Shown: piece by piece, positions 1-64,000 of the stretch
Position numbering within the stretch: the first letter of the stretch is position 1
Layout of the letters: each line of letters begins with the position of its first letter
DNA from: Anadara kagoshimensis
Taxonomy: Eukaryota; Mollusca; Bivalvia; Arcoida; Arcidae
DNA length: 64,000 bases
Reading direction: 5' to 3'
Assembly: GCA_021292105.1 (NCBI GenBank)
Contig: CM037871.1
Location: 53,923,261-53,987,260, forward strand
Notes under the pieces: model-generated
The model's input: only the letters and a program-made list of their open reading frames with translations
Databases searched by the model: none
Told to the model about the DNA's origin: nothing
Made by a program: the position numbers and the translations under genes

Positions 1-243
1 ATTGAAACACGACAAGATAGGTCAGAAATCAAATTTTTATCAGACACGTGGACACCTGACTGGTAAGGTAAAGGTATAAAAATAACTCTAATCCACGTAT
101 ACTATTGTGATCCGTCATACATAGCACATGATATTTAATATATAACACGGATTTTCCCCGTGCATTATGACCTTCAGTATGTATGGCTTACATAATATAG
201 TAAACATACGACCATTTTCACTGGTGTCAAAGAAGTGTTTTTT

Positions 244-265
244 GGGGGGGTGGGTGGGGTGGGGG
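244..265 (+). other. G-quadruplex-forming tract
   Basis: Four G runs (7, 3, 4 and 5) are separated by single T residues, the classic arrangement for a very stable parallel G-quadruplex. It lies about 450 bp upstream of the first recognised cyclin-O exon, in intron or upstream DNA. Nothing else is recognisable in 1-715. Confidence 0.6.
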
Positions 266-715
266 TATTATTTCAGCTCCATGCAATATTGCAAAAAAAG
301 ACTAAAAGAAACATAAAATTAAAACGTTAAATGTTAAAAGTTAGATTTTCATATTCCTAGAAAACTCCACAGATTACGAAGTTGATAAGATTGTTGTAGG
401 CGTCTAAGATAGTTTTACTTTATCAAAAACTTTGATCAAAGTCTATCGGTCATTGAGAATGTAATTATGAAAACTTGCATAAATATCCCATAATATTGAC
501 GACATTGAGCCATTTTAGATATTTCTGTGGAAAATGTTTTTTCTAAAAATATACATGAATTTGATAGGGTTTGGTTACAAGAATACTAATGTATTATGGT
601 TTGCATAAATTGTTTGCATAAAATAATATATAAATATAATTAAATAAATAAATATTTGGAATTGAAATGGTTGATTTTAGTATTATCATTACCATTTGTT
701 TTCTTGTTTCTTCAG

Positions 716-998
716 ACATCGAGTGGTAATTGCACACCAACAGATACCGATTCCTTAAACCCGTCATTGATAGATTCTGGTTTCAATGAATCATTAAGAC
801 TTCACTGCCTTGAAACAGTTTTAGAATGGAGGTTAAAGAAGTCATCGTCTTGTCGGAATTCCTCTGCGGCCCAGTGTGTTATGTTCCAGAGCCCAGATAA
901 CAAAGGATTTGAAGAGTACTTAGAAGACATCTACTACCATAGACTTGGTATAGAATACAAGTACCAGGTCACAATGTGTCTTGAAAATCAACCAGAGG

Positions 999-1052
<54 letters not shown>

Positions 1053-4000
1053 AGTTATAATTTCACAAAATTACATACATTTTGAATCAGTTTCTGTCAG
1101 TAAAATTATATAATGTTGTTTTGGTGAAGTGTTTGACATCAGAATTCTTAATCCAGTCCCAATTGATTTTAACTCATCTGTAACCTTTATATCAGTAAAA
1201 TTTAAGTATTGTTATTGTTAATAGTTCTAAAAATAGACAGAAAAAGTATTAAATGATTTAAATACAGTCCTTTAAAATTTCTTAGGTTTTATTTGAGATT
1301 TTAAGATGTTATCTAGTAGGATAAGTAGTGAACATATTAATTCACTTGCATCATAAAATTAAGAACTTCACCTAATCTTGAATTTCAAATTGTGAGATAA
1401 TCCTGCATTTAGCATTGTATTTCAAAATTTAACTGTCAATGACAACCCTGTCAATCATCCAGCCCACTTTTAAATGCCAAAGGAAACAAGCAACATCATG
1501 GCACTTGTCGAACCAATTTTAGTTATTGATGTTCTCAAAATCTCTTTTTAAGAATTCAGTTTGCAAATATATACATATATAACAGAGTTCTTAATATTTT
1601 GTTTCAAGGTAACACCTGGTATCCGTGGGTTACTGGTGACCTGGATGACCCAGATACATCATCAGCTGACCTTGTGTCAAGACACACTTTTCATCGCTGT
1701 GAACATTGTGGATAGAGTTTTAGATGTGATGCAGACATCCAGGGATTACTTACAATTACTTGGTGTGACAGCTATACTCTTAGCTTCTAAATTAGTAAGT
1801 CAGACAATGATGTTAGGGTACATACTTGCTCTGAATCCCCTTCATGTCTTAGATAACTGGAATCTGAAGCTAGATCCTGATGCCATGAAGCCTTCAAGTT
1901 TTAGACTACCACTACACTAGAATGGAGTTTTACCAGAATAAATGCGAAATTCTGAAATAGTTAAGACACTTCCTGTAATCTTACTGAAAGTCTGGTATAT
2001 TAACACCACATCCTCTAATAAGTTAAAATCCACAAACCTATGTCCCAGTGTCACAGCAGGTGTGGCATGTTACAGAGCCCTCCCTGCAACATTGCATTGA
2101 GCGCACTGCAATAGTAAAAATTTCTGCCAATTCACCAATAGCTGGTGATAACTTCATATAAAAGAAATATTCTTGATTGGGATTTTAAACCCATTCAATC
2201 CATTTTAACTTGGCTATATGGCTCCAATATCATAATATTAACGGTGACAATTTACCTTCAAGTTCTGTATTTGTTTTATGATATTCATTGGTTATTGTGA
2301 ATTGGACATCTATGGATAATTTGTCAATTTTAAAAAAACATTACTGTGATGATTCAAATAGTTCATATCTTGCACTTACATAAAAGTTTAAGTTTCACAA
2401 TGCAGACATTAGTACTGGTATATTACTCTGCAACATAAATCGTCCTCTATTTATGACATCACAACCACCTGTTTCAGAAGTAGGTTTTGTCAAGTCTGCT
2501 GATTTTGCAAAACGTCCACTTGTGACATAGAAAATTGTCAAATCTAGTATTGTTTATATACTGTTTATATGTTTATATACTGTGACAAAACTTGACCTTT
2601 TAACCACTCATTCTGTTATGTACCACTGCGGTAGCTCCTCATGCAGTTAATAGAGTGCTTGCTATGTATATGGGAGGTTGTGGGTTTGAACCCTGACCAG
2701 GGTCTGACTAAGACTTGAGAATAAGTAGTGACTCACTATAGTCACCAAGCACTTAACATTAAGAAATAAAAATCTCATGGTCCTTCAGAAGATACCTTAA
2801 AAACTTATGCTCCTTTGTCAAGACAAGTTGGCACATTAAATAACCCTTCCTGCAAAAGTCAAAATTTTTCCACTTTACCTATAGCTGGTGACATCTCAAT
2901 ATTATAAAAAAACTAAGATGTTAATCTCCATTCTGTCAATCAAATAATCAGTCATTCTGTTGAATTCATTTCACTTGTTCAGTTTTCATTGTATATATTG
3001 TAATTTCTGTTTGATTTCAGGAAGAGATACACCCTCCAGAGATTACAGAACTTTTGAGTCTGTGTGATGGAGTTTTTACAAGAGCACAGGTTAAATATTT
3101 AGAACATGTTGTGTTAAAGGCTATTAACTTTGATTTATTGGTACCTACCTCCCAATTTTTCCTAGAGTACTTCGCATCTCAAGTTGTTGGTATGCATAAA
3201 GGATTTGATGCTGATAAACTGAGGTACTTGTATTCAAATTAAACCTACATTTTCAACTTCTTATTTTTCTTCTAAGTCTAATAAATTTGACCCTATTTCT
3301 TGTTTAAGTACAGTTAACATGATTTAAAAGCCATCTCTAGATATCCAACAACCACCTGTCTATAAAGACTTGTGTTTAATTTCTACCAAGCCTTATTATT
3401 TTGTTCTTAATCTAATCTATATGTAAGAAATAGCGTAGTTTGATAATGTTTTATGCCAAGTCAAGATTTATTGACATATAATGAGGTAATCAGTTCTGTG
3501 ATGGTGGTAGAAACCTAAGTAACTAGAGAAAACCACTTTAAAATTGACAAGTGAATTTACATTTACTTTCTCATATGAAGATTCTTAGTGGGGTTCAATC
3601 CTGGGTGGTGAGAGGTGCTGTGATCTGTAAGTGAGTGTTTTATACCACTTAGCCACCATGGCCCCCTATGTATAAGGATGGTCACCGTCACCATGGCCCC
3701 CTATCGTCTAACTGAGTTAAAGACAACCCTATTTTTCTATCAGGATGGCATTGTCATGAAAAATCATTGGACAATCTTATTAGTTACTTAAGCAGAGCTG
3801 CCAACCCTATTTCAATGTTATTGAGGGTCCGACCAAAATCTGATTGTGTCTGGGTGCATCCCTCCAAAAAGAATTGAAAATTATAAAAAAAAAAAAAAAT
3901 ACAGTGCATTGACAAAATTATAAATAAACGATATGGTGCATTGCCCTGTGATTTGAATGGATACATTATTATGTACATAGTAATTTTTCACTGGCCTGCT

Positions 4001-4748
4001 CCTTGGCACAAATTAATAATCTACACCCTTAGTTCAGCCATGTTAATCACTCTTAATTTGCCGTGATTACAGATGGATTTAAGTGGTAATGAATTAACAT
4101 TGCAAATCCTGAAACTCTATGGTCATTTGTGGGTCAGTTTCTTTCTTGGTGGGTCTGCCGGAATTAATGTCCAAAATAGGGTGGGACCAGGTTGCGGTCA
4201 GTTGGCAGCTCTGCTTAAGGGTCCTTTATTTGATTATTGTACCCCCGCAAACATGGCAAACTAGTCTGTGTAAAACTGTGTCTGGGCCATATCTCATAAT
4301 TTGGATGATTGCCGTAGAACTTCACATGAATAATCTTCATGGTCCAAAGGTGTGCTAGATCTTGTTCCAAGGTCATAACAGAAATGTTGGAGGCAACAGG
4401 GGGGAGGTATTTGATTCTCAAGATACACTTCTAGTTAAAACTTAAACTTTCTGTATTTTATTTTAGACAAGCTCGGGGATTTGCACGGTGCATTTTAGAA
4501 CTGTCATTACAGGACTATGATTTGAGCCAGATAAAGGCCTCCATGTTGGCATTTTGTGTTTGGAAGGTATCTGTTAATGATGCTGCTGCTCCGGATGGTG
4601 ATTACACACCCCCAGGACTCTGTTATACCCAGAGTATTACCAATATGTGTATAATGAAGTCCAGAACTTTTCTGAGACACTGCGGCAGAGTTTTCCTGAT
4701 CTGGAGAGTATCTGTGAACACTATGTCAGTTTATATGGCATTGAGTAA
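716..4748 (+). CDS. CCNO: cyclin O-like gene, last four exons (5' end outside window)
   Basis: Exons are 716-997, 1609-1794, 3021-3223 and 4467-4748, all with AG/GT borders and matching phases (0, 0, 2). The first exon opens after a strong pyrimidine tract, so the start codon lies upstream. Exons 2-3 encode the N-terminal cyclin box: RGLLVTWMTQIH, then TLFIAVNIVDRVLD, then LLGVTAILLASKL. Exon 3 has EEIHPPEITELLSLCDG and exon 4 has ARGFARCILELSLQDYD; both fit cyclin O (human VEVHPP..., ARGVAELSLADY) better than cyclins A or B. Cyclin O drives centriole amplification in multiciliated cells in vertebrates. In exon 4 the frame breaks in a five-C run at 4609-4613. One extra C would move the reading into an open frame ending at TAA 4746-4748; as written, the frame runs to 4767. 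A sequencing deletion is more likely than a pseudogene. Confidence 0.85.
1001..1049. repeat. (TA)n microsatellite
   Basis: About 24 TA units begin four bases after the GT of the donor following cyclin-O exon 716-997. Length variation here would sit directly against a 5' splice site. Confidence 0.9.
2025..2210 (+). repeat. 3' half of a tRNA-derived SINE
   Basis: It shares the trailing block of the SINE at 2625-2925: an 'accaatagctggtgata' core followed by a 'tcttgattgggattttaaac' end. The tRNA-like head is missing. It lies in the second recognised cyclin-O intron. Confidence 0.55.
2625..2925 (+). repeat. tRNA-derived SINE (tagctggtgacatctc family)
   Basis: The head reads gtagctcctcatgcagttaa then a B-box-like gtgggtttgaaccct, i.e. 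a degenerate tRNA promoter. The body has 'gtctgactaagacttgag', and the 3' block 'ctttacctatagctggtgac' recurs at 2025, 25060, 61790 and at the split copy flanking 26017/30746. It lies within a cyclin-O intron. Confidence 0.7.
3787..4219. mobile_element. MITE-like element with 19-bp terminal inverted repeats
   Basis: The ends are exact inverse copies: cttaagcagagctgccaac at 3787-3805 and its complement at 4201-4219. The 395-bp interior has no coding capacity and includes an A14 run. It lies in the last cyclin-O intron. No convincing target duplication was seen. Confidence 0.6.
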
Positions 4749-4874
4749 AAGATTCAGAAAGCTGTGAAATTATACATAACACAAAATTTGACTGTACATA
4801 CTGCATTATGACAGTTAAATGTGAAAATATACATGACACAAAAATTTATATCTTTCTACTTTTTCACACAAAGC

Positions 4875-4880
4875 AATAAA
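4875..4880 (+). other. polyadenylation signal AATAAA (cyclin O)
   Basis: First canonical AATAAA, about 127 bp past the corrected cyclin-O stop. Confidence 0.4.
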
Positions 4881-5079
4881 CATGGTATAGTTAAATGTGA
4901 AATTATGCATGACATAACATTTTTTTTATTTATTTTAAAAATTATAAATTTTCAATGATTCATTTAGACATATTTTTTCAGTCAAGTTAATCTGCTGTTT
5001 CATAAAAACAGTCACTTTTGTGCTTGTTTGAAAGACTGCTGGAATTCCACTGTACCTAAGGCGACTTAATGGACAAAAA

Positions 5080-5390
5080 AATGAAGACCCTTGGTTGTCT
5101 CTTGGAGGACAATATAAAGTCCCTATGGTGTCTTGGAGGACAAAAATAAGTCCCTTCATTGTCTCTTAGAGGACAAAATTCAAGTCCCTTGAATGTCTTC
5201 TTAGGGGACAAAATTGAGTCCCTTGGGTGTCTCACAGGGAAAGAAATCAAGTCCCTTGGTTGTCTCTTAGAGCACAAAATTAAGTCCTTTGGGTGTCGCT
5301 TAGAGCACAGAATTAAGTCCCTTTGGTGTCACTTAGAGCACAAAAGTTAAAAATGGGTGTCTCTTAATGAGAAAAAATTCAGTCACGCCC
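5080..5390. repeat. 33-bp tandem repeat
   Basis: About nine imperfect units, each containing 'aagtcccttggntgtctctta' variants followed by 'gagcacaaaat'. Spacing between successive agtccc words is 32-34 bp. Because 33 is a multiple of three, both strands show short open frames with an 11-residue period; there is no sign that they are genes. Downstream 5391-6708 shows no gene. Confidence 0.8.
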
Positions 5391-6708
5391 ATGTTGCTTA
5401 GCCCATTGGGTGTATGGTTAAACATTGGTAAAGTTTTTTGTTCAATGGATAAATGTTTAACTTGTTTTTACATGATTGAGACATCTGTGGTTTGGTGTCC
5501 TTGTTGTCCTATCCTAACTTACCTTTTATGATTTCATTTCTCTCAAATACATGGGCAAATAATTTTATGTACATGTACAAACTTTTTATTGCATATAAAT
5601 TTCATTTTTTTTTTTCAAAATCCAGATTGTTGATTCATATAATGTACTGATATTTCTAGTAGTGTTCAGGTGTTGAGTAAAAAAATATACTACATGAATT
5701 ATGGAAATATAGGTAACCTGTCAAATTATAACATTGCTGATATGTGGTCCCGTTGAAACTTCTAGATCTTTAAACATTTTTTTGCAAATTCATTATTTTA
5801 ATGTAATAAATACTCTCGGAATTAAATTTTTGCATTTTACAAAAAGTTTTGATTAGCAGTTAATACCAATATTTTCACTTTTCATTAATAAAGAAATACA
5901 AATGTATAAAGTGTACAAATGACTTTTTTATCTTTTTTTTTTTTACTGTCAAATGAATTATTATGTACATGTAATAATATAAACCCATAAGAAATTTTAA
6001 AGGATATGTGTTGAGTGATAACATTTTTTCCATGATTGAAATCACTAGTATCAATAAAGAGTTGTCTCCCTTTGACCATATTATTTGGTATTGCCAGAAG
6101 GTGATTCATTTGAGACTTTCTTATGTTATGCACATTTTGCAGTTGGATGTGAAATTTATAATTTTTTGACAAATTGTCTTACTGATCAAACATTTATGTC
6201 TACAAGATTTGTTTAATTGTTACAAGTGTGTATTTCATTTACCTTCTGGTAAGGTGACCTTTTATTAGTCAGCTTGACTTTCCATTAGGTTGTAGAATAT
6301 ATATCAAGGAGGCATTTGGTATTAGTGTGTATAAGGACTTTATTTAATTTTAATCTGCAATCTTTGGAATGGTCTGAACATACATACATAACTCGCCCAT
6401 GTCATACTTTACTATAAGTAATAATAGTGTTCATTTCCTTCATTAAAATTAAAATTTTCCCACAGACTAAGTTTAAGCACACATATGACATGTTAAGTTT
6501 TCTGTTAACGTTTCAAAAATTACTGTACTTTCCTGAAAAATTATCTCATAAAAACTTGTGACAAAAAACAGCTTTTAAAAATTTTAGAGTGTAGTATTTT
6601 GCACTCCAAAAATACTTGATTCAATATTAAGTTTGACTAGTACAAACTTCCTCTTCCACTACAATTTAATTTTAAATTTCAGCTAAAAGAAAGAAAAAGA
6701 CAGTTTTG

Positions 6709-8553
6709 TTTTTAGCTCACCTGACCAAAGGTCATGTGAGCTTATGGTATGGTGCAGCGTGTGTATGTGCATGGGTGTGTGCGTGCGTGCGTCGTTAACA
6801 CACATTTTCGACTACTCCTCTGAAAGTACTTGGTAGATTTTAACGAGACTTGGTCAGAAGCATGTCTGGGTCGGTGCAATTCAGATTTGTTCGTGGCGTT
6901 GCCATGGCTACCATAACTAGGTCAAGGTGACCTAGGGGTGCAAAAATCTTAAAAAATCTTCTTCTCCGAAAGTATTGTTTGGAGAAAAAATCTGATGTGA
7001 TATTTGGCTTCTCTAGGGTCTTAAGCCTATAGTTTGTTCATTTTGTGAAATTCGGTCGAAAAATGGGTTACGCGTTTTTGCATTTAATTTTGAAAAAATC
7101 ATAAAATAGCTTCAAATTGTTATAACTTGACTACTTGACCACATATTGACATGGGGTTTTCAGTTTTGACATCTTCTTGTTAGTATCTTCAAAATAAAGT
7201 CAAGGTCAATTATGAAGGTCGTGACCTATTTTTTTTACCTCTGATTATAATTATTATCTCGAAAACTATAAACTTTTTGTATAGTCATGTATATTAGAAT
7301 GTTGTAGGTATTGATACAGCGATCATTTTGATGTATAGAAAAAGGTCATGGGTTCAAAGGTCAAGGTCACAGATGCTAATCAATACTGAAATGGTTAATT
7401 ATCTCGAAAACTATAAATTTTTTGTATAGGCATTTATATTAGAATGTTGTAGGTATTGATACAACAATCATTTTGATGTATAGAAAAAGGTCATGGGTTC
7501 AAAGGTCAAGGTCACAGATGCGAATCAGTACCGAAATGGTGAATTGTCTCGAAAACCATAAACTTTTTGTATAGGCATGTATATTAGAATGTTGTAGGTT
7601 CAAAGGTCAAGGTCACAGATGCTAATCAATACTGAAATGGTTAAATATCTCGAAAACTATAAACTTTTTGTATAGGCATGTATATTAGAATGTTGTGGGT
7701 ATTGATACGACGATCATTTTGATGTATAGTAAACGGTCACGGGTTCAAAGGTCAAGGTCACAGATGCAAATCAATACTGAAATGGTTAAATATCTCGAAA
7801 ACTATAAACTTTTTGTATAGGCATTTATATTAGAATGTTGTGGGTATTGATACGACAATCATTTTGATGTATAGTAAACGGTCATGGGTTCAAAGGTCAA
7901 GGTCACAGATGCGAATCAGTACCGAAATGGTTAATTATCTCGAAAACTATAAACTTTTTGTATAGGCATGTATATTAGAATGTTGTGGGTATTGATACGA
8001 CGATCATTTTGATGTATAGTAAACGGTCATGGATTCAAAGGTCAAGGTCACAGATGCAAATCAATACTGAAATGGTTAAATATCTCGAAAACTATAAACT
8101 TTTTGTATAGGCATGTATATTAGAATGTTGTGGGTATTGATACAACGATCATTTTGATGTATAGAAAAAGGTCATGGGTTCAAAGTTCAAGGTCACAGAT
8201 GCGAAAACAATACCAAACTGGTTAATTATCTCGAAAACTATTAACTTTTTGTATAAGCATGTATGTTAGAAAGTTGTAGGTATCGATACAACAATAATTT
8301 TGATGTATGGAAAAAGGTCATGGGTTTAAAGGTCAAGGTCACATATGTAAAACAATACTGAAATGGTTAATTATCTCGAAAACTATAAACGTTTTGCATA
8401 GGCATGTATATTAGAATGTTGTAGGTATTGATACAATGATCATTTTGATGTAAAGAAAAAAGTCATTGGGGTTTAGTATTTACATTTACTTTAAATCTAT
8501 CAGCTAGCCATTAGTTATCAGGTGAGCGTATAAGGCCCATGGGCCTCTTGTTA
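6709..8553 (+). mobile_element. non-autonomous element with ~146-bp internal tandem array, copy 1
   Basis: It starts 'tttagctcacctgacc' and ends 'atcaggtgagcgtataaggcccatgggcctcttgtt', so the ends carry a short imperfect inverted repeat (GCTCACCTGA/TCAGGTGAGC). The interior from ~7250 is about eight copies of a ~146-bp unit with the word ggtcaaggtcac, spaced 145-146 bp except one shortened unit of ~100 bp. No coding frame is present. Related copies lie at 15229, 28826 and 44597. An AT-rich core array between short conserved ends resembles the array-bearing elements known from bivalves; class assignment is not possible here. Confidence 0.8.
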
Positions 8554-9076
8554 ATTGGTGTATCTGCCAAAGTTGATTTGCTAGTAAAACAAAATTTGTA
8601 ATGTGTTGCCAAGCTTTGTTTTTTTCAACAGGTAACTTATTTGTTTATAATCTTAACATTTATAGAAGATCCTTTCCTTGTTCCAATGGGATTGGTTTGC
8701 AAAAGAATTTGGAGATAATTTGTGATATAATCTGCTGTTAAGTATTTATTATTGTGTTATAGATGATAGTTACTAAAACTTTGTGAAAACTTTAAAGAGC
8801 TGAGTTGTTATATTAATAACTTGATGTACATTTATTTGGACTCCTTTATGACAAGCGCCTGTCATTAAGTTTGTATACTGTGTGTATATATGTAGTATCT
8901 ATGTTTGTGGTCAGTTTGAAGCACTATGGGTCTGTATTTAGTAGCTTTACAATATGTGTTAACCACTTTTTGTGTTTGTTTTACAATAACTGGACTAGTG
9001 TTCATTCTAGGATTTTTTCAGACGGGTAATTTAAAATTAAAATCAGAATGTCAATACCAGTATTTTTATATTTAGG
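8554..9076. other. intergenic, no recognised feature
   Basis: AT-rich sequence with stops in all frames. No gene, RNA or repeat was recognised. Confidence 0.5.
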
Positions 9077-9327
9077 TATAGGCAAACAACATTGACCTGT
9101 CCGTTTGACCTTTGATTTTAAATATTAATAATGGACAGGTAAATTTAAGTAATAGGGATCAAGCATGTACATTTCGTCTATATGATGCAAACACTAATCA
9201 TGGGCAGTGTGTACCGGTATATGTATTAATTGTGAATCCTAACGCTACTTATGTATTGGGTGGACCCTCCTATATGAATAATCCTAATGAAAGGTCAAGT
9301 GGACAGGTCAATGTTGTTTACCTATAA
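9077..9327. mobile_element. MITE with ~35-bp TIRs (AAACAACATTGACCTGTCC family), copy 1
   Basis: The left end 'caaacaacattgacctgtcc' followed by 'tttgaccttt' is matched in inverse at the right end 'aaaggtcaagtggacagg' followed by 'tcaatgttgtttaccta'. Likely TA target duplication. A second copy with the same ends and similar interior lies in a P450 intron at 55930-56137. The 71-codon open frame across it is incidental. Confidence 0.75.
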
Positions 9328-10004
9328 TCATTAAGGCTTTATTAACAATTTGGTAATTTGCCAAACTTAGGGTTCAATGTCCCCATTCCCCTCTTCTAGT
9401 ATGAACATGACATGAACATGTGTCAGTTGCAACTTTCCATATGCTAAAGTACATTTAATTGTTGTTATAATTCTCTTTATCTCTTTGCCACTTCTATTTC
9501 TTTTATGTTATTATTCTGGCCTTAGCTATCGGTTCCATTTTTAATCTGTCTTCAATCATGGGGCATTGGATTTATTTAATTATCTTCTAAACTTAAGGTC
9601 CAAATTTGATGCTATATAGCAATAGCCATTTTCAGCAATGTTTAGGTCAACATTTTCTTACTAGAACAAATAAATGGGTAATTCCTTTTTCAGGCCTCTT
9701 AAAAAGAGAAAATGGAAAAATTGCATCAAATATTAAAACATACAAAAGACTTCTGTATATGTCCCTTTGATTTGTTTCACAACTTTTTAATTACTGACAT
9801 TTTACTGAACACATTGTGGTGTTAAACCTAGGGTTTACATATCATATATTGGAAAGACAGAATGATGGTTTTCCTCAATCCATCTAGTCACTAGTGTAAG
9901 TGAATTACTTATTTTCCCTTTTCATGATTGGTAGTTTACCCAGTTGTGGATTCATATGGTTCACCCTGTTCTATCTTTTATAAATTGATAAAAACTTTAC
10001 ACAT
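9328..10004. other. intergenic, no recognised feature
   Basis: No open frame of note, no splice-linked exons and no repeat shared elsewhere in the window were found. Confidence 0.5.
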
Positions 10005-11930
10005 TATATTTGGGTAAAAGTGGATTAATAGACCCCCATGTTACATCTGGGTAAAAGTGGATAATAAACCCCCATGTTCTATCTGGGTAAAAGTGGATTA
10101 ATAGATACCCTTGTTCTATCTGGGTAAATGTAGATTTATAGTATCCCATGTTCCATCTTGGTAAAAGTGGATAATAGATCACCATGTCCCATCTGGGTAA
10201 ATGTGGATTTATAGTATCCCATGTTCCATCTTGGTAAAAGTGGATTAATAGATCCCCATGTTCTATCTGGGTAAAAGTGGATTAATAGATCCCATGTTCC
10301 ATCTGGGTAAAAGTGGATTAATAGATCCCCATGTTCCATCTGGGTAAAACTGGATTTATAGATCCCCTTGTTCTATCTGGGTAAAAGTGGATTAATAGAT
10401 CCCAGTGTTCCATCTGGGTAAAACTGGATTTATAGATCCCCTTGTTCTGTCTGGGTAAAATTGGATTTGTAGATCCCCATGTTCCATCTGGGTAAAACTG
10501 GATTTATAAATCCCCTTGTTCTATCAGGGTAAAACTGGATTAATAGATCCCCATGTTCTATCTGGGTAAGAGTGGATTAATAGATTCCAGTGTTCCATCT
10601 GGGTAAAATTGGATTAATAGATCCCTATGTTCCATCTTGGTTAAACTGGATTAATAAATTCCCATGTTCTATCTGGGTAAAAGTGGATTAATAGATACCC
10701 TTGTTCTATCTGGGTAAAATTGGATTAATAGATCCCTATGTTCCATCTTGGTTAAACTGGATTAATAAATTCCCATGTTCTATCTGGGTAAAAGTGGATT
10801 AATAGATACCCTTGTTCTATCTGGGTAAAATTGGATTAATAGATCCCTATGTTTCATCTGGATAAAAGGGGATTAATTGATCCCCATGTTCTGTTTGGGT
10901 AAATGGATAAATAGGTCCCATGTTTCATCTGAGTGAAAGTGGATTAATAAATCCCCATGTTCTATCTGGGTAAAAGTGAATTAATAGATACCCATGTTCT
11001 ATCTGGGTAAAAATGGATTAATAGAGCCCCTTGTTCTATCTGGGTAAAAGTGGATTATTAGATCCCTATGTTCCATTTGGGTAAAATTGGATTAATAGAT
11101 CACCACGTTTCATCTGGGTAAAAGTAGTTTAATAGATCCCTTTGTTCTATCTTGGTAATGTGGATTCATAGATTATGTTCCATCTGGGTAAAAGTAGATT
11201 AAAAGATCCCCATGTTCTATTTGGTTAAAATTGGATTAATAGATCCCCATGTTCCATCTGGGTAAAAGTGGATTAATAGATCCCCATGTTCTATCTAGGT
11301 AAAACTGGATTTATAGATCCCCTTGTTCTATCTGGGTAAAAGTGGATTAATAGATTCCCAGGTTCCATCTGGGTAAAACTGGATTTATAGATCCCCTTGT
11401 TCTGTCTGGGTAAAATTGGATTAATAGATCCCCATGTTCCATCTGGGTAAAACTGGATTTATAGATCGCCTTGTTCTATCTGGGTAAAATTTGTATTTAT
11501 AGATCCCTATGTTCCATCATGGTAAAACTGGATTAATAGTTCCCATGTTCTATCTGGGTTAAAGTGGATTAATAGATCCCTATGTTCCATTTGGGTAAAA
11601 TTGGATTAATAGATCACCACGTTTCATCTGGGTAAAAGTAGTTTAATAGATCCCTTTGTTCTATCTTGGTAAAGTGGATTAATAGATTATGTTCCATCTG
11701 GGTAAAAGTTGATTAATAGATGCCCATGTTCCATCAGGGTAAAAGTGGATTAATAGATCCCATGTTTCATCTGGGTAAAATAGATTAATAGATCCCTGTG
11801 TTCCATCAGGGTAAAATTGGATTAATAGATCCCCATGTTCTATCTTGGTAAAAGTGGATTAGTAGATCTTCACGTTCCATTTGGGTAGTTCTCCAAGTTT
11901 TAAGTTGGTTAAAGTGGATAAATAGATCCC
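10005..11930. repeat. 37-bp minisatellite, about 52 copies
   Basis: The unit reads gttctatctgggtaaaag then tggattaatagatccccat. Two main variants differ at gttcTat/gttcCat and aaGtgg/aaCtgg and alternate irregularly. Short higher-order duplications occur, for example 10615-10730 repeated at 10730-10845. The 37-bp period shifts the frame each unit, so the open frames on the minus strand are not coding. Confidence 0.95.
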
Positions 11931-11943
11931 CGTATGTGCTAAT

Positions 11944-11983
11944 ACGGGAAATGTCCCGGCGCGAAGCGCCGGGAATTTCCCGT
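11944..11983. other. perfect GC-rich hairpin at the edge of the minisatellite
   Basis: ACGGGAAAT..CCCGGCGC pairs with GCGCCGGG.ATTTCCCGT around a GAA loop, giving a stem of ~18 bp. It follows the last 37-bp unit directly and contrasts with the AT-rich surroundings. It could be the tip of a mobile element; no partner end was found. Confidence 0.6.
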
Positions 11984-13890
11984 CTATAGGTAACACGTAT
12001 GTATTATGACGTCATAGAAAATTGTGGAAAAATTCTATAGACCGTACGTCCAAATCATTTGACGCCGCGCGTGCACCACTTTTTTCACTTTTCTCAAGGC
12101 CATTGTTGAAGGGGTCAAATCGACAGGAAGTGAGCTCCATATGGGGGGAAATCTCGCCCGTCTCGTACATCAGAAATGAAACCAAGAAACGATTATCGTG
12201 AAAATAATTCATTGAAACAAGTAATAATTTAAATAGGTTGATCGAATACCAAATATTTACGTTTCTTTCGCCATTCTGGCTGATCTCCAAGTGTAGCGTT
12301 TCAAGATTCGCGATGACGTGATTTCTTTTGATCGGGTCAAAGTTCAATTCAGATCGATAACCACTGTAAGCCAATCAGCGACCGACTTTCCCACGTGCAT
12401 CAACCATGATCACACAGTATACAATGCGGGAAGATACAAAATTTGCCGATTTCAAGTTAGATAAATCGATAACCATAGTTACCTGACACAAAACTATTAC
12501 AAGGTTAGCATAACCACAGTATACGACTTCTACGGTAACTCTTTTTCATATATAATTACATAATTGAATCAAAATTTTGAGTGCATCTGTGACCCTCGCT
12601 GAATGCAGTGTAAACAAAAATGGCGTTCGTCAGGACGGGAAAGACGTTTTCACAAACGATCGATTTTTAAGAAAAATAATAAAATGCGTTTTTCAAAAGA
12701 ATTAATTAACAGTTCGTCCCAATAATCATTTTTATGAAAATACAGATAAAATTTATTGAATTTATTCTGAATTTAATGTAAATATTGACAAATCCTCTTG
12801 TTTGTTTACATGTGACGTGGATATCATGATCAGCTGATCGAGCTGGACCAGGTGCTGACTAGAACTGACTTCAACTACAATGACTGCACTCATCAAAAAT
12901 CTAACTTGGACATAACTGATGAGGAAACTGTACATGTGCAATGAGATGGACCGCTGTCCCAAAAAGTTGTGATGAAAATAACAATAATAAAACATTCATG
13001 TTGAGTTTAGCAGCTGACTGTAGTTGAGATCCACTTAGGTAAGGTCTGAATTGACTCCTTGAAAACCTCCAGGGATGGCGACTGGACTACCGATGCTGGC
13101 AGGGGATTCCAATAATTTAGTTCTCGGAATGAATATAAAAATTTTAACTAGGGTAAAATCAACATTACCTTCTTCAATATCCCAGACTTGGTTCTCGAAA
13201 AAAAGTTGGTATAAGTGAATAAATGCCAATTTCCACTCCACCATCCACATAAGCGACCATTTCAATATAAATCTTAAAGCACCATCTTTGTAGTATATCA
13301 TCCCAGAATGTTTCATTTCAATTTAGGTGAATAATGAATAATCTTGACTGGGGTAAAAAAAAAAAAAAACTCCAACCCACCATCCTAGAATTAACCGTCT
13401 CGATATAAGTGAAAAAGCATTTTTAAATCTCCGGGGCTGGGGCTCTTCATGCAGTGAAACTTAAAGGGGCTGGGCTAAAATTAACATTATTTCGGTACAA
13501 GCCTGTCAAGTTTTAATCATATCATTTGTCAATTGCAATGGTCTGTGCTTTAGAAAATTCTCATCATGGTACTATATGCCTGTGAATGTTGAAGGTGCAA
13601 GAGGAGCTTACCCTCATACCACTGTATTAATATCGGGTTGTGGGTTAAAGGTGCTGCCTAACGGAGTCACAGACAAGCATTCCACTCCCAATTAATATAA
13701 TTCTATAACCAGTCGATAATCTATCCTTTCAGCCAAATGTGGCTTGCAAAATGAGGAAGCAGTAACTCAAATTTTGAAGTATTGTCATGTATAACACAAG
13801 TCAGGTTGGAACCAAAATCCTTCCACTCTCCAAGAGGATGCTATACCGGTGTAGCTAGCTAACACAAGGTGCTAACCCTTCCAGAAAACT
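11984..13890. other. intergenic with SINE remnants
   Basis: The largest open frame (12012-12374, minus, 120 codons) matches no family I recognise and has no supporting splice or promoter context. Around 13377-13420, 'ccaccatcctagaattaacc' then 'gtctcgatataagtgaaaaa' matches the 3' block of the SINE at 28540-28770, so at least one decayed SINE is present. Confidence 0.45.
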
Positions 13891-13894
13891 CTGT

Positions 13895-14011
13895 CTCACT
13901 TCCCTGGTGGAAGTTCGCGTGTTTAACCTAACTTGTCAGTTTCAAAGTTTTTTTTACTTTACTCCCGGATTGTGATTTGGACATGGATAAGTATGTTTGT
14001 TTTTCATTGGT
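13895..14011 (+). repeat. dispersed repeat 'cttccctggtggaagttc' family, copy 1
   Basis: Shared with inverted copies at 44440, 47365, 48110, 50840 and 55370 and direct copies at 59475 and 63095. The common block runs from cttccctggtggaagttc through 'acttgtcagtttcaaagtt' to 'gtatgtttgtttttcattgg'. Confidence 0.7.
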
Positions 14012-14337
14012 ATAACTGCTTCATTAATTGAATGGGGCAATCTTGAACTGTGATATGATACACATCTTGTTTTAAGAAACAGGAGTAGTTATTTATGCAA
14101 TCATAAATCAGTAGATTAAATTATTCACATGGTATGGTAAACGGTGATTTAAGATGAGAAGACATTACAACGTGAGAATGTTGTCGTGGTATGGATTAGT
14201 ATATTCACTATATTGGGTAATTGAATAGCCTTTTGTGTCCCTGGAAAGATCATACCAAAACTCAGTTCTGTGTGACAGAACATGATTGAAAGAACTCGGC
14301 GGTAGTTAACTATAGTCAGTCCCACTAGTATTTGGTG

Positions 14338-14611
14338 TGGAAGCGCGTGGCCTAGTGGTTAAGGCGTTGTACTCATGATTCGAAGGTCGTGGGTTCGATC
14401 CCTGGACCGGGCGATGTGTTGTGTCCTTGACCAAGACACTTAATTTCACGTTGTTCCAGTTCACTCAGCTGAAAAATAAATGGGTTAACCCTGCGATGGA
14501 CCGGCGTCCCATTCAGGGGAGAGTCTTGTACTCTCAGTCGCTTAACGCCACCGAAACCGGGATAAGCTCCGGCCTGACGAGCCTAAAGGCTCGGGACAGA
14601 CTTTAACTTTA
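14338..14611 (+). repeat. complete tRNA-derived SINE with 14-bp target-site duplications
   Basis: Pol III A box TGGCCTAGTGG (from 14348) and B box GGTTCGATCCC (from 14392) head the element. The body carries 'ctgcgatggaccggcgtccc', a core shared by several animal SINE families (Meta-type, by memory). The tail is (CTTTAA)n. The same 14 bases, ACTAGTATTTGGTG, flank it at 14324-14337 and 14612-14625, showing LINE-type insertion and a fairly recent date. Confidence 0.92.
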
Positions 14612-14658
14612 ACTAGTATTTGGTGAGACAAAACAATGTGTGCCATCCCTTTTTTGGG

Positions 14659-14659
14659 T

Positions 14660-14712
<53 letters not shown>
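14659..14712. repeat. (GT)n microsatellite
   Basis: About 26 GT units just downstream of the SINE duplication. Confidence 0.95.
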
Positions 14713-14713
<1 letters not shown>

Positions 14714-15228
14714 ACAATAACCCGATAATAAATTTGGACATTTCCCGGGATAGGCAATGCCTATTTTCATATTAAATTTAAGGTGATGCTTTATTTTTGA
14801 ACTTTTTTTAAGAGTTACATCCCAAGTCAGTCTTAAAATACATGATTCTGTTGTTAAAAGATCCATCAATACATTATTCTTTATTGTAAGACTAAATTCC
14901 TGAGTTCATTTGATTTAAATTTTGTGTTACTTTGTAAAGAAAATTACGACAAAGAGAAATTTGCACGATGTCCCTAGTTAACTAGTTAATTAAAAAACCT
15001 TGAAACGTACCACTGTTTATCTGTTTGTGTTTACACCTGACATGACCATTGGGTTTCTTTACAAATATTGTTAAAATTAAAATTCTGTCGGATCTTTTTT
15101 TGATAACTTTGATAAATGTTTTCTAGATATTATATAAGTGCTGTAAAACTGCTGTTTATTTATATAGTTTATTTGTTTTGTTACAGAATAAATAATACTT
15201 ATTGAGTCCTGTGCTGTTTTGTTAAAAT
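14713..15228. other. intergenic, no recognised feature
   Basis: AT-rich, no gene or shared repeat recognised. Confidence 0.5.
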
Positions 15229-16368
15229 CGTTTTTAGCTCACTTGACCGAAAGGTCATGTGAGCTTTTGGCATAGCGCAGCGTGTGTATGTGCATGTGTG
15301 CGTTGTTAACACCTATTTTCGACATCTCCTCTGAAACTACAAGACAGGTTTCAATGTAACTTGGTCAGAAGTATATATGGGCCGGTGCAATTCAGATTTG
15401 TTCATGGGGTTGCCATGGCTACCATAACTAGGTCAAGGTGACCTAGGTGTGCAAAAATCTTAAAAAATCTTCTTCTCTGAAACCAATTATTGGAGAAAAT
15501 TTCTGATGTGATATTTGGCTTCTCTAGGGTCTTAAGCCTATAGTTTGTTCATCTTGTGAAATTCGGACAAAAAATAGGTTACGCGTTTTTGCGTTTCATT
15601 TTGAAAAAAATTGTAAAATAGCTTCAAATTGTAATAACTTGACTATTTGACCAGATAATGACATGGGGTTTTCAGTTTTGATATATTGATGTTATTATCT
15701 TTAAAATGAGGTTAAGGTCAATTGTCAAGGTCATGACGTATTTTTTTGGCCTCTGATTATAATAATTATCTGGAAAACTTTTAACTTTTTGTATAGGCAT
15801 GTATATTAGAATGTTGTAGGTATTGATACAACAATCATTTTGATGTATAGAAAAAGGTCATGGGTTCAAAGGTCAAGGTCACAGATGCGAAACAATACTG
15901 AAATGGTTAATTATCTCGAAAACTATAAACTTATTGTATAGGCATGTAATTAAAAAATGCTGTAGGTATTGATTCAACGATCATTTTGATGTATAGAAAA
16001 AGGTCATGGGTTCAAAGGTCAAGGTCACATATGGGAAACAATACCCAAATGGTTAATTATCTTGAAAATTAAAAACTTTTTGTATAGGCATGTATATTAG
16101 AATGTTGTAGGTATTGATACAACGATCATTTTGATGTATAAAAAAGGTCATGTGTTCAACAGTCAAGGTCACAAATGCAAAACAATACCTAAATGGTTAA
16201 TTATCTCGAAAACTATTAACTTTTTGTATAGGCATGTATATTAGAATGTTGTAGGTATTGATACAATGGTCATTATGATGTAAAGAAAAAAGTCATTGGG
16301 GTTTTAGTATTTATGTTTTCTTGAAATCTAACAGCTAGTCATTAGTTATCAGGTGAGCGTATCAGGCC
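15229..16368 (+). mobile_element. non-autonomous element with ~146-bp internal array, copy 2 (interrupted end)
   Basis: Same left end (tttttagctcacttgacc) and same interior as 6709-8553, with about four array units. At the right end the sequence reaches 'caggtgagcgtatcaggcc' and is then interrupted by the inverted-repeat insertion at 16369-16546. Confidence 0.75.
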
Positions 16369-16546
16369 GAATTTAAAATTCCACCTTTTCTTTGAAAGAC
16401 AGGAGATAACAAGAGGCCCATGGGCCTTTTTTAAAATTCCACCCCTTCTTTGAAAGACAGGAGATAACAAGAGGCCCATGGGTCTGTTGTTGGGCCTCTT
16501 GTTATCTCCTGTCTTTCAAAGAAAAGGTGGAATTTTAAATTCGAGT
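16369..16546. repeat. direct-plus-inverted repeat cluster within the end of copy 2
   Basis: A ~55-bp block (aatttaaaattccacctttt, ctttgaaagacaggagataa, caagaggcc) occurs twice in direct orientation (16370-16427, 16428-16487) and once inverted (16492-16546). The outer copies can fold into a long stem. The block ends in the palindrome GGCCCATGGGCC that also ends the 6709-8553 element, so the rearrangement happened at that terminus. Confidence 0.7.
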
Positions 16547-17925
16547 TGCCGCCTGTCCGCCCGACCTTGTGTTCGAAATTTTTGTGGTGTGCCAATTCTC
16601 CAAAACTACATAGCATCATTTCACGAAACTTGGTGCAAAGCATCAAAATTATGGGAGCTGCACATACTAGTCGTTATCCCAAGTGGGTTTGATAATTTTC
16701 TTGGGAGTTATGGTAATGACCCTTTGACTAAAAAACTAAATTACTTAAATTTCCTTAGACGCATGACTGGAGCCAAAATCTAATTTGATATAGTTTTAAA
16801 CTAAAAAAGAAAATAATTTTGTGTCTGCTCGACAAATGGATAACGTTTTTGCGTTAAAATTTGACAAAATTGAAAAATGTTCTTTGATCATGTAATGTCA
16901 AGACAATTTTTTCTGTAGTAATTCAAAACTATTAACTACCATTTCACGAAATTTTGGGCAAAGCATCCATATTGATAGGAGATGCCCATATCATTAACCC
17001 GAGTTGGTTTGCTCATTTTTGTACGGCGTTCGCGACAGTGAAAGCGTACATTGCTATCGCTGTCTTTAAAATAGGGCTTCTTTACTATGAAATAATATGA
17101 AATATGTTTAGTACGCATCGGAAATAGTGCGCCTGGTAAATGAACGAGAAAGGAATCGTATCTGTTTTATCGTGAGATATGTATTCTGAGACGGGTAATG
17201 CATTTGGCTACATATTCACATTTGGAATAAATTTTAGAAATATATTTCGGAATCTAGTAACAAATTGCAGCGGGATGCATCCAATAATTTGTGCAGTCTG
17301 GCGAACTAATCTTGTAGAATACAATAAAAGTTTGAATCCTACGATATAAAATCCTAACTTTTAATGAAATAAACAACAATGGCAGGTGAATTTAATCAAT
17401 TCTTTATAAAATCTGTGGTAATTTAAATTTTTTTTTGAAGGGTATAATAACGTATTTTGGTGTTGAGGTATTCTGTCACATTTTAAAACTGATTTATCGA
17501 TTAGTTTTTTTACTTCCATAAAAGGAAGATAAATCGTACAGTGTCGTGTGCAAACTGAGCATACTTTACCGATTTGGAAGTAAAATTAACATGAAACGGG
17601 AATATTGTGAGTGATAATCAGCAGTTTTTTAAAAACCAGACTTAACGGCAAATGATCCAGTTTCATACAAACGCTAGAACGAAACCCCTCATAGCGACGG
17701 TCGGGTCTGCAAAACTCTACTTTCTCTCTATACAAAATGACAAACAACGATCAGGTACAATTTATAAAACCTTATCAAACTTTAATTACAGATCGTCTTT
17801 TTCATATATTTATGGAATTATTATTTTCTGCCGACTTTTACTTAGCAATACATGGTTTATTACGTTGTATCTTTTCAAAATCGCCATCCGTCGGACTATG
17901 CATCGATCGACCCTACCTCCCCACA

Positions 17926-17946
17926 CCCCCCCGCCCCGCCCCACCC
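17926..17946 (-). other. G-quadruplex tract on the minus strand
   Basis: C runs of 7, 4, 4 and 3 separated by single bases give a minus-strand G-quadruplex with one-base loops, and an i-motif candidate on the plus strand. Confidence 0.5.
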
Positions 17947-18240
17947 GGGGGATGTTCATTTATTTCCATGGTCTTGTCCCAACACCATTTTCCCAACTAC
18001 GCCGTACAGCAGCACACAAGTACAGTGCTATGTTTCTGGAAGTTATGCCCCTTTGACTGAAAAATCTAAAATGGTGAAGTCTTTTACTTTTCTATAGTCT
18101 TGACTGCTAATTCATTAATTTCATGAAATGTAGTTGGAAAATAGGTGATTGCGCATTTTTGGGTTACATTTTGAAAAATGCCTTCATATTGTTATGTTCA
18201 GGCACTTCAAGCTTGTCTGGAGTAATTCTCCAAATCTATG

Positions 18241-18555
18241 CGAGTTCGAGTCCCGCTCGGAGCACATGTGGGAAAGTGAATTTTCCTTGCCGTTCGCCTT
18301 TACGGATTCACCTGGTATCAGAATAATGGACTGGGGAGTGGTACGCTTGTCTGCGGCGTACTGGCTCTGTGAGCTGGCACGTTAAAGTCGCCATGAGTGC
18401 GCGCTAGTACAAGGCAGACCGTACAACACACAATTCACATGCGTGCACTAAGATTGTTCATAGATTAATCCATAGAGATTAATAAAATAGTTCTCGTCGC
18501 GAATACCTGAAAAATTGCTGATGCGACGTTAAGCAACATTCAACCAACCAACCAA
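18241..18555 (+). repeat. 5'-truncated SINE with (ACCA)n tail
   Basis: It begins at a B box (gagttcgagtcccgctcgg) and ends 'gatgcgacgttaagcaacat' followed by (CAAC)n. CCAAATCTATG flanks both sides (18230-18240 and 18556-18566). Removing the insert rejoins the older repeat as 'ctccaaatctatgtagaact', matching 'ctccaaaactacatagcatc' at ~16600. Confidence 0.8.
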
Positions 18556-18751
18556 CCAAATCTATGTAGAACTATTTCACGAAACTTGACCCAAAGCATA
18601 AAATTCGAAAAGTGCTTACCATTAGCCAAATCTTGTTTTTCTCATTTCCTGCGAGTTATTGATCTTTGTACATAAGTGAATGCTGGTAGGGATCCAATTA
18701 ATTGAATTTGCTTGCTTTTTGCTCGCTTTTTAGCACAAACGTCAAGTGCAT

Positions 18752-18864
<113 letters not shown>

Positions 18865-19135
18865 TTAAGCAGCAAGATTCATCTAAAACTTTAATTGTTT
18901 AAAACCCAATAGTCATTGACGCACCTAAAGTGGTTTCAACAACGTAGGTACTGTGTACAAAAAGGTTCATTTTTTTAGAAGCTTTCGGTCAGCCAGAAGA
19001 ATCAAGCTATATCTGTTGCTTATGGATAACCAATTTCAGTGAAATTTGCAATTGGGGTACACTCTTAAAAATACACCGAATAATTGACCCGATTTTGGTG
19101 AAATCTGCATTGTGAGATGTAGAGGTGGTACATGT

Positions 19136-19237
19136 CATATACCATTTTTGATTAAATTTAATCATAAAATACATTCAAAATATTGTCATATACCATTTAT
19201 TGAATATTTTATGATTAAATTTAAAAAATGGTATATG
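19136..19237. repeat. AT-rich hairpin (36-bp arms)
   Basis: The arm 'catataccatttttgattaa..' to 19171 pairs with '..ttaaaaaatggtatatg' ending at 19237; the loop repeats 'gtcatataccattta'. Likely a small palindromic MITE. Confidence 0.6.
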
Positions 19238-19380
19238 CTAATGGGGATTAATGCTTTCATTTTAAATTTTCCTTCTAATTTTGATATTTTTGATAGCTCA
19301 AAAAATGTAGCCCGAATTATTCCCTACGGCTAGAATACAATACAATTTAATACAATATAAATGATTTTGCATAAAGAATG

Positions 19381-19919
19381 CTAGCCCGAGATTCCTCTGG
19401 CCCGAAATTTTTTTTTTTTTTTTTATCAATTTCGGGCCAGAGATCGGGCTTCATTATCGCTTCAGATCGCTTACCTGAACCTTTATTCACAAGAATCCAT
19501 CGAAAAAACTACGTGGCAACTCCGTTTTATATCCATTCCAGTCATATAAATCCAACACATCCTTCATCATCTCGCCATTTTTTATGTTATGATATTCAAA
19601 TAACGCGAGATCTCGCGGGTTAAAGTCTCCCTTTTCTGATACACAAGTGTTGGATTTATATGGCTGGAATGGATATAAAACGGAGTTGCCACGTAGTTTT
19701 TTCGATGGATTCTTGTGAATAAAGGTTCAGGTAAGCGATCTGACTGGTTCATTACCCAATGCCCGTGAAAATAAAGTGAACATATCCGCCAAATTAAATC
19801 TTACCCTGCCGTGGGATTTCAACGGCATCACGTTATGTAAAATAATGAAGCCCGATCTCTGGCCCGAAATTGATAAAAAAAAAAAAAAAAAAATTTCGGG
19901 CCAGAGGAATCTCGGGCTA
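19381..19919. mobile_element. nested foldback element (539 bp)
   Basis: The outer arms are 19381-~19558 and ~19648-19919. Each arm tip (ctagcccgagattcctctgg at the left end) is itself a hairpin in which CTCTGGCCCGAAAT pairs with ATTTCGGGCCAGAG across an oligo-T/A loop. The inner arm 'ctgaacctttattcacaaga' to 'tatataaatccaacac' is nearly perfectly inverted at 19648-19741. The right arm has ~100 bp (19742-19845) with no left partner. No coding capacity. Confidence 0.85.
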
Positions 19920-20790
19920 AAAGAATGCATGTTATATAAATTTACACAAGACATTTTTATTAATGAACAATGTTGCGTAATTATGTTCATTTCTTTCTGG
20001 TGACTATAAAGACAGTTACTGTTATTAAACTGATAATGGAGAAAATGTTAACTCATTTCAAAATGCCCGGGTTAATCTTTCTGTGCTACTTTTTTAATAA
20101 ATGTAAATAAGATAATTTGCATTCAAACTATTTGAATGAATTAGGTTTTACGTCTGTCATGTGAGCACTACTAGAGTCGCACCTCATGACATATATTTAT
20201 AATCAACGTGGGTAGATAAAGGGGATTCCCCTTTGGATTTTTCGGCTAGAATCTGGGTTTCTAAACAATTTCTTTATAAAAAAATTCTACATTTTGTCAC
20301 AGCATCGCCATTCAATACAAATCAGCGACATTTATTAATACAGAGTCCGTTTTAAAAAAAACAAAACAATAATATGCCATGCATGATCTACAATGTATAT
20401 TACCGGCAAAACTGTCTAAAGTCTGCGCATGATCAGTAGACGGGAATTTCCACATTACGCCGAGGTCAATATTGAGGGCTGGTATTTACACATAATCTAT
20501 TTATAAACATGAACAAATCAGATCTCCGCTGAAAATGTGCACACGTTAACGAAATTTCCATTATAGGATTGGTCGACATTTAAAACCCGGGCTGTGTTAG
20601 AGGTAAATATTAGTCATATAGCTTTTGACCAGGGAAGACGTCTACTATGTATGTAATTCAAAGATTACATTGATCGTATACAAAACAATATTGTGAAATA
20701 TTTATCGAGTGAATAATTCGTCAATCACATACTTAAATGTTTGGAATTTAATCAAAAGACGATTTTAATTTGAAAAAAGAAAAGAAAAAC
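19920..20790. other. upstream region of the TNF-like gene
   Basis: AT-rich, no repeat shared elsewhere. It contains the promoter or 5' UTR of the gene starting at 20791; no clear TATA box or initiator could be assigned. Confidence 0.4.
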
Positions 20791-23737
20791 ATGCCGACAT
20801 CACCATTGCCGTCATCTGCAAGCATGTCGGGGATAAAATGGCCCAAAGTGAAGTCAGAGGACTGCAAAATGAGTACCATAGATGAAACGGGAGATTCGGC
20901 GTCTGGAAAATGCTTTTATGAATGCCAAGGTGATAGCGAAGTTGCATCAGGTTGTTTTAGTGACACTAGAAAATTAACCGTTGACATTGGTAAACCTTGC
21001 CGGGAAAGTGAACTTGGTTGCGAGGAGACAAAACCGTTTCTTGGAGACGAGGAGGGTGTGTCATTACAATCAAAATATTCTACAAAAACCGCATATAAAG
21101 GAAATGATAATGAAGAGGGTCACACTGATAGCCTGAAAACCCACAAATCAAAGGTTACTTATTGCAAATCCCGTTGTGAAAGTTGCGTAAGATTAAATTA
21201 TGAACAGCAGAAACCGTGTGACAGAATGGCAGTTAGTATGCCTATACCTGAAAATAGAGACGAGGTGAATAGCAATAAATTCAATCGTTCCAAATTAAAG
21301 AAAAAACGACGAAGCTGTTTGTGCAAAATATTATTAACAGCGGTTATTGTAGTTTTACTCGTTGCAGTTACTGCCCTTGTGACATATTTAATAACAAATA
21401 AACCCAGGGAAATCCCCACAGAAGTTGGAGACGATCCAAAGGTAAATATAAACTGTATTTTATAGATAATATCGGAAAAACCTCTGTGTATAGGAAAATC
21501 CATGTATACATGTCTCATGATGGGTTTATACATTATGAATATTCATTATTTAATGTCTTGCTTGTCATGATGATAAAAACAAACGCACAAGTAAATGTTA
21601 GGGAACAAATAGTTCAAATATTCTGGTTTGATGAACCAAAACTACGACCTTTAACCTATTAATGTGAATCATTATTCGTTATACCTTCGGTTTCATTAAA
21701 GATATATACAGGAAAACCCTACACTGAACTATGTGGGTTATTTATTTATTTATTGTTTCGTTACATACAAAAAAAAAAAATAAATAACATGAATGTATAT
21801 GACATATTAGTCTTGAACGATGATATATGCCTCTTTTACCATGCAGCAATATAAAAAAGAAACTTCCCATCGTTAAGGCAGATAGTTTAACCTTATGTCA
21901 TATTTTAAACTTCTGGTCAACTTATATTTTAAAATGGGTCTATATTTATTTTCAGGATGAAGAGAGTACTGAGAGTGTCACAAATGAACCATATATGAGC
22001 AAAATCAACAGATTGTTACTGTCACGTAAGTGTTTCTGTATACGTCTTTCTATAAACAGATTTACCCATCATGTCAGTTTTATAGATTTTCTACTTTTCC
22101 TCCAAAAAAAAAAAAAAAAAAAAATCTACAATCTTTATTTTCAATTAAATGGTCCATTAAAACATAAAATCAAGACCTATATTGCAATGTTCAGTTAATA
22201 GTTTATAAAGATTAATGAACCAACTATACTACTGTTAAAATGACAGCTCGGTGAAAGAACAGTCACCACCCACTTTCAATTGCAAGTCTTAGGTCAGACC
22301 CCGTCGGGGTTTAAATCTACGACCTCCCACTTACAGCGAGACTGGTGTGCTTACTTTAAAATTGTTTTATTATGTTACAAATTAATACTTCATCTAATAT
22401 ATCTTATATCTGAATATTTAATAACTTTATATTTGTAGGTATGTTCCCAGAAAGAGGCAAACCATCCAAAAAGTTATCTGGAATATACATGAACCTGGAC
22501 ACAAAATCCTTAACAGGTAATTATCTGAATTTTTGCATCTGAAAAAATTAAGCCTGATTATCTTCTTTAACGACGGTATGTTATTTTGGGTATTGCTACC
22601 ACCGTAAAATTAAGGAAATAAATAACATACCATCGTTATTAGGGCAGATAATTCGACCTACTAAAGATATAATAATGTAATATGGTCTCTAGTCTGACTA
22701 ATCAGCCCACTAAACACCTATTTTAATTTTTTGACTTTTTGGAGTTTTCCAAAAAGTAAAAAAATTAAAATGGAGGTTTAGTGGGCTGATTAGTCGGACT
22801 ATATGGTCTCTATCAGTTTTTATGTTGTAATAAATGGGGGTTTAGTGGGCTGATTAGTCGGACTATATGGTCTCTATCAGTTTTTATGTTGTAATATCAC
22901 TGAAAACAAATATTTGTATGTTTAAAACGTCAAGCTTGGGTAATAGTCTTAGAGGAGGAAACGATTCTCACATGCCGAATGGCCGAGATTTGAATAGCCA
23001 GTAGCCAACAGCTAACGAGGGCCGATATATCTATGAACTGCCGATTCGACACTAATTCATTAGTCTAAATTGTTTATCGAAACATCAAAATGTATTCCCT
23101 GTTGTCCTGGACCACCCCATGTTTGGGCATGCTCGTAATAGTTTTATACCCTTAAGCTTAGTTAAGAGTTCTTTAATTTGTATTGAGACGGTCAGATTTT
23201 CTCAAGGTAACAGGAATTTTTTGCTTTGTCCCGATAATGGCCATGTTTTGATAATTAGCCGCTATTTTTTATGGAATTTTAATTTAGAAACTATGTTTTA
23301 ATTTTTTTTTATAATTTGTAGATGCCGGAAGTTTGATAAAATGGAATCCTCCCCCAAGGGAAAAATTTGGACGAATGGAAAATCGCGACATTCAATACTC
23401 GAACGGATTATTTACTGTACTTCGTGATGGCTGGTACATAGTGTATTCTAAACTGTATCTGGTAACGTACAAGGAGTATGATAAATCCGGACACGTCATC
23501 ATGAAACCGTACAATTACCAACATTGTGTGGATTTCGATTTCAATCTTGGAGACCAGAAAATCGACTCCATTTGTAACTTGGGGTCTCTCTGGGGAGGGC
23601 ACAAGGGAGCTAATCACATCTGGAAACCTGTATTTCTCAAGGAAGGCGTCTCGGTCAAAGTCACCATGAATAATAAACCCATTGTCAGTCCTGATGATTT
23701 GTTCAGCTCATTTGAAATGATCGAACTTACCTCCTGA
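20791..23737 (+). CDS. TNF-superfamily ligand (type II membrane protein, 404 aa)
   Basis: Four exons, 20791-21441, 21956-22025, 22439-22516 and 23322-23737, join with consistent phases (0, 1, 1) to 1215 bp. Residues 1-179 are cytoplasmic, with twelve Cys and a basic stop (KLKKKRR, 168-174). Residues 180-200 are the membrane span (ILLTAVIVVLLVAV). After a ~50-residue stalk, residues ~250-404 form the TNF homology domain: strand A KKLSGIYMN, then NGLFTVLRDGWYIVYSKLYL, and the C-terminal strand LFSSFEMIELTS. Cys335 and Cys351 could form a disulfide. Such ligands trimerise and bind TNF receptors in immunity and apoptosis. The ATG chosen has an A-rich leader and is the first in frame. The exact subfamily is not determined. 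No dibasic furin site is evident in the stalk. Confidence 0.88.
22553..22662. mobile_element. palindromic MITE (taacgatggtatgt family), copy 1
   Basis: In the TNF-like intron 3. Its ends are inverse copies (cctgattatcttctttaacg and attagggcagataattcg). The 86-bp element at 40468-40553 has the same ends. Confidence 0.65.
22691..22800. mobile_element. 110-bp near-perfect palindromic MITE
   Basis: 'agtctgactaatcagcccac' pairs with 'gtgggctgattagtcggact'; only ~6 bp of loop remains. 'tatggtctct' occurs on both sides. The right half plus flank (22767-22831) is duplicated in tandem at 22832-22895 (64-65 bp unit). Confidence 0.75.
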
Positions 23738-24156
23738 TTAAAACTTCAAAATGCTGTAATATGGTCTCGAAAGACCAAAAAACTGTGTACCTCAAAATCC
23801 AAAAACATGGTCCTAAAAAACCAAAAACTATGGTCTTCAAAAACCAAAAGCTGTGATACAAAGTGCTGACTGATTCTAGACGACGGGGGTACGGCTGATT
23901 CTGGAGAACGGATTCTGTCCATGCAGGTCGTGGACTATATATTGTTGCCGAAATGAACAATTCTTTTTATTTTTCTACCATAGACAAATCATTGTAAAAA
24001 GTATCATGCTCGAAAATTTACAAAAATGAAAAAAAAATGTTACTATGAAATTGATTACGTTGTTTAAAAACAGTGTTGTACATTAAATATGTTTGTATAT
24101 ATTTTGTATCATATTTAGATAAACTGTATTTATACATTTTTGTTAAATCATGTTGG

Positions 24157-24162
24157 AATAAA
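24157..24162 (+). other. polyadenylation signal AATAAA (TNF-like gene)
   Basis: Lies about 420 bp after the stop codon, followed by AT-rich sequence. Confidence 0.4.
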
Positions 24163-24211
24163 TATTTTAAAAAATATAAATGCGTCAGCTGTTTGAAGTA
24201 GAAGCTCGCTA

Positions 24212-24212
24212 G

Positions 24213-24241
<29 letters not shown>
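24212..24241. repeat. (CT)n microsatellite
   Basis: About 15 CT units. Confidence 0.9.
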
Positions 24242-24243
<2 letters not shown>

Positions 24244-24545
24244 ACCAGGACTAGCTACAAGACTGTTTACAGGCTTATTAACAAATTGGTGTTTACAGTC
24301 CAGTCAAGATTATTTTATGTATCGAGATGTCACCACCTTTTTATGACAAAAGAGTATTTTATCAATCAGATTCAAAAATGGGTTGTCCGCCATATATATT
24401 TCTCGCATGCTATTCTCATGTTGCCCATGGTCTCCCAAATGGGAATATCCAATCCCCCAGATGTACTTTATATATACGGCTAGGACCCTCTAATCCATTT
24501 CCGAAGGCCACACTGACCATCAAATTGTAAAAGTAAGGAAGAATA

Positions 24546-24614
24546 CAGGATCGAACCCGGGACCTCTCGCGATATAGGCAAGTGTTTTATCAACTGAAGT
24601 ACACAGACCGCTAG
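24546..24614 (-). repeat. tRNA-like SINE head
   Basis: Read on the minus strand it has an A-box-like tacttcagttgataaaacac and a good B box, ccgggttcgatcc. No cloverleaf is preserved, so a SINE head is more likely than a tRNA gene. Confidence 0.5.
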
Positions 24615-25059
24615 ATAAGCCCCTTTTTCAGAAATGGCATATACATTTTTAAAAAAATTATATAATATATTCAAAGTTGGTATATGACAAAATGACCTAA
24701 CGTTGAACCGACCTTTTTGTGGGCAACTTCCCAATCTGAAATACGCCTCGAATATAACGGGGCTTAACAAAAAATTTAGCATTAAGATTTACAGACAAAG
24801 TTACCCAGATACCGATATCGCAACATTCCTGATTCAACTACATTCAGTATCGAAGCACCAAGTTTTAACCCTGGAACCAACCGATTGGTTGTCCCCTTCC
24901 ACATTCTAGGATAGGACTCCTAATGCAGCTGCCAAACTAGGACTCGGAACCTTCTCAATACTAGCAGAATACTTTGAATTTGAATAGAATGAACAAGAAC
25001 ACGAATGCCCGAGAATAAACAGCAGGATTGTTGTAGAGTGTAACCACTATGGCTACTGG

Positions 25060-25395
25060 TAGCTACATTTAAGTTGGTAGAGTGCTCGCTTCGTATGTGG
25101 AAGGCCGTGGGCTCAAATTCCGGTCGGTGTCTGACCAAGACTTGAAAATAGGCAGTGACTTGTTCTTTCGACAAGCACTTGGTATTTAGTAATGAAAGTC
25201 ATGGGGTCATTCGGAAGGGATCTTAGACACCAATACCCCATGTCACGACACGTTAAAGAATTGTCCTGCACATTAATTGCCCCAAGCGGTCAAATTTTAA
25301 GGCACTTTACTAATAATTGGTGACCTCTCGATATAAGTGAAATATTTTTGGCTGGAACATAAAACCCCATGAAATCAATCAATCAATCAATCTAA
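25060..25395 (+). repeat. tRNA-derived SINE with (AATC)n tail
   Basis: The head 'agttggtagagtgctcgctt' and B-box-like 'gggctcaaattccgg' are followed by 'gtctgaccaagacttgaaaa'. The trailing block 'aataattggtgacctctcga' precedes (AATC)n. This is the most complete copy of the family also seen at 2625 and 61790. Confidence 0.8.
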
Positions 25396-25995
25396 CGAAT
25401 GTGAAAGGAAAAGGATCGTTTAGCTCAATAGTTTCAAGTAGACGAGGTTTTAGAGTTTTAGAAAGTGTTTATAGTCATCAGGTAACCGGTTATTTAATAC
25501 CCGGCCGTAATTCAATTACCCACCCCACCCCTATAATTACCAGGAAATTCTTTCGCTGGTGACAAATAGAAATTTGAAACTTTACGGAAAAAGAGAAGTA
25601 TCAGCATTTTATAAGTCAAGGTTTAAATGTAACCTGTAATAATCTTTTATTAAAGATTAAAGAGCATATATATACTATTTATTAGTCATTTCCGAAGACG
25701 TCATTCACACCAAGGAAATATTTAAAATACTTAATGTGGATAACACATGTGTGAAGACAAGATCTAATCTTCATATTGTTTGTTGTCGATAAATACAGAT
25801 AATGCATCGAAACAAGGAAATTTACGATAAAAGTACACGCTATACATGCATTAAAATTCCCCATTTATTTTCAGTGGAAACGAGTTCTTGTCGGAATTCA
25901 TTTTTGTTGTTAGATCATTGTCACAAGTATGAATTTAATTCAAAGTGTATTGAAGTGCATTAATGACTGGGTTATGGAGAGAGAGAGATATATAC
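25396..25995. other. intergenic, no recognised feature
   Basis: AT-rich, no gene recognised. Short frames are unsupported. Confidence 0.45.
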
Positions 25996-26016
25996 CTTTC
26001 TGCAACTTTACCTATA
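25996..26016 (+). repeat. left part of the SINE split by the long-TIR element
   Basis: 'cctttctgcaactttacctata' continues across the insertion with 'gctggccaagtctcgatacc' at 30752. The joined sequence matches the SINE block 'ctttacctatagctggtgac' at 2870. Confidence 0.7.
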
Positions 26017-26765
26017 CACGGGGGTAATCCTGATACACCGTATTTCATTTACGTCGGAGTATTCCGTCGGTTTTCATTTACGTCCGAGTAAAATGATACA
26101 TTTTTGGTCGTTACGCTTTACGTTAAAGAGCAAAAAGCACGGTTTTTCATATAACTTCACAAAAACGAAACTTTAAAAGAAAGCAAAAGTTTATTCGCAT
26201 TATATTTGATGGTACTTAACTGCCTCATATAAAATCTTGCAAGAAATAGTCATATTTTTCACGTTCCTGTAACATTTCCAATTTTGGCCGGTCCCTTTGT
26301 TTAGCAGCTGATTTTAATAAAACGGGTTTGGATTCAAATGATGTTTCTACTCAAAATTATCAAGAAATGTCTATACTTTCATAAACTTGCGAAGACAGAA
26401 GCTTTACTCTGCTTTTAAGCGAAATTTTGTTTCGTTTAAGCTGAGTAGCATAAATGTTACGCTTTCCGACCAGCTGTGTTATGCTTTACGTGAAGACATG
26501 TTACGCTTTCCGTTTAATATGATTCGCAATTGACAGAGCACACGCTTCATTATAACTTTAGAACAAACGTCTTTATCGATTAAATCTTAACTGGTTGTTT
26601 CAGAAGTGATTCAGAAAGCATTGCAGGACATGATTTTATTTTTGAAAGAAAACAGAACCATACAGTTCGTAACTTGAACCAATAAAGAAAAAACAACATA
26701 CATGTACATGCTATTCTCCCAAAAGGAAACACTTGCGAAAGTGTAAACCGACTTATAGATAGTTA
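26017..26765 (+). repeat. left terminal inverted repeat
   Basis: It contains four spaced words of the form ttacgcttTaCg/ttacgctttCCG and two copies of catttacgtcSgag near the tip, plausible transposase binding sites. By eye it differs from the right copy at roughly 3% of positions. Confidence 0.85.
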
Positions 26766-27130
26766 AGCCAATTACATAAACTATACTCCACGTCTAAATC
26801 ACGTACAAAAATTTATGATTATCTGGTAGACGTAGTCGTAAGTGGTAATTTTTTGTTCAAATTTGACTTGGTCGTGCTTTGTACGGGGTTGCCGTCGGCG
26901 GCTGTTACACTACTGAAGCACCTAAGCACGGCTAACCACGTCTAGCCACGTATAAGGCTAAAATGGTTTTGAACGTGTTCGAACGCGGGACAAGTAACCA
27001 AGGCATCGCGTCTGTAGCACTGCCGATCAAGAGTTGAGCGCGGACGTAAAACGGGCACTCCACTGCCATAGCACTGCCCAATCACGGGTAACAGCGGCTC
27101 GGCGTCGTCGGAAGCTTGGCTTGCGGCGCA

Positions 27131-27138
27131 TATAAAAG
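27131..27138 (+). promoter_or_regulatory. TATA box of the Harbinger relic's forward gene
   Basis: TATAAAAG in GC-rich surroundings, with an initiator-like TCACAATT about 29 bp downstream and an ATG at 27220. It looks like an intact pol II core promoter. Confidence 0.55.
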
Positions 27139-27219
27139 CGCCCCGCGCACGGCTGGTCTTCACAATTGCCGATCCAGATCTTCTGCAGTCCACATCTCCA
27201 CGCAATTTTCTATTTCATC

Positions 27220-27294
27220 ATGCCAAGGAAGAAGGGTTACGTTGCCAAGAAGAGGCCGTGGAAAACCAAGGCCAAGACCCTAGCTGAGGATTAG
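27220..27294 (+). pseudogene. truncated forward gene of a Harbinger-type element (24 codons)
   Basis: The frame begins MPRKKGYVAKKRPWKTKAK and stops at 27292-27294. It is strongly basic and sits right behind the TATA box. PIF/Harbinger elements carry a second, Myb-like gene besides the transposase. This could be its 5' end, cut by the internal deletion that also truncates the opposing transposase at ~27290. A free-standing basic micropeptide is the alternative. Confidence 0.4.
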
Positions 27295-28004
27295 GCTCCC
27301 CACGACCCCCAGACCCATTTGACTGTGCACGTCCCTGTTAGCGTAGGGTTTCATCATGTAGGTCTTGAGCCCGAAGGCATCGTCACCTACCAGGAAGTAG
27401 GGTATACCCTGTGTGTCACCTGGCAGAGGATCTGGCTGTTGGAATCCGGCGATGTCATTGTTCTGTAGACTCTCCTTGAACTAACTTTCATTGTAGACGT
27501 GGGCGTCAGCCCTTGCCGCTTTCGTCTACCCACAGGAATAGTTTGAAGACAGAAATGCCAGGATAACACTGAAGAGACCTTTATAGTTGAAGAAGTCGGA
27601 CCCAGCGTTGGCAAGAGCTTTGAACGCAATATGCTTCCCATCTATAATCCCAATGACATGTAGAAAATTCTACCTGGGATACCAATCATCAGCTTCCTGG
27701 CGCCACTAGACCTCAGTGTCTGGCGGGGAGAGCATCTTATGAGCATACTCGTGGACGATTGCCTCACAGACTTCACGCACCACTAGACTTATGGTGCTGG
27801 GGGGACCCATCAGGCATATTGCATCTCACGGTACTTGGAGCCAGAAGCAAGATGCCTCAGGGCGATAGCAACCTTCAGGCCTTGTTCAAGGGGTGCTTTC
27901 CAGTTGGTAGTCTCGTTGTAAGTGCTTGTGTTAGTCTCTGCACAATTGCATCGTACATCGCAGAAGGCATCCTCATAAAGGCAGTGATCAGTCGTTTGAG
28001 ACAT
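27280..28004 (-). pseudogene. decayed PIF/Harbinger transposase
   Basis: Read on the minus strand across several frameshifts and stops, the order of conserved blocks is that of the DDE_Tnp_4 nuclease. First comes ALRHLASGSKYREMQYA, then VREVCEAIVHEYA, then VIGIIDGKHIAFKALANAGS with FFNYKGLFSVILAFL, then SDAHVYNES-like, then PYFLVGDDAFGLKTYMMKPYA. The GDDAF and IDGKH blocks hold two of the expected catalytic acids. The region after KPYA is not transposase-like, so the C-terminus was lost by internal deletion. At least two in-frame stops and two frameshifts make it inactive. A Harbinger-like terminus (gtgtgaccgggcc) lies near 28430; the left terminus was not found. Confidence 0.85.
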
Positions 28005-28539
28005 CGTTTAACGGGTTAAGGTAGTGCTTTGTACGCGGAAAAATCCATTTCTTAGTGATAAGCCGCTAATCACTCGCTATACCAACGTGTAACATACGTT
28101 CGCTGACCGCGCTTTGCCCGTGACAGACCGCTAAGCTTTCGCGTCTTACCAAGTTTTAATCACTGCCGGAACGCTGATTATCACCTGCGTTTCACGTATG
28201 TTTCACGTCTTTACCACGTGTCACCCGTGGTTGTCCGCGGACTAAAGTTTTGAGCAGTTCAAAACTTTTTGCCGCGTCCGACGCCGTTCGGATTTTTCGC
28301 CGCCTCCTGTCACGTCTGTAAATCGACTGGAGCTCGTCTTAAACTCCACATCAACGCGAGCAATATCGTCTGCTTAACGGGAGACCACTCTTTGACGGGT
28401 TATGGCCGTGATAAGCCGTAAAGCGCTGTGTGACCGGGCCTTGAAAAGGATCAAATGTAGTTCATTTATTTTTTTTTTATTTTACCTTTTTCATATAGGA
28501 ATGTAGTTGAGTTGGGTAATTGTTTTTTACGCCCCAGTC

Positions 28540-28770
28540 AAGTGAAATTGTATTTTACGAGTGGTCTAAAGGGTGGGCTTATGGATCATAGTGCCTCTCA
28601 TCGCCTTGGTGCGAGTCTCACTCGGGACAGTTTTAGAAAGTTTGACAGTTCACTTGCCGAAGGTCGGCGGATTCTCTGGGTACACTTGTTTCATTCACCA
28701 TCTATGAATTGACCGTCTCGATATCTGTGGAAGAATCTTGACTGGGACTTAAAACACTATTACCCAACTC
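28540..28770 (+). repeat. SINE remnant
   Basis: It carries 'ctcatcgccttggtgcgagt' with a B-box-like 'gcgagtctcactcggga', then the block 'gaattgaccgtctcgatatc' followed by 'gtggaagaatcttgactggg'. That block recurs at ~13377. Nested in the long-TIR element. Confidence 0.5.
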
Positions 28771-28825
28771 AAATATATTCTTAGATCAAAAAGTTAAACA
28801 TTAAAACAATAGCTAGATGTACCTT

Positions 28826-29740
28826 AACGCTCACCTGATTATATACAATGGATCAATGACCGTCCCAACACAATTACAGGTTGGTTGAGATAACATGTAG
28901 AAAGTGATGCCATTATCTGTTTATATAGATTTGTTAAGATATAACAATTGTATCCATTTCAGTATTCTTTTTATATCTGTAACCTAGACCCTAACCCTCT
29001 TTATTCTTCCTATATATGTAACCTTTGACCCTGAACTGAAGACATCAGCATGTCAATACCTACAATATTCTAACATACATGCCTATACAACAAGAGATAA
29101 TTAACAATTTTGGTTTACTTGTACATGTTTGAATTTGACTTTTGAACCCATGACCTTGATCTACATCTATGTATAAAAATGATCGTCATGTAAATACCTA
29201 CAATAAACTGAAAATCCCATGCGTTATCACCAGAAATGTTTAAAAAATTAACAATTTGAATCAAAGGTCACAAACTTGGACATGGCCTGCAGCTTTGATC
29301 TGACATTAATTCGAAGAAAATAGCAAGACAAGATCAACAGTGAATTCTCCATACAGTAAACCTTTGTTGAGTTTTAAAAATTATGAACTTTAAGCAAAAC
29401 ACACGTTACCTATTTTCGTCCAGTTTTCATGAAAAACACAATTTTCATGTTCCCAGTTATCCTGAATCCAAATATCAAATCGAAATTTGCTTGCACGTTT
29501 TGGTTTCAGAGAAAAAGATTTTTTTTTTTTTGCTATATGTAGTAACAGCAGCCATCTTCTTAGACGTGGCCAAATCCCGAACAAAATTGTAAATGCCTGT
29601 TACCAAGGCATGATAATCACAAAGTTTCAAATAGTTTTAGAAGAGATAATCAAAATGTAAAGTTTACGACCGACGCACGACACACGACGGACGGTGATAG
29701 ATTGCAATAACTCAACTGAGCCCATGGACCAGGTGAAACC
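28826..29740 (-). mobile_element. old, diverged GCTCACCTGA element
   Basis: It begins 'cgctcacctgattatatac' and ends 'ccatggaccaggtgaaacc', with 'cctttgaccctgaactga' and 'aatacctacaatattctaac' shared with the array of 44597-46216. Only one or two array units remain and they are much more diverged than in the other copies. Confidence 0.6.
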
Positions 29741-29987
29741 ATATATATAAACTACATTTTTCCTTTTCAAAATGGTATTTGACACGAACAGTTTAACTTG
29801 CCTTACAGACTACCTTTATATGAAGGCCACTTGCTTTTAAAAGTTAATACAAATGTATCTCAATTGCTCTTTATTCATGTCATTCGAAACTTGTATAAGG
29901 GCCACCTACCCATAAACCCACTTTACGTGTTCCCTTGAGTAGCCTTTATCAGCAGGGTTGACTGTAGTTTTATTTGTGTAATTAGTA

Positions 29988-30746
29988 TAACTATCTCTAA
30001 GTCGGTTTACCCTTTCGCAAGTGTTTCCTTTTCGGAGAATAGCATGTGCATTGTATGTTGGTTTTTTTTCTTTATTGGTTCAAGTTACGAACTGTATGGT
30101 TCTGCATGTTTTCTTTCAAAAATAAAATCATGTTCTGCAATGCTTTCTGAATCACTTCTGAAACAACCAGTGAAGATTGAATCGATAAAGACGTTTGTTC
30201 TAAAGTTATAATGAAGGATGTGCTCTGTCAATTGCGAATCATATTAAACGGAAAGCGTAACATGTCTTCACGTAAAGCATAACACAGCTGGTCGGAAAGC
30301 GTAACATTTATGCTACTCAGCTTAAACGAAACAGTAAATTTCGCTCAAAAGCAGAGTAAAGCTTCTGTCTTCGCAAGTTTATGAAAGTATAGACATTTCT
30401 TGATAATTTTGAGTAGAAACATCATTTGAATCCAAACCCGCTTTATTAAAATCAGCTGCTAAACAAAGGGACCGGCCAAAAATGGAAATGTTACAGGAAC
30501 GTGAAAAATATGACTATTTCTTGCAAGATTTTATACGAGGCAGTTAAGTACTAATAAATATAATGCGAATAATTTTTTGCTTTCTTTTAAAGTTTCGTTT
30601 TTGTGAAGTTATATGAAAAACCGTGCTTTTTGCTCTTTAACGTAAAGCGTAACGACCAAAAATGTATCATTTTACTCGGACGTAAATGAAAACCGACGGA
30701 ATACTCCGACGTAAATGAAATACGGTGTATCAGGATTACCCCCGTG
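29988..30746 (-). repeat. right terminal inverted repeat
   Basis: Inverse copy of 26017-26765, a few bases longer through small insertions, for example a 'catgca' insertion near 30105 and changes in A runs. Confidence 0.85.
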
Positions 30747-30751
30747 CTATA

Positions 30752-30805
30752 GCTGGCCAAGTCTCGATACCAAGAGGTAATTTTGACTGGGACGAAAATT
30801 CCGAT
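30752..30805 (+). repeat. right part of the SINE split by the long-TIR element
   Basis: 'gctggccaagtctcgatacc' followed by 'ttttgactgggac' is the usual SINE 3' block. Downstream, to 31226, is AT-rich 3' flank of the mucin gene with a thrice-repeated 'ggaaccagcc' word. Confidence 0.65.
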
Positions 30806-31226
30806 TTGGAGGTGACCTTGGGAAAAAGAAACAAGACTAATTTAAAACAAAATTATTATTCTCGGAACCAGCCGAGAAAAATTTATATGTAAATAAGATA
30901 AAGGATTAAACAAAGTTTAAAAAAATCCAAAATATCAAATTATGATACCTTAGAACCAGCCAAGGTTTCGATTTTGCAATTAGATTAAAATATGACACTG
31001 TACTGACACCGGAAAGGCTGTAATGGTAAATCTATCATAAATATCATATTAACATATTAACTTAAAAAATAAAATAAAAGTTTAAAAAAAAAGTTCAATT
31101 TAACTAGGAACCAGCCTAGTATCTAAGACATATTTTATAAAGTCACGTGATATTTAGATACATTCACAAAACGTCACATATCACCTGAGTGACTCCCATC
31201 ATGTTGTCTGCTGTCGTTAAGTGATG

Positions 31227-34200
31227 TCATGTATCGTTCAGGTTAACCTCCTCCATGTCGTCTCCAGCCGTCGTCTTTTCATCTTCATCCATACCGTCTA
31301 CAACTGTCGTCTTTTCATTTCCCTCCATACCGTCTACAGCTATCGTCTTTTCATCTATCATATACTCCTCGCATGTTTTGACGTGTAGTTCAGTCATGTT
31401 TAGAAGAATCGCTTTTGACTGATGTTGTGTTTGATGCGATTTTGTAGTATAAAACTTATGCTTATCTTTCCATTCAGAATACAAGAAAACTCCGGCAAAC
31501 AGGATGAAAATTATAACGACTCCCAGTACGCCCACAATCACGCCGTCTTCTAACGCTGTTGTGGCGAACGCTTGGGGGACAGACCCCTCTAATGTTTTGT
31601 TTACGTGCGTATCATTTTCCGGGTGCACTATCTCATTATTGTTAGATATTGACTGTCCAGAGGTTGTGATAATGGGCATTGGCGTTTGTGATATACCAAA
31701 TGTATTGGTATTAACAGGTGAAGATTTGGCGTGTCCTGTACTTGCAGCGGACTGCTCCATTACATTTATAGTAGGCTTGGTCATATTACCATTTGTTGCG
31801 TCTGGTGTCGATTGCGATTCAGAATAGCTCTGTGGTGAACTAAATGTCGATTGTCTTGCTGAATTTCTTTGCCTTGCGACTTGTGTTGTTGATAAAGCGC
31901 GTGTTGTTACTCGCATCGACTGCGTTGACGAATGTCGTTGTATTGGAGCTGATTGTGTTGTTGGATTTTCTTGTGTTGTGACTGGTGTAGATTGGGGAGT
32001 TGACTGACCCCGTGTGGTAATGGCCGTCATTTTTGTTGTTGGTCCCGTTGTGCTGATTGGCGTCGATTGTGTTGTTGGGTGTACATGTGTTGTGACTGGC
32101 GTCGATTGTGTTGTTGACCGACCCTTTGTCGTAATGGTCGTCAATTTTGTTGTTGGTCCCGTTGCGCTTATTGGCGTCGATTGTGTTGTTGGGTGTACAT
32201 GTGTTGTGACTGGCGTCGATTGTGTTGTTGACCGACCCCTTATGGTAATGGTTGTCAATTTTGTTGTTTGTTCTGTTGTGCTAATTTCCGTGGATTCTGT
32301 TGGTGGATGTCCATGCGTTTTGGCTACCGTTGATTGTGTTGTTGGATGTCCTGGTGTTGTGACTGGCGTTGGTTGAGTTGTTGAATGTCCTTGTGTTGTA
32401 ACTGGCATCGATTGTGTTGTTGGATGTACATGTGTTCTGACTGGCGTCGATTGTGTTGTTGGATGTCCTGTTGTTGTGGTGGACGTCAATTGTGTTGTTG
32501 ATCCCTGTGTTGTAACTGACGTCGATTGTGCTGTTGGATGTCCTGTTGTTGTAACTGGCGTCGTTTGTGTCGTTGACCGACCCCGTGTGGAAATGGCCGT
32601 AAATTTCGATGTTGGTCCCGTTGTGCTGACTGGCGTCGATTGTCTTGTTGGATGTCCTGGTGTTGTGACTGACGTCGATTGTGTTGTTGACCGAACCCTT
32701 GTGGTAATGGTCGTCACTTTTGTTGTTTGTTCTGTTGTGCTGATTGGCATCGATTGTTTTGTTGGATATCCTGGTGTTGTGGTGGACGTCGATTGTGTTT
32801 TTGGATGTTCTGGTGTTGTGACTGGCGTCGATTGTGTTGTTAGATGTTCTGGTGTTGTGGTGGACGTCGATTGTGTTGTTGGAAGTTCTGGTGTTGTGAC
32901 TGGCGTCGATTGTGTTGTTGAATGTTCAGATGTTGTGATGGACGTCGTTTGTCTTGTTGGATGTTCTGGTGTTGTGGTGGACGTCGTTTGTGTTGTTGGA
33001 TGTTCTGTTGTTGTGACTGGCGTCGATTGTGTTGTTGAATGTTCAAATGTTGTGGTGGACGTCGTTTGTGTTGTTGGATGTTCTGGTGTTGTGACTGGCG
33101 TCGATTGTATTGTTGAGTGTTCAGATGTTGTGGTGGACGTCGTTTGTGTTGTTGGATGTTCTGGTGTTGTGACTGGCGTCGATTGTGTTGTTGACCGACC
33201 CCGTGTGGTAATGGTAGTCAATTTTGTTGTTGGCACCGCTGTGTTGACTGGCGTCGATTGTGTTGTTGGATGTTCAGATGTTGTGGTGGACGTCGTTTGT
33301 GTTGTTGGATGTTCTGGTGTTGTGACTGGCGTCGATTGTCTTGTTGAATGTTCAGATGTTGTGGTGGACGTCGTTTGTGTTGTTGGATGTTCTGGTGTTG
33401 TGACTGGCGTCGATTGTGTTGTTGACCGACCCCGTATGGTAATGATAGTCAATTTTGTTGTTGGACCCGCTGTGTTGACTTGCGTCGATTGTGTTGTTGG
33501 ATGTTCAGATGTTGTGGTGGACGTCGTTTGTGTTGTTGGATGTTCTGGTGTTGTGACTGGCGTCGATTGTGTTGTTGGATGTTCTGGTGTTGTGACTGGC
33601 GTCGATTGTGTTGTTGACCGACCCCGTGTGGTAATGGTCGTCAATTTTGTTGTTGTCCCCGCTGTGCTGACTGGTGTCGATTGTGTTGTTGGATGTCCTG
33701 GTGTTGTGACTGGCGTCGATTTTGTTGTTGACCGACCCCGTGTGGAAATGGTCGTCAATTTTGTTGTTTGTTCTGTTGTGCTGATTGGCGTCGATTGTTT
33801 TGTTGGATATCCTGGTGTTGTGGTGGACGTCGATTGTGTTGTTGGATGTTCTAGTGTGGTGACTGACATCGATTGTATTGTTGGATGTCCTTGTGTTGTG
33901 ACTGGCGTCGATTGTATTGTTGAATGTCCTTGTGTTTTGACTGGCGTCGATTGTATTGTTGGATGTCCTGATGTTTTGGTAGACGTCGATAGTGTTGTTG
34001 TGTGTTTTGGCGTTGCAACTGTCGTCTTTTGTATTGTCGAGTCACTCTGTTTTGTGCTCGTCATCAATTTTGATGAAGTATCAGTACGTATTGTTACCTG
34101 TGTTGGTTGTGCTGTCACATCGCTATGAATCGTGACATTTTTGGTGTCTACGTTGTTGGTCGTATTTGTCTCTGGTACGTTCAAAGGTTGTTTCTTTATG

Positions 34201-35294
34201 GATCTTCTGCGTGATCTCTCTAACAGTCTGCCTATAATACCTTTCTTACTAGGTACAGATATACCACTGTTTCGACGAAGATTTTTCGGAATTGGAAATA
34301 GCTGTATATCGTCTATTGCTAGAATCTGATGACGCTGAAGTCTGTTGGTCTGTGTTCTAAAAACAATCTGAAATACAATATAAAGGTCATAAGTACCAAT
34401 ATCATCATTACAAATATAGAATAGTCATTTGGAACCTTAACTAAGCCAGTGATTGTAAATAATTGTATTGTACCCCAAACATCCCTGTACATTAGTTTAT
34501 ATATATATATGACCCATGCCTTATTGACTACTTCGCCGGTACATTGTAAACACTAATGGTCGGTCAGCTGTTATGATCCTCTTCAATAGACTAAATGAAA
34601 ACTTGAAGACCAGCGCGGCGATTGGCCATTCTACAGTGAACTATAAAAAATATAATGAATGACATAAGAAAAAAATTGTCCAGCTGAAAAACTCGCCAGG
34701 CTTTAATTAAAAAACTGGAGACAGTGGAGTCCATAAAAACCATTTAGCTTATTTAACAAAATAAAATCGACATAGTTAAGTACGTGGTGAAAACATTATA
34801 AATAAAATATCATAAATGTTTTTCCTTTCAAAATCCGGTAGAACTGGATTGAATTTTCTGAATAAAATACTAGTATTTAAAAATTTATAATATGACAATT
34901 AAAAACTTTCAGAAAAAAATATACGACTATGTATCTAGTCAATGGGAGATAACTCTAGTATCTACCGGCAAGACAATTTTAAATTACATACCGTAAATGG
35001 TTTATTTTGTCTAAAGCTTATGGAAATCTTCTTCCCCAGTTGTAATCCACTGTCACTGTTCCATATAACTTCTTCTCTGTTGTTATTGTCGTCGTCGTCG
35101 TTGTTGTTGTTGTACTGTGCTACTATATGGAGTTTAGAATTATCCGACATCTGCCAGTAGTTAAACTTGAGCTGAAAATCACCGGGATAGATAACAGGAC
35201 TGGTTATATTACCTCTGCATCTTCTAACATTCTCTTGAAACAGATCTAAAGAGACAGACAGAAAAATGTTTAAATACAATGAATTCACAAACGT

Positions 35295-35357
<63 letters not shown>

Positions 35358-36858
35358 TTGTTGTTTGCCATGTGTATCGATGATTGCAAGTTCTAAACTT
35401 TACAAATACATTTCTTTCCTCAAATCTAGAATGGTTTTTTTTTCACACATGAGATTTTCAGTCATTACATCATGCAAATCAATTAACAGTTTATCAAAGA
35501 TGAACAAATTTGTCAAGAATCAACACCGAAACAAATTTAAAACGACATCATTTAAGTTTAAAAAAGACAGAGACACATTTTCCTATGTCACATATTAAGT
35601 CACATTTAAGATAATGATAAGATCAAGATAAGTTTCCAGTCAGAACCTTTTGGAACTTTTCAGTGACACATGCTTAGATAGAACTATGTAAAAATGGTAT
35701 GCAAACCTTTCCCTTTTGTTTCATTACAAGGTCTTTCGTACTATACTGTACATAATGAAGGATTTCCTAAATCAACATTTTTTTGTCTTGAAGTAATCAC
35801 AATTGGAATTAAAAAATACAAATAAAAACAATTATCTTAAAAGCTGAATTTTTTAGAACTTTGTTCTACGTTAATGTATCAAATCCGACTACTTTCTCAA
35901 TTTTTTAAAAAAGCCAGATATCTGCCTTAAAGGCCATTTATATATAAAGGTCTCCTGCTTATACATGTCATTAAAATTAATGTCTACTCCCGTTGTTTTT
36001 TATTTGTGCTATTTGAACCTCCATATAAGGGTAACCTTTCCATTTTTTCTGGTCTTCTTAGGTAGCATTTACAGACAGGTCTGACTGTAAGTACTAAAGA
36101 ATACATACCTGATATATTATTTATCTGTTTCCATAGTAACACTACATTGTCTTTGGTACGGAATCGTTTGAATGATATACAATCACTAGCCGTAGTATAT
36201 CCACACATACCATGATTAAAGTCACAGGAACCTCGTGTAAGTTTGGTATATGACTTTGTGACAAGTACTGGTGAAACACTGACCACTAGAAAAAATAAAT
36301 TATCATAATGTTATATAATAGTTGTCATTTTATACATTTTGAATATTTCATTTAGAAAATTTAAAAAAAAGTTACAATTATATGATAATATCAGCTTTAT
36401 AACACTGGTAAATGACATATGGGAAATATGGAACTAAGGAGGGAGGTGGGCTATGTAGCAACTCCAAATGAAGTCCAAAAAATGAGGTTCCAGTTTAGAC
36501 GTCAAATAGAGTTGTTCAATTTTGAGAATGATTTTAATTTGTAATACCAAAAGGACATTTCGTCTGGAGCCTCAATCTTTGACCTTCATTAAGCGTCGAA
36601 ATTGTCAACGCCAAATGAAGTCTGAACCTCTATGGCGTTGTAACTTCGACGCCTAATGAAGTTCAGATAAAGAATTGTATTCCAAAACGACCGTCTAGTG
36701 CTGTTAAATTAAAACTGGTATAATATGTAATTGCTGGATTATCTATATCAACTTTTGCGTTCTAAATGTTCTTCAACCATATGAAAACCAGAAAATTGCT
36801 ATAGCCTGGTTACACGAAGTCATTTCTTGATGGCTTTATTTTATTATTTCAAACTTAC

Positions 36859-36890
<32 letters not shown>

Positions 36891-36960
36891 GTAATAATAA
36901 CTTACCCAAAATGAGAGGAAATAACAAATAAAAAATAAGAACCATATTCATCGTGTACAT
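31227..36960 (-). CDS. MAM-domain transmembrane mucin (1208 aa)
   Basis: Four exons, 36906-36960, 36109-36285, 34992-35245 and 31227-34367, join with matching phases to 3627 bp. Residues 1-~25 are a signal peptide (MNMVLIFYLLFPLILVV). Residues ~37-187 are one MAM domain: GSCDFNHGMCGY at the start, FQLKFNYWQMSD in the middle, LAIDDIQL at the end. A basic linker with RSRRR (213-217) could be a furin-type site. Residues ~226-1070 are a Thr/Ser/Pro stalk of 13-residue repeats such as TTQSTPVTTPEHP, expected to be densely O-glycosylated. A membrane span (VIVGVLGVVIIFILFAGVFLY, ~1105-1125) and an 83-residue acidic tail follow, the tail with three repeats of the form DEKTTVVDGM. A cell-surface or mucus-layer role is inferred. 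Function in this animal is unknown. Confidence 0.85.
31840..34020 (-). repeat. 39-bp coding tandem repeat of the mucin stalk
   Basis: About 55 units of 39 bp (13 codons) fall into classes ending PEHP, SEHS, RGRS or TGPT. Classes recur in blocks (for example 32900-33650), showing higher-order duplication of 78-195 bp. The opposite strand is open for 550 codons here purely because the repeat lacks stops in that frame. Confidence 0.9.
35297..35357. repeat. (CA)n(GA)n microsatellite in mucin intron 2
   Basis: CA units switch to GA units 52 bp upstream (minus sense) of exon 34992-35245. Confidence 0.9.
36862..36898. repeat. (AAT)n microsatellite beside the mucin exon 1 donor
   Basis: About 12 units, ending three bases from the GTAAG donor (36901-36905, minus strand). 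Confidence 0.85.
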
Positions 36961-38310
36961 AGAGAAATCTGCCTGAAACTAACTAGATAAATAGGTACGT
37001 AGGTGATCATGTGTTGATGACCAACAATTTCACCATGTACCATCTGACCAGTAGGGGTCGAAGTGTCAGAATGACGTCACAAAACAATGCTTTAACCACG
37101 CGGATTATCACGGGTATTAAGAGATGGTGCAGAAGGTTATCACACATTCATTCATAAAATGATCGGTTTATCAAAAATTTAACCCGCCATCCCATAGTGA
37201 AGTAATCCTCTATATATACAGTTATCTTTGTAAATTACTATATACCTGTTGTTATCTACCTGTAATGACTACCTGTTTTTGTGGTTAAACTACCATTTTA
37301 ATCAACGCAGTAACCAAGTATTGTTTCAAAAATGTGCATATGCATGAATATGATAATATAATTACAGTGTATATTCAGTGCTTCAGATTGTTTTTACAGA
37401 TAGTGGGCCACAAGGGCCCACCAGGTCCAATAACAAGGGTCATTTCTTGTTATAGTGGGTCATGTTTTGCCACATAATTAAATGTTATGCCACGACCACG
37501 TGACCGAAAGTGAAAGTCGGCACTTGACATCTTCATATAATGCACCAAAAGCGATCTTGTCATCTGCTAATTTATACTTTGTTAACCTTTACGATATATT
37601 TTAAACTCTTTCAACTCCATGATTCATTTTATGTATCTACTTCTCTGCGCTTTGTGTTGTTTTAAAAAATGTGAATAGAGTCGTCTGCATCTCATAGCCA
37701 TGGTTGCCGCTAGCATATTAAATGAACGACAACGTCCGAGGTCATAAAAAGTTTTATTACGAGTTCTCCCCCTTTGAATATTAATGTTAATAACCGACGC
37801 ATAGAGCAAAGAGAAGGGGCTTGTCGGGAGTCCTGTCTACATGCTGATTATGAGATAAACAAAGATGCTAGAGATTTTCCGATAGAAAACGAAAACAGAA
37901 AGTCAAATCGGAAAACCGCATGGAATCTAATATGTAGTTTTGGGAAGAAATTATTAACGATCAATTTGGCTAAGAAAAACCATGCGCCACGTGGACCCAT
38001 TAGAAGAAAATGTTATGCGCCATTTTTTAAAATAATGCGGGATTGGCGCGGGCGCACCGACAATCTGAAGCACTGGTATATATGTAGAGAGATCGTCCTT
38101 CCTGTAAAGTATCTCCAAAAGAAAAGAGCCTTATATACATTTTTGTATATGTTTTCACTAACACTGCCTTGTGAAGTTGTTGAGCAAAATGTTTCAAGAG
38201 AAACAAAGATTGTATTTACATATTTACAGTCTAATTATCACTCTTTATATGAATGCCTCTTCTACGACTGACGTTATTTTTCGATGAACTTTTAAAGTGT
38301 AAATAGTCCC
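36961..38310. other. intergenic, no recognised gene
   Basis: Upstream of the mucin. A 165-codon plus-strand frame at 37774-38271 is basic and Lys/Asn-rich, matches no family I know, and lacks promoter or splice support. I do not call it. Confidence 0.4.
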
Positions 38311-38324
38311 GTAATGGCGTATGA

Positions 38325-38745
38325 AGCGTAATAATGCGCACAAGAGTTTCAGAGTCATAGAGTAGAGCTGATGTTACATTGCTGTTGAAAATTTGAGTTT
38401 AATTATTTTAGAATTAATCTTAGAGTTCCAAATTTTCTTCCAGATTATAAAAAACTGTTCTGGCTTTGTTGATTCTTGATCTAATGTCCTCATCTGTTCC
38501 TCCATGAATGTGAACTATACTGTCTAAATATGTGAAAAATTTACTTCTTCTATACTGTTGTCGTCTACTTTAATTGGATGATGGTTGCTGCTATTCACTT
38601 TCATTACTTTTGTCTTGTCAATATTTCTTCCCAGAACAATTTTTGCTTATGTCTCTGCGATCCTTGATGTTTTCTCGAGCATTTGTTGTTGTTTGCTGGA
38701 AAGGGTTGCTATATCGTCTGCAAAATATAAGTCGTCTATTGTGTT
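38325..38745 (-). pseudogene. truncated LINE reverse transcriptase fragment
   Basis: On the minus strand, DDLYFADDIATLSSKQQQM contains the catalytic FADD box. It is followed by an IDKTKVMKVN-type block, then GGTDEDIRSRINKART, then after a frameshift IFNSNVTSALLYDSETL. This is the usual order in non-LTR retroelement RTs of invertebrates. Two frameshifts and at least one stop make it dead. Both the N-terminal RT motifs and the 3' end are missing. Confidence 0.8.
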
Positions 38746-39739
38746 TCCATAAATTCAGTGCACGTGGTTTTTATTCTTTAATTCTTTTAATTGAAAATGT
38801 TTCCATTAAACTATCAATAAAATGCATTTAAAATGCACTGACCTAACTAAATTATATTTTTAATTAAAAACATTATTGTTCAGTTCTCCTGTACATAGAG
38901 ACATTTTGCGAAAATTTTGGAAATGTGATCAAGTTTATACACCAATTGGGCCTCATTCAAAGTAACATCAGGGCATTTAGGGTCAGGTAGGTTGTTGCTC
39001 TGGTTTTTTCCAGGTGTGATCATCATGAATATTCCAATTATGGCATAACGTTTATAGTTGTTCCAAGTAAGAAGGTACAGAAGGGATAATTTTGACAAAG
39101 TCGTATTTGCTGTTTTGTTAAAGAGCTAAAATTGCTCTATGTACAGAATTAAGTTTACTTTTTTATGAATGAAAAATATTTTTCCCTATTAGGTCAGTAT
39201 ATTTTGTATTAAGTTTTGACAATTTTTTTGTGAATTTGTTGGAAAATACGACTTTATTCTTGCATTTTCCATGTGCACTGAATTTATGGAAATGCAGTAG
39301 TTGATACCACATGATCCATTGACCGATCGTGCCCTGGCGATATTTGTTTTATTTATAAAAGATGTATTGTAGGAATGTCAACTTCATTGCTTTGTTTTGG
39401 TCATAGATAGAAAACATTCAGAATACAGTTTGTAAATGCAAAACTCTGATTTAGAATATGCTTCATGCAGGGTGACAAGGCCAGATTATCCGTAAACCTA
39501 TTCCACAGTTTACCATGATATATTGAAGGAACTAACTGTGATCAGCCAACTGTAGCATTTGAAGGTCTTATGTATGTTAAGGGTCATCTAGGTAGGAAAA
39601 TTCAAGTCAAAACCATTTGGTTGAAAAGTGTGAAAGAGGGGTATAATTATAAAATTATCCACACAAGTGTGAAGATTTATAACTAAAAATAAAGCAGGAT
39701 TGAATTGATAATTTAAGAATTTTTAAAATATTTGTTGCA
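38746..39739. other. intergenic, no recognised feature
   Basis: AT-rich, no gene or shared repeat identified. Confidence 0.45.
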
Positions 39740-40425
39740 TCTTTTATGACAATTGTGCAAAAATACACGTGTTGGGGAAAATAGTTTTCACCTTGTATAA
39801 CGAATTAATTTAAAAAAATGAAAAGATATTAATATATTCAACGTCATAGAGCAGTACAAAGGTACAAAGGGGCCAGAGTTTGTTAGAGAGATACAAGCGT
39901 TTTTGAAAACTCGACAATTTACGGTTGAGGTTTTCTATGATTTGTTTTCCTTTTAAAATGCGTGTACCAGGCGTGATAGTTCATATTCTAAGGCTACCAA
40001 CGATCCAAGGTAAGATTATAAAAGCTAAGTTTGTATATTTCTTGATTATTGTTGAGGCATATTCGGCTATATATAGTTCAGCATTGTTCAAACCAAACAA
40101 TATTCACCTCAATTCAAGTAGAACAGTATTATGTGGCCGTGCACTTTTAATGACTTGTTGTATTTTGGATTATTAGTTGCCTTAGACTATAAACATCACG
40201 CCTGGTACACGCATTTTTAAAAGGAAAATAAATCGTAGAAAACCTCAACCGTAAATTGTAGAGTTTTCAAAAACCTCGCATTTCTCTAACAAACTCTGGT
40301 CCCTTTGCACTGCTTTATGACGTTGAATATATTAATATCTTTTCATTTTTTAAATTAATTAGTTATACAAGATGAAAACTATTTTCCCCCAACACAAGTA
40401 TCTTTGCACAATTTTCATTAAAATG
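39740..40425. mobile_element. foldback element, ~250-bp arms, ~190-bp centre
   Basis: The left arm (gacaattgtgcaaaaataca ... ccaggcgtgatagtt) is inverted at 40185-40425 with scattered mismatches. Arm landmarks are 'tatattcaacgtcatagagc' and 'cagagtttgttagagagat' with their inverse copies. The centre (39995-40185) has an unsupported open frame. Confidence 0.8.
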
Positions 40426-40467
40426 CAAGAAAGTATTATATGTTTTAATAGCAGAACGATACATCTG

Positions 40468-40553
40468 AGGCCGAATTATCTGCCCTTAACGATGGTATGT
40501 ATTTTTTATACGGTGATAGCAATATAAAATCGTTAAGGCAAATTATTCGGCCT
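40468..40553. mobile_element. palindromic MITE, copy 2 (86 bp)
   Basis: 'aggccgaattatctgccctt' is inverted as 'aaggcaaattattcggcct'. Same family as 22553-22662. Confidence 0.75.
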
Positions 40554-40997
40554 ATGAATATCCGGTCTCACTTTCAATGTATATAAAACACATTTTATCA
40601 ATAATCATGAACAATCTGTGTTTTCTGTGTAGTAAGCGTGATTATACTTAAATTAGGAAAACATGAAATCCATCCATAGGGTACAGGATGCATCTAATCT
40701 TTTGATTATAAATTTTGTTCTGATAAATATAAGGCCTTAACAGCATGTTTACAGAAGGCAAGTTTTTAAACTATTTAACACACCAGCATTATTCAGTATC
40801 CTAGTATGATAAACTTGGACAAGACACACAAACTATTTTATCTGTGTTAATGAACTTAGAACACCTCTCTACTGTTGAATCTTAAACAAAATTAAAATGA
40901 AATACCTCGCATAGGACGACGGGATCACTGTAAATTATCTATAGACAAGACTAAACACCATCAAAGTTACATCTCCGAACTCTCGGTACTACTAAAA

Positions 40998-43900
40998 ATG
41001 GCCGGCGAACAATTTATTGGAAACTGGAAATTAGACAAAACTAAACGAGATGGACACGAAGATTTCATGTTAGCACATGGTAAGATAAACGTTTCAGATT
41101 TATATATATACTAATCTTGAAAGTCAGAAGTCAATATGCAATTACAACATTGAGATACACGTTGCGCTTAATTTCCCCGACGGTGCATTAAACCTACTCT
41201 GAACTATTAATTTTCGTGGTGTACTAATTTTAACTTATTTCGCGGCGAAAATTATATTACGCTTTTTGTGTTATAGTGCATATTTAAAAAAATAAAAGCA
41301 AAAATTTGACTACGCGGATGTGTCTAAATTTCCTATACATTGAAAATAAATACACGCGAAATAAAGGCGTTTATAAATTACATTGTCACCCTTCAAAGAA
41401 ATTCCTTGCATAGCGATTGGTTAACTTGCCGGGGTACATGGAACTATGTTCGGAAATCTGCCGGGGTACATGAACGCACGCGACGTTTAGCGGTAAAAGG
41501 GAAGTAACTCGTACATCGCTGACGTCTAGTTACAGTAAACGAACATGGCGACAATGTACGCAAGTCACACAACATACGAAATGAAAGTTAAAAAGATCCA
41601 ACTGGTTACGCTCTGAAGGGTGACAAAAACGTTATACAGGGCTTTGGCAGGTTACACGGCCCCATGTACCCTGTCAAAGATGAATGTACCCTTCGCCTGC
41701 GGCTCAGGGTACATACATCTTTGACAGGGTACATGGGGCCGTGTAACCTGCCAAAGCTCTGTATAACTTATAGTATATCATGGGAAGAGCAACAAAATAT
41801 AATTCGATTTAGGAGGTATCATTTGTGCCATATTCAGTCTTATCTTACAATAGATCATTTGCCAGCTTAAAATTAGCTTCGCCTCGGTAAAAATTATATT
41901 TCAAAAGGTGAGCATTTTAAAGACTCTTTGCATACCACACTACATTCATAATTTAGGGTTATTGAATATCCCGAGTTGACTCGACAATTTTCGATTCAAC
42001 GAGGGGCAATACTTCCCAATGTCAGTTCAATAATCCTTTAATCACATAGCGACATAAATTTTATTCATTTCCCATATAATTCGATGTAGGAGGTATCATT
42101 AGTCTTATCTCTGAAACATTCAATGTTTTACAATAGATCATTTTCCAGCTTAAAATTAGCTTCGCCTCGGTAAAAATTATATTTTAAAAGGTGAGCATTT
42201 TAAAGACTCTTTGCATACCGCACTACATTTATAATTTAGGGTTATTGAACTTATATTGTGAAATATCCCGAGTTGACTCGACAATTTTCGATTCAACGAG
42301 GGGCAATACTTCCCAATGTCAGTTCAATAATCCTTTAATCACATAGCGACATTTTCATTCATTTCCCACTTTAATAGTGTTTCATCTAAAGAACCTTTTT
42401 TGTCTAACAAAACATTAATATTGCACTAGTTCTAGAGCTAGTACAATATGACAAAACAGGGATGACGTCTTCAGCTAAGTTGCCACAATTGGATGATGTG
42501 TCACGTTACAATGCGTGACATATGAAGACTTGATTCGGAAAACTTCTGACAAATGTCAAAGTTTGCGTGCAAATATCAATGCATATCGCACTCTAACACC
42601 TCGATATTTACCGTTTAACTTCTATGTGAATCATATATTGCTATATAATAATATAGGGTTATTGAACTAATATTTCATAATATCAGTTCAATAAGCCCTT
42701 TATTATATAGCAAAATAAATTTCGTTTACTTCCGTCAAGTATTACATGTAAAATACCATTTTGTTGCACAATAAACAAATGTTACGCTAGTTCTTGTAAA
42801 TGTATATAAGAACTAGTGCAATATGACAAACAACACAGCGATGACATCGACAACAATCGTATGACGTCATCAACGACAGCGTCATGTGACAAAGTGTGCA
42901 ATATGAAAATAAATATTCGGAAAAACTCGGGCTGGAACAAAGTTAGCCTGCAAATATCGGTATATATATGCACGCTAACACCTCGGGATTTAACGTTTAA
43001 TTTCTATGCGAAGCATATATTGCTGTATAATAATAGTATATATTCAACTAGTTTAATGAATTCAATATTACATGAACAATATTGTAAGATCATCTCTATA
43101 TATTGTATAACATTACTGATGTTCTTATAGGATACACAAAAGATCAAGCAGCTAAATTACGTGAAACAGAGATAGTTGTCTCCCTTTGTAAAGATGGCGA
43201 TGGTTGGAAAACAACGATAAAGGCGGGGGATTTCACTGGAACGATTGCTTGGAAAATTGGCAAAGAGTTTGATACTAAAGATATATTTGGCAATCCAGCA
43301 AAAGTTAGTTTTAGTTGTTCGCTCTATTAGAAATCTATAGAAACCTAGATTCTTATAGAGGTTTTAAATATTTTAATTGACAAATCCACCCTGGAGTTTT
43401 AAATTGTACAGTCGAAACGGGTGTGCATGTTTACGAGGATATGATTTCTTAGATTTCTAAAGACGCTAGCCTTCGTTTATTTATATTTGCATTTAATGGC
43501 CGAGTTGTTTGCGATGTTTGACAAACCAAACATTTAATACTGTGACATAATTCACCAAATGCCTAGCACTCGAATAGCGCAGTAGCACAGACTCAGTTAC
43601 AGGATCAATTACAAACACTACTCTAATACGTACTTATAAATAGTCAAACAATACCCAGTAACAACTCTTTGAAAAATTACCGACAAAAGGAATCTAGCAA
43701 CTTGCATTTGATCACAGCCATGACACTTGGCCTTCTCTTAACTCATAATTTATTCATAATGCCTGAGACAATAAAAACACAAATTACAAAAAACAAACTT
43801 ATTACAAGTGTAAATCCGATTTTTGTAGTTTAAAAAAATGCTTTTGGAGGGCCGATAAAATAACACTTATTTTAAATTTACAACGATTGCTCCTGGTAAT

Positions 43901-46080
43901 CACATCAATTTTTTTTTTGTTGGGCCCACAAATTATATTTTTATTCTCTTCTGGTTGACCATATTCAATTGATCCGTTTGAATTAATTACCCAAATATTC
44001 TTAATACTTTGTCAAATGTACGCCACCATAAAACATCTTGAACGACAAGAGAACTGATGCGTCATAAATGACGTTTTTTTGACGTAGTGTTTGTCACGCG
44101 ACTACTATTGTTCTATACTTTAAAGGCTACAATTACCTGGGAAGGCGACTGTATGGTTGAGAAATGTACCTTAAAGACCCCTAAAGGAGAGAGTCAATTG
44201 AAGATCAGGGCACATGCGAAAGGAAACTGCATGGAAAGAGTGAGTATTGAAAGTATTAAAACTAGAAATAGGTTAAGTTAAGAAAACTTTTAAAGCCGCA
44301 TAACTTCTGTAAGTCTGAAAACAACTGGTCTGGGGAGTGAAAAACATGAAACACCACAACACGAAAATTAATCACATTTAATTAAGACAAAGAGACATAA
44401 AACGAGTGACCATATACAATTGTTAAAACTTTAAACCTTATAATCAAGCACGAACATACCGGCCCATGTCCAAACAACAACACCATAAGCAAAGTGAAGT
44501 CTTTAACAACTGGCAAATTAAGTAGACACGTGAACTTCCACCAGGGAAGTGACACCGGGTGCACCGGAAGGGTAAGCATCTAAATTAGATTTTAACAAGA
44601 GGCCCATGGGCCTTATACGCTCACCTGATAACTAATGGCTAGCTGATAGATTTAAAGAAAACATAAATACTAAACCCCAATGAATTTTTTCTTTACATCA
44701 AAATGATCATTGCATCAATACCTACAACATTCTAATATACATGCCTATACAAAACTTTTATAGTTTTCAAGATAATTAACCATTTCAGTATTGTTTTCGC
44801 ATCTGTGACCTTGACCTTTGAACCCATGACCTTTTTCTATACGTCAAAATGATCATTGTATCAATACCTACAACATTCTAATATACATGCCTATACAAAA
44901 AGTTTATAGTTTTCGAGATAATTAACCATTTCGGTATTGATTCGCATCTGTGACCTTGACCTTTGAACCCATGACCTTTTTCTATACATCAAAATGATTG
45001 TTGTATCAATACCTACAACATTCTAATATACATGCCTATACAAAAAGTTTATAGTTTTCGAGATAATTAACCATTTCGGTATTGTCTCGCATCTGTGACC
45101 TTGACCTTTGAACCCATGACCTTTTTCTATACATCAAAATGATCGTTGTATCAATACCTACAACATTCTAATATACATGCCTATACAAAAAGTTTATAGT
45201 TTTCGAGATAATTAAACATTTCCGTATTGTTTCGCATCTGTGACCTTGACCTTTGAACCCATGACCTCTTTCTGTACATCAAAATGATCGTTGTATCAAT
45301 ACCTACAGCATTCTAATATACATGCCTATACAAAAAGTTTATAGTTTTCGAGATAATTAAACATTTCCGTATTGTTTTGCATCTGTGACCTTGACCTTTG
45401 AACCCATGACCTTTTTCTATACATCAAAATGATCGTTGTATCAATACCTACAACATTCTAATATAAATGCCTATACAAAAAGTTTATAGTTTTCGAGATA
45501 AGTAACCATTTTGGTATTGTTTTACATCTGTGACCTTGACCTTTGAACCCATGACCTTTTTCTATACACCAAAATGATTGTTGTATCAATACCTACAACA
45601 TTCTAATATACATGCCTATACAAAAAGTTTATAGTTTTCGAGATAATAATTATAATCAGAGGTAAAAAAAATTAGGTCACGACCTTCACAATTGACCTTG
45701 ACCTCAATTTGAAGATACTAACAAGAAGATGTCAAAACTGAAAACCCCATGTCATTATCTGGCCAAATAGTCAAGTTATAACAATTTGAAGCTATTTTAC
45801 GATTTTTTCAAAATTAAACGCAAAAACGCGTAACCTATTTTTTGTCCGAATTTCACAAAATGAACAAACTATAGGCTAAAGACCCTAGAGAAGCCAAATA
45901 TCACATCAGATTTTTTCTCTAATCAATACTTTCGGAGAAGAAGATTTTTTAAGATTTTTGCACCCCTAGGTCACCTTGACCTAGTTATGGTAGCCATGGC
46001 AACACCACGAACAAATTTGAATTGCACCGACCAAGACATGCATCTGACCAAGTCTCGTTGAAATCTGCCCAGTGGTTCGT

Positions 46081-46152
<72 letters not shown>

Positions 46153-46163
46153 AGACAACGGAC

Positions 46164-46195
<32 letters not shown>

Positions 46196-46789
46196 TGGCT
46201 CAGGTGAGCTAAAAAGTACTCACTTTTTGATACAAAACAATATGACAATGCAGACGTTTATATCGATACCCCTTGTCCTAGAAGTCAACGACAAGGCCAT
46301 TAAACCAGTGCATATAACTAATAAAGTATATTATGAATTATCACTAAACATGTTTTAATTCTGAAGTACTAGACGGCCGTTTATGAATACACTTACTCAT
46401 TAGTAGTGCTCGGACCAAAATTAAGGAAACCTAAATATTTTTGAGATTTTAAAAGGAAAAAAAATAGAGGACCAAACTTTATTTTACCATTTCACATAAG
46501 GCCATATTTTTCGCTTAGTTGTTCGTAAAAATTATGGAAACCGAAATATTTTTAAGATTTCAAATGAGAACCATAGCAGGACCAAACTTTATTTTACCTA
46601 ATTATCATAAGGTTATTATGAACTTAGTTGTTGATACATTTTAAAACGTAAAAAGCAGGTAATTTTGATTAACAGTGTTGATCTTACAATACAATGTATT
46701 ACATACTCGGTTATCGATATGGTTATTTATTTCAGGTCTTGGAAGATTCTGATGGTAACAAGATTAAAGACGTTTATCATCGAATTTGA
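40998..46789 (+). CDS. fatty acid-binding protein (140 aa)
   Basis: Exons 40998-41079, 43131-43303, 44126-44239 and 46736-46789 join in phases 1, 0, 0. The four-exon plan, a second exon of exactly 173 bp and a 54-bp last exon match the classic intracellular lipid-binding protein gene. The protein opens MAGEQFIGNWKLDKTKRDG (family: F.G.WKL). It continues with KTTIKAGDFTGTIAWKIGKEFD and ATITWEGDCMVEKC, and ends KIKDVYHRI. It should fold as a ten-strand barrel carrying long-chain fatty acids in the cytosol. The usual R-x-Y before the C-terminus reads D-V-Y here, so the carboxylate-binding Arg at that place is absent. Length is slightly over the usual 132-135. No signal peptide. Confidence 0.9.
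41631..41767. mobile_element. 137-bp near-perfect palindrome in FABP intron 1
   Basis: 'gttatacagggctttggcag' pairs with 'ctgccaaagctctgtataac', and the arms contain 'catgtaccctgtcaaagatg' and its inverse. Arms are ~62 bp with ~10 bp loop; likely a MITE. Confidence 0.8.
41805..42363. repeat. ~280-bp direct tandem duplication
   Basis: Two copies share 'aattagcttcgcctcggtaa', 'gagttgactcgacaattttc' and 'aataatcctttaatcacata', at ~41800-42070 and ~42080-42363. The second copy has an extra 'ttatattgtgaaa'. Confidence 0.8.
42407..43050. repeat. ~370-bp diverged tandem duplication
   Basis: Copies at 42410-42660 and 42785-43045 share 'ctagttct', 'tgcaatatgacaaa', 'ctaacacctcg' and 'catatattgctntataataat'. 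The second ends ~85 bp before FABP exon 2. Confidence 0.6.
44440..44580 (-). repeat. dispersed 'cttccctggtggaagttc' repeat, inverted copy
   Basis: Contains 'gtgaacttccaccaggg' and 'aacttt' landmarks of the family described at 13895. In FABP intron 3. Confidence 0.6.
44597..46216 (-). mobile_element. non-autonomous element with ~146-bp internal array, copy 3
   Basis: Inverted relative to 6709-8553. It starts 'aacaagaggcccatgggcc' then 'ttatacgctcacctgataac', and ends 'ctcaggtgagctaaaaa'. About six array units are spaced ~145 bp by gtgaccttgacctttgaac. Near its end a (GAC)n run (46108-46152) replaces the corresponding unique part. In FABP intron 3. Confidence 0.85.
46361..46435 (+). repeat. 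short dispersed hairpin repeat (AGTACTAGACGGCCGTTT)
   Basis: Contains 'actagacggccgtttatgaa' and 'tagtagtgctcggaccaaaa', as at 62340, 62648 and 63390. Confidence 0.6.
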
Positions 46790-46989
46790 ATAGATTATAA
46801 AGCTAATTAGTAAATATTATGTTAACCCTTCTATCATTCACGATCAAGGTGTTTTTGTTTGCATAAAGTTTTTATCAAGATGTTAAAAAGTTAAACTATA
46901 TTAGAAGGATACAAGTAGTTTTGTTATGGCATTTTTTTGCAAACACAGTTAATACTAATGCAACATCGATACTGATTTGAAAATATAGA

Positions 46990-46995
46990 AATAAA
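46990..46995 (+). other. polyadenylation signal AATAAA (FABP)
   Basis: 201 bp after the FABP stop codon, the first AATAAA in the 3' flank. Confidence 0.5.
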
Positions 46996-47855
46996 GATCT
47001 TTTTCAAATATAATATGTTTTCTGTACATTTGTTTTCGATTTTAGTTATCTGTACTAGTTTACTAGTTTAGCGTATTTTTGTTATAAATGTTGGATATTT
47101 TCATTTATCGTCGCCTGTATCACTTCATTTTAGTTAATTATTGGGTCAATCTTGGCCTTTGCTTACGTTTTTAACAATGTTGACAAATATTGACTCAACA
47201 TTAAGCTTACATTCATGGATAACATTAACTTACTTCTATTTGGCCCATCTTCCGTTTTTCCAACAGTTTTGACCAGTCTGACAGTCAATATTACACTTGC
47301 CTGGGGGCTTTATATGCATTTTTGGTCTGCTTGAGTTTTTACAACAATAGCTCAAAGACAAAAACAAACATACCGATCCTTGTTCAAATCACAATCCCAA
47401 AGCAAAGTAAAAACTGTGAAACTGGCAAATGAAGTTTGAACTAGGGAAGTGAGACCAGGTGTTCCGGAAGAGTAAGCACCTCTTGTTTATCCAGCAGCTT
47501 AATGTGAAATCGAAATTAAAAGTGAAAGGAACATTGAACTATGGGACGCCAAATATATCCCGGATATTTTGGATACAGACACATCATGCTTAACAACAGG
47601 GTTGTGATGACGGTCATGACACATTTTGAGAGCCTTGATAAGCCTAGACTAGCAGTATTGATGTCTGCGTCAACAATTTACTTGTGAGCAGCTTGCTTCG
47701 TTGTATAACATAATATGTAATATATAAGAAGTAATATTTCAAACTAAATAACATGTACTTAATCAAAGTCACAAAAAACAAAAATCAAACAAAATAAGAA
47801 ATACAATATAAAATATTCAGATTTTTTACATCATCAAAACTTCAAGGAACATCAC
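46996..47855. other. intergenic between FABP and P450 3' ends
   Basis: The two genes converge here. 47365-47600 is a dispersed repeat; the rest is AT-rich with nothing recognised. Confidence 0.5.
47365..47600 (-). repeat. dispersed 'cttccctggtggaagttc' repeat, long inverted copy
   Basis: Has 'cacaatcccaaagcaaagta', 'gaactagggaagtgagacca' and the extension 'gtgaaatcgaaattaaaagt', then 'ggatacagacacatcatg'. The extension recurs at 50985-51075, so the full unit is at least 235 bp. Confidence 0.65.
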
Positions 47856-47861
47856 TTTATT
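47856..47861 (-). other. polyadenylation signal AATAAA (P450)
   Basis: On the minus strand, 122 bp past the P450 stop codon. Confidence 0.5.
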
Positions 47862-47982
47862 AATTTTTCCCCTTCATTTAACTAGATTTTTTAAGAAACG
47901 TTATGTCATGTTATGCTAGTTACATATCAGTCACTGTTATATAGTGGTTATACAAATGACAACAGCAGACTGTTGAGGTATA

Positions 47983-50900
47983 TCAGCGAGGGGCCACATT
48001 TATCATCAGAGGTCGAAGTGGTCGCAGTATTCCACCAGATGTATTATCCAACTCTATAGGTATCTGAAAAGACAGGTATATCATTGATAAAGGAGAAAGT
48101 AAAGTTTACTATAATCAATCACAAACATATCGGTCGATGTTCAAACCTTAATCTTAAAGGAAATTTAAAACTGGCTACTTAGTTTAAACCCATGAACTTC
48201 CACCAGGATAGTGATGTCTGGTGCTCTGTGTAAGGACCTCTTGTCTAGCTAGCTACATCCACCATGAACGTAGCAGAACATGTCACAAAATTATGGATCA
48301 AAACCTTTATCATCACCAGTTTAATTTGAGATTTCGATCACAAGTTTACAAAATGAAACTTTCTTAATATAATTCCCTGGGGGAAAATCCATTTTAAAAT
48401 GACAATATTAAGTCAGCTCTTTGTCAATGTTTCGACAATACAGTAATTATCAAGACACTTATAATTTAGAAATCTACTACATTGTTCCTTTCACTTTCAC
48501 CACCATTTCCTTTAAATAAATGGGGGTTTTTAGTTGAAGCAAATAGACGTAACATATTGGTCTTAATGAATGTAAAAGTTGAGGTTGGCAGATTTTAGGT
48601 TAACTTTATTTATCTGGATTGTGTATGGAGCTAGCAATGATCAATAGCCAAACCAACCAACAACACGACAATGAAAAAAGAAACCAAGATGAAATGAACT
48701 CAAATTAACACCACTAATCATAGATGCGCAGACTTTTGAAGTGGTCTTGATATTATGTCAAAGATGACAATTATGTTTCTAATGATTTACCTCCGTCTCT
48801 GGTGATTTACAGAGTCGAAATGTCTGTAGGATACGGACAATCGCCATTTTGGTTTCCAGTTGTGCTAATCTCATACCAATACAGCTTCTAGGACCGTGCC
48901 CAAATGGCATATAAGAATATGGAGTTCTCTTCTGTTGGTTTTCAGGCAGAAATCTATGGTATACATTTTCAATTGAAAATTTGATTGTTAAAAAACCAAT
49001 AAAATGCATTGAAAAAAAACGCTCACATATAATTGTTTTGCATGGTATTTATTGAGATTCTAAATTAGATTTAGCTCGGGGAAAAGTATAAAAAAAAACC
49101 TAAATAAGAAAATGTGTTTTGTTGTGAAAATCCCCTAAAACGGGTAAAAATGGACCAAAATATATTGAACCACAAAATACTGTATTAGAATGAAAGAAAT
49201 ATGTATATCAATACACGACTAAGAAATACGCGTATTGCCATGGTATGTATAGATACTGTAAAGAAGAAGCAAAAGTTGTAAAAAGGAATACAACAACAGT
49301 GATATGAAAGAAATATAACCAGTCTCAGCCTGGTAAGTCCTTTTCCTTGAGTACTTCTGGTTCATCAAATATACAGGTATTCCAAAACATTACTTGTAAA
49401 ATTTACCTTTCTGGGTCAAATTTATCCGGGTTTGGCCACAGTTCTGGGTCATAATGCATCGAATATATTGGAACTGTTACTTCGACTCCTTTTGGTATCT
49501 TATAACCGTTAATTGTCATTTCCCGCATCGCTTTCCTATTTGTCCTTCAAAATTAATATAAAATAAACAATCAAATGAAAAATAAACATAGCCCTGACAT
49601 ACGGCAATTGTTACAGGCAAGAAACGGAAAACGTTAATTATACTATTTCAAATTGATTTTTGCAAAAACATGAAATAAAAAATTAAACAATGTCCTGACT
49701 ATTAATAGGAATTCAGTGCAGTAATAGCCCCGACTATTACTAGGCTGGGAATTCAGTGCAGTAGAACCATCACTATATGTTGCATAACATAAGAGTATTT
49801 GTCCTTTGCAAACTTTTATTTAAAAACATACTTGAATTAAGATATAGTCATTTTACAACAAGTCTTTATTCGGGGTTGATCCATCGGTTTTGTTTGCTTT
49901 TGTTTTAGTCTCTTGTAATTCTTTTAACACTGGCATATATACTAGGACTCGTTTTAACTATTATATGTTTTACTGACGATACTTAAATAAAATATAAAAT
50001 ATAAGTATTTTTCAATTGTTATAGCCAAAATCATAAAAACATACTTTTTCAAATTGATTATGTAATTATATACACGTTTCTGGTCGATAATTCATTTTTG
50101 TGATTTGAACATGTACATGTATATTTATGTTTGTTTTTAATTTTGTTTACTAGTTTGTATCCCTTTAATTTTGGTGCAATGCGTTCATAGTTTTAACGTT
50201 CCAAACTACCTTACCATCAGATGTACAACTTTTACCATGTGTTTTATGAAACTTATGATGTCATTTCATCGTTTTATTTTACTTTATAGTCAGTTGCCTA
50301 AATACGTGGCCATGTTTGCTTGTTTTTCACAAAGTTTTGTTATTTCGTGTTCTCGGTTACAATGGATGTTCTCAAATTCACAAATTCGGATTTAAAATTA
50401 CTTTCTTCAATTACAAAGTTTTATTCAAGGGATAACCCTTCCTATAACTTATAAAATGTCCACAAATACATTTATAATGGAGTAACAGCTGAGCATTACC
50501 TATACAACTGACCTAGCATATTAAATTCTTGATTTCAGCCTAGCACATTGGTATATTTGTGACATAGGTACATGTTTAATGTATACTGACAAACCTTGTA
50601 CTTGGAGGGTACATCCTCATCACTTCCGAAAAATACATATCTAGGGTCGGTAATTTCATTAACATCTCGTATTCTGGGGGTTTCTAGAAAAAAATTGCAT
50701 TGAGTCGATTGTAGTAATGGTGGTCAATGTTTTCAATCAAGCATTTAGTTATTCAGTTCTGGGGACACCGGAGAACCGTAGTGACCAGAGAAAACCACCG
50801 TTCATCGAAATGAAAAATGAAAGCTTTGTTAATCAAAAACAAACATACAAATTCACCTATCAGCAATGTAAAAACTTTGAAACGAACAAGTAAAAGGGTT

Positions 50901-53900
50901 TAAACATGAACATGAACTTCCACAAGGGAAGTTAGACTGTGTCCTCTGTAAGGTTGGGCAACTCATGTCTAATTGACTACTCCCGCCACACGTGAAATCA
51001 AACTTGAGAGTGAAAGGAACTATAAGATGTGAAATATATGCAGCATATATAATTTTGGATGCAGAGACATGAATGATTTCTAATGTACTGAGATTATAAG
51101 ATATTTATGACATACCGATCCTATTTCTCGATCAATCTCTTGGATAAGTTTTTCCTGCCACTCCGGGTGTACCACAAGTCTGTAGACACTAAACAGTAAA
51201 CCAACAGCTGTTGTATCATAACCATCCAGGAAAAATATTAACGAGTTAGCCAGGATCTCGGTCTCCGTGATTCCTAAACAGACAACAATTTAAACCATTA
51301 CATTCCATTGACCTCAAGTGTTACACCGCGGTGACGGTGTATTTCCCTTCACTGGGGGTTTATTCATTTAGTTGACGTTTACTTAGAACCATTGGGAGGA
51401 TATTGCCGAGTCTTTCGAAGTCATGGATTTTGGAATTAATCCTCATTCTAGGCTTCGAAGTGTTCTAAGATGATTTTCATCTCATGTCCATATTGGAGCT
51501 GCAAAAAGCTCAATACTAGAGTTGCCTTTCGGATGAGACTCAAAACCGAGGCCCCATGTCTCAGTGCACGCTAAAAACACCTCTGTAGAGTTTGAAAAAG
51601 GTTGGGCCACACGTGGTTGATAGAGACGATGCTAAGACATTACAACTAGAGGCGAAAGAGTCCGACTGAACACGAAGATAAGATTATAATCAATTCGAAA
51701 TTTTATCTGCAACAGCATGTAAGCATTTTAAAATCAATTCCTTAGAACCAACCGGATGAAATTTAATTAACCCATGTAATATTCGTATATTCGTAAATTT
51801 TGTAAACTTCAAAATATTAATTTATTAATATCCAAACTATAATTGTTTATGCTCGCACCATACCTTACTGTGACCCTTGACTTTTTTCAATGAGCTGCGA
51901 CTTCTTGTATTAGTGAACTATCGGGAATGGACATTATGAGAATTAAAATCGGTTTTTCTACTTACACATTTCATGATTGACATTATATATAAAGCAAGGA
52001 GAGTGTACAGTAGAGACTTATCGAAACTTTAACACCAAGCTAACATATCAGTGCCGATCATCGACCGCTCATCGTGGCTATATTTCGATAGCTTGTCGGC
52101 AGCTGTTTTCTATCTCTTGGCAGCTTTTCTGTCACACCTTATCTATATCTGAGCCACTCAGCAGTCGATTTGACTCCTTTTCGTTAGGTTCAATGTTACA
52201 CTTTCTACAGGTCTTTTCTGTACCTCTTTCCTTGTAACTTTCATAACTTCTGTTTGGTGTGTACTTGGATATATCTTCATTGTCTTTGTAATGGTTGATC
52301 ATTAGTTGTAAAAAATCTGTTCTTGACTAAAACAATAAAAAAATAACTAATAAAATTGATCATTGAAAATATACGTAATGCTTAAACATATTGTGCATTA
52401 GGTTGCAACAGTCTATGTGTAAGAAAAACTAATTGCATTTTTATAGTACTGTGAAATAAATAATAACATCAAGAAGTAGTATTAAAAGGATGAAGTGTAG
52501 TGAAGTGGTCGTGTTTTATACCACAATCACTTATATCGAAGGGTCTAGTTCTCGTACGATGGAAGAAACCCGAGTACTCGAAAAAAACGCCTGGCCTTCG
52601 GCAAGTCAAATCACACTAGGGTCTGCCCGAGTTGGATTCGAACGTAGTCGATTAGAGGCGCTTTGATCTTAAACACGCGCATTAGGCAACCGGGGCTACA
52701 GAAAAAAAGTATTACAGTTTTGATATGCACTATTCATTCTTTGTTTATGTATGACGTCACATAACGATGTACGTTTATTTTCATCAAGAAAATTAAGGCT
52801 CCGAAAGGATTAAAAAACAGGGAATGTATTAAGAATATGACATCGGGACTTGTACACTAAAGTCAACCAGAAAATAAATTCACAAAATGATATGATAGGT
52901 TTGTCGCAAAATAACTTATGTGAAGAAAACTTCGAAATAAAACTTTAAATTACCATTTTGCTTTCATGTCGTCCATGTATCGCCGACTTTGTAATATCTA
53001 TAAAGAAGTCGATAGCCTTAGAAGGAAACGGTCTGATTTCAAATTTACTGAACAGATAACGCAACTCTGGGAAAAACGCTGAAATAACAAAAATCTAATA
53101 TACATAAGTTACATAACATTGTAATACAAACAACAGATTGTTTTATACTATGAACTTGCTGACTTCCCGCCACCCCCCCCCCTATTCCATGTAAAGCACC
53201 ATAGCTTGGCATTTCAGTTAAAAGGGTTTTGGTGACGCTAAGCAAAAACACCGAACATTATATATTCATGGATAATTTAACAATACCCCGTAGAAATAGC
53301 GGGAAATACCCAAAACGTTAATTAATGCAATTCTATATAAATATGAACTAACATTACTTAGAAAATGATGTGATAAACTGATGAACCCTATCTCCTATTG
53401 TATGTACAAATTTAAACAACGTTAACATTACTTTATATTATATATATTTGACACCTTTATGGGCAACAAATTGGTCTTAGCTCAAACACCATTTATAAAC
53501 GGTGACAGAACCCTTTAAAAAGATATATCACATTGCCTGGCTATGTATCAAAACACCTTAATTGTAACATGTCTTAATATAAATTTCATCTTTTGACTAT
53601 AAAGCCAAGTTTGACAAATTGAAATTCAATAAAATTTAACTTAACTATCACAATTATTTTCATAAATAATTAAGATTTTTAAATTGCACATGTCAACGTT
53701 TTGATACAGTTTTAATATTTTCAACAAGTCCAATTAAAATAAATAAATAAATTACAAATAAATAAATTAATAAAAATTCTGAATACTTACCTTGAAGCAT
53801 AAACATGGGGTTAGAAAATTTGAGACTTGTCATTTGTTTGGCCATCATAATAAACTGGTTGTTAGGATTCTCTTGGGAATCTATGTGTATACCAAACGCC

Positions 53901-56900
53901 GTACTACAGATTACATCCATAGCAAACCCGTGACAAATTCTAAATTTTAAATATAATACTACTATTACTTTTAAGAATATCGTAAAAAACATTTTCGCAA
54001 GCACTATATACACAACTGCTATGTGCCGATTTTAAATGCATTATTTTCATAGAAATTCAAAAACAGCACATGACACACTTATAAGTGATTCATTTAAGAA
54101 TTGAAATTCATTATTTTTCTGGTTAAAGAAGTATGAAACAGATTTTAGAACTTGGCAAATCTTGAAAAACTGCGAAACATAGAAAATGTAACCAGTTTTC
54201 TTTTTCAAACACAGGAATTTTATACATGCCTGTTGTAAATATTAAACGTTTTACTGTAAATCACATTTTTGCGAACAACAATGTTCGTGACACTCGCGAG
54301 TGTTTTATTTTCGTTATATTTGCGAGTACTATTATTTTTGTTGTATATGCAAGGTACTTGACTCAGTTTAATATAAGTTGCTAATGTATTAAAAAGATTA
54401 TTTTTTTAATAATTTAAAACTTTTGACAATTAAAGTGATGTGGTCCGTTTGCCAGCGTCGCAGTCCTCTCAGCCACAGAGCCGTTTTATAACTAAATACG
54501 AAATGGATTAGACGAGTTCTCTAAACACAAATCATTACAAATGTTGATAATTTTGCTAATACGTTATCTCAATTCAAGGAATTTCTTTTCTTTCAAAGTA
54601 AAATTGTTTCACAATGATCTAAATTATTATTTTTACAATCATTCATTTTTCCTACATAAACTTATTGGCAACTTTAGCAAACTACCATAACCTATGACCT
54701 CTCGTCAACAAACTAATATTAATAGCATCATGATCTGTCAACTTCTCGTCAAGTCACATTTAGGCCAGGGCTAAATGTATTGATAATATGATATGACGTC
54801 AAAAAGCCTTAAACGTCCTGAAAAGATCAATGGCGCTGACAAAACCAGCGGTTGAGAAATGAAAAGCAGTGTTTGGCTTTTTTGCAATTTTGTTAGATTG
54901 CCACTCCATAAATCTTGGTTATATCCCGTAAACCAAAATAAATTTAACAAAGTTATTTCTAAATCAAAACTATACTTACTGTTCCATATTAACATTGCAG
55001 TTCTCTTTAGATTGTTTATGTATCTGTGATATCATCTGAGTGGTACATTCTTCAACTGACGAATACATCTTGTTATAGAGATAAAAACGGTGAGATTAAT
55101 TCAATGATAATTCCAGATTTAAGATCAAAGTGAGAATAGGAAATACCGGCAGTTAAGCCTGTCTATGGACGCCAGTAAAGGTGGTAATTATGGAAAATGA
55201 CCCTTATATATATTAGGGTCAAATAACATGCATAAAATGCAGTTGACCCTTATATAGAGGTAGTCTTAGAGATTTATATTGGTTTACTGACAGAGAAAAA
55301 CATAAATTGATTCTTCTGAGAAAACAAGACTCGCTTTAGTCTTTAATGAAAAAACATATAAAAATACATAACAGTCAATGCCGAAATCACAATTACAAAA
55401 CCAAAGTAAAAACTGAGAAAACTGGCAAATACAGTTAAAGACGTAAACTTCCACCAGGCCTATGAGATTGAGACCGGGTACTACAGAAGGGCGTCTCCTG
55501 TCCTACCAGCTACACAATCACGTGGTTTATCAAAATTGAGAATGAAACGAGCATGAAGCCATGGTTGTCAAATATAACTGACGGAGTAATTGAGTAAATT
55601 AGAGAATTAGTCTTATTATGACACCTATTTAAGAGAAAAAACATAAGCATAAAAGTAAAATATACATTATGGTAAGTGCATGAGCAAAATTATTAGAATT
55701 AAATACTCGATTATTCTTTCATATTGGCATTACCTGTTTCAACTTGGCAGGACTAAAAGAAGGACTTAGAACATTCCTCAGGAATTTCCAATGGTTTCCT
55801 CTCGCCAGTGTCACTGCCGAATACGCCATTTCTCCAGCATATGCCAATTCCTGAAAAGAACAATGTTACTATTATTTTGGTGACACTAACAGCGTCACAG
55901 TTTAAAATGTCATTTTACATCACATACACCATAAACACCTTTGACCTGTCCGCTTGACCTTTAATTTTAATAGTAATAATGGCATGTTGGGTTTTGTACA
56001 TAATACGAACACTAACAATATACGTTGAGTACATATTATTAACAGTGGATCCTACTACTACCCATTTATTGGCTGGATCCTTTTATATGGATATTCCTAA
56101 TGAAATGTGAAGCGGACAGGTCAATGTTGTTTACCTATCTTTGTGTCATTAAACTGGAATTGTACTGCATATCCTTTACAACGACGCAAAATGCACGACG
56201 TGTAATACTACACGTATACATTTGTTCTAGTTTCGAAAAAGAGTACTTCTATATTTTATGCATCCAAAGAGTTTTATTATTCACATATTTTTCTTTTTAA
56301 CATCTGAACACTAACGTCATTTCAGTGACACCTAAAACATTGTAGTTGTCAAGTTTAATGCAATAGTTTTGTTATCAGATTATGTCGTATTTTTTAATTT
56401 TCTTAAAGAAATATTCAAACAATTGCTACAATTTGTTAAAACGTATTCTATACTAAAGGTTTTGTTAACGTGTGCGTTTCTTATTTTAATACCATTTCAA
56501 TTCCGTGTTCGCTTTGATATCATACTTACAGGTCTGTCTGAGAAACATTGGAAATCCTTGACCCATATCTCCTTAATCATGTCCGGATCAGATACAAGTA
56601 TAGACGGAAAATGTCCGACATAAGTTCTTAAATAAAATAAAAAACCGATTGGTAAAAAACAGTTCCATAAGTATCACAAAAAGTATATGTACATGTATTA
56701 ATTTTTTTTAGAATTTAGACTTTAAACGTAAAAACAAAATGGAAAATTTGAGATCAAACCAATCTTCTATTGTGGCTCAGCTTGTTTTAAATTATAAAAT
56801 ATTGTTCATTTACTAGTATTACATAGTGTAAACTGATTTTCTTTTGACATGATGCTGAAACATTTTCACATTGATAAAGAGGCAATTTATCTCCCGTTTC

Positions 56901-58566
56901 AAACATTAAAATAGTATATTTAACAAAATGACCTACCCTACGACCCGGCCATATTTCTCTCGCAACTCGATATCTAAGCCATGAAATCCCTGTATAAAAA
57001 TGAAACAACTTTTTCAGAAGTCCATTTCACTTATTAAACCTATTTTTGGTATAAAGACAACAACAGCAATAAATCCTGATGCGAGAAAATTCTTGATCTT
57101 ATACGATGGATTTCATAAGTTCCATATCATATCATAATTCTGCTTTGAAAATATTTAAACTCATCTCATAATTGAATCACATCAATAGTCAATGTTTGCC
57201 TATGTTCGTTAAAAGTTTTATGAGCATACGTTTAGATGTTTTTTGTCACATACATGTATGTTGTTGCTTCAGCCACAGTTTTTTCTTTTGCATTTTATGT
57301 GGTTGATTGATTGCAATGTATTACAATGTGAGGTGTAAGAATTCAATTGTTAAAGTTATAATAATAATATTAATAATAATTATTATTATTATTATTATGT
57401 TAAGCTTTTTTATTATCTATTTATTTATTGTTAGTTGGCGTAAAGGTTGATAAATGCCGATAATCATAATATTCACCTTTTTTATCATATCTGGTAGAAT
57501 CCCTAGGTACGGCACTGGCTTTGGTCCCGGTATTCCTCTAAGAACACTAGTTCTGTATAGCGAGTACCTAATCGAAATGTATGGAGAAAAATAAAAAATT
57601 ACAGTCATTGTCATAATATAATGAATACTTAATGCGCATGAAAATCAGAAGATTAAATATGAGACTATAACTAAAACACAATGGAAACACGTTGTCTTAT
57701 TCAGCCACCGTACATAAAAGCATTTCAATGTCTTCTTTTGTGTCACACTATTATGAAAAACTGCAACAGCAAGTAATCGACTTATGTCTTAAAGTTGGTT
57801 AATTGCACTTGTGTTCTATTCCAGATAAAATGTGGCTAATTCTATAAAAGTAAAGGAAACCAAGTAATCCAGAGAAAATGACAAACCGTTGGCGAATCAA
57901 ACTGACAAACCTTTTCATAATAGGATCAGTCATAGTTAAAAACGGCATTGTGGGTTTGGACGACTTGACCATCGAGGATCTATTAATATAGTATTGATTT
58001 GGGCTTCACAAGTCCGAAACTATCATCTAGTGCTGTAAAATTAACACTAGAATAATATGCAATTGAATCATTTAAGGCATAAATGTGAATGTTTGGAACG
58101 TGTCAGTGTTTAAACAAAAGAAAATATGCTTATATATACCACAGAAAGTTAGGTGATCTACCGGTTTGGGTGTAGGGGTAGGTGCAGGGTCCACTAACAT
58201 AGCAGTAAATTTAGAATAAGACATATCCCAAAACACAAACATACATACTTGCCAATGTTCTGGTTTAAACTCCAAAAAAGGACTTTTTTTCGAAACGCAT
58301 ATTAAATTAGGTTATTTTTCTTATTTCAACATATTAATAACATTTGCTTTGCATAAATTTTGATGAGGATTTTTATTCCGAAACGACCGTCTAATGCTGC
58401 ACATGTTTAGTGATGATATATTAACTAGAGAACTCCCTCCAGGAAGAGAGACAGGGTGCTCCGGAATTGTCTTATTTTAATTTCGTACTTACATATATAG
58501 TAATATGATAACAACAGCGATAGACAGAATCCATCCTGGAACATCTAAAACTCCCAGTATATCCAT
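47983..58566 (-). CDS. CYP3-like microsomal cytochrome P450 (508 aa)
   Basis: Fourteen exons: 58493-58566, 57477-57567, 56937-56989, 56530-56626, 55734-55850, 54980-55068, 53791-53939, 52954-53078, 52224-52326, 51116-51273, 50595-50683, 49407-49544, 48791-48953, 47983-48063. All junctions are GT/AG and phases agree, giving 1527 bp. An N-terminal membrane anchor (~12-25) precedes the proline hinge GIPGPKP (36-42). The C-helix is WKFLR (126-130). The I-helix oxygen-activation motif is DGYDTT (316-321). E372-R375 is the ExxR pair, P426-E427-R428-F429 the PERF motif, and FGHGPRSCIG (445-454) the heme loop with Cys452 as ligand. Block-by-block resemblance is to CYP3A-type enzymes (KLK, SPSFSPAKLK, FGIHIDS, DFLQLMI). 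It is an ER monooxygenase, likely for xenobiotics or lipids. No defects were seen. Confidence 0.93.
48110..48260 (-). repeat. dispersed 'cttccctggtggaagttc' repeat, inverted copy
   Basis: In the last P450 intron. It has 'catgaacttccaccaggata' and 'gtgctctgtgtaaggacctc'. Confidence 0.6.
50840..51080 (-). repeat. dispersed 'cttccctggtggaagttc' repeat, inverted copy
   Basis: In the P450 intron between exons 10 and 11. 'acatgaacttccacaaggga' is followed by the same extension as at 47365 ('gagagtgaaaggaact', 'tggatgcagagacatgaa'). Confidence 0.65.
53160..53185. other. C10 run within P450 intron 7
   Basis: An uninterrupted run of ten C residues, a probable assembly-difficult homopolymer. No function inferred. 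Confidence 0.5.
55370..55570 (-). repeat. dispersed 'cttccctggtggaagttc' repeat, inverted copy
   Basis: In P450 intron 5. 'acgtaaacttccaccaggcc' carries a short duplication ('gagattgagacc'). Extension present to ~55570. Confidence 0.6.
55930..56137. mobile_element. MITE (AAACAACATTGACCTGTCC family), copy 2
   Basis: In P450 intron 4. The right end 'ggacaggtcaatgttgttta' is intact; the left end 'taaacacctttgacctgtcc' has diverged at four sites. The interior matches 9077-9327. Confidence 0.75.
57359..57398. repeat. (AAT)n/(ATT)n palindromic microsatellite
   Basis: AAT units turn into ATT units at a central 'aataattatt', making a self-complementary run. Confidence 0.8.
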
Positions 58567-60015
58567 TTTAGCTAGGCCTGTAGTCTGTTATAGGTCATTA
58601 ACTGTTTAACCTTTATCTCGTACTAGTCATTTATATGTTTGCTTTCTTCTGATTAAGTATCTACGCGGTTTTCTATGATGAAAATTTGAAAAACAAATTC
58701 TCGTGTATGTTTTTCTGTCCTGTATGACTTTATTAAGTTCTATCTTTATTTGTATTTATCCTTTTGTAATCATTCCTCTGTTGCTTTTCACGACAGAGTA
58801 TTAGTGACGAAAACTTGTCAATACGATCAACGTCCTTATATTATCTCAAATAAATATCTTAACAATGAATATTAAAGAATGACCTTCAAGTCTGAGACAA
58901 CAAGACTGGGACATAACAAATAGTGGTATATTCTTACATTGAATTAATTCTATATAGGTGCTAATTGATAAAATTGGAAAATCAGCCAGATTTATTTTTT
59001 TTAATTTCATTTATTAAAATTTTTATTCTTTTATATTTTGGCGAAGTTTAGCAATAATTTATTTTTTTTGAAAATATAAGGCAGAGAAAATATAAGGCAT
59101 AGAGACAAGAGTATCTATCAATTAGTTCAAAGCTACTGACACAATTATACTCCACTTTTATCATCTATGTAAATATAAACTGTTTTGAAGTAAATGATGA
59201 TTAAAAACATTGACAATCTTAGACATACCAACTCAAAAACTTAAACGGTGCTAAAGTACCCAGATTACATGACTGTATATATTTGAGCGAATTTGTACAG
59301 AAGGGGCAGAACTCTAGATCTATGCTAAAAGACAAAGAAAGGTAATTATTTAAGCTTTTTCAGAACATACTACTATCATTCGGTAATCGGATGCTTTCAA
59401 TGTTACTGCTATTTTTCAATGTCTTTTTGTAACTACTTTTATAGAATATCATTGGTGTTTCGATTATCAGACCAGCCCCCTTCCCTGGTGGAAATTCACG
59501 TTTTAACATAATTTGTCAATTTTCAAAGTTTTTACTTTGCTTTTTGGGTTGTAAGTTGAACAGGGACCGTTATGTTTGCGTTTGATTGTACCAATACAAC
59601 GTAAGATAATCAATTTTGATTTGAATATTTTATAATATTTTACTTCAATGTTTAAAACTTAGAAATTTCAATTTCTCATGACGACTAGGTACTGGTAAGT
59701 GAAGAAACTAAACCTTATTTATCTACCATAGACAATAAACGCATAATTCACTGTCACAGACACAGCGACTCCGATAGCATTGCTGTTCATAGTACATTAT
59801 TCAATTTTGATATAAATATTAAGCTGTATTTGTATATCTTATAATTCATGTACACGTAGTTTCAATTTATTGAAGTTGACGATAAATCTTACTGAAATAT
59901 CCGCCTATAACCGAAATATGCGCCATAAACTATATCCGCCATGGTTTTTCTAAAACTGTAATATCTGCTATGAACTTTTTGTAACCATATCTTTTAAATC
60001 ATAGTTTCAGCTGAA
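58567..60015. other. head-to-head intergenic region, P450 and amidinotransferase
   Basis: 1.45 kb between two divergent genes, so both 5' regions lie here. A copy of the 'cttccctggtggaagttc' repeat lies at 59475-59600. No TATA box could be assigned with confidence. Confidence 0.5.
59475..59600 (+). repeat. dispersed 'cttccctggtggaagttc' repeat, direct copy
   Basis: 'cttccctggtggaaattcac', 'aatttgtcaattttcaaagt' and 'gttatgtttgcgtttgattg'. Confidence 0.65.
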
Positions 60016-62312
60016 ATGAGAATTGTTTGTTCACATAACGAGTGGGACCCGTTAGAGGAAGTGATATTAGGTATACCGGATAACGCCTGTATTCCTCAGG
60101 ATGAGCCAGCATATCGGACTGTTTTGTCGCCAGAAATCAGACAGACGTTTAGGTAAGAATGTCAATTTCCGTACTACGGGCACTTTTTATACAATGCAGC
60201 AAGATCCTTAAAAATAAATTTTTGGCCCAGGAATATTTTCTGATATAATAAATATCTAGATACTGAAAATCCGTGTGTAAAATGTGCTAATTTGTTGATT
60301 AATGAATTTAAATTAGCGACAACATAAAAGTGAAAGCGTGATCAACCCGAATATCTAACTTGATCAAAACATTGTCGAAGTTTTGCAGAAACTACGGGAT
60401 TTGAATGTTGTCTTTGGCAAGGAAACGTATGCACATATACATCTTCTTAGGCTACATTTTATTTTCAAATTGATGCGCTATCATACAAAACTAAGGTCAA
60501 CTTACTGTCGAAGCGAGCGTTTTCAACCGAAAGCGTGATCAACATAAGTCACGTGATTGTCCCCGTGATGTAGTTTTATTCAATACAAAAGTGTACAGAA
60601 AATTTTAAACGATGTGTATTTACAGATTTAATTTTCTCATATAAATCTGTAAAATTTCATCTTGCTAACTGCAAATTCATAGAAAAATTTTATGGGTCCA
60701 ACTAAATGAGAATTATAAAAAAAATCAGAAACGGTAGGGTTTTAATAATATTTTACTTTTAGTTCTGACTCAGTAACATTGTTTTTAGAACTTTACAGTA
60801 GAGATCTGTCGAAAGTTTAACACTACTGGTCTAACGAAAAGGACTCGGGTGTCATGGCCGAGATATAAAAAGCAAGTAACCAAAAAGCTACGGAGGCATA
60901 GATAACAGCTGTTGAAAGTCTGTGAATTATCGCTGACGAGGAACAGGAATGAGCTGACGATTATACACCAATTTATATTTGAAATGTTAAACTTTCGACA
61001 AGCCGTATTGTACCAAGTCGTTCTGACATCTGACGGCTTGGCTTGTTTGCATTGAAGGAAGAAAATTGTCTTTTCAGAGCAGGTTTAAGAAGCAAAGAAA
61101 GCATCAAGAAAGCAAAGATACAGTTTGACAACTTGGAACGAGTATTAAAGTTTCACTGCAATGTAAAAGTACACAGACCAAAACCTATGGATTTTAGTGA
61201 TTCGATGAAGACGCCATTCTTTGAAGTTATGAATCAAAATGGAGCCGAATGTCCACGTGACACACTTCTCGTTCTAGGCAACGAGATTATCGAGTCAACA
61301 ATGAGTATTAGGGCTAGGTATTTTGAATCGATGTCCTACAGGTAAGTTTTTTTTTAAATTATTAACTAGTAATGCGTGGCCAAATTAATATCCGGTCAGT
61401 CGTTTATTAACTTATAGCGAGGTATCACATCTAAACTCGGCATTGCAGAAATGCAGAAATTTATACATTTTTCTATTGTGACAAGAAGTACGCGTTTTGT
61501 CACAAGGAACATCGTTAAATTAATCATATCCTACGAAGAAATATTTGATTTTTCTCAAAATATCGAGTGCTTGTGAAGATAACATTCACTATCAATTTCA
61601 ATGTCTTGAGAATTCTCATACTGTATAACCGCTTTATTTCTTTGTCCATTAAGTCCACAGTTACCATTCACTCGCATTCCAATAAATAGATAAATAAAAC
61701 GGATCAAATCCGTGCGCTTCATTGACATATATATTATGCGTATATCATTCTGTACTTCAAACATGTTACTTTTCTTTTTCTTTACCGATTTTTGTAGCAA
61801 CAAAAATGGTTCAAACCCCGACCTAGTCTGACCAAGACTTCACAAAGTCGACATTACGAAATGAAAGTCACGGTTCTTTTGGATAGGAACTTAAATAAAC
61901 GAGGTCCGTGTTACGGTAGGCGTGGCACGATAAATAATCTGCTGTATAATACCAACATCGCAACGCACTGGCAACATTTCTGCGCCTATAGCTAACGGCA
62001 TCTTGAAATATTCATTACTGGGACGTTGATTACTATTACTCAAATCAACTCTACAACTCTAATTACGTAAAACACCATTCCTTTTGATTCCAATTTTATC
62101 CGGTCTGTCTGTAATAAAGCATACATTTTGTTTTAATTTAGAAATATTCTGAATGATATGTTTACTAACGATGCCGAGATGTTATGGACAATGGCGCCAA
62201 AACCAACAATGGCAGACAGTTTATACAACTTGGATTTCCCCTGGGATGAAAATCCAAAGAACGGAAAGAAATAATAAGAAATTATACCTATCCAACGAAC
62301 GAATCCGAACCA
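60016..62312 (+). CDS. glycine amidinotransferase-like enzyme, 5' part (three exons)
   Basis: Exons 60016-60152, 61078-61341 and 62142-62312 join in phase 2, 2. The start [19 protein letters not shown] matches the N-terminal blade of L-arginine:glycine amidinotransferase ([12 protein letters not shown]), the first step of creatine synthesis. Then [15 protein letters not shown] (exon 2) and [12 protein letters not shown] (exon 3) follow the same order as in GATM. The catalytic His and Cys lie further downstream, outside the window. The ATG may not be the true start: a 'tttcag' acceptor five bases upstream could attach a targeting exon. In exon 3 the frame stops at TAA ~62274, but the next frame stays open through YPTNESEP to the GTAAGT donor at 62313. 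One A missing near 62255 would explain it. Confidence 0.82.
60800..61005. mobile_element. MITE-like element with 16-bp inverted ends
   Basis: 'tgtcgaaagtttaaca' at 60807-60822 is inverted as 'tgttaaactttcgaca' at 60985-61000. A similar but diverged sequence lies at 51995-52215, next to P450 exon 9. In the first amidinotransferase intron. Confidence 0.6.
61790..62040 (+). repeat. SINE copy (family of 25060), 5' truncated
   Basis: It starts within the B box ('ggttcaaaccccgacct'), continues with 'gtctgaccaagacttcacaa', and ends 'cgcctatagctaacggcatc'. In the second amidinotransferase intron. Confidence 0.65.
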
Positions 62313-62339
62313 GTAAGTAAACTTTATATTGTTGATAAT

Positions 62340-62440
62340 TACATATTATACCAGTTTTAATTTTACAGCACTAGACGATCGTTCGGAATACAATTCCTCA
62401 TCAGTAGTGCTTGGACCAAAATTATGAAACCATAATTGCT
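62340..62440 (+). repeat. short dispersed hairpin repeat
   Basis: AGCACTAGACGATCGTT followed by GGAATacaATTCC and TAGTAGTGCTTGG; outer AGCACTA/TAGTGCT and inner GGAAT/ATTCC can pair. Confidence 0.65.
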
Positions 62441-62647
62441 TTCAAGATGTTTAAATATATATTTACCAAAAGCTAAGGCAATATTTTGCATGGGGAGTAT
62501 ATCTTAATTTTTAAGGAATTTCAACTTTAAACTAGCAGCATTTTAGACAATAGTATATTTCTGTAAATAATACACAATTATTGCCTTCTGAGTTTGTTAG
62601 ATCTTCGGGCCACCAGCAGAGATACCGGCTTGGTCTTTTAAATTGCA

Positions 62648-62730
62648 TATTATACCTGTTTTAATTTTATACCACTAGACGACCGTTTAAGATTACAATT
62701 CCTCATCCGTAGCTCCTGATAATGATAAGT
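62648..62730 (+). repeat. short dispersed hairpin repeat, diverged copy
   Basis: 'ttataccactagacgaccgt' then 'attacaattcctcatccgta'. Only ~300 bp from the previous copy. Confidence 0.5.
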
Positions 62731-63094
62731 ATGACGTTTTTATATACAAAAAATTATCATGGTGTTCCATGATAGCTTTTCCAGCTTGGGGACAATACAC
62801 CATGGGAAGCAAAGGGTTGAGCAATAAATAAACGGCAATATTTATACCACAAACTGATATTGTACATATCACAATACTAGTATACATGTTTGGTAAGATT
62901 TACATCTTAATTTTTTTCAATTCTAATTATTTAGTAATAATGCTAAAGATAATAAAACAAAATTTTTAACTTATATAAAAGTACCTAAACAAACCTCTGG
63001 ACATTTATTTGTCATGCTTAATTCAATACTATCGCTTGTACAATGATTGGTTTTATCATTTAAACAGGAGGTGATTACCCTTTTGGAGCATCCG

Positions 63095-63215
63095 GCCTCA
63101 GTTCCCTGGTGGAAGTTCACGTGTCTAACCTAACTTGTCAGTTCCATTTTTTTACTTTGCTTCTGGATTGTAATTTGGGCATGGATTAGTATGTTTGTTT
63201 TTTATGAAACCACGG
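63095..63215 (+). repeat. dispersed 'cttccctggtggaagttc' repeat, direct copy
   Basis: 'gttccctggtggaagttcac' and 'aacctaacttgtcagttcca' through 'gtatgtttgttttttatgaa'. Confidence 0.7.
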
Positions 63216-63389
63216 TCCAGAGGTTCAGCGCGTAACTAATGTTGATATAAAACCATAATTAGCACTGAATTACTAGTATTTATTAAGTGCGATAGAAGTA
63301 GTAAAGTCAAAGTTAAGTCAGACTGAGGGGTATGAGGTATATGATGTCTTTACATGTTCTTTGTGGCTAATGTATTTGACAAGCAATTG

Positions 63390-63490
63390 TTATATTACAT
63401 ATTATACCAGTTTTAATTTTACAGCACTAGACGGCCGTTTAGGAATACAATTCCTCATCAGTAGTGCTTGGACCAAAATTATGAAACCAA
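63390..63490 (+). repeat. short dispersed hairpin repeat
   Basis: Nearly identical to 62340-62440, including the flanking 'attataccagttttaatttt' and 'ggaccaaaattatgaaacc'. No further amidinotransferase exon was recognised from 62313 to 64000. Confidence 0.65.
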
Positions 63491-64000
63491 AATTGTTATC
63501 AAGATGTTGGAAAGGACCAAAATATATTTTACCAAATGAAACCAAGGAAATACTTTGCATGAGGAGTATAGTATACCTTAATTTTTTAGGAATTTCAAAT
63601 TTTTAGTAGCAGCAAATTTATACAATAGTATATTCATGACAATAATACACAATTATTGCCTATTGAGTTTGTAATATCCTCGGTGCATAATACTTCTTAT
63701 ATGTTTGCATTAGTCCCAGAATGTTTTAGTTTAGTGTGGTTTTTTTTGTTCTCCTGCAAAACATGGAAGACAGAGTAGGCAAACACTAGATCGACATGAT
63801 ATGATGCGAGTTTAAAGGTAAATTCACATTTTCCGAGGTTGGGATTGAGTCTGCTCTAAACACCATTATTGTAACCTTCTATCTTGACGTTTTTGAGAGG
63901 AATTTATTGCTAAGCTATACTTTATCGTTTTAAGTAGTATCTTAGTTGGATTTGTGAAGTTATTTTTGGACCTTCTATTTTTCTTATTTCACAACTGAAA

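Follow-up and report, generated by a model that had tools for sequence, protein, structure and literature searches.

A large long-inverted-repeat element family with 5-bp target duplications, and its passengers, in Anadara kagoshimensis

Two long inverted arms that bound about 4.7 kb in a 64,000-nt stretch of Anadara kagoshimensis DNA (GCA_021292105.1, CM037871.1:53,923,261-53,987,260, forward strand; hereafter the window) raise the question of whether they belong to a mobile element and, if so, which enzyme moves it. Here we report that the window element very probably belongs to a large family of non-autonomous DNA transposons of the cut-and-paste type. The family is recently amplified, with passengers aboard, and illustrates well a type of mobile DNA that is already familiar.

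Boundaries and target site of the window copy

The sequence-only reading had placed an element of ~4.73 kb at 26012..30751, with inverted ends of ~750 bp and CTATA on both outer sides. The size holds at 4730 bp, but the limits had counted the duplications in, and the element proper lies between them (Table 1). CTATA is present on either side, and the inverted ends, at 764 and 774 bp, are close to the length proposed. The arms are identical in 742 of 774 aligned columns (95.9%), and their outermost 172 bp show no differences. The family has roughly half of these differences in common; dating of the insertion from arm divergence was therefore discarded.

Table 1 Features of the window copy and of its target repeat (window coordinates; TIR, terminal inverted repeat)
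Feature	Position	Strand	Remarks
Second uninterrupted copy of target repeat	2062..2209	+	
Paralogous empty site	2812..2968	+	16-mer match and junction model
Target site duplication CTATA, left	26012..26016	.	5-bp length backed by junction model and family counts
Element proper	26017-30746		4730 bp
Left TIR	26017..26780	+	764 bp; tip CACGGGGGTAATCCTGATACAC
Most conserved outer ~110 bp	26017..26126	+	Likely transposase-binding end
Two direct repeats TTTCATTTACGTCSGAGTA	26043..26090	+	29 bp apart
Subterminal motif GTTAYGCTTTMCG, first copy	26108..26122	+	
Three further copies of subterminal motif	26454..26512	+	Spacing exactly 22 bp
Harbinger-type fragment insertion	26787..28440	.	Left end apparently truncated; G+C rich; weak DDE_Tnp_4 match
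Dead Harbinger-type transposase relic	27280..28019	-	Stops and frameshifts; reading frames, Pfam
SINE-like segment	28441..28810	.	Inverted pair 28470-28542 / 28737-28809
Helentron/HINE-like stretch	28805..29834	.	Related to 145-bp satellite arrays elsewhere in window
Right TIR	29973..30746	-	774 bp
Target site duplication CTATA, right	30747..30751	.	

It had also been proposed that the flanks, when rejoined, match an intact SINE at ~2870. The rejoined-flank 16-mer CTTTACCTATAGCTGG has a single match in the window at up to 2 mismatches, which is exact and lies at 2873-2888; shuffles gave a mean of 0.02 matches, with a match in 2 of 100. For a junction model, only the repeats at 2062-2209 and 2812-2968 were used, with the element flanks left out. 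Against this model, the flanks joined with exactly 5 bp removed scored 24.0 bits, 15 other offsets at most 19.4 bits and a control of 249 random joins at most 5.3 bits, and each flank unjoined matched the repeat model weakly (E 0.03 and 0.5). Because the flank-free model peaks at exactly 5-bp removal, the empty site near 2.87 kb, a paralogous, uninterrupted copy of the repeat hit by the element, is real. It is another copy of the target repeat, not the insertion locus in its pre-insertion state. The empty site thus stands, but the SINE label does not: ARAGORN and Rfam (gathering threshold) returned no matches over the window, and we therefore call the target a SINE-like dispersed repeat.

Copies across the host genome

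Taken alone, the window copy could not exclude an inverted duplication that arose by chance or by recombination, with no transposon involved. The copy search suggested by the sequence-only reading found the 22-bp tip 416 times without mismatch in the host genome (1.115 Gb), against 0 for a reversed control, and a map of 314 distinct tips gave at least 95 tip pairs. Complete elements were read at 41 entries; unread tip pairs span, among others, 5.3, 5.4, 5.6 and 5.8 kb (on C5, C6 and C9), 9.3 kb (C13:35827798), 10.1 kb (C8:47855801) and 11.8 kb (C6:37008303). The count of 41 excludes L023 and L024, each with only one end within the stretch examined, L024 being the left part of the counted L030; it includes L037 and L038, whose flanks are identical and which represent a single duplicated locus entered twice. 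Tips are alike and boundaries identical across the elements read, apart from L019 (one base changed) and L014 (left tip altered). Flanks and duplications vary between copies, and near-identical copies sit at unrelated sites. A duplication length of 5 bp, on which the earlier proposal had staked transposition, is found in 35 of the 41 elements and missed by six (4 bp in four, 6 bp in one, a C-offset in one); 3-bp duplications number 0 among the 41. Hundreds of tips, with boundaries and site duplications constant in the elements read, already contradict a chance or recombinational origin, which retains next to no probability, and they bear out transposition with a 5-bp duplication. Common ends, a duplication, many copies and no transposase found, as in the 41 elements read, are the marks of a non-autonomous TIR transposon.

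The 18 copies of a first batch, picked by end similarity, have interiors ~93-98% identical to that of the window copy, some with inserts, inversions or deletions, and diverge by 0.15-2.2% from their majority sequence. L009 and L010 carry, at one and the same internal position, a 1-kb insert that is 99.3% identical between them, and their duplications differ; the element therefore moved after it had gained the insert. Short elements of 215 and 306 bp retain intact tips and 5-bp duplications. The youngest of the copies read are L026 and L011.

Conservation over 74 ends of 37 elements, themselves partly picked by end similarity, is 93-100% per 10-bp bin in the outer ~110 bp and 85-95% further in. 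The string TTAYGCTTTMCG has 4 occurrences, against 0 in every one of 1000 shuffles, and the tip string for comparison with the ends of other elements is CACGGGGGTAATCC. A transposase encoded elsewhere may bind the outer ~110 bp, with its repeated TTTACGT/GCTTTMCG motifs; it would cleave at CAC and join the ends to the target strands at a 5-bp stagger.

Passengers in the interior

The sole transposase-like sequence found within the window copy is a Harbinger-type relic, which is present, whole or partial, in all 18 first-batch copies. Both observations would suit a family derived from PIF/Harbinger, with the relic as its own transposase. Matched to Pfam DDE_Tnp_4 with X at stops, the relic gives E 0.017 and 15.2 bits, under the 24.8 cut-off; its separate pieces gave no DDE_Tnp_4 match, and in 19 aligned copies stop codons occur in all of its frames. 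The Harbinger piece is missing in 19 of the 22 elements outside the first batch (it is present in L030, L039 and L049), and those 19 have the same ends; the relic is therefore a late arrival. It is dead and was acquired later than the family's ends. Moreover, PIF/Harbinger duplications are 3 bp in the part of PMC4482050 available to us, against the modal 5 bp here. A Harbinger origin, already contradicted on both counts, is very improbable.

The SINE-like segment is found in 39 of the 41 elements, the exceptions being the 215-bp and 306-bp forms. The stretch that follows it we take to be of Helentron type, partly from end features. A bivalve element description, in the portion of PMC7492417 at hand, also contributed to this label. 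The freight would have accumulated from an old SINE-like and Helentron-like core, followed by the Harbinger insertion, its death and the amplification of the 4.7-kb form.

Candidate enzymes and known systems

As the sequence-only reading had it, the window copy holds no transposase found to fit these ends; the remaining 40 elements that were read yielded none either. Long members taken as candidates for an autonomous copy were rejected: L031 instead holds what is presumably a LINE-type retroelement and L033-L034 what we take, again from the frames, to be a Gypsy-type one, and the frames of L029, L030, L032, L035-L036, L049, L050 and L051 were by eye not transposase-like. Within the 95 mapped tip pairs lie 0 of 150 scored hAT matches (from 724 candidates), the nearest being 2.4 kb outside one pair, and 0 of 63 RAG1-like matches (60 of 231 candidates scored). 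Among the hAT sequences of the genome are elements with a 722-aa protein. A pattern search that kept the first 14 bp of the tip and required a non-family base at each of the next four positions had 0 matches. Viral contigs matched neither the tip pattern nor the spaced motif, and bacterial and archaeal contigs did not match the tip. In literature outside most subscription journals and Repbase, we found neither the tip letters nor a long-TIR family of bivalves that makes 5-bp duplications described. With no candidate gene tied to the tips and the 14-bp pattern unmatched, the enzyme could come from an undescribed superfamily or one not considered here; however, the absence covers 41 elements and the scored shares of the hAT and RAG1-like candidates, and we consider such an origin somewhat unlikely.

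From CAC tips and 5-bp duplications, a link to Transib had been suggested. Both features are common to Transib and RAG-like elements as far as the accessible text of our sources goes, and the host genome has RAG1-like transposase genes, including an 832-aa open frame above the Pfam RAG1 cut-off; two 715-aa RAG1-like elements (C4:28143290, C8:38664323) are alike across all 6.4 kb compared. On C19, a truncated family tip has one degenerate RAG1-like relic 6.2 kb to its inner side. That tip, which was rejected, agrees with the family over only 186 bp before it diverges, and none of the listed tips pairs with it; a single such neighbour is near chance by rough estimate. The family agrees with the Transib tip consensus at CAC only. 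C precedes and G follows the duplication in 39% each, as in the Transib motif CCANTGG (PMC3276498, in the part available). Set against the protostome RAG-like consensus CACTWMCAAACKTYKBB, as given in the accessible part of PMC7204232, the family tip ceases to agree after CAC and has no AAA at 8-10. ProtoRAG, Transib and RAG favour GC duplications, according to the section of PMC8289069 at hand, whereas the 35 five-bp duplications here have a GC content of 24.6%, against 34.7% in flanks, and the base adjoining the 416 exact tips is C in 73 and G in 42 (G by subtraction). Since the tip past CAC misfits RAG-like ends, and the AT-rich duplications come closer to hAT, the Transib link is unsupported, and with no RAG1-like match inside the mapped pairs a Transib or RAG-like mover is unlikely. 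We find it improbable that the family is the visible, much amplified share of an undescribed transposon lineage (CAC tips, ~770-bp inverted ends, 5-bp AT-rich duplications), possibly driven by a distant resident RAG1-like transposase; this would be a RAG-related system whose ends are unlike those reported.

As the most likely source of the mobilising enzyme we lean, at somewhat below an even chance, towards those members of the hAT superfamily that make 5-bp duplications. The family has the CA..TG ends of hAT elements, but its tip CACGG departs at one position from the hAT rule YARNG, the third base C being unusual; it further differs in its long 770-bp inverted ends and in that no hAT gene was found between its mapped tips. 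The duplications show a weak NTWAN pattern: of the 35, 22 have T as the second base and 14 have A as the fourth; the sum of the two against base frequency gives p 0.0009 in a test chosen after looking. This placement of T and A, towards the two ends of the duplication, recalls NTNNNNAN, which hAT target sites fit in the available part of PMC2803484, and hAT5 makes 5-bp duplications in the accessible text of PMC12730594, citing Repbase reports. Were the enzyme a hAT, the family would be an ordinary member of a little-described 5-bp subgroup; were the enzyme RAG-related, it would add a branch to the group that gave rise to the gene shuffling of vertebrate immunity. Either way, a family without its own enzyme has spread to hundreds of tips with defunct copies of other mobile elements inside it; its exactly defined ends and duplication length offer a handle for finding that enzyme.

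Among other known systems, PIF/Harbinger is represented by a dead fragment that is a later passenger here. Helentrons, to our knowledge, form no such inverted ends, and the Helentron-like piece is freight. This satellite-like piece resembles the central repeats of the bivalve Helentron-type HINE described in the part of PMC7492417 consulted. Polinton/Maverick elements make 6-bp duplications (PMC10045372, as far as its available text goes), a length found in 1 of 41 here, where 5 bp is modal. With non-autonomous long-TIR or MITE-type elements the family shares many near-identical copies, short forms of 215 and 306 bp and the lack of an enzyme found; it differs from them in that its common form is large (4.7 kb) and filled with the remains of three other repeats.

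The element and its empty site

The window carries one copy of a DNA transposon family with long terminal inverted repeats (TIRs), which is real, recent, copy-rich and non-autonomous, with a putative helper enzyme. The family belongs to a known kind of element; no published description of it was found in the literature searched. The inverted arms of the window copy (764 and 774 bp) are identical at 742 of 774 aligned columns, with no difference over the outermost 172 bp.

The sequence-only reading had placed an empty site within the same window, and it can indeed be read there, as a second copy of the repeat into which the element inserted. A repeat model built solely from two copies (see table) and run on the joined flanks scored a maximum of 24.0 bits with 5 bp removed; 15 other offsets gave at most 19.4 bits, and random joins (n = 249) at most 5.3 bits with the same model.

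Features of the window and of the host genome (G000)
Feature	Location	Detail
Element	26017-30746	4730 bp; CTATA on both sides
Inverted ends	26017-26780, 29970-30746	CpG observed/expected 1.43 (whole window 0.82), CpG-rich for base composition
Harbinger-type piece	26787-28440	
Match to rejoined flanks	2873-2888	Exact 16-mer
Repeat copies in model	2062-2209, 2812-2968	
Additional clear repeat copy	25268-25392	Found by the model
145-bp satellite-like arrays	7253-8466, 15763-16296, 44686-45647	Related to a piece inside the element
37-bp tandem unit	10011-11887	~51 copies
~39-bp unit array	31951-34037	Plus strand strongly G/T biased; minus strand, judging the unit by eye, would encode a mucin-like repeat rich in Thr and Pro
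Exon-like stretch	~3020-3230	Pfam Cyclin N-terminal match, E 9e-06
Neighbouring tip pairs	G000:C9:61704450-61714930, C6:26490958-26504121	Two pairs within a few kb at each
RAG1-like gene (L053)	G000:C8:56669256-56671481, minus	832-aa open frame above the Pfam RAG1 cut-off

Copies, ends and target sites

The host genome (1.115 Gb, 36 contigs) has 213 forward and 203 reverse exact matches to the tip (the outermost 22 bp of the TIR), and 0 to its reversed pattern. At least 314 distinct tips, a few of them not exact 22-mers, were placed on the genome. When adjacent tips separated by less than 20 kb are paired, they give at least 95 pairs; their lengths run from 0.2 to 17.7 kb, with 69 of the 95 mapped pairs between 3.2 and 5.0 kb. 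The neighbouring pairs on contigs C9 and C6 may reflect local hopping.

We fetched 20 stretches by end similarity, 20 from the tip listing (four being halves of two elements) and 4 more. Transposition with a 5-bp duplication, as originally proposed, is borne out by 35 of 41 complete elements, the window's included; this count leaves out L023 and L024, which have one end only. The duplication is 4 bp in L013, L014 and the duplicated locus L037/L038 and 6 bp in L043, and in L011 it is TAAGT, displaced by one extra C. With 24.6% GC, as against 34.7% in the flanks, these 35 sites are AT-rich. Position 2 is T in 22 of them and position 4 is A in 14; C precedes and G follows the duplication in 39% each (both strands pooled). 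Genome-wide, the base adjoining the tip (n = 416) is A in 159 cases, T in 142, C in 73 and, by subtraction, G in 42.

In 37 elements (74 ends), conservation per 10-bp bin is 93-100% over the outer ~110 bp and 85-95% in later bins; copy selection raises the values at least in the outermost 22 bp. The TIR contains TTTCATTTACGTCSGAGTA twice, GTTAYGCTTTMCG four times (three spaced 22 bp) and TTAYGCTTTMCG four times (0 in 1000 shuffles). Elements of 306 and 215 bp retain 39-165 bp per end and have 5-bp duplications, suggesting that the tips suffice for movement, unless these elements shrank after landing.

Interior and passengers

The 18 first-batch copies match the window copy at ~93-98%, mostly from end to end; in some the interior is inverted, and others carry inserts or a deletion. 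Together with the window copy they deviate by 0.15-2.2% from their own majority; the 18 were picked for similarity, so these figures describe the young end of the family. None of the 19 has a stop-to-stop frame above 151 aa.

Inside the element lies a SINE-like segment, present in 39 of 41 elements. A second piece is ~70% related to the 145-bp arrays, which resemble the repeats at the centre of Helentron-type elements in bivalves. The third is a Harbinger-type gene, now broken, whose match to Pfam DDE_Tnp_4 (E 0.017) falls below the cut-off. The Harbinger piece is missing from 19 of 22 later-batch elements with the same ends (present in L030, L039 and L049), and looks left-truncated beside the intact sequence of Harbinger-free members. 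A core element would first have received a Harbinger insertion, which decayed before amplification. Elements L009 and L010 carry a further passenger, a 1-kb insert at one shared site, 99.3% alike; their duplications differ.

Candidate enzymes

No coding copy was found among the 41 complete elements, in keeping with the initial remark that the interior of the window copy has no transposase that fits these ends. The Harbinger gene is ruled out as the family's enzyme because duplications are 5 bp and members without the piece exist.

We lean, tentatively, towards a hAT enzyme. The weak T..A pattern within the duplication would fit hAT sites (PMC2803484), and hAT groups with 5-bp duplications exist (PMC12730594). 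Out of 724 hAT candidates, 150 hits were scored; none of these lies within the 95 mapped tip pairs, the nearest being 2.4 kb beyond one on C9. Separately, one group of hAT elements looks recently active, having 722-aa open frames of equal score at no fewer than 12 places on several host contigs. An enzyme from some other superfamily is somewhat doubtful.

A Transib/RAG-like enzyme is unlikely to move the family; the sequence-only reading had raised a Transib link, by inference. The CAC tip and 5-bp duplication are reminiscent of such elements, but the tip diverges from the protostome RAG-like consensus (PMC7204232), and none of 63 RAG1-like hits (60 of 231 candidates scored) falls within the 95 mapped pairs. 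On C19, a RAG1-like relic interrupted by seven stops is 6.2 kb away from a tip whose TIR match ceases after 186 bp.

The genome also holds RAG1-like transposase genes in their own right (L053, L054 and L055). The 832-aa frame of L053 matches solved RAG1 chains at residues 502-634 (best E 2e-05). Three 715-aa relatives with equal scores are among the matches listed; two of them, when compared, are 99.7% alike across the whole 6.4 kb fetched, which stops short of the ends, suggesting that this element moved recently.

The duplications of the transposon family are AT-rich, whereas a GC bias is reported for ProtoRAG, Transib and RAG (PMC8289069), and with the Drosophila Transib target CCANTGG (PMC3276498) its sites agree at the outer C and G only.
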